Below are positions 1 through 41,418 of a stretch of DNA of 41,418 nucleotides, piece by piece. A model generated the notes under the pieces. It was not told the origin of the DNA and searched no databases. It saw only the letters and a program-made list of their open reading frames with translations. This stretch comes from Bacteroidetes bacterium GWF2_40_14 (GTDB lineage Bacteria > Bacteroidota > Bacteroidia > Bacteroidales > UBA932), in the NCBI GenBank assembly GCA_001769195.1, contig MEOK01000036.1, positions 559 to 41,976 on the forward strand. The letters are read 5' to 3'. The stretch's first letter is position 1. The number at the start of each line of letters is the position of its first letter. Position numbers and translations under genes: made by a program.

Positions 1-255
1 TTTGGCTTGACTTCTCAAATGAGAAGGTCTGCAGTTTCTGTCCCTTCAAATATTGCTGAGGGATATGGGAGGCAGTCAACAGGAAACTATATTCAGTTTC
101 TATCAATAGCAAGAGGGTCCCTGTTAGAATTGGAAACACAGATTGAATTATGTGTAAGGTTGAATTACTTTCAACAAAGTGAATCAGAAGACATTAGAAG
201 CAGAATTAGTGAGATTGGAAAAATGATTTCTTCGTTGATCTTGAAGCTTAGGTAG
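1..255 (+). CDS. Four-helix-bundle protein, S23/IVS type (5' truncated)
   Basis: The reading frame is open from the first base of the window, so the start codon and N-terminus lie upstream; the visible 84 residues are the C-terminal two thirds. The segment LTSQMRRSAVSVPSNIAEGYGR is the signature of the four-helix-bundle family first described from open reading frames in intervening sequences of 23S rRNA and related to the Avd accessory proteins of diversity-generating retroelements. The following ELETQIELCVRLNYF helix also fits. Such proteins are small, probably oligomeric and nucleic-acid binding; their role outside rRNA is unknown. No rRNA, reverse transcriptase or template repeat is visible here. 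The stop TAG is immediately followed by a 7-bp repeat array. Family assignment is confident, function is not. Confidence 0.85.
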   Translation, partial: FGLTSQMRRSAVSVPSNIAEGYGRQSTGNYIQFLSIARGSLLELETQIELCVRLNYFQQSESEDIRSRISEIGKMISSLILKLR

Positions 256-270
256 TGGGCATTAGGCAAG

Positions 271-392
271 AGGCAACAGGCAGTAGGCAATAGGCAATAG
301 TAATAGTATTTTGTAGTGAATAGATAGCAATAATAGATATATGATTCTGAATATTAACATGTTATGCCTCCGTAATTATTTTTCGGATTGCG
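271..392 (+). repeat. Copy 1 of the 126-bp-spaced direct repeat
   Basis: It starts AGGCAACAGGCAGTAGGC and ends TTTTTCGGATTGCG. It is almost identical to 397-518, with a few substitutions. This copy lacks the right arm of the terminal hairpin: the sequence passes straight into the 7-mers that begin copy 2. Confidence 0.9.
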
Positions 393-396
393 CTTT

Positions 397-518
397 AGGC
401 AACAGGCAGTAGGCAATAGGCAATAGTAATAGTATTTTGTAGTGAATAGATAGCAATAATAGATATATGATTCTGAATATTAGCACGTTATGCCTCCGTA
501 GGTATTTTTCGGGTTGCG
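397..518 (+). repeat. Copy 2 of the 126-bp-spaced direct repeat
   Basis: This is the second tandem copy, offset by exactly 126 bp from copy 1. It continues into an intact hairpin at 510-529. A diverged third copy of the internal part lies at 9661-9757, so the unit is a dispersed element and not only a local duplication. Confidence 0.9.
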
Positions 519-529
519 AAAGCAACCCG
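510..529 (+). other. Perfect 8-bp stem with GAAA loop (element terminus)
   Basis: The stem CGGGTTGC pairs with GCAACCCG around a GAAA tetraloop (GNRA type). On the + strand a T-run precedes the hairpin and none follows. On the - strand only A residues follow it. It is therefore not a standard intrinsic terminator in either direction. The same stem with a TTCC loop recurs at 9738-9757. Confidence 0.8.
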
Positions 530-642
530 CCCATTGCCTATTGCCCATTGCCTAATGCCCATTGCCTAATGCCCATTGCCCATTGCCTATTGCCTATTGC
601 CTAATGCCTAATAATGCCTAATGCCTATAAACGCCTAACACC

Positions 643-3618
643 ATGAAAATAACAGACCTAAAGATCGGAACCCAGCTAAAAATCAGCTTTGGCGTCATAC
701 TGATGCTAATTCTGCTGCTTGGATATATATCAGTGAATCATTCAAATGAAATTGCACGTCAAACCAAATACATGTATGAACACCCGTTGAAGGTAAGGAG
801 GGCGCTAGGTGAGTTGAAGGCCGATGTGCTTATCATACACAGATCTATGAAAGATTTGGTTTTGACCACAAATATCGATGAAGCAGAAAATATTATTGAA
901 GAGATAGAAGTTTATAGGGCCAATGCTCATAGTCAATTTGAAATTATATTTAAACAATATCTAGGCCCCAGGTCAGATATCGACTCAGCATACAATAGTT
1001 TTGTTAAATGGAAAGCAATTCGTGATAAAACCATCAGTCTTCAACATGAAGGAAATGTTAATGAGGCTATTAACCGCACAAAACCTAATGGATCCGGAGG
1101 GAAGATTGTAACCAAGCTTATAGATGAGATTGGGGTCATCGACAATTTTGCTAACAATAAAGCAGATCAGTTTTTTAAGAGTGCTTCTGAGTTAAAAGAT
1201 TCTCTTAACAGACAATTGATTATATTGGTTGCCATAATACTGTTATTTACTGTTTTGCTCATATTTATTCTAAGAAAATCAATTAATGGTCCGTTGGCAG
1301 AGCTAACGAATGTTACTCACCTGTTCCGTGAGGGAAAAACCGAGGTGAGAAGCAAGTACAAATCACGTAACGAGTTTGGTCTTCTCTCCTCTTCATTCAA
1401 TGAGCTGGCCGATACCATAGAAACAGAGCTCACGCTTAATTCTCAGACGGCCAAACTTGCCGGAATAATGCTAAGTGAAGACGATGCACATCGTTTCTGT
1501 CACTCTCTTCTCAAAACGCTTATAGAGCATACCGGAGCACAAATGGGAGCAGTCTATCTGCTTAGCGATGAAAAAACCTCTTTTGACCACTTCGAATGCA
1601 TTGGTATGGAAATGGAAGGTTGCAAACCTTTCTCTGCAACAAATTTCGAGGGTGAATTCGGTCCGGCCCTTGCATCTAAAAGGGTATATCATATAACAGA
1701 GATACCAGACGACACGCGCTTTACATTTCTTACTGTAAACGGAGGGTTCAAACCTAAAGAGATAATCACCATCCCGATTGTTACCGGTAACGATACCGCA
1801 GCAGTAATCTCGCTTATCACTATCAAAAAATTCCACAATAACAGCCTTCGTCTCATTGACACAATTCTTAGCACCCTGAGTGCCCGTATGGATGGTGTGC
1901 TTGCATACAAGAAAATACTGAATTTCTCGCAGCAGCTCGAACTGCAGAATCGGGAACTTGAGGCACAGAAAACAGAGCTTTCTGCACAGGCAGATGAACT
2001 GAGCGTACAGAACACAGAACTGGAGATGCAAAAGCAGCAGCTTGACGACTCTAACCGCATGAAGACAGTGTTTCTTTCCAACATGAGTCACGAACTGCGC
2101 ACTCCTCTGAATTCGGTAATTGCGCTCTCAGGCGTGCTTAACCGTCGTCTCAAAGGTATTGTTCCGTCTGAAGAACATGGATACCTAGATGTAATTGAAC
2201 GAAATGGCAAACAGCTCCTTGCCCTCATAAATGATATTCTGGATTTGTCGCGGATAGAAGCCGGAAGGGAAGAGATTGATATCAAAGAGTTCAATCTGGC
2301 AGAATTGGCCAAAGACGTGGTAGAGATGATAGAACCACTAGCTTATCAGAAGAAAATACAACTCAGCTTCAAATCAGGGAAAATGGCACAAAATGTTTGG
2401 AGCGATCCGGAAAAGGTAAGGCATATTATTCAAAATATTGTTGGCAATGCTGTAAAATTTACAGAAGAGGGAACCGTGGAGATCACAACAGAGATTAAAG
2501 AAGATAAAAGCTACATTGTTGTTACAGATACAGGTATTGGTATTGACAAGGAACAACTCCCGCATATTTTTGATGAGTTCCGGCAGGCAGATGGAAGTAA
2601 CTCCAGAAGGTATGGTGGCACAGGTCTTGGCCTTGCTATTGCAAAAAAATATGCTCTTCTGCTTGGAGGCGATATAACCGTAGAGAGTTCACCCGATAAA
2701 GGGTCAAAATTCACATTATGCCTTCCAGTAAACTCAACAGCAGCCAAAACTATTGCAGAGACATTCGAATCCACCCGTTTTACAACTGGACGCAAAACCG
2801 TTCAGATAGCAGATCACTCAATGGAACCAGTAAAAACAATATTGCTTGTAGAAGATTCAGATGCAATAATTGTACAGATGAAGGATATGCTAGAAACAAG
2901 TAATTTCAATATAATGCTTGCACACAATGGCACTGAGGCTCTTGTACAAATTGAAAAGAAAGTACCTGATGCTATGATTCTCGATCTCATGATGCCGGGT
3001 GTAGATGGTTTTGAAGTTCTGAGACGTATAAGAGAAGAGGAAAAAACAAGCCATCTGCCGGTAATAATTCTCACCGCAAAATATGTAACAAAAGAGGAGC
3101 TGGCATTTTTGAAACACAACAGTATCCATCAGATTATACAAAAAGGAGATATCAACAAAGACCAGTTACTCTCAGAGGTCCATAGGATGTTGTATCCAGA
3201 AAATAGTGTGACATTGCCTCACCATGCAATGCCGGTTCACCTCTCCGATATGGAAATCCCGGTTATTCTGGTTGTGGAGGACAATCCCGACAACATGCTT
3301 ACCTTAAAGGCATTATTTAACGGCAAGTTTGTGGTTCTTGAAGCTGAAGATGGTGCAACAGCTATTGAGCTTGCCAAAAAACACAAACCCCATCTGATTC
3401 TGATGGATATTGCACTCCCCGGAATTAATGGTATTGAAGCCCTGAGAGAGATCCGAAGAGATAAAGCTCTGCAGGACACACCTGTAATAGCCGTTTCTGC
3501 TAGCGCAATGAAGGGAGACAAGGAGAATTTCATATCTCTGGGGTTCGATGGATATGTACCAAAACCTATAGATAACAATGTATTTTCACGTGTGATAAAG
3601 GAGTGGCTTTCTAGTTAG
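643..3618 (+). CDS. Membrane hybrid sensor histidine kinase, HAMP-GAF-HisKA-HATPase-REC-REC
   Basis: This 991-residue protein is a membrane sensor that passes phosphate along an internal phosphorelay. A first membrane helix lies at about residues 12-32, a four-helix-bundle periplasmic sensor at 33-190, and a second helix at about 191-211. HAMP follows at about 212-262, GAF at about 285-415 and a coiled coil at about 420-462. The kinase core shows H483 in [12 protein letters not shown], the N-box N602, D629 in DTGIGI, and GGTGLGL at 658-664. Two receiver domains follow, with phospho-acceptors D781 (LDLMMPG) and D922 (MDIALPG). The first receiver ends in an atypical QKGD where KP is usual. No DNA-binding output is present, so the partner is unknown. 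ATG 643 gives the complete first helix. The TAG stop coincides with the start of the next 7-mer array. Confidence 0.93.
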
Positions 3619-3850
3619 GCAATAGGCAATAGGCAATAGGCAATAGGCAGTAGGCATTGGGCAGTAGGCAATTGGGCAATTGGCAATTGGCAATTGGCAT
3701 TAGGCAATAGGCAGTAGGCATTGGGCATTAGGCAGTAGGCAATTGGCAATTGGCATTAGGCAATAGGCATTGGGCATTAGGCAGTAGGCAGTAGGCAGTA
3801 GGCAATTGGCAATAGGCAATAGGCAGTAGGCAGTAGGCAGTAGGCAATAG
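3616..3850 (+). repeat. Direct array of degenerate GGCANTA 7-mers
   Basis: About 235 bp of near-continuous 7-mers (GGCAATA, GGCAGTA, GGCATTA, GGCAATT, GGCATTG), with occasional 8-bp spacing where an extra G occurs. The first unit includes the TAG stop codon of the preceding kinase. Together with 3851-3945 it accounts for the whole gap of more than 300 bp; no gene is seen in it. Confidence 0.92.
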
Positions 3851-3866
3851 TAATAGTATTTAGTAA

Positions 3867-3945
3867 TTAGCACATTAACACATTAGCACATTAACACATT
3901 AGCACATTAGCACATTAGCACATTAACACATTAGCACATTAACAC
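3867..3945 (+). repeat. Octamer array (ACATTAGC / ACATTAAC) ending at a start codon
   Basis: About ten direct 8-bp units alternate between ACATTAGC and ACATTAAC. They are joined to the 7-mer array by a linker reading TAATAGTATTTAGTAATTAG. The array runs without a break into the ATG at 3946, so no Shine-Dalgarno-like sequence separates repeat from gene. Confidence 0.9.
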
Positions 3946-5886
3946 ATGACAAAGATTCTCGCTATAGACGATAGGAACGACAACCTGATAAGTTTAAGAG
4001 CCATCATAAAAGATGCTTTTCCAGATTTTGTTGTCTATTCTGCATTGACTGGAAGAGAAGGAATCGAAATAGCACTATCAGAAAATCCCGATGTCATTAT
4101 TCTGGATATTTTCATGCCCGTTATGGACGGGTTTGAGGTATGTAGAAGACTCAAACATGATGATAGAATTAGTGATATCCCTGTAATTTTCCTTACAGCG
4201 GCCAAGGGCGAAAGAGATAACCGGATAAAAGCATTGGAGATAGGCGCAGAGGCTTTTCTTACAAAACCGATTGATGAGACCGAACTAATTGCCCAGATTC
4301 GGGCAATGGTAAAGATTAAAGCTGCATGTGAACATAAGAAGGGAGAGAAAGAAAGACTGGAGGAACTAGTTGCAGAACGCACCAAAAAACTTGAACAAAG
4401 TCAGATAGCTCTCGGAGAAAGTGAAGAACGATTTGTCCATCTTTTCGAAAGAGCCCCTCTGGGTTATCAGTCACTTGATGAAAATGGTGTCTTGATTGAG
4501 GTTAACGAAGCTTGGCTTGATACATTGGGATATGCAAAAGAGGAGGTTGTCGGCAAATGGTTTGGAGATTTTGTGGCTCCCGATTTTGTAGGTGCTTTTA
4601 GTGAACGCTTCCCTCTTTTTAAAGCGCAGGGATTCATTCATTCAGAATTTGAGATGCTACACAAGAACGGGAAAATCAGATTCATTGCTTTTGACGGGCG
4701 TGTAGGACACAAACATGATGGCAGTTTCGAAAAAACCCATTGTATTCTTCAGGATATTACAGAACAAAAAGCGATTGAAAAGAAGGTGAAACTTCTTGCT
4801 CACTCGCTGGAAAGTATTAGTGAATGTGTCTCCATTACAGACACGAATGACATACTACTTTATGTGAACGAGGCTTTCACAAGAATCTATGGATATTCCG
4901 AAAGTGAATTGATTGGCAAGCATATAAAAATGCTTAGGCCCAAAGATTCTGAATCCGGCTATTCAAAAAAGGTTCTTGATGAAACTATGGATGGGGGCTG
5001 GAGCGGGGAATTAATCAACATGAAAAAAGACGGGACACTTTTTCCTATACTTCTCTCTACCTCAATCATCAAAGACGACAATAAAGATTCAGTCGCACTC
5101 ATAGGCGTGGCCAGAGATATATCGGAAATGAAGAAAAAAAACGAAGAGTTACTGGCCGCTAAAAAAAGAGCAGAGGAGAGCGACCGCCTTAAGACAGCCT
5201 TCCTTCATAACATATCTCACGAAATACGGACGCCAATGAATGCAATTGTTGGGTTTGCAGAATTACTCAACGACCCTGATTTGCTCCCTGAGGAGAGTAA
5301 AAGTTACACTGACATAATAGTCAGGAGCAGTAATCAGCTTCTCTCAATTATAACCGACATTGTAAGTATTGCTACCATTGAGGCAGGTCAGGAAAAAATA
5401 GTGGAACGGGTGGTTAACGTAAATTCAATCTGCAGACTGGTATACGAACAATTTCAGTTGAAAGCAGAAAAACAAAACATCTCTTTAAAATATGAGACAT
5501 CTATTCCTGAATGCAATTCCATAATAATGACAGATGAGACCAAATTGCTTCAGATTCTTACAAACCTTATAAGCAATGCAATCAAATTTACAAAAGATGG
5601 ATCGGTTCATTTCGGGTGTGAGCTAAAAAACTACAATCTTGAATTTTTTGTAAAAGATACCGGGATTGGAATTCCTCTTGATAAACAAGATGATATATTC
5701 AAGCGCTTCCGACAATTGGAAAATGCTGAGAATAGGAAATTTGGCGGATCGGGTTTAGGTTTATCCATTTCAAAAACATACGTGGAGCTTCTTGGTGGCA
5801 GCATGTGGGTCGAGTCTCAACCCGGCAAGGGATCTAAGTTTTACTTTACCATACCGTATTTGGAGGCGTTAGGCATTGGGCATTAG
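3946..5886 (+). CDS. REC-PAS-PAS-HisKA-HATPase sensor kinase
   Basis: This is a soluble 646-residue kinase with an N-terminal receiver domain (phospho-acceptor D54 in ILDIFMPVMDG, KP motif in FLTKPID). A short coiled coil (EELVAERTKKLEQ) and two PAS domains follow, at about 160-275 and 285-400. HisKA carries H425 in HNISHEIRTPMN. The ATPase domain has the motifs NLISNAIKFT, DTGIGI and GGSGLGLS. The input is probably phosphate from another kinase plus a cytoplasmic signal. The receiver is a close paralogue of the gene at 6002, and the kinase core of the gene at 10424. The C-terminus is odd: after the normal family end near FTIPY, the last residues EALGIGH and the TAG stop are encoded by the 7-mer repeat. 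The start sits at the end of an octamer array. Confidence 0.93.
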   Translation: MTKILAIDDRNDNLISLRAIIKDAFPDFVVYSALTGREGIEIALSENPDVIILDIFMPVMDGFEVCRRLKHDDRISDIPVIFLTAAKGERDNRIKALEIGAEAFLTKPIDETELIAQIRAMVKIKAACEHKKGEKERLEELVAERTKKLEQSQIALGESEERFVHLFERAPLGYQSLDENGVLIEVNEAWLDTLGYAKEEVVGKWFGDFVAPDFVGAFSERFPLFKAQGFIHSEFEMLHKNGKIRFIAFDGRVGHKHDGSFEKTHCILQDITEQKAIEKKVKLLAHSLESISECVSITDTNDILLYVNEAFTRIYGYSESELIGKHIKMLRPKDSESGYSKKVLDETMDGGWSGELINMKKDGTLFPILLSTSIIKDDNKDSVALIGVARDISEMKKKNEELLAAKKRAEESDRLKTAFLHNISHEIRTPMNAIVGFAELLNDPDLLPEESKSYTDIIVRSSNQLLSIITDIVSIATIEAGQEKIVERVVNVNSICRLVYEQFQLKAEKQNISLKYETSIPECNSIIMTDETKLLQILTNLISNAIKFTKDGSVHFGCELKNYNLEFFVKDTGIGIPLDKQDDIFKRFRQLENAENRKFGGSGLGLSISKTYVELLGGSMWVESQPGKGSKFYFTIPYLEALGIGH

Positions 5887-6001
5887 GCAATAGGCATTAG
5901 GCATTGGGCAATAGGCAATTGGCAATAGTATTTAGTAATTAGCAAATTAGCACATTAGCACATTAGCAAATTAGCACATTAGCAAATTAACAAATTAACA
6001 C
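5869..6001 (+). repeat. Composite 7-mer / linker / 8-mer repeat spanning a gene junction
   Basis: 7-mers of GGCATTA/GGCAATA type run from inside the 3' end of the preceding CDS to about 5927. The linker TAGTATTTAGTAATTAGC follows, then octamers (ACATTAGC, AAATTAGC, AAATTAAC) up to the ATG at 6002. Order and orientation match 3616-3945. It fills the whole gap and also overlaps 18 coding bases. Confidence 0.9.
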
Positions 6002-7384
6002 ATGACAAAAATTCTGGCAATTGATGATAAAAGTGACAATCTTATAAGCTTGAAGGCGATACTTAAAGATGCTTTTCCTGATTCTGCCGTTTTTGCAGCC
6101 TTAACCGGCCAAAGTGGAATCGATCTGGCATTATCGGAAGAGCCCGATGTGATTCTTCTGGATATATTAATGCCCGACATGGATGGCTTTGATGTATGTA
6201 GAAAACTTAAACTGGATGAGCGTTTATGTGATATTCCTGTTGTATTCCTGACAGCAGAGAAGGGTGACAGGAATCAACGTATCAAGGCTTTGGAGGCTGG
6301 AGGGGAAGGGTTTCTCTCCAAACCGATAGATGAACCCGAGCTTATTGCTCAAGTAAGAGCAATGTTCAAAATCAAGGCAGCCAACGAACTTAAGAAAACA
6401 GAAAATGACCTGCTGGCAAAATTAGTAGCAGAGCGAACAAGAGAGCTGAGAGAGAGTGAACTCTACTTCCGTACACTGGCAAATTCCGGACAACATCTTA
6501 TCTGGACCTCAGGAACAGACAAGATGTGCAACTATTTCAACATTCCATGGCTGGAATTTACCGGAAGGACAATGGAACAGGAGCTTGGTGATGGCTGGAC
6601 AGAGGGGGTTCATCCTAAAGACCTGCAAAAATGTGTAGAGACCTATGTGAATGCGTTTGATACGCGTGAAAAATTTTCTATGGAGTACAGAGTTCATCAC
6701 AACAGCGGAGAGTATCGTTGGATACAGGACGATGGCACACCCCGGTATAACAATGATGGTGTGTTTATTGGGTATATCGGACACTGTCTCGACATAACCC
6801 ACATCAAACTTGCCGAGGAAGAACTTAAAAGAAGTGATTTCCTTTTGAATAGAGTATTTGACCTGCTGCCTATAGGGCTATGGCTTGCAGACAACACTGG
6901 CAGGCTTACAAGGGGCAACCCGGCCGGAATAGATATCTGGGGTGCAGAACCTACTGTTCCTTTCGAAGAGTACGGAATATTCAAAGCTCGCCGACTTCCT
7001 TCAGGGGAAGAGATTGCTGCAGATGACTGGGCACTTGCACATACAATAAAGGAGGGTAAAACAATACGGGACGAACTGCTGGAGATTGATGCATTTGATG
7101 GCCGAAAGAAAATCATTCTCAACTATACCTCTCCCGTATTTGACGATAATGGTCAGATGCTTGGTGCCATTGTAGTTAACAATGATATTACTAAACTTAA
7201 GCAATCGGAATACGAGATTATAAAATTAAAGGACGAACTGGAGATAAAAGTAGAGGAGAAAACACGGGAACTTAAAGAACGGGTTGCAGAATTAGAGCGG
7301 TTTCATGAAGCAACAATCGACCGGGAATTACGTATGAAAGAGCTGAGAGATGAAATTGAAAAACTGAAAAATGACAAACTATAA
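6002..7384 (+). CDS. REC-PAS-PAS coiled-coil protein without kinase domain
   Basis: This is a 460-residue soluble signalling protein. The receiver (D54 in LLDILMPDMDG, SKPID motif) is very similar to that of the gene at 3946, including the first residues MTKILAIDD. Two PAS domains follow at about 150-270 and 280-400; the first is PAS_3-like, with YRWIQDDGTPRY and GHCLDIT. The protein ends in a charged coiled coil at about 405-460. No HisKA, HATPase, GGDEF or DNA-binding domain follows. The stop lies 14 bp inside the next gene, so the two are probably translationally coupled and may act together, for example as a phosphate-gated adaptor for that kinase. The start is chosen by homology with the paralogue. 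The missing output may be natural or the result of a past deletion. Confidence 0.9.
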   Translation: MTKILAIDDKSDNLISLKAILKDAFPDSAVFAALTGQSGIDLALSEEPDVILLDILMPDMDGFDVCRKLKLDERLCDIPVVFLTAEKGDRNQRIKALEAGGEGFLSKPIDEPELIAQVRAMFKIKAANELKKTENDLLAKLVAERTRELRESELYFRTLANSGQHLIWTSGTDKMCNYFNIPWLEFTGRTMEQELGDGWTEGVHPKDLQKCVETYVNAFDTREKFSMEYRVHHNSGEYRWIQDDGTPRYNNDGVFIGYIGHCLDITHIKLAEEELKRSDFLLNRVFDLLPIGLWLADNTGRLTRGNPAGIDIWGAEPTVPFEEYGIFKARRLPSGEEIAADDWALAHTIKEGKTIRDELLEIDAFDGRKKIILNYTSPVFDDNGQMLGAIVVNNDITKLKQSEYEIIKLKDELEIKVEEKTRELKERVAELERFHEATIDRELRMKELRDEIEKLKNDKL

Positions 7385-9563
7385 AATAAAATATATATTA
7401 CTTACGTTAATTTGCGGAATTGCTTTTAGTCTGTCTGCTAATCCTGTTTATGTTGTTGTGAACATTCCTGCAGCAGATATTGCTATAATAAGAACTATAA
7501 CAGTAGCATCGGAACCCGACTATCCCCCATTCTGTATAATCGACAAGAGTGGCAAGGCTGACGGATTCTCAATAGACCTTATAAAAGCTGCTGCCAAAGC
7601 TGCAAATTTAAAAATTGCTATAAAAATTGGCATCTGGAACGTTATAAAACAGGATCTTGAAAACGGAACAATTGATGTTTTACCCTTAGTTGGCAGAACA
7701 CCTGAACGCGAACTGATTTACGATTTTTCTCTCCCCTATATAACTCTGCATGGTGCTGTCTTTGTCAGAAGAGGCACCACAGATATCAAGTCTGTTGCAG
7801 ATTTGAAAAGTAAGTCCATAATTGTGATGAGGGGAGACAATGCCGAGGAGTATGCGCGTAGAAATAATATTTCTGCTAATATTGTCACAACCAATACATT
7901 CGAAGAGGCTTTCCGTATGTTGGCTTCAGGGTTGCACGATGCAGTAATTACGCAACGGGTCATGGGTATAGAACTTCTTAAAGCCTCCGGGATAAAATCA
8001 ATAAAGCCGCTTGATCTTCAATTAAACGAATTCCGTCAAGACTTTTGTTTCGCTGTCAGGAAAGGGGACATAAAATTGCTGGCAAAGTTAAACGAGGGGC
8101 TCTCAATAATAATTGCAAACAAAACATTCGACGATATTCACCTTAAATGGTTCGGTCCAACCCTAAAGGAAAAATTATCTCCATATGACATAATCAAGAT
8201 TGTTCTGTATACGTTAATCCCTCTTCTGATACTCTTCTTTAGCGCTTACACTCTCTTATTAAGAAGAGAGGTGAAAAGAAAGACAAAAAGTCTGCAACAG
8301 GAAGTTTTGGAGCATGCAATGGCAGCAACTGCTCTTAAAAACCAGCAGTTGCTACTTGCAGAAATGGAAAAAGGGACAAAGGTTGGAGGCTGGGAATACG
8401 ATGTGGCAAAAAAAGAATTTACATGGACAAATGGCGTTTATGCAATCTATGGCATATCGCCGTCAGAATATAATATAAAGGGAAAAATTAAATATGGTCC
8501 GGCCAGACTATATCACCCGGAAGACCAGAAAATTCTTGACATGGCCTTCCAACATGCTTTAAATGAGGGTAAGTCCTATGATCTTACATTAAGGCTGAAC
8601 TCCTTTGACGGTAAATTCAAATGGGTGAGGACTGCCGGTAATTCTGTGTTGAGGGAGGGACAGGTTGTCAGGATTATTGGCAATATTATTGATATCACAG
8701 AACAAAAAGAGACCGAGGCAGATCTGAGAAAACTAAAAGACGATCTTGACAAATTAGTAGAAGAGCGTACCCGAGAGCTAAACGAGAAGGTCCGGAAACT
8801 AGCCAAGAGTCAGAAAGCTATGCTATATATGGTTGAGGATCTCAACGCTGTATCTGCAGAACTTAAGCTAGAGCATCAAAAGATGGAGGCTGCAAACCGA
8901 GAGCTCGAGGCTTTCAGTTATTCGGTATCACATGACCTCCGCGCCCCTCTGAGAGCTTTGGCCGGTTTTGCAAGAATATTGCAGGAAGACTACTCTAAAT
9001 CGCTTGATAACGAGGGCAATCGTATTTTGGAGGTAATTGTAGACAATGCCAAAAAAATGGGCACACTAATAGATGATTTGCTCTCATTTTCACGACTCAG
9101 CCGACAGGAGATAAAGCTTTCATTGATTGACATGCATGGTCTGGCAAAATCGGTTTTTGACGAGTTAGTAACAGAAGCCGATAAAGAAAAGATTGAATTT
9201 ACGTTACATGAATTGCCCGAAGCTATGGGCGACCCTGCAATTGTGAGACAAGTATGGATCAACCTTATTGGTAATGCCATTAAGTTCACATCCACAAAAC
9301 CTATACGTATTATTGAAGTTGGATTTTTTCCACGAGAAAACGAGATTGTCTATTTTGTAAAAGACAATGGTGTTGGTTTCGATATGGCCTACAGAAACAA
9401 ATTGTTCGGCGTTTTTCAACGTCTCCACAATGTTAAGGAATTTGATGGCACGGGGGTTGGTCTTGCAATAGTTCAACGGATAATTCTCCGTCTTAACGGG
9501 CAAGTGTGGGCCGAGGGAAAAGTCAACAAGGGGGCAGAATTTTATTTTACGTTGGGGAAGTAG
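7371..9563 (+). CDS. Periplasmic-binding-domain sensor kinase (SBP_bac_3-TM-PAS-HisKA-HATPase)
   Basis: This is a 730-residue membrane kinase. A signal or membrane segment lies at about 7-24. A family 3 solute-binding domain follows at about 40-262, with [13 protein letters not shown] and [12 protein letters not shown] typical of amino-acid-binding proteins. A membrane helix spans about 268-291, then PAS_3 at about 330-445 and a long coiled coil. The HisKA is of bacteriophytochrome type with H521 in [14 protein letters not shown], and the ATPase shows [16 protein letters not shown] and GTGVGLA. It probably senses a small periplasmic metabolite; the ligand cannot be read from the sequence. It overlaps the REC-PAS-PAS gene by 14 bp. 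The downstream Rcp1-like regulator at 9835 is the natural phosphate acceptor for this kinase type. The TAG stop is the first 7-mer of the following array. Confidence 0.92.
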
Positions 9564-9652
9564 GCAATAGGCAATGGGCAATGGGCAATAGGCATTAGGC
9601 AATAGGCAACAGGGGTTGGGATTGGGCAACAGGCAATAGGCATTAGGCAACA
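9561..9652 (+). repeat. Direct 7-mer array after the SBP-kinase gene
   Basis: Degenerate GGCAATA, GGCAATG, GGCATTA and GGCAACA units begin with the stop codon of the preceding gene. They form the left flank of a dispersed element whose right flank carries the same units inverted. Confidence 0.88.
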
Positions 9653-9660
9653 GAGTTTGG

Positions 9661-9757
9661 TATTTTGTAGTGAATAGATAATATTAATAGATATATAGTT
9701 TTGATTATTTGTGCGTTATACCTCCGCGAATATTTTTCGGGTTGCTTCCGCAACCCG
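9661..9757 (+). repeat. Third, diverged copy of the hairpin-ended element
   Basis: It begins TATTTTGTAGTGAATAGATA, identical to the units at 271-392 and 397-518, and then diverges while keeping the CCTCCG and TATTTTTCGG blocks. It ends in a perfect hairpin at 9738-9757 with the same stem (CGGGTTGC/GCAACCCG) but a TTCC loop instead of GAAA. Conservation of the stem with a changed loop suggests the structure matters. Confidence 0.85.
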
Positions 9758-9832
9758 CCCATTGCCCATTGCCCATTGCCTATTGCCCATTGCCCATTGC
9801 CCATTGCCTAATGCCCATTGCCTAATGCCCAT
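9758..9832 (-). repeat. Inverted 7-mer array before the response-regulator gene
   Basis: Units CCATTGC, CTATTGC and CTAATGC are the reverse complement of the array at 9561-9652. They continue to within a few bases of the start codon at 9835. The two flanks can pair, so the gap in a kinase-regulator transcript could fold into a long imperfect stem. Confidence 0.88.
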
Positions 9833-9834
9833 TA

Positions 9835-10290
9835 ATGCCTAAAAAAATGAATACAACCAATTTAGTGGAAATTCTTTTGATCGAAGACAATCCAAACGAT
9901 GTAGAGCTCACACTGCGGGCTCTTAGAAAGAACAATCTTGCAAACAACATTCATGTTGTAAACGATGGAGCGGAAGCGCTCGACTACTTTTTTGCTACCG
10001 GCAAATATCATGACAGAGATATTAGCTTAACCCCCAAATTGGTAATTCTAGATCTCAAGCTCCCAAAAATTGATGGTATTGAGATTCTGCGCATTATTAA
10101 AAATGATGCCAGGACCAAGAGTATTCCGGTAGTTGTTCTGACATCATCAAAAGAGGAGAGCGATATTATTGCCAGTTACAAGATGGGTGCCAACAGTTTT
10201 ATTGTTAAACCGGTAGATTTTGATAAATTTATTGTCACAGTGAGAGAGCTGGGTATGTACTGGCTGTTGCTTAACGAACCCCCGAGGTAA
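9835..10290 (+). CDS. Rcp1-like single-domain response regulator
   Basis: This 151-residue stand-alone receiver domain starts [18 protein letters not shown], with acidic residues and the NDVELT pattern typical of the Rcp1 family that accepts phosphate from phytochrome-type kinases. The phospho-acceptor is D73 ([12 protein letters not shown]), the Thr/Ser motif is VVLTSS and the Lys motif is IVKPVDFD. There is no output domain, so it either relays phosphate or acts through protein contacts. The gene directly follows a kinase with a phytochrome-type HisKA, a common pairing. The ATG at 9835 gives MPKKMN; a second ATG at 9847 is possible, and the first lies at the edge of the inverted 7-mer array. 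Confidence 0.9.
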
Positions 10291-10420
10291 TTTGTTAATG
10301 TGCTAATTTGCTAATGTGCTAATGTGCTAATTACTAAATACTCCTACTATTGCCTAATGCCTAATGCCTATTGCCCAATGCCCAATGCCTATTGCCCAAT
10401 GCCTATTGCCTAAAATACCT
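10291..10420 (-). repeat. Inverted composite repeat: octamers, linker, 7-mers
   Basis: Read on the + strand, it starts with octamers (TGTGCTAA, TTTGCTAA), passes through TTACTAAATACTCCTACTA, and ends in 7-mers (CTATTGC, CTAATGC, CCAATGC). This is the reverse complement of the module order at 3616-3945 and 5869-6001. The module therefore has a polarity and can occur in either orientation between genes. Confidence 0.88.
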
Positions 10421-10423
10421 AAC

Positions 10424-11926
10424 ATGCCTATATCCCAAAAATTAAAAATCCTCATGGTGGAGGATTTACAGACTGACGCTGAGCTAATTAAGCGAGAAAT
10501 CACCAGAAGCGGTATCCGGTTTACAAGTCGGATAGTAGAGACCAAGGAAGATTATTTGAATGCTTTACAAGAGTTCGATCCGGATATAATTCTTTCCGAT
10601 TTCTCTTTGCCAACTTTTGATGGCATGCAGGCAATTTTACTCCAACAAGAATTGGCCAACCATGTACCGTTCATACTTGTCACTGGTTCGATCAATGAAG
10701 AGACAGCTGTTGAAGTAATGAAGGCCGGTGCCGATGATTATGTGATTAAAGAACATCTTACACGTCTGGGGGCAGCTATAAGGGCGGCGATCCAAAAGAA
10801 GGAGATAATTCGCCTTAGAATTGAGGCAGATGAAAAGCTCAGGGTTTTTTCACGCGCAATTGAGCAAAGCCCTTCATCAATCATAATTACTGACGCAGAA
10901 GGTAAAATTCAATTTGTCAATGCAAAATTTACAAATTTCATGCAATATTCCCTTGATGAGGTTAAGGGAAAGACACCTCGTATTTTAAACCCCGGTCATG
11001 CCAGCAAAGAGGAGTTCGAAGGGATGTGGGAAACAATTAAAAACCGAAATACATGGCATGGTGAGTTCAATAATCGCAAAAAGGACGGGACTAAATTCTG
11101 GGAGAATGTAATCATTTCACCTTTGCTTTTCCATTCAGGTAATATCAGCAATTTCATTCTGATAATGGAAGACATTACAGAGAAGAAAAAAATGATTGAC
11201 GATCTGGTGATAGCCAAGGAGAAGGCAGAGGAGAATGACCGGCTTAAAACAGCTTTTCTCCATAACATCTCTCATGAAATTCGCACTCCAATGAATGCAA
11301 TTGTGGGGTTTTGTGACCTTCTTAATGACCCCGAACTTAAACCAGATGAATACAAGCATTATACAGAAATTATCACTCAAAGCAGTCATCAGCTGCTTTC
11401 TATTATTACCGATATTGTCAACCTTTCGACTATCGAGGCCGGACAAGAGAGAATCATGGCTAATAACTTAAACGTAAACTCAATCTGCAGTTATGTGTAT
11501 GAGCAATTCATCCTTAAAGTAGAACATAAGGGTATTGAAATAAGTTACAATACATCTTTGCCTGATAATGAGGCTACCATAATTTCAGACGAAACAAAAC
11601 TTACACAGGTTCTAACAAACCTTTTAAGCAATGCTGTCAAATTTACCAACCTCGGCTCAATAGAATTTGGTTATTTGTTCAAAAACGACACCCTTGAATT
11701 TTATGTCACGGATAGCGGAATTGGAATACCTGAAGAAAAACACGATGAGATTTTTAAACGTTTCTATCAGATTGACCGGTCGGAAAACCGCCAATATGGG
11801 GGTTCGGGATTAGGCCTGTCAATTTCAAAAACATATATCGAACTGTTAGGGGGAAAGATATGGCTCACGTCGGAAGCAGGCAAAGGGACTACATTTTATT
11901 TTAACATTCCGTATAATAGGCAATAG
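10424..11926 (+). CDS. REC-PAS-HisKA-HATPase sensor kinase
   Basis: This is a 500-residue soluble kinase: receiver at about 8-125 (D59 in ILSDFSLPTFDG), one PAS at about 140-255, HisKA with H284 in HNISHEIRTPMN, and an ATPase with NLLSNAVKFT, DSGIGI and GGSGLGLS. The receiver ends VIKEHL, not the usual KP, as in kinase-associated receivers. The kinase core closely matches that of the gene at 3946 (shared ITDIV, STIEAGQE and LNVNSIC blocks). The frame stays open for 60 bases upstream, but those codons (MPIAQCPMPIAQC) are translated 7-mer repeat, so ATG 10424 is preferred. The C-terminus after FNIPY is NRQ plus TAG, again supplied by the 7-mer repeat. Confidence 0.92.
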   Translation: MPISQKLKILMVEDLQTDAELIKREITRSGIRFTSRIVETKEDYLNALQEFDPDIILSDFSLPTFDGMQAILLQQELANHVPFILVTGSINEETAVEVMKAGADDYVIKEHLTRLGAAIRAAIQKKEIIRLRIEADEKLRVFSRAIEQSPSSIIITDAEGKIQFVNAKFTNFMQYSLDEVKGKTPRILNPGHASKEEFEGMWETIKNRNTWHGEFNNRKKDGTKFWENVIISPLLFHSGNISNFILIMEDITEKKKMIDDLVIAKEKAEENDRLKTAFLHNISHEIRTPMNAIVGFCDLLNDPELKPDEYKHYTEIITQSSHQLLSIITDIVNLSTIEAGQERIMANNLNVNSICSYVYEQFILKVEHKGIEISYNTSLPDNEATIISDETKLTQVLTNLLSNAVKFTNLGSIEFGYLFKNDTLEFYVTDSGIGIPEEKHDEIFKRFYQIDRSENRQYGGSGLGLSISKTYIELLGGKIWLTSEAGKGTTFYFNIPYNRQ

Positions 11927-12024
11927 GCATTAGGCAATAGGCATTAGGCATTGGGCAATTGAATTATATTACTATTTTTGCCCCCCATTAGCACATTAGC
12001 AAATTAGCACATTAACCCATTAAC
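11916..12024 (+). repeat. Forward composite repeat before the small membrane protein
   Basis: 7-mers (AGGCAAT, AGGCATT) start inside the 3' end of the kinase gene. A divergent linker with a run of six C follows, then octamers (ATTAGCAC, AAATTAGC, ATTAACCC) end at ATG 12025. The linker differs from the other modules, but the order is the same. Confidence 0.85.
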
Positions 12025-12678
12025 ATGACCTACGGAACAATACTCTGGACAGGAATCTTAGCAGCGGTCGCAACATTTCTCATTATCCCGGAAACACACC
12101 ACATTTTTGTGTCAGCAACAAATGCACATCCCTACCTTATGGGGTTCGTGAAATTCGCAATTCTCTCAATCATGGGGGAATACTTAGCCAATAGGCTGGT
12201 TCATAAAAAATGGGTAATGGTAAATGGAGTGTTTGTTAAGATGATGATTTGGGGAATCCTGGGAGTAATGATTGTCCTTATGTTCTCTATTCTCTCTCAA
12301 GGAGTTCAGGGAGCCATAGGTAAAGGGGTGCTTCATGTGGGTGACACATGGGCATCGCCGGTTATTCGGGCATTTTACATATCGGCAATAATGAACCTGA
12401 CCTTTGCACCAGTATTTATGGCAACCCATCGCATAACAGATACTTACATAGATGCATATACTGCCGGCAAAAGAATGTCGGTGCAAAATGTTATCTCCTC
12501 TGTAGAGTGGCCAGGTTTTATGAGTTTTGTAATTGGAAAAACAATTCCATTTTTCTGGATACCGGCACATACAATCACCTTCCTCCTACCCGACGAATAC
12601 AAAGTGATTTTTGCGGCCTCTCTTTCAATAGTTCTTGGATTGATCCTCTCTTACGCAAAGCTCCAGAAAACAGTTTGA
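12025..12678 (+). CDS. Multi-pass inner-membrane protein of unknown function
   Basis: This is a 217-residue hydrophobic protein with about five or six predicted membrane helices, at roughly 5-24, 38-57, 69-92, 113-136, 162-184 and 188-212. The C-terminal pattern FFWIPAHTITFLLPDEYKV followed by a final helix loosely recalls Mpv17/PMP22 family proteins, but the likeness is too weak to name it. No enzymatic motif is visible. It is preceded by an octamer array like those before two kinase genes and followed by an ordinary non-repeat gap, so it marks the right edge of the repeat-bearing cluster. The start is taken as the ATG at the end of the array; it gives a clean first helix. Confidence 0.8.
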   Translation: MTYGTILWTGILAAVATFLIIPETHHIFVSATNAHPYLMGFVKFAILSIMGEYLANRLVHKKWVMVNGVFVKMMIWGILGVMIVLMFSILSQGVQGAIGKGVLHVGDTWASPVIRAFYISAIMNLTFAPVFMATHRITDTYIDAYTAGKRMSVQNVISSVEWPGFMSFVIGKTIPFFWIPAHTITFLLPDEYKVIFAASLSIVLGLILSYAKLQKTV

Positions 12679-12726
12679 CGTGCTTTTCCAGCAACTTTTT
12701 GATTATTTTATGCCTGCAAATTTGTG

Positions 12727-12734
12727 TATCTTTA
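12727..12734 (+). promoter_or_regulatory. Possible Bacteroidetes -7 box for the GH15 gene
   Basis: TATCTTTA matches the TAnnTTTG consensus at all but the last base and lies 25 bp before ATG 12760. TTTG-type sequences occur upstream, but not at ideal -33 spacing. Weak call. Confidence 0.35.
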
Positions 12735-12759
12735 ACTGATTAAAAATATTGCAAAATTT

Positions 12760-14556
12760 ATGGGAAATCTAGACTATGGCGTAATAGGAAATTGTCAGAC
12801 TGCTGCACTAATTTCCAAATATGGGAGCATAGACTGGCTCTGCTTTCCGGAGTTTGATTCGCCATCATTATTTGCTAAAATACTAGATAATGAGAAAGGT
12901 GGCTCCTTCGGATTTGAAGTTGCAGACGATTATTCTGTCAATCAATCCTATTTCAGGGACACAAACATTTTGAATACTAAATTTATATCGAATGAGGGGT
13001 CTTTTGAAATATTCGACTTTATGCCAAGATACAAAACCGGCAAAGGTGATGATTATTACTTACCGGCAGAAGTGTACCGATATGTGAGATATTTAAGTGG
13101 CAATCCTAAGTTCCGAGTCATCTACGAACCTGCATTCAACTACGCAAGAGAATCTGCCGTACACACAGTAACAAATGATTATATAAGAACCAGCTCCAAT
13201 ATATCTAATAAGAACTCCGTCTATCTCTACTCAAGCATTAATCTCGACAGTATTATAAAGAAAAAGATAATAACTCTTAAAAATGATCAGTTTTTACTGC
13301 TTTCCTATAACCAGAAACTCATCCCTACTGACATTGAAAGGGTTTATCTGGAATATTCCAGAACCAAAGTATACTGGCTTAACTGGGTTAATCGTTCAAA
13401 AAAATATGACAAATATAACAAAGAGTTGACCAGAAGTCTGTTGATCCTTAAGTTGATGTCATTCGAGCCAACAGGTGCAGTATTGGCGGCCCTTACAACC
13501 AGTATTCCGGAATCCCTGGGAGATGTAAGGAACTGGGACTACAGGTTTTGCTGGCTAAGAGATGCCTCAATGCTAATTGAAACGCTTATTGCAATGGGAC
13601 ATCAGGGTGCTGCAAAAGGGTTTATTTTTTTTATAAAGAGGATACTGAAAAGCAAGGGCGACACATTTCAGATTATGTACGGTATAAACGGAGAGAGAAC
13701 TCTCACTGAAGAAGAGTTACCTCATCTTGAAGGATTTCTTGGAAACCGACCTGTCAGAATTGGAAACGGAGCATATAATCAGAAACAAAATGACTCCTTA
13801 GGGTATTTAATGGATGTTATATATCAGTATTACATATACTTCCCCGGCACTCTGGACGAGATTGAAGATATGTGGGAGATTGTTAAAAACATCTCCCTCA
13901 CAGTATGCGCTGAGTGGCATAACCCCGACATGGGAATATGGGAGTTCCGTACAAGGGAACAGCATCTGGTTTTTTCAAAGGTGATGTGCTGGGTAACTTT
14001 GGACAGGGCTTCAAAAATTGCTCACTTTCTTGATAAACCTGAGTTTGCAAAAGAGTGGACAAAAATTGCAGGCGAAATACACAAGAACGTTTTAGAGAGA
14101 GGATGGAAAGAGGATATGCAGTGTTTCTCGCAGTCTTATGACAATAACGAATATGACTCATCGATTCTCTTAATGGAGGCTTACGGTTTTCTACATGCCG
14201 ATGACGAAAAATACATTAAATCCGTCAGATCACTTAAGGCCAACCTCCTTCACAACGGGCTGATGTACAGATATAATAACGAGGACGATTTCGGAAATCC
14301 AAAGTCGGCTTTTACAATATGCTCCTTTTGGTTAATCAGGGCTCTCTATGTTATTGGAGAGAAGAAAGAGGCACAGACACTTTTTGAAGAACTATTAAGC
14401 CATTCAAATCATGTTGGCCTTTTTAGTGAAGATCTTGATTTTGAGACAAAAGAACAACTAGGCAACTTCCCTCAGGCATATTCCCACCTTGCACTTATAA
14501 ATACGGTTAAACTCTTTTCTTCGGAAATCAAACGTTCAAAGTTCCTGAGACCTTAA
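12760..14556 (+). CDS. GH15 family trehalase/glucoamylase-like hydrolase
   Basis: This is a 598-residue cytoplasmic enzyme without a signal peptide. The N-terminal beta domain opens with DYGVIGNCQTAALISKYGSIDW, and the alpha/alpha barrel includes NWDYRFCWLRDAS. Both are hallmarks of the bacterial GH15 group that hydrolyses trehalose or alpha-glucans by inversion. Likely catalytic acids are E395 in GIWEFR and E557 in FSEDLDFET, followed by GNFPQAYSHLAL. Its neighbours are two trehalose-6-phosphate synthase genes, which favours trehalose as the substrate, but glucoamylase activity cannot be excluded. The final 12 codons (SSEIKRSKFLRP) are duplicated downstream at 16818-16853, where they run on for a few more codons to another stop. 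The present C-terminus may therefore be shorter than the ancestral one. Confidence 0.9.
   Translation: MGNLDYGVIGNCQTAALISKYGSIDWLCFPEFDSPSLFAKILDNEKGGSFGFEVADDYSVNQSYFRDTNILNTKFISNEGSFEIFDFMPRYKTGKGDDYYLPAEVYRYVRYLSGNPKFRVIYEPAFNYARESAVHTVTNDYIRTSSNISNKNSVYLYSSINLDSIIKKKIITLKNDQFLLLSYNQKLIPTDIERVYLEYSRTKVYWLNWVNRSKKYDKYNKELTRSLLILKLMSFEPTGAVLAALTTSIPESLGDVRNWDYRFCWLRDASMLIETLIAMGHQGAAKGFIFFIKRILKSKGDTFQIMYGINGERTLTEEELPHLEGFLGNRPVRIGNGAYNQKQNDSLGYLMDVIYQYYIYFPGTLDEIEDMWEIVKNISLTVCAEWHNPDMGIWEFRTREQHLVFSKVMCWVTLDRASKIAHFLDKPEFAKEWTKIAGEIHKNVLERGWKEDMQCFSQSYDNNEYDSSILLMEAYGFLHADDEKYIKSVRSLKANLLHNGLMYRYNNEDDFGNPKSAFTICSFWLIRALYVIGEKKEAQTLFEELLSHSNHVGLFSEDLDFETKEQLGNFPQAYSHLALINTVKLFSSEIKRSKFLRP
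14518..14553 (+). repeat. Duplicated GH15 tail, copy A (inside the GH15 CDS)
   Basis: These 36 bases encode SSEIKRSKFLRP at the end of the GH15 protein. Copy B at 16818-16853 matches at 31 of 36 positions. All five differences fall at third codon positions and are synonymous in the GH15 frame. Confidence 0.88.
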
Positions 14557-14594
14557 ACATGCAAACTGAATATTTTGTATAAAAAACTAGTACT

Positions 14595-16817
14595 ATGAGA
14601 TTAAACCTTGCACTTATACTTTCAATTATTCTTGCTGTTGGCTTGGTAGCTTTTAGTTTTACTTTTTATCAGATTTCATCTGAAAGAACCAAATTAAACA
14701 GTGAACTTGAAATACGATCCGCCCGGATTGCTGAAGAACTATTTCAAGATACTACATTTTTTTATGGACAAATAAATCAGAAGAATATTGAACATTTTGC
14801 ACGCAGCATCAACAACAAATATAATTTATTGGACATTGCAATTTATTATAACAATGACAGTATCATAAGTTATAATTCCTCACAAAATTTAATAGACCAT
14901 TCTCTGGATTACATTTCCCAATCAATAGCCGCAGACACTACTCTCGGAACTTTTATTACGGTAGAAGGGAAAAACATATACCAATATATAAAGCCAATAA
15001 ACAAGGAAAATGTTTCAACCACTGCTATTGTTTTCTATTCGGATGCCAAATACATAGACAATATAATTAGCAGCATTTGGTTTCGCAATTTTATGCGCTG
15101 GTTTCTGCAAGCTTTATTGGTTTCATTTATTACGGTTCTGGTAATACGATGGGGAATTTTCAACCCTATAAATAAAATTGTTGAATGGGTAAAAGCAGCC
15201 CGCATCGGAAACATAGAGAAGTTAAAGGAACCCTCGCCTGCAAAATTTCTCGCCCCATTATACAAAGAAATAGTTCACATAGCAAAAGAAATGAATGAAG
15301 CAAAAGCTACTGCCGAAGAAGAAGCACTCCTAAGAACAAGCGGAGAAGCAATCTGGACACCCGAACGGCTGAAAGCAGAAATAAAAAATCTTTTGCAGAA
15401 CAAAAAAATGATTGTCGTTTCCAACCGTGAGCCTTACATGCACATTCACGAAGGGAAAGAAATTAAATGTATTGTTCCCGCAAGTGGAATGATTACAGCA
15501 ATGGAACCTATACTAAAAGCGTGTGGCGGAATATGGATCGCATCAGGAACTGGAGACGCAGATAAAGAAACAGTTGATAAGGACGATAAAATACAAGTTC
15601 CTCCCCATGATCCAAAATATGTTTTAAAAAGATTATGGCAAACAAAAGAAGAAGAAAATCATTTCTATTATGGATTTTCAAATGAAGGATTGTGGCCTCT
15701 GTGTCATATAGCACATACACGACCCACATTCAGAAAAGAGGACTGGCTTTTTTACAAAAAGGTGAATGACGATTTTGCCAAAGCCGTTTTGGAAGAAACA
15801 GCAGATGAAGAACAACCTTTTATTTTAATTCAGGATTACCACTTTGCTCTACTACCCGAGCTTATAAAAAAAGAAAAACCCAATGCAAAAGTCGCAATCT
15901 TTTGGCACATTCCCTGGCCTAATCCCGAATCATTCGGGATATGTCCTTGGCAAAGAGAAATATTGCGGGGAATGTTGGGTGCGGATTTAATCGGGTTTCA
16001 TACACAATATCATTGCAACCATTTTCTTGAAACAGTAAATAATGCTCTTGAATCACAAGTATCATGGGAGGATTTTTCAGTAAGAATTGGAGGACAAACA
16101 ACTTATGTCAAACCCTTTCCTATCAGTATCGCATTTACCTTAAAGGACTACAAATATAATTTGCCGAAAATAAAACTATCAAAACTGCTGAATGAACAGG
16201 GAATAACTGCACAGTATATGGGCATAGGTGTTGACCGGATTGATTATACAAAAGGAATTGTAGAGAAATTTCTTGCCATTGAACGCTTTTTGGAAAAGAA
16301 TCCATCATACATTGGAAAATTTACTTTTGTTCAGATAGGAGCACCAAGCCGAACTTTGCTGAAAAGTTATTCAGACACGGAGAACGCAGTTGAAAAGGAA
16401 GCAGAACGAATTAACTTGCGTTTCAAATCAAAAAACTGGAAAGCAATACTCTTGTTAAAGCGACATCACAGCCAATCGGAAATAACACCTTATTATTCTT
16501 CGGCTGATTTATGTATGGTTACATCGCTTCATGATGGAATGAACCTTGTAGCTAAAGAATTTGTGGCTTCTCGAAATCAGAATGACGGGGCACTTATTCT
16601 AAGTCGTTTTGCAGGAGCATCACAGGAACTTCATGGAGCAATCATTGTCAATCCCTATGACATAGAAAAAACGGCAGATGCCATAAAGTTGGCATTGGAA
16701 ATGACTACTGAAGAACAAGAGCAGCGAATGAAACTAATGCGACAGGTAATCGTAAGAAACAATATTTATTCATGGGCAGCAACTTTATTAAAAGCAATGA
16801 CAACCATTCAAAATTAA
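14595..16817 (+). CDS. Membrane HAMP-domain protein fused to a GT20 (trehalose-6-phosphate synthase-like) enzyme
   Basis: The 740 residues combine a sensor-like front with a sugar-nucleotide glycosyltransferase. Membrane helix 1 spans about 5-27, a periplasmic sensor about 28-165, helix 2 about 166-187, HAMP plus linker helix about 188-250, and GT20 from about 270 to the end. GT20 motifs are SNREPY, PASGM in place of the common GGL loop, IQDYHFALLP, WHIPWPNPESFG, GVDRIDYTKG and HDGMNLVAKEF. This fits transfer of glucose from a nucleotide sugar to glucose-6-phosphate or a similar acceptor at the inner membrane, possibly under signal control. As far as I recall, HAMP-GT20 proteins occur in other phyla, and this GT20 subgroup is distinct from ordinary OtsA. 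The gene looks more A-rich than its neighbours and is bracketed by a 36-bp duplication, suggesting transfer. It has no phosphatase domain. Confidence 0.88.
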   Translation: MRLNLALILSIILAVGLVAFSFTFYQISSERTKLNSELEIRSARIAEELFQDTTFFYGQINQKNIEHFARSINNKYNLLDIAIYYNNDSIISYNSSQNLIDHSLDYISQSIAADTTLGTFITVEGKNIYQYIKPINKENVSTTAIVFYSDAKYIDNIISSIWFRNFMRWFLQALLVSFITVLVIRWGIFNPINKIVEWVKAARIGNIEKLKEPSPAKFLAPLYKEIVHIAKEMNEAKATAEEEALLRTSGEAIWTPERLKAEIKNLLQNKKMIVVSNREPYMHIHEGKEIKCIVPASGMITAMEPILKACGGIWIASGTGDADKETVDKDDKIQVPPHDPKYVLKRLWQTKEEENHFYYGFSNEGLWPLCHIAHTRPTFRKEDWLFYKKVNDDFAKAVLEETADEEQPFILIQDYHFALLPELIKKEKPNAKVAIFWHIPWPNPESFGICPWQREILRGMLGADLIGFHTQYHCNHFLETVNNALESQVSWEDFSVRIGGQTTYVKPFPISIAFTLKDYKYNLPKIKLSKLLNEQGITAQYMGIGVDRIDYTKGIVEKFLAIERFLEKNPSYIGKFTFVQIGAPSRTLLKSYSDTENAVEKEAERINLRFKSKNWKAILLLKRHHSQSEITPYYSSADLCMVTSLHDGMNLVAKEFVASRNQNDGALILSRFAGASQELHGAIIVNPYDIEKTADAIKLALEMTTEEQEQRMKLMRQVIVRNNIYSWAATLLKAMTTIQN

Positions 16818-16853
16818 TCATCTGAAATCAAACGCTCAAAGTTCCTGAGGCCA
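16818..16853 (+). repeat. Duplicated GH15 tail, copy B (scar overlapping the otsAB 3' end)
   Basis: This starts directly after the TAA of the HAMP-GT20 gene. It encodes SSEIKRSKFLRP in the + frame and continues as YSGAL to a TAA at 16869-16871. On the - strand, 16828-16853 is the end of the OtsA-OtsB gene (GTLSV and stop). It looks like the remnant 3' end of an ancestral GH15 gene that overlapped otsAB antisense. Confidence 0.82.
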
Positions 16854-19014
16854 TACTCAGGCGCCTTATAAAAGGCCTTGTATCAGATTGCTTAAGCAAG
16901 TTATAATCGGCTGCATCTGAGAGGTTACCTATTTTTATTGATATGGAATTTTCAGGCAAAGCATTAAACATATCTTCATCTGTAGTGTCGTCACCAATTG
17001 CCATAATAAAATCGTATTGCCGGATTTTCAATAATCGTTGAACCTCCGATCCTTTTGTGCAGTCGGGATACTTTACCTCAATAATCTTGTTTCCCTTAAC
17101 TATGTGAAGATTATTTCTTGTACATGGTGCTATCAATGCATTAATAAGCTGCTGTGATCTTATTGATGCAAGCCAGGGGTCAACTTTTCTGTAATGCCAT
17201 ACTATTGCTGTCTCCTTAGTTTCCATAGCAGATCTGGGCGTTTTATCTGTTACTTTTTGAAATATTGCCAGAATATCGTCGTTCCAGACATCCTTATGAA
17301 CATTTTCCTTCCAGGTTCCATTATCTCTGTAAAATGCTCCATGTTCAGCTGCCAGACCAATGTTAAGATTCCCGAACCATGTTTCCATAGTCTTATGATC
17401 TCTTCCACTAATTATTACAACATCATTTTTCTTGTCGGCCGACAAATCTGATAATAGGTTTATCAGCCCTTCATCTGGAGACGCATCTTCTGGCCTTGGC
17501 TTAAATCCGACAAGTGTACCATCATAATCTAGTAATATAAGCCTGTTGTTTGCTTTGTCATATCTCTTTTTAATAATTGATTCCCGCTCCGAATCAACCA
17601 ATTTCTTACTAAGCTCATTGTTTTTTATCTTGATTTCCTTTAACTCCTGTATAAAGTCATCTGCCCATTTATTAACTGTTTGCTTAGACAAGGTAGCCTG
17701 CATTCTTTTTATTCCATTTACCTGTTCCTCCACAGGCATCTCCAACGCTTTAAGAATTGCATTTTCAATTTCGCGTGATTCGTTTGGATTTATGATGATT
17801 GCATCCATCAGTTCAATTGATGCTCCCGCCATTTCACTTAAAACAAGAACCCCGGGAGTATCTCTTTTTGCTGCAACGTATTCTTTTGCAACAAGGTTCA
17901 TTCCGTCTCTTAGTGGAGTGACAAGTGCCACATCTGCTGTATAATACATTGCAACTAGCTCTTCAAAAGAAAAGCTTTGGTAAAAATAGCTGATTGGTAT
18001 CCAGTCAATTTTTGAAAACTGTCCATTAATAGCCCCTATTGCTTCGTCAATTTTTGTCTTGAGAGTAGCATAACTCTCAACATTATCACGTGATGGAACA
18101 ATTACCATAGAAAGAGTAACCTTGCCCTGATATTGAGGATTATTTTTCAAAAAATCGCTAAAAGCCTTTAATCTATTAAGTATCCCTTTGCTGTAGTCTA
18201 GCCGGTCCACCGACAATATCAGTTTTTTTCCGTTATAACTCGACTTTAATTGAGAGACGTTTTTCTTTACCTCTGATTCAAGAAATGCATCATTAAACTT
18301 TTTATAGTTTATCCCCATTGGAAAGGTATCTACATGAACCACTCTGTCATCATACCATACTTCGTCCAGGTTATAATTAAGATCCAATACTCTTTCACTG
18401 GCACTAATAAAGTGTCTCATATATTCATGCGTGTGAAAACCTATCAGGTCACAACCAAGCAGACCTTTTAAAATTTCTTCTCTCTCTGGCAACACTCTAA
18501 AGAGCTCATATGATGGAAATGGAATATGATGAAAATACCCAATATTCACACCTGCCATCTTATCTTTTATCATTTTTGGCAACAGCATAAGATGATAGTC
18601 CTGAACCCAGACAATGTCGTCATCCTTTATTATTTCCAATACCTTGTTACAGAAAAGTGCGTTGACCTCCTGATATGCGGACCAGTGATCATTATCGTGC
18701 TTTACGTATACATAAAAATAATGGCAAAGCGGCCAAAGTTTACTGTTGCAATATCCTTCGTAGAATTCCCTGATCTGTTTTTTTGTAAGAAATACCGGAT
18801 AGTAATTGTGCTCCTTAAGCTCTTTTGATATGTACTGTTTGTCCTCTTCGTATTTAACATCTACTCCAGGCCATCCTATCCATATCATTTCCATTGGTAT
18901 GTCAAGAGAATTGAGCCCTGTTGCAACTCCACCTTCACTTTTGGAAAAAGTGTACTTATTGTTGTTTCTTTGGGCCTTAACGGGAAGTCGGTTTGAAATA
19001 ATAACGAGTCTCAT
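16828..19014 (-). CDS. Bifunctional trehalose-6-phosphate synthase/phosphatase (OtsA-OtsB fusion)
   Basis: This 728-residue cytoplasmic enzyme makes trehalose from a nucleotide-linked glucose and glucose-6-phosphate via trehalose-6-phosphate. The GT20 synthase domain at about 1-465 has LVIISNRLPV, GGVATGL, WVQDYHLMLLP, FHHIPFPSYE, SVDRLDYSKGI and RDGMNLVAKEYVA. The HAD-type phosphatase domain at about 490-725 has D496 and D498 in LLDYDGTL, the IISGRD motif, AAEHGAF and GDDTTDEDMF. The domain order is that of many bacterial and eukaryotic TPS-TPP proteins. The longer frame to 19050 adds 12 residues with no family match; ATG 19014 places MRLVIISNR at the usual N-terminus. It is convergent with the HAMP-GT20 gene, with a 10-bp gap between stops. 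Confidence 0.93.
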   Translation of the reverse strand: MRLVIISNRLPVKAQRNNNKYTFSKSEGGVATGLNSLDIPMEMIWIGWPGVDVKYEEDKQYISKELKEHNYYPVFLTKKQIREFYEGYCNSKLWPLCHYFYVYVKHDNDHWSAYQEVNALFCNKVLEIIKDDDIVWVQDYHLMLLPKMIKDKMAGVNIGYFHHIPFPSYELFRVLPEREEILKGLLGCDLIGFHTHEYMRHFISASERVLDLNYNLDEVWYDDRVVHVDTFPMGINYKKFNDAFLESEVKKNVSQLKSSYNGKKLILSVDRLDYSKGILNRLKAFSDFLKNNPQYQGKVTLSMVIVPSRDNVESYATLKTKIDEAIGAINGQFSKIDWIPISYFYQSFSFEELVAMYYTADVALVTPLRDGMNLVAKEYVAAKRDTPGVLVLSEMAGASIELMDAIIINPNESREIENAILKALEMPVEEQVNGIKRMQATLSKQTVNKWADDFIQELKEIKIKNNELSKKLVDSERESIIKKRYDKANNRLILLDYDGTLVGFKPRPEDASPDEGLINLLSDLSADKKNDVVIISGRDHKTMETWFGNLNIGLAAEHGAFYRDNGTWKENVHKDVWNDDILAIFQKVTDKTPRSAMETKETAIVWHYRKVDPWLASIRSQQLINALIAPCTRNNLHIVKGNKIIEVKYPDCTKGSEVQRLLKIRQYDFIMAIGDDTTDEDMFNALPENSISIKIGNLSDAADYNLLKQSDTRPFIRRLSMASGTLSV

Positions 19015-19157
19015 AATAGATCGAATCAGAGGTATTATTGCAATATACAAAAAAAATACCTTAGTGTCACATTGAAGTAGTTTTCAGGGATCCATCGCTT
19101 TATGAATGAGCGCTATAGCCTGTCATCCACAATAGAATAGATCTTGTTCGCACTTAT

Positions 19158-19260
19158 AGCCTATTGCCTATTGCCCAATGCCCATTGCCTATTGCCCATT
19201 GCCCAATGCCAATTGCCTATTGCCCATTGCCTAATGCCTATTGCCTATTGCCTATTGCCT
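19158..19260 (-). repeat. 7-mer array downstream of the peptidase C26-like gene
   Basis: About 14 degenerate units (CTATTGC, CCATTGC, CCAATGC, CTAATGC on the + strand) read as GGCAATA-type repeats in the orientation of the - strand gene, as at the 3' ends of the + strand kinase genes. The array overlaps the last codons and stop of that gene. It lies about 7 kb from the other arrays. Confidence 0.9.
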
Positions 19261-20032
19261 CCTCCACCAGATATTTGAATATACCCAGAAATGTATCAAT
19301 GTCGTTTGCTGTAAATACCTCCGGATGGAACTGCACTCCAAATACCTTGGAGCTTCCTATCTTTTCAATCGCTTCTACTATACCGTCTTTCGAGCGGGCA
19401 GTTACCTTGAAGCCCGGGGCCACAAATTTAACCGCCTGATGATGAAATGAATTGGTGGCAACACTGTCCAGACCAATCTGCTTGTACAGTAATGAACCGG
19501 TTTCAATCATCACAGAATGTGTTCCGTAATATCCAGGAGCTTTCTGCATGTGCTTTACATAAGTTCCTTTCACCTGCGAAGGAATATCCTGATAAAGACT
19601 GCCTCCGAATGCCACGTTCATCAGTTGTTCTCCCCTGCAGATACCGAGTACAGGAAGTCCTTTGGCCACTGCCATTCTTATAAGAGTGATGTCGAAAAGG
19701 TCGCGTTCAGGAATAACTTCTCCCAGAGCCGGATGTGGCTCCTCTCCAAACCATTTTAGCGGATCTATATCCTCTCCACCTGTCATGATAACAGCATCCA
19801 CTGTCTCCAGCATCCTTGCTATCAGTTGAGGATCGTCAGTAACAGGAAGCACAACAGGAACGCCACCTGCCCTCATGACAGATTTTACATAGTTTAACGG
19901 AGCAGATGTGGCAATGCCACCTCCCCAGGTAGATGAAATGCCGATAATCGGTTTTTTAGAACTCTTCTGTGGCTGCGCAAACGTTACTACGGTTACAAGG
20001 AGTATCATAATTAGAGTAAGAAATTTTTTCAT
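19238..20032 (-). CDS. Exported peptidase C26-type (PuuD-like) gamma-glutamyl hydrolase
   Basis: This is a 264-residue class I glutamine amidotransferase-fold hydrolase of the family that includes gamma-glutamyl-GABA hydrolase PuuD. The N-terminus is a signal peptide (hydrophobic residues 4-17, cleavage near FAQ), unlike cytoplasmic PuuD, so it probably acts in the periplasm on gamma-glutamyl compounds. The catalytic triad is visible: C132 in GICRGEQ, H236 and E238 in VQFHPE. The TGGEDIDP motif also fits. The substrate is not determinable. The last residues (AIGNRQ) and the TAG stop are encoded by the 7-mer repeat, replacing the natural end. A TATATTTG box lies 23 bp upstream of the start. 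Confidence 0.88.
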
Positions 20033-20055
20033 TGTTCAGTTCTTTGATGTTTATG

Positions 20056-20063
20056 CAAATATA
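20056..20063 (-). promoter_or_regulatory. Bacteroidetes-type -7 box for the C26 hydrolase gene
   Basis: On the - strand TATATTTG matches TAnnTTTG exactly, 23 bp before the start codon at 20032 and inside the 38-bp gap to the regulator gene. No clear -33 element was seen; it would have to lie inside the regulator gene. Confidence 0.5.
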
Positions 20064-20070
20064 ACCTAAA

Positions 20071-21228
20071 CTATTTATTATTACTGTAGTTTTTTCTGTA
20101 TTCAGAAGGTGTCATATGTTTATATTTTGAAAAAATCTTTGACATATTCTGATTAGATTTAAAACCACTTGCAACTGCTATGTTTTCTATTGATTTATCG
20201 GAACAGATTAGCAGATTGCATATATTTTCTATCCTCATTGTCTGTATATAGTTGTATATTGAAGAGCCTGTATTCAATTTGAATCTTTTTTCCAGAACCC
20301 TTCTTGATAAGGGTACCTTTTTTAACAACATCTCAACATTTATCTTTTTACAGAAATTTACCTCTATATATTCAACCACATTCAATATATACTTATCTCT
20401 TATATTGAATTTTTCTGTAGACTCCCTCTTTACAATCTGTAGTGCCTTTACAATAATGTCAGATGGTTGGGATATCTCTTTTTTTATAAGTTGAGATATA
20501 GTTCTGGCTGCAAGGTATCCTCCATATTCAACATCAAGGTTTATAGAAGAGAGCGGAGGATTGGAAATATTACAAAACAGATTATCATTATCTACACCCA
20601 ACAATGAAATTTCATTTGGTATCGAAATGTCGTGGATTTTACACGTTTCAGAAATATACAACGCATATTGATCGTCACAAGCAAATATTGCCACAGGTTT
20701 AGGCAATGACTTGAGCCATTTTGCAAGCATGTCTAAGTTGTATGCCCTCCGCTCTTTTACGCCACCTTTCTCTAAATATTCAAAAAAATTATAATTACCC
20801 TCTGTAATTCTTTCCTTAAAACCTTGATAACGCTCACGAGACCAGATTGTAGCAACAACGCCATAAAAGGCAAAATTCTTGAAGCCCCTTTTAATAAAAA
20901 AATCTGCAGCCATATAACCAGTACCAATGTAATCTCCTGTCAGGTTAATTACATTATTGAGCCGGTCATAATAGTTTTGAATGATTATTGGTATGTTGAG
21001 TTTTAAAAAAAGAGATAAATCAAGATCCTGAAGCTGGACTATTATTGCATCTGCCTTCCACTTCCTTGCCCATCCTGCTACGTATTTATCACCATATTCT
21101 GCTCTGTAAAATAATGGCATCCTGTAAAAGCTCAACTCCTCAATTTCATGAGAATATCTTACAATTCCTTTTAGTAAACTACGACTGTATGCACTTGTAA
21201 AATCTGTTAGTATTAGTATTTTAATCAT
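20071..21228 (-). CDS. XylR-type transcriptional regulator (LacI-like sensor + AraC HTH)
   Basis: This 385-residue protein has an N-terminal periplasmic-binding-fold sensor at about 1-265 (ILILTDFTSAYSRSLLKGI, then AADFFIKRGFKNFAFYG, FACDDQYAL and ISLLGVDND, as in LacI/XylR effector domains). A C-terminal AraC double helix-turn-helix follows at about 280-385 (SRRVLEKRFK, IENIAVASGFKSNQNMSKIFSKY, TPSEYRK). Such hybrids sense a mono- or disaccharide in the cytoplasm and control nearby sugar genes. The gene is divergent from the SusC operon with a 136-bp gap, so it most likely regulates that PUL and itself. The first position of the second helix-turn-helix core is typical; no truncation is seen. 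Confidence 0.9.
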   Translation of the reverse strand: MIKILILTDFTSAYSRSLLKGIVRYSHEIEELSFYRMPLFYRAEYGDKYVAGWARKWKADAIIVQLQDLDLSLFLKLNIPIIIQNYYDRLNNVINLTGDYIGTGYMAADFFIKRGFKNFAFYGVVATIWSRERYQGFKERITEGNYNFFEYLEKGGVKERRAYNLDMLAKWLKSLPKPVAIFACDDQYALYISETCKIHDISIPNEISLLGVDNDNLFCNISNPPLSSINLDVEYGGYLAARTISQLIKKEISQPSDIIVKALQIVKRESTEKFNIRDKYILNVVEYIEVNFCKKINVEMLLKKVPLSRRVLEKRFKLNTGSSIYNYIQTMRIENICNLLICSDKSIENIAVASGFKSNQNMSKIFSKYKHMTPSEYRKNYSNNK

Positions 21229-21266
21229 AATTCTTACAATTTGTAACTATCTTTATCAACTTAACG

Positions 21267-21274
21267 CAAATGTA
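21267..21274 (-). promoter_or_regulatory. Bacteroidetes-type -7 box for the XylR-type regulator
   Basis: On the - strand TACATTTG matches TAnnTTTG exactly, 39 bp before the start at 21228. The rest of the 136-bp divergent gap (21229-21364) should contain the susC promoter and operator, but no exact -7 box was found on the + strand; TATTTTG near 21321 has one base too few. Confidence 0.5.
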
Positions 21275-21364
21275 GGATTTAAATTCGCATATAGACAAAT
21301 CTTATGGGGGTTTTTTTCCTTATTTTGTTAAAAAATTAATAACCTTTAACTAAGACTTAATGTA

Positions 21365-24300
21365 ATGAATTATTTTAATCTAAACAAACAGAAACTGCTG
21401 ATCAGTTTTTGTATTTGCATTATTTTCTCAATCAGCCAGGCGTTTACAAACAGTGCCGTAGCACAGACGTCTCAGAATGTTACTGTTTCCGGTATAGTGA
21501 CAGATGAAAATAATGTGCCTGTAATGGGCGTGAATGTTGTTGCCATTGGAGAAAAGAAAGCATGTATAACTGATTCAAAAGGATTCTTCACAATTCAGGT
21601 TGCAAAGAATAGGATACTTGCTTTTTCTTGTCTGGGCTATAAAACCAAGGAACTATCTGTCACAGAATTAAGTAGCGGAAAAGTTATCCTTCAGGAAGAT
21701 GCAAGTTTACTTGACGAACTGGTTGTTGTTGGTTACGGCACAAAAAGAAAGCGTGACCTTACCGGTTCTATTGCATCTATAAACAGCAAAGAGCTGGAAA
21801 ATTCTCCAATAAAAGATGTAATGACTGCGATGCAGGGAAAAGTTGCCGGTGTACAGATCCTATCCAGTGACGGAGCTCCAGGTTCCAGCATACAGATTCG
21901 TGTCCGTGGAGCCTCTTCACTTAATTCAGGAAATACCCCTCTTTATGTAGTAGACGGTATTCCAATAGAAACTACAACAACATCACTACTAAATGTAGAT
22001 GACGAACATGGCCTAAGCCCGCTGGCATTTCTAAGTCCCGGCGACATTGAGTCCATAGAGGTTCTCAAAGATGCTGCTTCTTCTTCTATATATGGTTCAA
22101 GAGCTGCCAACGGAGTAGTATTAATCACTACCAAAAGAGGGAAAGAGGGAAGAGCCAAGATAAGTGTCAATACCTCGTATGGGGTCAGTAACATAACAAG
22201 AAGACTCAGTGTCCTTAATTCCAAACAATGGAGAGAGTTTATCATTGAGGGCTATCGCAACTATGATACACATATGGGACTTACAAAAGAGACCGCAATA
22301 AGTAACACTGTTGTAGACTCACTGTGTCCTTTGAATGCCGGTGACGAAGACTGGCAGTCACTAATGTACAATGCTGCATATGAGAAGCAGTTCGGTATAA
22401 ATATAGCAGGTGGTACCAAAAACATGAGATACTCTTTAAGCACCTCATATCTTGATCAGGAAGGTATTATCAGGAATTCAAAATATAAGAGATTCACTAG
22501 CCGTGCCAACACAGAGTACGATGCCACCGATTATATTAAAGTAGGTACCAATGTATCATATACACGTAGTACAAATGACCGTATATCGGCCGGAGGTATG
22601 GGAAACCGGTCTATGGTTGTCGCCCTCCTGACCAGACCACCTACATATGCACTATCCTATCCAGATGGTTCATACTTAGGATACCTGAACGGAAAAAGGA
22701 ATCCTATAGCTCTGGCAGAAGAATGTTTGCATCTTAACACTTCTAACAGGGTTAATGCCAATGAGTATATAGAAATCAGTTTCACAGACTGGCTAAAATT
22801 CAAGTCTAGTCTGAGTATCGATTTCGAGGCAATGAAAGAGGATGAGTTTTTCCCAACAACAGTAGATTACAGGGTTGGTTACAATACCGGAGCCGTGAGG
22901 GTAGCAGAATATTTTACATGGGCAAATGAAAATTATTTTACTTACAACCAATCATTTGGCAACCATCACGTTGGAGGTCTTCTTGGATTTAGCCAGCAAG
23001 AATGGAAAACAGATGTAACAGGATTGAACGGGTTGACCTTTGCAAGTGATGACATAAGAACTCTGAATGGTGCCGGAACAATTTCCGGGCAGGAGGTAAA
23101 CGTTGCCTATGGTCATGCTCTCGCTTCTTTCTTTGGAAGATTTAGTTATGACTATAAAGGTAAATATTTGTTTGAAGCGAATTTAAGGGCCGATGGTTCG
23201 TCAAGATTCGGGAAAAACAATAAATTTGGTTACTTCCCTTCAGCTTCGGCTGCATGGCGTTTTTCAGACGAAAAGTGGTTTAAGCCATTCAAGTTTGTAA
23301 ATGATGCAAAGTTAAGGTTGAGTATTGGACAAACAGGAAATGAGGCAATAGACAACTACACTTCGCAGGGAACTTTCCTTACCGGCAAGAACTACCTTAC
23401 GAATCCAGGAGTGGCACCTTATCAGATGCCTAATGCAGATCTGTCATGGGAAACAACTACACAGTATAACCTGGGTCTTGATCTGTCGTTCTTCTATGGA
23501 AGACTGGATTTCATATTTGATGCTTACATTAAAAACACTTCGGACCTTCTTTATGATGTTCCTATGCCAAATACTACAGGTTTTGCATCTGTAATTAACA
23601 ATGTTGGTGAAATACAGAACAAGGGTCTTGAATTCTCTGTCAACACTAAGAATTTTGTCAAAGAGTTTAAATGGTCGACAAATTTCAACATAAGCTTCAA
23701 CTCAAACAAAGTATTAAGCTTACCTAAAAATGTGTTGGTTAACGGATATATCCAAAATGGTTCTTTCCATATACTAAAAGAGGGAGAACCTGTAGGAACA
23801 TTCTTCGGATATAAGTATAAAGGAATATATGCTTATGATACAGACAATGCAAATCAGTTAAAACATCTGACCTCAACCGGCAAGGTGTTCAAAGGAGGAG
23901 ATGTGATATGGGAAGATATAGACAAAAATGGCTATATAGACCAGAATGACAGAACAATTATTGGAAACGCCCAACCTTTGTTCACAGGTGGTTTGACAAA
24001 CGAATTTTCTTACAAGAATTTCTCGCTTAATCTGTTTTTACAATTCTGCTATGGAAACGATATCTACAACAATGTCGACTACTACAGAAATTCCATTTTC
24101 TCCTATAACAATGTCAGCACAGAGTTCTATTATAATGCCTGGAGAAAACAGGGAGACATAACAGAATATCCTAAAGTTGTAAGGAACGACCCAATGCAAA
24201 ATGAGGCAAGGGTTCAAAGCCGATGGGTAGAAGACGGATCATATCTTAAGGTAAAGACATTAACATTTGCCTACGATTTTCCACGTAAAATGATTGAGAA

Positions 24301-24478
24301 AATTAAGTTGCAAAATTTAAGGCTTTATGTATCGGGAAGTAATTTACTAACTTTTACCAACTACAGTGGCTACGATCCCGATGTTAATACTCTCTCTTCC
24401 AGTTTGAGACAAGGGGTTGATTATGGCTCGTATCCTCAAAGCAGGACATTCATGTTTGGTTTAAATATTGGCTTCTAA
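21365..24478 (+). CDS. SusC-like TonB-dependent outer-membrane glycan transporter
   Basis: This 1037-residue protein is of standard SusC/RagA length. A signal peptide covers about 1-34 (cleavage near AVAQ). A carboxypeptidase-regulatory-like beta domain follows at about 40-115 (SGIVTDENNVPVMGVNV, then FSCLGYKTKEL). The TonB box region is LDELVVVGYGTKRKRDLTGS, and the plug contains VAGVQI, IRVRGASSLNSGNTPLYVVDG and NGVVLITTKRG. The 22-strand barrel runs to a C-terminal FMFGLNIGF ending in Phe. It imports oligosaccharides across the outer membrane together with the SusD lipoprotein encoded 13 bp downstream. It is the first gene of the PUL. The glycan must be inferred from the enzymes downstream. 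Confidence 0.96.
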   Translation: MNYFNLNKQKLLISFCICIIFSISQAFTNSAVAQTSQNVTVSGIVTDENNVPVMGVNVVAIGEKKACITDSKGFFTIQVAKNRILAFSCLGYKTKELSVTELSSGKVILQEDASLLDELVVVGYGTKRKRDLTGSIASINSKELENSPIKDVMTAMQGKVAGVQILSSDGAPGSSIQIRVRGASSLNSGNTPLYVVDGIPIETTTTSLLNVDDEHGLSPLAFLSPGDIESIEVLKDAASSSIYGSRAANGVVLITTKRGKEGRAKISVNTSYGVSNITRRLSVLNSKQWREFIIEGYRNYDTHMGLTKETAISNTVVDSLCPLNAGDEDWQSLMYNAAYEKQFGINIAGGTKNMRYSLSTSYLDQEGIIRNSKYKRFTSRANTEYDATDYIKVGTNVSYTRSTNDRISAGGMGNRSMVVALLTRPPTYALSYPDGSYLGYLNGKRNPIALAEECLHLNTSNRVNANEYIEISFTDWLKFKSSLSIDFEAMKEDEFFPTTVDYRVGYNTGAVRVAEYFTWANENYFTYNQSFGNHHVGGLLGFSQQEWKTDVTGLNGLTFASDDIRTLNGAGTISGQEVNVAYGHALASFFGRFSYDYKGKYLFEANLRADGSSRFGKNNKFGYFPSASAAWRFSDEKWFKPFKFVNDAKLRLSIGQTGNEAIDNYTSQGTFLTGKNYLTNPGVAPYQMPNADLSWETTTQYNLGLDLSFFYGRLDFIFDAYIKNTSDLLYDVPMPNTTGFASVINNVGEIQNKGLEFSVNTKNFVKEFKWSTNFNISFNSNKVLSLPKNVLVNGYIQNGSFHILKEGEPVGTFFGYKYKGIYAYDTDNANQLKHLTSTGKVFKGGDVIWEDIDKNGYIDQNDRTIIGNAQPLFTGGLTNEFSYKNFSLNLFLQFCYGNDIYNNVDYYRNSIFSYNNVSTEFYYNAWRKQGDITEYPKVVRNDPMQNEARVQSRWVEDGSYLKVKTLTFAYDFPRKMIEKIKLQNLRLYVSGSNLLTFTNYSGYDPDVNTLSSSLRQGVDYGSYPQSRTFMFGLNIGF

Positions 24479-24491
24479 AATATTGTGAAAA

Positions 24492-25883
24492 ATGAAAAAA
24501 ATAAATTATAACATATTTATCTTGGGATTGGCACTGTTAAGCCTCTCCTCATGTGTTAATTCTTTGCTGGACAAGAAACCAATTAGTAGTTTTTCTGCCG
24601 AAAGTTTCTACAAGAACCAGGATCAGGCAAAGGCCGGGGTATACGGAATATACAATAGCTTACAATCTACAATGCACACCAATTTCTCGTTCTGGGGAGA
24701 GGGACGTGCAGATAATGTCAAAACAAAACATGCCGGTGAGCCTACGTTTTTACTTAACAACACACTTACAGCATCAATTTCATCTGCCGACTGGACCAAT
24801 CTTTACACAACAATCAGCAGGGCAAACTATGCAATTAAGAATATCCCCGGGGTATTTTCAGAAGGTGATGCTACCGGAAATCAACTTGTCGGACAGGCTA
24901 AGGCAATTAGGGCCCTTTCATATTTTTATCTTGTAAGAATCTGGGGAGACGTTCCACTAATACTTGAACCATACACACAAGCAGGTCAGGATATTTTTGT
25001 TTCCCGCACCAATTCAGAGCTGGTTCTGGACCAGGTTGAAGCAGATTTGAAGTTTGCTGTAGTTAATTGTGTTGAGAAATTCAATAGTACTAATGACAGG
25101 ATAATGTTCAACAAAGGGAGTGCAAATGCGCTTCTTGTTCAGGTTTATATGTGGAGGAAAAAGTATACCGAAGCCATAGCAGCTGCAGATCTGGTTATTT
25201 CAAATCCATTATATTCACTTGCAGTAGATATGGTTGCATGGGGAAAGATGTTCTCCGACAGTTATTCTAATGAGAGTATATTCGAAGTTGGCTATAATGA
25301 AACTCAGACAAACGGGCTACGTGTTTTATATGCAATCGGGTCCGATTCTCACTATACCCCATCTCTAAACTTCATGGCCTCATTTGAGGCAGGAGACTTA
25401 AGACGTGCGTATATATACGATGTTACACAGGCAGACCCAAAAGCAATATGGAAATATTTGGGAAAGGGAGTCAGTGACCAGATAGCAACTACATCAAAAC
25501 AGAACATCATCCTAATCAGGCTTGCCGATATCATGATGCTCAAAGCCGAAGCGCTTAACAAAATGGGAGGAACCACAAATGTCACAAATGCTCTTAAGCT
25601 ACTGGAACCAATCAGAAAGAGAGCCGGTATTACGCCAAACCTTCTGACAGAAGCTCAGGCAATATCTATGTACGGTTCTGTAGAGAATGCAATATTACAC
25701 GAGCGTTCTATTGAACTCTGCTACGAAGGACACCGTTGGTTTGACCTGGTAAGAACCGGAAAGGCAATTTCAACAATGGGGCCTATAAACGGATTGAGTA
25801 ATGCTAAAAACCTTATATGGCCTATAAGTACCACAACTATAGACAAGAACCCAAATATTACACAAAACGAGTTTTACAGGTAA
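24492..25883 (+). CDS. SusD/RagB-like surface glycan-binding lipoprotein
   Basis: This is a 463-residue lipoprotein with a signal peptide and lipobox LSLSSC (C21). The helical TPR-like body is typical of SusD: AKAGVYGIYNSLQ, ISRANYAIKNI, AKAIRALSYFYLVRIWGDVPL, and near the C-terminus HERSIELCYEGHRWFDLVRTG and WPISTTTIDKNPNITQN. It caps the SusC barrel and captures glycan. It is slightly shorter than many family members, but the start and end motifs are complete. Confidence 0.96.
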   Translation: MKKINYNIFILGLALLSLSSCVNSLLDKKPISSFSAESFYKNQDQAKAGVYGIYNSLQSTMHTNFSFWGEGRADNVKTKHAGEPTFLLNNTLTASISSADWTNLYTTISRANYAIKNIPGVFSEGDATGNQLVGQAKAIRALSYFYLVRIWGDVPLILEPYTQAGQDIFVSRTNSELVLDQVEADLKFAVVNCVEKFNSTNDRIMFNKGSANALLVQVYMWRKKYTEAIAAADLVISNPLYSLAVDMVAWGKMFSDSYSNESIFEVGYNETQTNGLRVLYAIGSDSHYTPSLNFMASFEAGDLRRAYIYDVTQADPKAIWKYLGKGVSDQIATTSKQNIILIRLADIMMLKAEALNKMGGTTNVTNALKLLEPIRKRAGITPNLLTEAQAISMYGSVENAILHERSIELCYEGHRWFDLVRTGKAISTMGPINGLSNAKNLIWPISTTTIDKNPNITQNEFYR

Positions 25884-25896
25884 TAAATACAGGCAG

Positions 25897-26487
25897 ATGA
25901 AAAAACTTAACATATTTAACACAATGAGAGAAAAATCTATAGTATTTGTTATTATAGCCCTCTCCCTCGGGTCATGTATACAAAGCAACTTCGACTACGA
26001 GTCTTCTACAACCTCAGAAACAGGAAAGTTCAAAGGAACGGCTCTTGAGTTTATAAATACAGCCAAAGCAATTGACTCATTATCGTTAATGAAAGAGGCA
26101 ATCACTTTAACGGGTTTGCAAACTCTATACAGCCAGGCTGGCCCCAGAACATTCATTATACCAAGAAATCCAGGTATACGGGCATACCTTAAGACAAATG
26201 GATTTGCATCGCTGGCAGCTATGCCCGTTGCTACTTTAACCGAAGTGCTCAAATACCATATAGTAAAAGCATCGTATTATACACAGGATGTTCAGTTTAT
26301 GGCTAGTGACAAACCAATAATGTACCAGACAGAGGGAATCAATCCACTCTATTTTTCACATAACAGTGGTTTTCAGGTTATTGTAAACCAGGGAACAAAG
26401 AAATCTTTTACAATTTATGTTTCAAACATAAGACCAACGAATGGCATTATACACATTTCATCGGATGTTGTGTATTACTTGCCTTGA
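25897..26487 (+). CDS. Fasciclin-domain lipoprotein
   Basis: This is a 196-residue protein with a lipoprotein signal (VIIALSLGSC). The only domain is one fasciclin (FAS1) domain at about 60-195: a long N-terminal helix, then GPRTFIIPRNPGIRAYL, VLKYHIVKASYY, and the final TNGIIHISSDVVYYLP. It occupies the position after SusD where PULs often encode SusE-type glycan-binding lipoproteins, so a surface-binding or accessory role is likely but not shown. Two starts are possible: 25897 (MKKLNIF) or ATG 25924 (MREKSIVF), which gives a shorter, typical signal peptide. A strong terminator follows directly. Confidence 0.85.
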   Translation: MKKLNIFNTMREKSIVFVIIALSLGSCIQSNFDYESSTTSETGKFKGTALEFINTAKAIDSLSLMKEAITLTGLQTLYSQAGPRTFIIPRNPGIRAYLKTNGFASLAAMPVATLTEVLKYHIVKASYYTQDVQFMASDKPIMYQTEGINPLYFSHNSGFQVIVNQGTKKSFTIYVSNIRPTNGIIHISSDVVYYLP

Positions 26488-26497
26488 TAAAGCCCCA

Positions 26498-26535
26498 AAT
26501 CAGGGAGCCATTTGGTTCCCTGATTATTTTTATTT
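26498..26535 (+). terminator. Intrinsic terminator after the SusC-SusD-fasciclin genes
   Basis: The inverted repeat AATCAGGGA/TCCCTGATT has additional inner pairs around an ATTT loop (28-nt hairpin at 26498-26525), followed by ATTTTTATTT. It separates the transport genes from the enzyme genes and may reduce read-through. Confidence 0.8.
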
Positions 26536-26536
26536 A

Positions 26537-26544
26537 TAAATTTG
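26537..26544 (+). promoter_or_regulatory. Possible -7 box just before the lyase gene
   Basis: TAAATTTG matches TAnnTTTG and lies directly after the terminator, but it is only 4 bp before ATG 26549. A transcript from it would be nearly leaderless, so the match may be chance. Confidence 0.25.
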
Positions 26545-26548
26545 ATCT

Positions 26549-28459
26549 ATGTATTCTATCGCTTATTCTTATAAGAAGCTGATTGTATTTATTGGCTTCA
26601 TTCTGTTCACTTGCTCCCTCTTTTCTCAAAAGGGCAACTTTCCCTTTTATGATTTTGCGGGAATTTATAATTTTGGAGACATTATTCCTAAGGATCAGGG
26701 AGGCAAGTTTGTTCAGGTAGAGTTATTGAATACAGAAAACGATGCTATAATAGTTCATAAAATCCGTAATGGATTGTTATATGAAAAATTTGGCAATCCC
26801 ATTAACTGGGAGATGTATGAAAAAACAGAACTCGAGACAAGTGTCTGGATAAACCGGCTCTATTTTCTCCCCTCTTTTGCAAGAATGTACTATATAACCA
26901 AAGACAAATCATATCTGACCGATATGATGGGCATTCTTAATACATGGATCAAGGATAATCCAAGAGTTCCCGGGTCGGAGAAGAGGACTTTCAACTGGAG
27001 GGACATGCAGGTTGCCTGGAGAAGCATTCATCTGTCGTGGTGCTACTATCTTGCAAAAGATGGATTATCGTCTGAAGACAAAGCCACAATAGAGAACATT
27101 CAAAAGGAGCATGCTGCTGTTTTGCTCTCATGGTTTGCCCGGCAACCGCTCAACGATTTTAACCATCAATCTCATGGTGCTTTGGCAATGCTTTACCTTT
27201 CGTGCCTTTTCCCGGAAATAGATAAAGAAGGAGAACTTGAGAGTAATGCCATAAGGATACTCACACATCATATGATTTCAGCCCATTATAAAGACGGAGG
27301 CAACATGGAGCAGATGTTTGGTTATTACCCTTTCCAGACAGCTATTTTCAGAGATATGCTCCTTCTTTGCACAGCAAACAACATAGAGTATCCATCGGAG
27401 CTGGTTCCTCTGCTTCACAAGATGCTGACATACATGTCTGATTTTGCTCAGCCAGATGAAACCATGCCTCCAGTTAATGACTCATATGAAATGACAATTA
27501 TACCATCTGTTGATATTCTGAATTCTGTTTTAAAAACAAATGTCAGCACAAAATCCACTGTTTCTGCATATTATCCCGATACTCAGATTGCTGTGATGCG
27601 TAGCGGAAAGGTGGAGAATAAGAATAACTGGTATATTTTACTAAATCCTGCAAAAAGGATAGGGAGTCATGCACATGCAGGCCGTCTTGGAGTATATCTG
27701 TGGTATAACAACAAGCCTGTATTAATTGATGCCGGATGCAGCAACTACGACAAGCCCATAAAAAACAGCTGGTACAGAACTTCCATGGCTCACAATACCG
27801 TCCTTATTGACGCGACTCAGGATGCTGAATCATCTTCAGATGCAGAATATGCAAAGAAGAGAGATACTGAAAACCATATAACAGACTGGTTGGACAAAGA
27901 GAATTATAAATATTGCAGAATGGTGTCTCCATATAGTGACCCAACAAACTGCAATGTTACCTGGGCAAGAAACATTGCCCTTATCAAAGACGAATTTGCG
28001 GTTATATATGATTGCTTTACAACTAAAGATGCGCACAGTTATGAAATACTTTTTCATACTCCTCCCGTAGAGGTCCTGACAGATAGTGATGACAAACCTG
28101 TAATGATAAAAGGGGACTCACCCATTTCCTTGATACCAGTAAAGAGTGATGCCCTCAGTAGTATTAATATAACCAATGAGTATTTCTATCTGAATGGTTC
28201 GGATTATAAAGCCCCTATGATTAATTTCACATATAAATCCGGAGGGAACCTAAATGCTGTAACAGTTGTTTTCCCGGAATCGGGAGATATTTCCAGACTA
28301 AAAGTTGAAAAAACCGAATCAGACCAAGGTCTTGGCCTTTTAATAGATACGGAAAAAGGAGATAAAAAAATACTGCTCTTTAAAAACATTGACGCAAAAG
28401 AGGTAAAAATGTACGGAGAGAGAACCGGACAACCATTTGAATTATTTGAAAAACGATAA
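26549..28459 (+). CDS. Heparinase II/III family polysaccharide lyase (exported)
   Basis: This 636-residue protein has an N-terminal signal peptide (YKKLIVFIGFILFTCSLFSQ). An alpha/alpha-toroid domain covers about 60-340 (NWRDMQVAWRS, FNHQSHGALAM, NMEQMFGYYPFQ). A heparinase II/III-like beta-sheet domain follows, with GSHAHAGRLGVYLWYNNKP, LIDAGCSNYD and SMAHNTVLID. Enzymes of this fold cleave uronic-acid-containing polysaccharides (heparin/heparan, alginate and others) by beta-elimination. Candidate catalytic residues are the His in NHQSHG, the Tyr in GYYPF and the His in GSHAHAG. Its neighbours are two GH20-type enzymes and NagA/NagB, so the target probably alternates hexosamine with uronate. 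The exact PL family and bond specificity are not assignable by eye. Confidence 0.88.
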   Translation: MYSIAYSYKKLIVFIGFILFTCSLFSQKGNFPFYDFAGIYNFGDIIPKDQGGKFVQVELLNTENDAIIVHKIRNGLLYEKFGNPINWEMYEKTELETSVWINRLYFLPSFARMYYITKDKSYLTDMMGILNTWIKDNPRVPGSEKRTFNWRDMQVAWRSIHLSWCYYLAKDGLSSEDKATIENIQKEHAAVLLSWFARQPLNDFNHQSHGALAMLYLSCLFPEIDKEGELESNAIRILTHHMISAHYKDGGNMEQMFGYYPFQTAIFRDMLLLCTANNIEYPSELVPLLHKMLTYMSDFAQPDETMPPVNDSYEMTIIPSVDILNSVLKTNVSTKSTVSAYYPDTQIAVMRSGKVENKNNWYILLNPAKRIGSHAHAGRLGVYLWYNNKPVLIDAGCSNYDKPIKNSWYRTSMAHNTVLIDATQDAESSSDAEYAKKRDTENHITDWLDKENYKYCRMVSPYSDPTNCNVTWARNIALIKDEFAVIYDCFTTKDAHSYEILFHTPPVEVLTDSDDKPVMIKGDSPISLIPVKSDALSSINITNEYFYLNGSDYKAPMINFTYKSGGNLNAVTVVFPESGDISRLKVEKTESDQGLGLLIDTEKGDKKILLFKNIDAKEVKMYGERTGQPFELFEKR

Positions 28460-28472
28460 ATAAAATATTAAC

Positions 28473-30047
28473 ATGAGAAGATTATCAGTTGTTATTTTCG
28501 CTTTACTAATGGTTATAAGTGCATTATCTCAAACCAGGTATAATGTAGTCCCATTTCCAAACTCATTAGAGGCTAAAGATGGTTATTTCAATTTAGATAA
28601 AGTGCTAAGTGTAAGCTGCGGTAAAGAATATATACCTGAAATACAAATGTTTTCAGACATATTCAAGAAACAGTTTTTTGTTAATCTCTCACTGTCTGCC
28701 AATGGCAAAATTACAGTGAGAAAAGATGAAAAGCTTCCGAAGGACTCCTATAAACTGAATATAACACAAAACAATATTACGATTGAGGTAAATACAACCT
28801 CTTCCTGTTTTTATGCATTTCAGACCTTACGTCAGTTAATTACTCTTAAGGGAGATGGATCTTATGAGATACCGGCCTGCATAATAAGCGACTACCCAAG
28901 CTTCTCATGGAGAGCATTTATGCTGGACGAATCAAGGCATTTCAAAGGAAAGGATTTTGTTAAAAAAATGCTTGACCAGATGGCACTATTAAAAATGAAT
29001 GTTTTCCACTGGCACCTTACAGACGACCAGGGGTGGCGCATAGAGATAAAGAAGTACCCTTTACTTACAGAGGTTGGGGCATGGCGCGAGAAGACTCAGC
29101 TAAAGTATGCTCCAAAGGATAGTGCCCGGATCTATTACCAATACCCCCACGGAGGATACTACACACAAGAAGATATTGCAGAGATTGTAGATTACGCATC
29201 AAAAAAACATATTATGATTGTCCCGGAGATTGAAATGCCCGGACATGCAACAGCAGCTGTTGCTTCATATCAATGGCTCTCTGCTCCCAATCAGCCAATT
29301 AAGGTAACAGGAGATTTTGGAATATTCAAATCGACATACAATGTTGCTGATGAGAGAGTATTTACTTTTCTTACCGATGTTTTATCTGAGGTAATGTCTC
29401 TTTTCCCTTCGAAAGTTATTCACATTGGCGGCGATGAAGTCAAATATGACGAATGGATCACAAGTGACAAGGTAAAGGAGCTTATGGCCCGAGAGGGTCT
29501 TAAACGGCCGGCCGATGTTCAGGTGTTTTTTGTTAACCGCATCTCTAAAATTATTCAGGACAGAGGATTCAGAATGATGGGATGGAACGAGATTATGGGT
29601 AAAAACATTCATGAGTGGTCCACAGAAGAGAATTCTCAGCAAACCTTGGCAAAATCAAGCATAGTACACTTCTGGAAGGGAGAGCCCGCATTGCTTAAAG
29701 AGGCGCTGGAACAGGGATACGATGTTGTAAACTCAAATCATTGGGATACCTACTTAGACTACACATATACCCGTATTCCACTGGAAAAGGCTTATAATTT
29801 CTCTCCTGTTCCGGAAGGTCTGGATCCAAAATATATAAGCCATGTCCTCGGTTCCGGATGTCAGATGTGGAGCGAATATATACCAAAGGTCTCAGATCTG
29901 TACCGACAGGTATTTCCGAGAATTGCCGCCTATGCAGAGGTTGGCTGGACAAGCAGGGAAAATAAGGATTACGACAGGTTTGTAAAATCACTCACCGTGC
30001 TAAAGAGATATTGGGATACCCAGGGCATTACATACTATACTGAATAA
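28473..30047 (+). CDS. GH20 beta-N-acetylhexosaminidase (exported)
   Basis: This 524-residue protein has a signal peptide (about 1-19, cleavage after LSQ). An N-terminal GH20b domain covers about 20-140 and the GH20 catalytic TIM barrel about 145-480. Motifs are FMLDESRHFKGKDFVKKML, MNVFHWHLTDDQGWRIEI, VPEIEMPGHATAA and the catalytic pair D321-E322 in IHIGGDEVKYDEW; FWKGE and MWSEYI lie in the +/-1 subsites. It removes terminal GlcNAc or GalNAc by substrate-assisted catalysis, in the periplasm or at the surface. One base separates it from the permease gene that could take up the released sugar, so co-transcription is almost certain. Confidence 0.95.
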   Translation: MRRLSVVIFALLMVISALSQTRYNVVPFPNSLEAKDGYFNLDKVLSVSCGKEYIPEIQMFSDIFKKQFFVNLSLSANGKITVRKDEKLPKDSYKLNITQNNITIEVNTTSSCFYAFQTLRQLITLKGDGSYEIPACIISDYPSFSWRAFMLDESRHFKGKDFVKKMLDQMALLKMNVFHWHLTDDQGWRIEIKKYPLLTEVGAWREKTQLKYAPKDSARIYYQYPHGGYYTQEDIAEIVDYASKKHIMIVPEIEMPGHATAAVASYQWLSAPNQPIKVTGDFGIFKSTYNVADERVFTFLTDVLSEVMSLFPSKVIHIGGDEVKYDEWITSDKVKELMAREGLKRPADVQVFFVNRISKIIQDRGFRMMGWNEIMGKNIHEWSTEENSQQTLAKSSIVHFWKGEPALLKEALEQGYDVVNSNHWDTYLDYTYTRIPLEKAYNFSPVPEGLDPKYISHVLGSGCQMWSEYIPKVSDLYRQVFPRIAAYAEVGWTSRENKDYDRFVKSLTVLKRYWDTQGITYYTE

Positions 30048-30048
30048 A

Positions 30049-31365
30049 ATGGGAAAACCTGAAAAAAAGAGATACATAGTCTCAATGATGATTTTGTGCT
30101 CCCTCTTCTTTATCTTCGGATTCGTGTCGTGGGTAAACGCTATTCTTATTCCATACTTTAAGATAGCTTGTGAGCTGACCCATACCCAAGCATATCTGGT
30201 TGCCTTTGCTTTTTATATCGCCTATTTTCTAATGGCAATACCAGCATCAAGACTTCTCAATAAGTTTGGTTTTAAAAAGGGTATGCTCATTGGGCTTTGT
30301 ATGATGTCCCTGGGCACTCTTATTTTTGTACCCGCTGCCTACACAAGAATTTACGGAATATTTCTATTTGGTCTTTTTTGTATAGGAACAGGACTAGCCA
30401 TTCTCCAGACTGCCGCAAATCCTTACGTTACAATGATAGGGCCGATTGAAAGTGCAGCCAAACGGATAAGTATTGTCGGTCTGTGCAACAAGTTTGCAGG
30501 AATTATATCTCCCTTAATTTTTGCTGCAGTAATACTACAGGCAAGTGACGGAGAGATGTTCCGGCAACTTAAAGCTGGTTTGATAATGGGGGCAGAAAAG
30601 GAGATTGTTCTGGATGCTTTGGTGAGAAGGGTAATGCTGCCATATGCCTTTTTGTCTGTATTACTTTTGATTTTCGGGATACTGATTAGATATTCGCCGC
30701 TTCCTGAAATCAATGCAAAGGAGCAGAACAGCAGTACCGATGCATCACACAATGACCGATCTTCAATTTTTCAATATCCATATCTGATTCTGGGTATATT
30801 CGCAATATTTTTCCATGTAGGTGCGCAGGTAATATCGATAGATACCATTATAAGCTATGCAGGCACCATGGGTATTGAGCTCACTGCAGCTAAGGTATTT
30901 CCTTCATATACTATGTCTTGTACTTTAATCGGGTACATAATTGGGATTTCTCTAATCCCCAGAGTATTAAAACAAAAACGAGCACTGCAGATAGCTACCA
31001 CAATGGGACTGATTTTGTCTTTTTGCATTATATATGTTTCCGGCAATGTCACAATTTTATCTCATAACACAGATATTTCAATATGGTTCTTAGTGTTAAT
31101 GGGTATGCCCAACGCCTTGATTTACGCAGGCATATGGCCACTTGCCATAAGAAACCTTGGTAAATACACCAATCTAGGCTCTTCTCTTCTTGTAATGGCA
31201 TTATGCGGAAACGCATTTCTTCCGGTAATTTACGGTTCTCTTGTAGATTCATATGGAGCCAGGTTGTCATACTGGGTACTTGTCCCTTGTTTCTTGTATC
31301 TGATATTTTATGCATTTAAAGGTCACAAAATTGAGCACTGGTCTAAAATTGTTGCAAATGAATAA
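30049..31365 (+). CDS. Sugar MFS permease, FucP/NagP type
   Basis: This 438-residue protein has about 12 membrane helices. The opening FFIFGFVSWVNAILIPYFK and ILQTAANPYVTMIGP belong to the fucose/glucose/GlcNAc proton-symporter branch of the major facilitator superfamily that is common in Bacteroidetes. It lies between GH20 and nagA, so N-acetylhexosamine uptake across the inner membrane is the most likely role. The 3' end overlaps the nagA start by 8 bp (ATGAATAA), indicating translational coupling. Substrate specificity is inferred from context only. Confidence 0.9.
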   Translation: MGKPEKKRYIVSMMILCSLFFIFGFVSWVNAILIPYFKIACELTHTQAYLVAFAFYIAYFLMAIPASRLLNKFGFKKGMLIGLCMMSLGTLIFVPAAYTRIYGIFLFGLFCIGTGLAILQTAANPYVTMIGPIESAAKRISIVGLCNKFAGIISPLIFAAVILQASDGEMFRQLKAGLIMGAEKEIVLDALVRRVMLPYAFLSVLLLIFGILIRYSPLPEINAKEQNSSTDASHNDRSSIFQYPYLILGIFAIFFHVGAQVISIDTIISYAGTMGIELTAAKVFPSYTMSCTLIGYIIGISLIPRVLKQKRALQIATTMGLILSFCIIYVSGNVTILSHNTDISIWFLVLMGMPNALIYAGIWPLAIRNLGKYTNLGSSLLVMALCGNAFLPVIYGSLVDSYGARLSYWVLVPCFLYLIFYAFKGHKIEHWSKIVANE

Positions 31366-32530
31366 ATTAAAGATATTTAACGGATATATTATAACCCCGT
31401 TCGAAAATCTGGGCGTGGGAACAGTTTTGACAGACAATGGCAAGATAACCGCTGTGGAACTGGGCAATATTGAGGTATCGGGTTATGAGGAAATTGATGC
31501 AAAAAATTGTTACATAAGCCCCGGGTTTATAGATTTGCACACTCACGGCGGAGCCAATCATGATTTTATGGATTGCTCTGTTGATGGCTTTCTGCAAATA
31601 GCAAGAATGCATGCAATACACGGGACAACTTTGCTTTATCCCACAACACTCGCAGGGGACCACTCAGAACTTTACAGCTTTTTTGACACATACGAAGTGG
31701 CAACCAAATTAAACCATACAGGAGCCCGGTTTGGAGGAATCCATCTGGAAGGCCCGTACTTTTCATATAACAACAGAGGGGCGCAGGATCCAAAATATTT
31801 AAAAAATCCCGATCCTGCAGAGTACATGGAAGTTCTAGGTAAAAACAAAAATATAGTTAGGTGGAGTATTGCTCCGGAATTGGCCGGAGCAATTGACTTT
31901 GGCAAGACTCTTACAAAAATGGGGATACTTCCTTCAATTGCACATACAGATGCCATATACGAGGAGGTTTTAGCTGCTTTCAATGCAGGTTTTACACATA
32001 TGACACATTTCTATTCCTGCATGAACGGAATTACCCGTCGCAATGCTTTTCGCTTTGCAGGGTGCATTGAGGCAGGATACCTGTTAGATGAAATGACCGT
32101 AGAGATTATTTCAGACGGTGTTCATGTGCCAGAACCCCTCATGAAGCTTATATACAAAATAAAGGGGGCAGAAAACATAGCACTGGTTACAGATTCAATG
32201 AGAGGAGCAGGTATGCCGGACGGAAAGTCAATTTTAGGGAGTTTACAAAAAGGTCAGGATGTAATTATTGAAGATGGTGTCGCAAAGTTGCCGGACCGTA
32301 CTGCATTTGCAGGAAGTGTCGCAACAACCGACCTGTTGGTCAGAAACATGATTAACATCGGAGGAATTTCTCTGACAGACTCAATCCGGATGGCTACCTC
32401 TACTCCTGCCCGAATAGCAAACATAGCAGCGAGAAAAGGCAGAATTGCAGTTGGTTACGATGCTGACATTGTAATTTTCAATTCAAATATAGAGGTTCAA
32501 AGCACAATAATTGAGGGAAAACTAATTTAA
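31358..32530 (+). CDS. nagA: N-acetylglucosamine-6-phosphate deacetylase
   Basis: This 390-residue amidohydrolase-superfamily enzyme converts GlcNAc-6-phosphate to GlcN-6-phosphate plus acetate in the cytoplasm. Visible motifs are the metal-binding H61/H63 in DLHTHGG, GIHLEGPYFS, PSIAHTDA, MTHFYSCMNG, catalytic D279 in LVTDSMRGAGMPDG, and the C-terminal NPAxxxG-like TPARIANIAARKGRI. The frame is open 48 bases further upstream inside the permease gene, but ATG 31358 matches the family N-terminus (MNKLKIFNGYIITP). No dedicated N-acetylhexosamine kinase is seen in the window, so that step must be encoded elsewhere. Confidence 0.94.
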   Translation: MNKLKIFNGYIITPFENLGVGTVLTDNGKITAVELGNIEVSGYEEIDAKNCYISPGFIDLHTHGGANHDFMDCSVDGFLQIARMHAIHGTTLLYPTTLAGDHSELYSFFDTYEVATKLNHTGARFGGIHLEGPYFSYNNRGAQDPKYLKNPDPAEYMEVLGKNKNIVRWSIAPELAGAIDFGKTLTKMGILPSIAHTDAIYEEVLAAFNAGFTHMTHFYSCMNGITRRNAFRFAGCIEAGYLLDEMTVEIISDGVHVPEPLMKLIYKIKGAENIALVTDSMRGAGMPDGKSILGSLQKGQDVIIEDGVAKLPDRTAFAGSVATTDLLVRNMINIGGISLTDSIRMATSTPARIANIAARKGRIAVGYDADIVIFNSNIEVQSTIIEGKLI

Positions 32531-32541
32531 CAAACACAGAA

Positions 32542-33300
32542 ATGCTAAAGCAATTTAAGAAGGATACATTGGAAATCAAGGTTTTTGAGACAAGAGAAAA
32601 GATGGGACTGATTGCCTCACAAGATGCTGCAGATTACATTCGAAGGGAACTAACGTATAAAAGCGAACTGTCAATAGTTTTTGCATCAGCTCCCTCTCAA
32701 AATGATTTTTTATTATCCCTTTTAGAGCAAGATATCGATTGGGGAAAAATCAATGCCTTTCATATGGATGAGTTCATTGGCCTTTCAGAGGATGCTCCTC
32801 AGGGTTTTGGAAATTTTCTAAAATCAAAGATCTTTGATAAGATCCACTTAAAATCGGTCAATTATCTCTATGGAAAAGAGAATCCTCAAACCATATGTGA
32901 CAATTATGCTTCCTTGCTTAAAAATCATCCCATAGATATTGTCTTCATGGGAATTGGAGAAAATGCTCACATTGCCTTCAACGATCCACATGTTGCATTG
33001 TTTGACGATCCTGAAAGACTTAAGGTTGTCTCGCTAGATTTGGTGTGCAGAAGACAGCAGGTTAATGATGGATTCTTCAAATCTATAGATGAAGTTCCAA
33101 CTCATGCCATTACATTGACAATACCTGTATTATTAGAGGCAAGAAGGATATTCTGCATGGTTCCTGCGCCATCAAAAGCAAAGGCAATTAAAGCTGTGGT
33201 ATCCGGAGAAATTACTGAAAAATACCCTGCATCAATATTACGAACCCATAAATTCGCTACATTGTATTGCGACAAGGATAGTGCAAAATATATATTATAA
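32542..33300 (+). CDS. nagB: Glucosamine-6-phosphate deaminase-like protein (NagB family)
   Basis: This 252-residue enzyme of the NagB/6-phosphogluconolactonase fold would convert GlcN-6-phosphate to fructose-6-phosphate and ammonia after NagA. Motifs are FHMDEFIGL (catalytic Asp) and GIGENAHIAFNDP. Compared with E. coli NagB (GVGNDGHIAFNEP), the Asp before His is Asn and the Glu is Asp. The phosphate loop TGGTP is replaced by SAPSQNDF. To my knowledge these changes are typical of a recognised NagB-like subfamily in Bacteroidetes and Firmicutes, so the function is likely but not certain. The gene sits 11 bp after nagA and 10 bp before the GH20-like gene. Confidence 0.85.
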   Translation: MLKQFKKDTLEIKVFETREKMGLIASQDAADYIRRELTYKSELSIVFASAPSQNDFLLSLLEQDIDWGKINAFHMDEFIGLSEDAPQGFGNFLKSKIFDKIHLKSVNYLYGKENPQTICDNYASLLKNHPIDIVFMGIGENAHIAFNDPHVALFDDPERLKVVSLDLVCRRQQVNDGFFKSIDEVPTHAITLTIPVLLEARRIFCMVPAPSKAKAIKAVVSGEITEKYPASILRTHKFATLYCDKDSAKYIL

Positions 33301-33310
33301 TTATTTACAG

Positions 33311-34846
33311 ATGAAACGGAGCAGGCTAGTTATTATCATTCTGTTATTCTCAAATCTTCTTTTTGCAAAAGAACCGGTTAATGATTTTGAAGTTAAAGGA
33401 TTTCATATAGATCTCAGATGTCAGATAATGACAATGCCAGCACTCAAGGCATTTGCAAAAGAGCTCTCAGAATTTGGGATAAACACAATAGTTATGGAAT
33501 GGGAGGCTACTTTCCCATTTATGAAACATGCCACCCTGTGTAACAAATACTCTTATTCTGCAGAGGAAGTTGCCTCATTCATAAAATATTGCGGGACTAT
33601 TGGAATAGATGTCATCCCTCTGCAAAACTGTTTTGGTCATGTAGAGTATATTCTCTCTCATGACCGGTATTCCTATTTAAAAGAGGACAAAAAAGAGGTC
33701 TCCCAGCTCTGCCCAATGAAAGAAGAGGAGTGCGTAGAGCTGTTTACAGAAATATTTAAAGAGGTGGCTGCAATGCACCCCTCAAAATACTTTCACATAG
33801 GAGGCGATGAAACATACCTTTTAGGCTCATGTAAGTTGTGTGCAGAAAAAAGTGCCAAGGTTGGCAAATCAAAGCTTTTTGTAGACTATGTAAAGGCTAT
33901 GTGCAAAATTGCAACAGATTTAGGCAAGACTCCGGTTTTGTGGGCCGATGTAATTTTAAAGTACCCCGACGCTGTTGGAGAACTGCCAAAGGAGGCAATT
34001 TTTATAGACTGGAACTACGGATGGAAAAATGACCATTTTGGAGACATTGGCCGTTTATATAAGGCAGGAGTTACATTTTGGGGCTCCCCGTCAATCAGGA
34101 GCCATCCCGATAATTTGTACCTTACCCAATGGAACAAACACTTTAATAATCAGCAAATTTTTATCCCTTATGCCCGAAAGAACAATTATAAAGGAGTTGT
34201 AATGACCTCCTGGTCCAACGGTGGAACGTATGGTTTCTTGTACGACACCGGCTGGGAGGTTGTTCAGATGTATCCAATAAGGTATGTCTATCCGCTATCG
34301 GGGTTCAGGATTATTGTTGCATGCTACGGAGAGGCTCTTAAAACAAATGGTCCGGTAGATGCAGAGGCATTTGTCATTAAATATTCGCAAGAGCGGTTCG
34401 GATTTTCACAAGAAGAGGGAAAACTCCTGTGGGACATTTTGACTGCCCCGCAGGAGGAGGTAGTTAAAGGCAAGGATCTTAACAAAAAAAGTGTATCAGA
34501 AATTTTAAAAGAGACAAAATATCTCAGGTCTGAATTATATAGATTACGCCCCAAGACAAACACAAAAGAGTTTGAACATTTTAAGCTTATGTTCGATATT
34601 CGTGTACAATATTTGTTGTTTAAGGAGGCAGAATGGGAGTATGAGTCCAGGAATTTTAAGAGAGAAGTTGCCTCAGCATACATTGATAAATTATCTCTGC
34701 TTGTGGATGAGGCAAAAAAGATTGACAAGAGATTCATAAATTTGAACAGAGGATTTTTATACGACAAAGAGTTGGTTGAAATAAACAAGTTAAGGACAGA
34801 GAAACTATTTAAAATGTATAATACATTACAAAATCTTATAAAATAA
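33311..34846 (+). CDS. Exported GH20-like hexosaminidase lacking the GH20b domain
   Basis: This is a 511-residue protein. ATG 33311 gives a clear signal peptide (MKRSRLVIIILLFSNLLFAK); the upstream in-frame ATG at 33281 lies inside nagB and is not preferred. The barrel starts almost at once with KGFHIDLRCQ and MPALKAFAKELSEFGINTIVMEWE. The catalytic pair is D166-E167 in FHIGGDETYLLG, resembling the short hexosaminidase D-like GH20 enzymes and unlike the two-domain type at 28473. There are GVVMTSWSNGGTYG and FIDWNYGW blocks, then a helical C-terminal region of about 170 residues without a recognised domain. It probably releases GalNAc or GlcNAc from a different linkage than the first GH20. Confidence 0.85.
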   Translation: MKRSRLVIIILLFSNLLFAKEPVNDFEVKGFHIDLRCQIMTMPALKAFAKELSEFGINTIVMEWEATFPFMKHATLCNKYSYSAEEVASFIKYCGTIGIDVIPLQNCFGHVEYILSHDRYSYLKEDKKEVSQLCPMKEEECVELFTEIFKEVAAMHPSKYFHIGGDETYLLGSCKLCAEKSAKVGKSKLFVDYVKAMCKIATDLGKTPVLWADVILKYPDAVGELPKEAIFIDWNYGWKNDHFGDIGRLYKAGVTFWGSPSIRSHPDNLYLTQWNKHFNNQQIFIPYARKNNYKGVVMTSWSNGGTYGFLYDTGWEVVQMYPIRYVYPLSGFRIIVACYGEALKTNGPVDAEAFVIKYSQERFGFSQEEGKLLWDILTAPQEEVVKGKDLNKKSVSEILKETKYLRSELYRLRPKTNTKEFEHFKLMFDIRVQYLLFKEAEWEYESRNFKREVASAYIDKLSLLVDEAKKIDKRFINLNRGFLYDKELVEINKLRTEKLFKMYNTLQNLIK

Positions 34847-34854
34847 GTTTTATC

Positions 34855-35892
34855 ATGAGACAGTCAATGAAAATCTCCTTGTTACTGGCACTTTCGCTAT
34901 TTTTCAATGTACTGATGGCGCAGTCGTGCACCAAGACGGGTATAGATTTGAATATATCGGATAAAATGAGACAGAGGGCCATAGATTTTAAAAACACAAT
35001 ACAAACGCAGCAGGGGCTGAGGTCAAGTACTTACATCTATTCCTCAAGAACAATCAAGAAGTATGTAGACAAACCAGAAGAGTTGGTTGCAAAACTTACA
35101 TTACTTGGGTTTACAGACGTATATATATCCTTCGACAAGTCCGGCACATCTCTTTATATAGACTTGGGCTGGTACAAGATTTTCAATAAGGTTGCTCACG
35201 AGAATAACATTAAAGTTCATGCACTTAGCCTGAGCAATCTTAAATTGTATGTAAGTGACGAAGTGGTTAAAACAGATGTAGATTGGGTAAAATCATATAA
35301 TAATTCTGTTAGTGCTGCAGAAAGATTCGACGGCATATCTGCAGACCTTGAGCCTCATATCTTAAAAGCTAACTACCCAAACCGTCCGGAAGGATTGACA
35401 CTTGCATGGGATTCTGAGAACAGCTACGGAATAGGCAAGGATAACGATCTTTTACTTAAAAGGAGCGTTGAGGTTATGTCGCTGGCAAAAAAAGAGATGG
35501 GAAGCTTAACATTAAACGAAGCTCTGGGTTTCTTTTTTCAGCCGAGATTCGATACCGGATTACTGGAGTGGGGAGGGGCTCAGCAATTCCTCAAATATTG
35601 CGACCAGGTAGTGGTTATGGCATATAACTACCGTGCTACCCGTGTAGTAGAGATGGCAACGCCAATTTTAATTGCAGCATCTGATTACCCAAAGTCTGTG
35701 AGCATCGCTGTAAAAACCAGCCTAAACACATTGGGAGACGACGGTCCCCTCACCTCTTTTCAGCCTCAGGGATGGGACAACCTCATTACATCATTGGCAT
35801 ATATTGTATCCGAAGGGAAAAAATATAACACATTCAGAGGTATGGACTTTTTTGAGTTTGCGGGGTTTGAAATAATGTGGGAATCCGAATAG
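34855..35892 (+). CDS. Exported GH18-like TIM-barrel protein of unknown specificity
   Basis: This is a 345-residue protein with a signal peptide (ISLLLALSLFFNVLMAQ); Met1 or Met5 could be the start. FTDVYISF and GWYKIFNKVAHENNIKVHAL look like early barrel strands. FDGISADLEPH (D159, S162, D164, E166) matches the GH18 catalytic motif DGxDxDxE with Ser at the middle Asp. VVVMAYNYRA fits the later GH18 strand that contacts the substrate N-acetyl group. If active, it would cut beside a GlcNAc using E166 as acid with N-acetyl participation. I cannot place it in a named subfamily, and it could be a binding protein. It lies 8 bp after the GH20-like gene in the PUL. Confidence 0.65.
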   Translation: MRQSMKISLLLALSLFFNVLMAQSCTKTGIDLNISDKMRQRAIDFKNTIQTQQGLRSSTYIYSSRTIKKYVDKPEELVAKLTLLGFTDVYISFDKSGTSLYIDLGWYKIFNKVAHENNIKVHALSLSNLKLYVSDEVVKTDVDWVKSYNNSVSAAERFDGISADLEPHILKANYPNRPEGLTLAWDSENSYGIGKDNDLLLKRSVEVMSLAKKEMGSLTLNEALGFFFQPRFDTGLLEWGGAQQFLKYCDQVVVMAYNYRATRVVEMATPILIAASDYPKSVSIAVKTSLNTLGDDGPLTSFQPQGWDNLITSLAYIVSEGKKYNTFRGMDFFEFAGFEIMWESE

Positions 35893-35910
35893 AATTTGAA
35901 TATATATATT

Positions 35911-36663
35911 ATGCGACATATTTTTCTCTTTTTAATATTGGCAACATTAAGCACAGTTGTCTGCTCTCAGGAATATGACCTGTTTTTACTGATTGGGCAG
36001 TCCAACATGGCAGGAAGAGGTGCCATGGCTATAGGTGACAGCTCTGTCATAGAGGGTGTTTATCTTCTGACGCTGGAAAATACAATAGAGCCGGCCACTA
36101 ATCCTCTGAACAAATACTCTTCAATACGCAAGGATATATCTATGCAGCAAATGTCTCCAGGATATGGATTTGCAAGAAAAATTTATGCAGAAACCGGCAG
36201 AAAAGTGCTTTTGGTGGTTAACGCAAGGGGTGGCAGTACTATAGAGGAGTGGACGAAAGACAATCCTGAGAAGAATTACTACTCAGAGGCTATACGAAGA
36301 ACAAAGTCTGCTATGAAATTTGGCAGGCTCGTTGCAATTCTGTGGCACCAAGGTGAGGGCAACAGTGACAACCCCGGTGATTATCTGACAAAACTCAACT
36401 CATTTGTCAGCAATCTCAGAAACGATCTTGGCGTGAAGGAGCTCCCTTTTATTGCCGGAGAGATAGCTCCGTGGTGGAACCCGCAAGCATCAAAGTTTAA
36501 CCCTGTTATCCGTGAAATTTCAAAAACTATACCCTGTTCAGACTATATTTCGGCAGAGGGAACAAAAACAGCCACAAATGAATCTGACCCCCATTTTAAC
36601 AGAGAGAGCCAGATTATTTTGGGAGAAAGATATGCACAAAAGGTGTTAAAGATGTGCTATTGA
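35911..36663 (+). CDS. Exported SASA-type carbohydrate acetylesterase (sialate O-acetylesterase/CE6-like)
   Basis: This is a 250-residue SGNH-fold esterase. ATG 35911 gives a good signal peptide (HIFLFLILATLSTVVCSQ). Block I is FLLIGQSNMAGRG with nucleophile S31, then VNARGGSTIEEW, ILWHQGEGNSD, and the C-terminal Asp/His pair in DPHFNRES. This is the sialate O-acetylesterase/acetylxylan esterase (SASA, formerly DUF303) family. It probably removes O-acetyl groups from the glycan so that the lyase and glycosidases can act. It lies 18 bp after the GH18-like gene. Confidence 0.88.
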   Translation: MRHIFLFLILATLSTVVCSQEYDLFLLIGQSNMAGRGAMAIGDSSVIEGVYLLTLENTIEPATNPLNKYSSIRKDISMQQMSPGYGFARKIYAETGRKVLLVVNARGGSTIEEWTKDNPEKNYYSEAIRRTKSAMKFGRLVAILWHQGEGNSDNPGDYLTKLNSFVSNLRNDLGVKELPFIAGEIAPWWNPQASKFNPVIREISKTIPCSDYISAEGTKTATNESDPHFNRESQIILGERYAQKVLKMCY

Positions 36664-36705
36664 ACTATTTATAAACAAGCAGCACAATATAACTATCAAT
36701 AAATC

Positions 36706-37515
36706 ATGAATCTATTCGACATAAAAGACAAAGTCATTCTCATAACCGGAGCAGCCGGTATACTTGGAACAAAAATGGTGGAGTATTTTGCTGAACAAGG
36801 CTGCCGTGTTGTAATTCTGGATAGAAACGAGGTTGCCGGCAAAGCACTTGAATCATTGGTTATTGCAAAAAAACAGGAAGCCCTCTTTTTATATACCGAT
36901 GTTTTAAACAGGGAAATATTAGAGAGTAACTATACTGAAATAATTGCAAGGTACGGGACTATTGATATACTCATCAATGCAGCCGGAGGAAATACAGAGG
37001 GTGCAACTATTGCACCTGACAAAACACTCTTTGATTTAAATCTGGAAGCATTTAAGTTTGTGGTAGACTTGAATCTTTTCGGTACTGTTTTGCCTACAAT
37101 TGTTTTTTCAAAAAAAATGGCAGGGAATAAAAGAGGCAGCATAATAAATATCTCTTCGGAATCGGCAATCCGACCACTTACCCGGGTTGTAGGTTACGGA
37201 GCTGCTAAAGCTGCTGTTACAAATTTTACAAAGTATCTTGCCTGTGAATTTGCAATTAAATATGGTCCAATGCTTCGCGTTAATGCAATAGCTCCAGGGT
37301 TTTTTATCACAGAACAGAATAGAACCCTCCTCGTGAATACAGATGGTACATTTACAGATAGAGCAAAGAGCATAATATCTCATACCCCTTTTGGCCGGTT
37401 TGGCAATCCGGAGGAACTTCTGGGAACACTTCATTGGTTAAGCAGCGATGCATCTGCTTTTGTGAATGGTACGGTCACTGTTATTGATGGTGGTTTTGAT
37501 GCTTTTTCAATCTAA
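36706..37515 (+). CDS. SDR-family dehydrogenase, probable D-mannonate oxidoreductase
   Basis: This 269-residue cytoplasmic short-chain dehydrogenase has nucleotide-binding TGAAGILG, LINAAGG, catalytic Ser in INISSES, Tyr and Lys in VGYGAAKAA, and the C-terminal FVNGTVTVIDGGFDAF. In Bacteroidetes, SDR genes of this kind next to uxuA act as D-mannonate/fructuronate oxidoreductase, analogous to UxuB. The gene sits 23 bp upstream of uxuA. The substrate assignment rests on that neighbour; other polyol or sugar-acid substrates are possible. Confidence 0.85.
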   Translation: MNLFDIKDKVILITGAAGILGTKMVEYFAEQGCRVVILDRNEVAGKALESLVIAKKQEALFLYTDVLNREILESNYTEIIARYGTIDILINAAGGNTEGATIAPDKTLFDLNLEAFKFVVDLNLFGTVLPTIVFSKKMAGNKRGSIINISSESAIRPLTRVVGYGAAKAAVTNFTKYLACEFAIKYGPMLRVNAIAPGFFITEQNRTLLVNTDGTFTDRAKSIISHTPFGRFGNPEELLGTLHWLSSDASAFVNGTVTVIDGGFDAFSI

Positions 37516-37538
37516 CAAACATATAGAATATTACGATT

Positions 37539-38711
37539 ATGCATTTATGTGAACAGACATGGAGATGGTTTGGACCGGAAGATCCTGTATCGCTTTGGGA
37601 TATAAGACAAGCCGGGGTCAAAGGCGTCGTTACTGCCTTGCATCATATCCCCAATGGCGAAATATGGACAATTGAGGAGATTGAAAAAAGAAAAAGAGAG
37701 CTCGATAAAGCCGGTTTGTACTGGAGAGTGGTTGAGAGTATTCCTGTTCACGAAGATATCAAGACACTCAGAGGTAATTTTCTAAAATATATAGATAACT
37801 ACAAGGAGTCATTAATAAATCTGGCAACATGCGGAATAAAAACTGTAACATATAACTTCATGCCCGTTCTGGACTGGACCAGAACAGATCTGGCTTATAC
37901 TCTTGATGACGGTGCCCTGTCATTAAGATTCGAGAAGGTAGCATTCATGGCATTCGATCTTTTTATCCTTAAAAGAGTGGACTCAGAGAAAGAGTACACT
38001 ACCGAAGAGGTTACCAGGGCCAAAGAGAGGTTTGACTCTATGAACCAGGAGGAGATAAAGAAGCTTACACGAAATATTATTGCTGGATTACCAGGTTCAG
38101 AAGAGAGTTTTACAGTTGAACAGTTCCGGAAGGCCCTGGATGTCTATTCAGGTATAGATGCCCAGGAACTAAGATCAAACCTGATCTTCTTTCTTAAAGA
38201 GATTGCCCCTGTTGCAGATACACATGGTATACAATTAGTTATACACCCAGACGATCCTCCCTTCTCTATCTTTGGCCTGCCCAGAATCTTAAGTACTGCA
38301 TCAGATTTTGAGATATTGATTAGAGAGGTTCCCAACGTCTCTAACGGGTTGTGTCTCTGCACCGGTTCTTTTGGAGTGAGGTCAGATAATGACCTTGTTG
38401 ACATAATGCATAAATTCTCTGATAGAATTAATTTCGTACACTTCAGAAGTACAAAAAGAGACAACGAAGGAAATTTCTATGAAGCAAACCATCTTGAAGG
38501 TGACGTGGATATGTATGCTGTAATGAAAACTATGCTGGAAATTCAATCTGACAGAAATATCTCTATTCCCCTCAGACCGGATCACGGTCATCAGATATGT
38601 GACGACCTTACAAAGAAAACAAATCCTGGTTACTCTTGTATAGGGCGGTTAAGGGGTATCGCAGAACTTAGAGGATTGGAACTGGGAATTGCCCGCTCTT
38701 TGTTTAATTGA
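37539..38711 (+). CDS. uxuA: D-mannonate dehydratase
   Basis: This is a 390-residue cytoplasmic protein of full family length. It dehydrates D-mannonate to 2-keto-3-deoxy-D-gluconate in glucuronate catabolism. The N-terminal [71 protein letters not shown] and C-terminal [13 protein letters not shown] are UxuA signatures, including metal-binding His, Cys, Asp and His residues. With the SDR gene upstream it gives the middle of the glucuronate pathway. Uronate isomerase and KDG kinase/aldolase are not in the window. Its last 8 bp overlap the convergent serine hydrolase gene. Confidence 0.95.
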
Positions 38712-40296
38712 TTTTTTTCCACTCTCCAAAGTTTTCACCGTATCCAAAGTCAATATCGAGCGATTTTATCTTCCTGCCCTTTTTGTCGAATATGAATTTA
38801 ACCGGAAATGCGTGTCCGTCGCTTCGGAATGAGAACTCACCTGCTTTTTTGGGTGTCAGTTTGTTCTTCCATCCTTTTGGTCCAACTGTAATATAGAGGT
38901 CGTCACCCTCTTTTGATATGACAGCCGTACCAAACAACTCTCCCTTGTCGTAGGTTCCCACAAGCAGGTCGGCTTTCGGAGCCTCTTTTGGTTTTTCTTT
39001 TCCGGCCTCATCCTTTGCCTTCCTGTCAGATTTCAGCATATCTTCCCTTGCTGATTTCAGATAATCCTTAAGGTATTCTGCGCTGTAGTCCTTATCGGGA
39101 TATCCCTTATATAAATCTATCAATCTGCGCATTATGGCATATCTCGGACTTGCCGGAGCCTCGGAGTTTACCAAAACCACTACTGCCAGATTCTGCTCGG
39201 GAACAAATGCGCACAAAGCAGTAAACCCCCAGGTTGTACCAGTGTGAAAGTACAGTCTGTAACGGCTGTTCTGCTCCACGAACCAGCATTGGGCATAAAG
39301 AGTTGTTCTTGCAGAGTCTTGCGATGTTATTGTCTGACCGCGGTGAAGATAATCCATGTTCTTCTTTGTTATTATCTCCTTGCCGTCAATTTTCCCGTTA
39401 TTAAGATGAAACTGTGCATATTTTGCCATGTCCGATGCCGTAGAGTTGACCGACCCGGCCGGGCCTATAACAGTAAGCCAGTGCAGTGCCTGCTCAGAGC
39501 CATATAGCGATCCAACCTTCAATGAATCTACCCATGTGGAGTCGTTTATCACCCTCCCCTTCCTGTAGTCGATTTCGTGAGGAGTTGCTACGTTCCTTGA
39601 ATTTTTGAAACCATCTTCATTTACAGAGGTGCTTGTCATTCCAACCTTGTCAAATATCCTCTCCTGCATATTCTCTTCCCAGCTCTTTCCGGTTATCTTC
39701 TCTATAATCTTCTGAGCAATTATGAAGGTTATGTTGTTGTATTCGTATGCGCCTCTGAAGCTGTACGAAGGTTTTAAAAGAGGAAGCATTTTGTATACAT
39801 CGTCCCTGTCGTAACCCATGTTAGGAATGTACGTTCCCAGCTGTCCCTTAAGCCCTGTACGATGTGTCATAATATCCTTAACCTGAAGGTTCTCCTCAAC
39901 CCACTTGTCATACATTCTTAAGTCCGGGAGAATTTTCTTAACTGTGTCATCCCATTTAACCTTGCCTTCATCTACCAGAGTTGCCATAATGGATGCAGTA
40001 AAGGATTTAGAGATTGAGCCAATCTGAAAGACCGTATTTTCGTCTATGTAATTCTCCTTAGCAGCGGTTATCTCTGTTTTTGTCATATCCTTTACACCAA
40101 AGCCCTTTGCATAGATCAACTGACCATCTTTCATAATTGACATAGACATTCCGGGGATTTTCCACTCCATCTGAACCTTTTTGGCATAAGCGTCAATTTT
40201 TTTAATTATAGCCTCATTGTCCTGATTGCCTTGTCCATATACAGATGTAGACAGGCCAAAGCATAGTAATAGTGTAATAGATAGAAGTTTTTTCAT
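38704..40296 (-). CDS. Exported serine hydrolase, class C beta-lactamase/PBP-like fold
   Basis: This 530-residue protein has a signal peptide (about 1-22, cleavage near YGQ). A beta-lactamase-type domain covers about 30-390, with nucleophile S94 and K97 in GSISKSF, a Tyr-x-Asn motif in YEYNNITF and HTG in YFHTGTTWG as the KTG equivalent. A Lys-rich linker near 415-440 leads to a C-terminal beta-sheet domain resembling DUF3471, with its end at [12 protein letters not shown]. Family members include D-aminopeptidases, esterases and peptidoglycan-related hydrolases; the substrate cannot be told. It is probably separate from the PUL, since it is convergent with uxuA (8-bp overlap) and has its own -7 box. 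Confidence 0.9.
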
Positions 40297-40333
40297 CGTG
40301 ATCCGGATTTAGGTTGAACTTAAGTGTTGCTTA

Positions 40334-40341
40334 CAAAGATA
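40334..40341 (-). promoter_or_regulatory. Bacteroidetes -7 box for the serine hydrolase gene
   Basis: On the - strand TATCTTTG matches TAnnTTTG exactly, 37 bp before the start at 40296. It lies in the 116-bp divergent gap with radA. No convincing -33 TTTG was found. Confidence 0.5.
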
Positions 40342-40366
40342 ACAGAAAATAATCTCCGATTTTACA

Positions 40367-40374
40367 TATATTTG
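40367..40374 (+). promoter_or_regulatory. Bacteroidetes -7 box for radA
   Basis: TATATTTG matches TAnnTTTG exactly, 38 bp before ATG 40413. It faces away from the box at 40334-40341, giving two divergent promoters 25 bp apart. Confidence 0.5.
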
Positions 40375-40412
40375 TATGGGTTTAACCAACCGGTAATTCT
40401 TATTGAACGTCT

Positions 40413-41418
40413 ATGGCAAAAGTTAAAAAAGCATGGTTCTGCACATCATGCGGCAACGAAAGTGCAAAGTGGCTGGGCAGGTGTCCGGCCTGTGGAGAGT
40501 GGAACACTATACAGGAGGAGATTATCAGCAAAGATGTTTCAGGAAGTGCAGGAATGAGGAATGTGAGCTTTTTGCCAACCAGCAATCCAAAGCCGGAGCC
40601 TCTCTCTGCAATCAACTTCTCGGAAGAGCATCGCATCTCTCTTGGGAACAACGAACTCGACAGGATACTTGGAGGCGGTCTGGTTGAGGGTTCTGTTATT
40701 CTGATAGGGGGCGAACCGGGAATCGGCAAATCCACTCTTTCGCTTCAGATTCCTCTTCATTGCCCTGATATGCTGACGCTTTATGTTTCCGGAGAAGAGA
40801 GCCCCAAACAGATAAAACTTCGTGCCCAGCGGCTCGGCGGAGATGACAGCAATTGCCTTATTCTAAGCGAGACGCTCCTTGAGAATATTGTAAACAGGGC
40901 AAATGAGACACGTCCGCAACTAATTATCATTGATTCAATTCAAACTATATACTCACAGGCAATAGAGAGCTCACCGGGGTCGGTCTCTCAGGTGCGCGAG
41001 TGCGCCGCCATGCTTATGAAGTATGCAAAGGAGACAAACACTCCTACAATTCTGATCGGTCACATTACCAAGGACGGCAGCATTGCCGGCCCCAAGGTGC
41101 TCGAACATATTGTAGACGTCGTGCTTCAGTTCGAGGGCGACACTCGCCACTCATACAGGATTTTACGCAGCATCAAAAACCGTTTTGGATCGACTGCAGA
41201 ACTTGCTATTTTCGAAATGATAAACACTGGTCTGCGAGAAGTCAGCAACCCTTCTGAAATGCTCATACCGATGCATCAGGAGAATCTTTCTGGCATAGCT
41301 GTTGCCGCAATGCTCGACGGAACCCGCCCGTTTCTGATTGAAACTCAGGCGTTGGTCAGTTCCGCAGCTTATGGCACCCCTCAACGTTCCGCCACCGGTT
41401 TCGACGCCCGGAGGATGA
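40413..41418 (+). CDS. radA: DNA repair protein RadA (3' truncated by window end)
   Basis: The frame runs from ATG 40413 past the last base of the window; 335 complete codons of a protein usually about 450 residues long are present. The order is typical: a zinc finger (CTSCG and CPACGEW, residues about 10-30), a RecA-like ATPase with Walker A GGEPGIGKST and a Walker B region at LIIIDSIQTIYS, the RadA-specific SIKNRFGST motif, and the start of the Lon-like C-terminal domain (LIETQALVS, then ATGFDARR). It remodels branched DNA during recombinational repair. It is a housekeeping gene divergent from the serine hydrolase and unrelated to the PUL. Confidence 0.96.
   Translation, partial: MAKVKKAWFCTSCGNESAKWLGRCPACGEWNTIQEEIISKDVSGSAGMRNVSFLPTSNPKPEPLSAINFSEEHRISLGNNELDRILGGGLVEGSVILIGGEPGIGKSTLSLQIPLHCPDMLTLYVSGEESPKQIKLRAQRLGGDDSNCLILSETLLENIVNRANETRPQLIIIDSIQTIYSQAIESSPGSVSQVRECAAMLMKYAKETNTPTILIGHITKDGSIAGPKVLEHIVDVVLQFEGDTRHSYRILRSIKNRFGSTAELAIFEMINTGLREVSNPSEMLIPMHQENLSGIAVAAMLDGTRPFLIETQALVSSAAYGTPQRSATGFDARRM

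Follow-up and report, generated by a model that had tools for sequence, protein, structure and literature searches.

Tandem heptamer and octamer arrays between genes of Bacteroidetes bacterium GWF2_40_14 are probably arms and gene-less remnants of a small IVP/S23 element

Earlier work exists on the STRR and SDR repeats of cyanobacteria. Heptamer arrays also lie between genes in Cyanobacteria, Xanthomonas and Beggiatoaceae, and no agreed function is given for them in the available text of the two reports (PMC4692102, PMC4679880). In Xanthomonas and Nostoc, the GGGNATC and GGGGA(C/T)T heptamers are found between aligned ORFs with a preference for four units, and they stand either in sense less than 50 bp from stop codons, some of them overlapping the stop codon, or in antisense less than 50 bp upstream of ORFs (PMC4692102, available part). 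There they are read as G-quadruplexes and reported, in the same part of that paper, to be generally unassociated with mobile elements, and the terms S23 and four helix are absent from its main text. The TAACTGA repeats of Beggiatoaceae, Cyanobacteria and Bacteroidetes are intergenic and patchy, many of them near start codons, but their unit differs from the arrays described here and they are read as possible translational regulator sites in the available text (PMC4679880).

The closest described system is the 23S IVS of Coxiella burnetii. According to the accessible part of its description (PMC4990558), it is about 430 nt long, has complementary ends with a 28-bp terminal stem, carries two or three heptamers in tandem, depending on the strain, immediately ahead of the S23 ORF, and is excised by RNase III. 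The S23 protein is a homopentamer, and in the same text the family is without an assigned role. The elements described below are like the 23S IVS in their protein family (S23p/PF05635 by name), in a stem of complementary ends, in heptamers before the ORF and in a sporadic distribution. However, the 23S IVS lies inside rRNA helices, while these elements lie between protein genes at stop codons, and unlike the known 23S IVS, so far as its accessible description shows, both of their arms are 7- or 8-mers and gene-less copies are left behind. The copies that we examined all lie between protein genes and not inside an rRNA helix, and the window has no Rfam rRNA match, nor any Rfam match above the gathering score.

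The window, i.e., the whole stretch of DNA that was analysed, comprises 41,418 nt of Bacteroidetes bacterium GWF2_40_14 (GCA_001769195.1, contig MEOK01000036.1, positions 559..41,976, plus strand). A sequence-only reading had placed repeat arrays in six gaps between sensory genes at 256-12024. Tandem Repeats Finder recovers arrays in all six, with heptamers at 258-300, 396-426, 529-628, 3616-3850, 5864-5928, 9561-9650, 9757-9833, 10347-10413 and 11915-11959, and octamers at 3866-3947, 5937-6003, 10288-10331 and 11986-12022. The arrays do fill gaps between genes, as had been described, but they are not confined to them, since they often overlap gene ends, with the upstream stop codon usually in phase. 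One further array, at 19155-19260, falls outside the region that had been given.

The arrays form two families. Family A has a left arm (GGCANTA)n and a right arm (TANTGCC)n, and family B, named for the octamer-flanked IVP at C34 (L002), has a left arm (TAATGTGC)n and a right arm (ATTAGCAC)n. The gaps 3616-3947, 5864-6003 and 11915-12022 consist of an A left and a B right arm, the gap 10288-10413 of a B left and an A right arm, and the gaps 258-628 and 9561-9833 of both A arms around a core. By our own reading, left arms in the window are placed at stop codons and right arms ahead of start codons, except for the inner duplicate 396-426. GGG tracts are formed by GGCANTG units, and none by GGCANTA units or octamers. 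Position 7 of the unit is G in 106 of 406 units, a mixed sample that includes loci of other organisms and serves only for the general unit shape.

All features of the window discussed here are on the plus strand, except for the array at 19155-19260. The window opens inside a four-helix gene of the 23S IVP/S23 family, and this cut gene was the lead to the explanation proposed below. Its 3' part at 1-255 encodes 84 residues and the stop, and its translation matches PF05635 (4.8e-30) and TIGR02436 (1.2e-30). Directly after the stop follows an A left arm (258-300) and a first, non-repeated core copy (299-395), which opens with a leader, AGTAATAGTATTTTGTA, resembling that before the IVP gene copies. 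A 126-bp direct duplication (271-518) adds a second left arm (396-426) and a second core copy (425-528), in which sequence and folding indicate a small hairpin, CGGGTTGC..GCAACCCG. The A right arm, here (TATTGCC)n at 529-628, ends 14 nt short of the kinase start at 643. Gene 643-3618 has the first TAG of the array 3616-3850 as its stop codon, and the leader lies at 3849; the B right arm 3866-3947 then enters the start codon at 3946. Similarly, the A left arm 5864-5928 holds the last codons and stop of gene 3946-5886, and the B right arm 5937-6003 enters the start codon at 6002. The gene-less element 9561-9833 (A left 9561-9650, core, A right 9757-9833) sits between gene 7371-9563 and the response regulator 9835-10290. 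It is followed by a B left arm starting at the stop TAA (10288-10331) with an A right arm (10347-10413), and by an A left arm (11915-11959) with a B right arm (11986-12022) ahead of gene 12025-12678. On the minus strand, the A left arm 19155-19260 holds the C-terminal codons (..IGNRQ) and the stop of the C26 peptidase gene 19238-20032.

The paired gaps 258-628 and 9561-9833 are thus inverted arrays around a non-repeated core, and each forms one long hairpin. The segment 250-645 folds at -157.3 kcal/mol (z -11.4) and 9540-9845 at -132.9 kcal/mol (z -8.7), for the latter with none of 100 shuffles as good. The IVP elements of Bosea and Nostoc fold with z -5.1 and -6.9. Shuffled sequences fold as well as the one-sided segment 3600-3950 does (z 0.3), which rules out hairpin excision for this segment. 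Complementary ends with a stem are hence present in the paired arms and absent both in 3600-3950 and, at the chosen threshold, in 23 of 76 IVP loci of other genomes.

The whole-genome search that had been proposed with the sequence-only reading finds 237 matches of (GGCANYR)x3 in the 3.36-Mb genome, 69 of them inside the window (36 + 33), while the pattern read backwards gives none. The octamer pattern has 24 matches genome-wide and its control none. Array segments beyond the pattern listing were collected by extra scans, and all segment counts are among the stretches fetched. Among the 42 segments fetched, 23 match the position of a left arm and 6 that of a right arm; another 7 are compatible with both positions and 6 with neither. 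By our own count, 20 of 24 left A arms have the TAG of their repeat in phase with the stop codon of the host gene, these arms being the segments that fit left or both, with the second piece of one array omitted.

The genome has two IVP loci. At C36:1-790 there are three tandem IVP pieces, of which two truncated ones pass directly into heptamers and the last is that of the window. The second IVP (C34:13152, L002) has octamer arrays on both sides, and its neighbours are hydrogenase subunits, as judged by eye from the translation. The P0001, L064 and L002 proteins score above the cut-off for PF05635/TIGR02436, which applies only to the IVP-bearing copies. Since 36 heptamer array segments in the stretches fetched stand against two IVP loci in the genome, most arrays are without an IVP gene. 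A leader, AGTRRTAGTATTT after GGCAAT, is common to two IVP copies and five gene-less arrays; by exact pattern it is found at only 5 of the 34 A segments that do not precede an IVP copy (36 A segments fetched). Across 118 genomes, including this one, an IVP match is present in 7 of 8 heptamer-bearing genomes and in 49 of the other 110. This co-occurrence is weak because the pattern sees one repeat family only; among the eight, G054 has one match versus 10 in the backward control, and G019, also with one match, is without an IVP.

Inverted arms flank IVP genes in many phyla. A scan of named genomes gave 559 IVP loci, of which the best 80 were taken, and four too near a contig end were dropped, leaving 76. 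Many of these genes lie next to tandem repeats with a period of 7 or 8, and the upstream unit frequently recurs downstream as its reverse complement. The inverted-flank score is at least 14 at 53 of the 76 loci (from the best 80 of 559), versus 20 of 502 other ORFs of the same loci, called mechanically, and 39 of 400 mismatched left/right pairs. Tandem runs of at least 14 are found on both sides at 26/76 IVP loci vs 7/502 control ORFs, and on at least one side at 46/76 vs 52/502, with identical periods for the controls. Loci from the order to which the window's genome belongs served as a second sample, and inverted flanks are present at 13 of its 20 IVP loci, compared with 12 of 400 mismatched pairs. 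Here 30 loci were fetched and 10 dropped (nine without a recognised motif, one too short), and the IVP ORF was chosen by motif and not one by one, so that the choice at L204 may be wrong. The flank test is failed by 23/76 loci in the first sample and by 7/20 in the second.

Units differ widely from locus to locus. The arm period is 7 or 8 in 85 of 86 arms, although 5-11 was allowed. Stop codons in all frames were considered as the cause of this period and rejected (a stop in 23 of 42 left-arm units, with a shuffled expectation of 0.43). Left arms are present at 42 and right arms at 44 of the 76 loci, and their siting is co-directional with the neighbouring genes. A same-strand ORF stops between about 60 nt before the array and the array end at 36 of the 42 left arms, and within 15 nt of the array start at 30; a same-strand ORF starts at most 90 nt after the array at 38 of the 44 right arms. 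Both neighbours are co-directional at 53/64 IVP loci vs 226/391 control ORFs. The siting of the Xanthomonas and Nostoc heptamers, as given in the available text of PMC4692102, is what left and right arms predict. IVP genes also occur in 20 plasmid records; ten were fetched, all cyanobacterial, and by eye six have arms on both sides and four a left arm only. Two of these plasmid loci lie between CRISPR-Cas genes, and of two related Nostoc plasmids, one has exactly one heptamer more in its right arm than the other. No IVP was found on phages at E 1e-5 in 50,697 records.

Between species, occupied and empty sites can be compared directly. In Bosea sp. OK403, an element lies between nuoC and nuoD (translation judged by eye), and the complete element is about 455 bp long in Bosea. 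The junction is readable in 60 of 61 Bosea genomes: 21 are empty (3-15 nt), three hold an IVP element and 36 hold other sequence of 239-736 nt, whose ends, about 95 nt on each side, are without arms. The three elements were recognised by their arms, two of them (L099 and L103) being already in the IVP sample, and the nuoC stop codon marks the beginning of the left arm in each.

Arrays of the present genome likewise occur at gene pairs whose counterparts in relatives are array-free. For three such junctions, the two genes lie side by side, with no array, at 17 loci of relatives (12 genomes of the same genus). Since these loci were picked because both matches lay together, they show that arrays were added to old gene pairs, not how often gene order is kept. 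At L013, the gap is 6-28 nt in the relatives versus 69 nt here, and the L021 protein ends in ..KPLQ, ..SPLQ or ..APLQ in relatives and in ..IGNRQ here. The upstream gene at L010 encodes a product that is some 10 residues shorter here and has repeat-coded residues at its C-terminus, and in the L006 glycosyltransferase repeats fill a variable loop inside the gene (12 residues here, 9-21 in nine relatives); some arrivals were therefore not clean insertions. For the L018 pair, only the second gene is present among the matches listed in relatives. Among the loci compared, no array was found to be present in one genome and absent from another of the same species. In our reading, the presence of an array would be a gain rather than a loss.

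We suggest that the arrays are, with good probability, the arms and gene-less remnants of a small selfish IVP/S23 element, an operon relative of the 23S rRNA IVS. Some caution is due because the leader is found at five gene-less arrays only, the junctions in relatives were selected by adjacency, and GGG tracts occur in some A units. The complete element would consist of a left arm, the leader, the IVP gene and a right arm, the arms being inverted tandem arrays of one 7- or 8-mer that could pair in the transcript as a hairpin stem. Its place would be a gene's 3' end, in the orientation in which that gene is transcribed, the left arm often providing the stop and the right arm ending near the next start. 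By analogy to the 23S IVS, RNase III may cut the stem from the mRNA, and such removal would make life between genes nearly harmless. A pentameric IVP ring may act on the repeats; a profile search of solved structures returned 2gsc and 2rld, with five chains each, and not bAvd. Copies could arise by copying into gene ends, and slippage could alter the array length. Gene-less hairpin copies beside few gene-bearing copies are known from REPIN/MITE-type elements, as for the arrays here. However, the ends of the S23-type element are tandem 7/8-mers and not one palindrome, and to our knowledge it has no transposase.

Copying by a resident reverse transcriptase, as in diversity-generating retroelements, was also considered and is not supported, as PF00078 has no match in the genome itself (G000, 97.5% complete), while a control search has matches in 3 of 14 genomes. 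The Bosea IVP is weakly similar to profiles of bAvd, the accessory protein of these retroelements (PF22296, 2.3e-07, 31.7 bits, below the cut-off of 40; NF033474, 3.8e-05, below the cut-off), and L002 matches neither profile.

Alternatively, the heptamers could be simple-sequence repeats that grow by polymerase slippage in unconstrained intergenic DNA, in which the IVP gene settles as a passenger. Slippage is a published proposal for heptamers, cited in the available parts of PMC4679880 and PMC4692102, and it would fit the one-heptamer difference between the Nostoc plasmids, the long one-sided arrays and the runs beside 52 of 502 control ORFs. However, inverted arms of one unit flanking IVP genes, the polarity toward stop and start codons, a leader common to some arrays and the lack of arrays at the same junctions in relatives all speak against it, and we regard it as unlikely. 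The sequence-only reading proposed recombination cassettes that shuffle genes between repeats, and one gene does seem to fit. Gene 12025-12678 is the neighbour of the C26-peptidase gene in G021 and, judged from coordinates, in 10 or more other relatives, but lies about 7 kb from it here, with arrays both at the old place (19155-19260) and before the new one (11915-12022); on coordinates alone, G001, G015 and G023 also have the two genes separated. However, the 17 selected loci of relatives, in which the gene pairs are adjacent and array-free, and the increased stability reported near similar heptamers (PMC4692102, available text) are against it. Thus the mobile character stands, while the cassette model mostly does not, as arrays were added to old gene pairs and the neighbours are mixed; we consider it rather improbable, somewhat more so than slippage.

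Binding arrays for a regulator of the sensory genes would account for the dense cluster around the kinases and for the conserved GGCA core with variable positions 5-7, though this is seen in a mixed-organism sample whose seed demands GGCA. However, none of 20 array-neighbour genes elsewhere in the genome is a sensor kinase or response regulator by Pfam, so that the sensory association put forward earlier looks like a local cluster. These 20 show no preference for a gene class and include YcsF/carboxyltransferase, CDP-alcohol transferase, HlyD-type exporter, aldehyde ferredoxin oxidoreductase, MFS, MlaD, KDO transferase, GHMP kinase, radical SAM and others. The sensory genes themselves have distant relatives only, in scattered places (the first kinase at 52% at most, from the best five candidates per genome in most genomes). 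With such mixed neighbours and units that vary between genomes, this is the least probable of the alternatives. G-quadruplex elements, as proposed for the GGGNATC heptamers of Xanthomonas and Nostoc, are hardly more credible. The four-unit preference and sense placement at stop codons of those repeats (PMC4692102, available part) would agree with them, and GGCANTG units do yield GGG tracts here, but TTAGTCA, AAGTTTCA and ATTAGCAC occupy the same places without G tracts.

Returning to the IVP/S23 element, it can be speculated that it represents a widespread mobile class without a transposase, in which an IVP ring protein with inverted 7/8-mer arms copies itself or its arms in the transcription sense into gene ends. 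This class might be the common source of many heptamer families (Bacteroidota GGCANTA, cyanobacterial, Xanthomonas), with the 23S IVS as a special case that landed in rRNA; we hold this wider proposal tentatively, at somewhat less than even credence. We found no literature linking inverted heptamer arrays to IVP/S23 genes outside rRNA, in sources that cover subscription journals thinly.

For annotation, the ..IGNRQ C-termini, and probably ORFs of the MPIAYCLLP type, should be taken as element sequence. The link between arrays and S23 gives both a testable identity, with the arrays as the arms of S23 elements, and this predicts the position of an array, its orientation and a unit common to both flanks. 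S23 elements would then be one way to explain several families of bacterial seven-base repeats that have so far lacked an explanation.

Arrays of tandem repeats lie at the former and the present place of a displaced gene in the window. The gene, which encodes a 217-residue protein (12025-12678), adjoins a C26 peptidase gene in G021, a relative of the window's genome, as well as in other relatives; in the window, the two genes are about 7 kb apart, and arrays are found both at the old site (19155-19260) and at the new one (11915-12022).

Elsewhere in the same genome, repeats also occur within a coding sequence. In contig C3, in-frame heptamers are found inside a glycosyltransferase gene (L006:2409-2443), and the loop that they fill varies in both length and sequence across nine relatives. 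At the start of contig C36 (L022:1-700), heptamer arrays directly continue two truncated copies of the IVP gene (23S IVP/S23 four-helix protein, PF05635), the exact copy number being uncertain because the scaffold contains runs of N there. In G036, a genome of the same family, many matches to GGCAGTR arrays lie less than 700 bases from a contig start, which suggests that arrays of this type break metagenome assemblies and are under-counted.

A complete IVP element comprises left arm, leader, IVP gene and right arm. Between the corresponding elements of the Nostoc plasmids L136 and L143, the right arms are unequal by exactly one heptamer. Two CRISPR-Cas operons contain such an element: in the Anabaena sp. 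90 plasmid (L137) it separates cas6 from cas4, and in the Picosynechococcus PCC 7003 plasmid (L144) it is flanked by cas10 and a cmr3-type gene. At L029, L205 and L218, the gene downstream of the element seems, from a translation read by eye, to encode a succinate dehydrogenase subunit; the 5' side of this gene is possibly a preferred site. At the nuoC-nuoD junction (L128-L135, L146-L175), 36 of the 60 Bosea-genus genomes read contain 239-736 nt of other sequence, mostly about 440 nt, and this spot may therefore be open to unrelated inserts.
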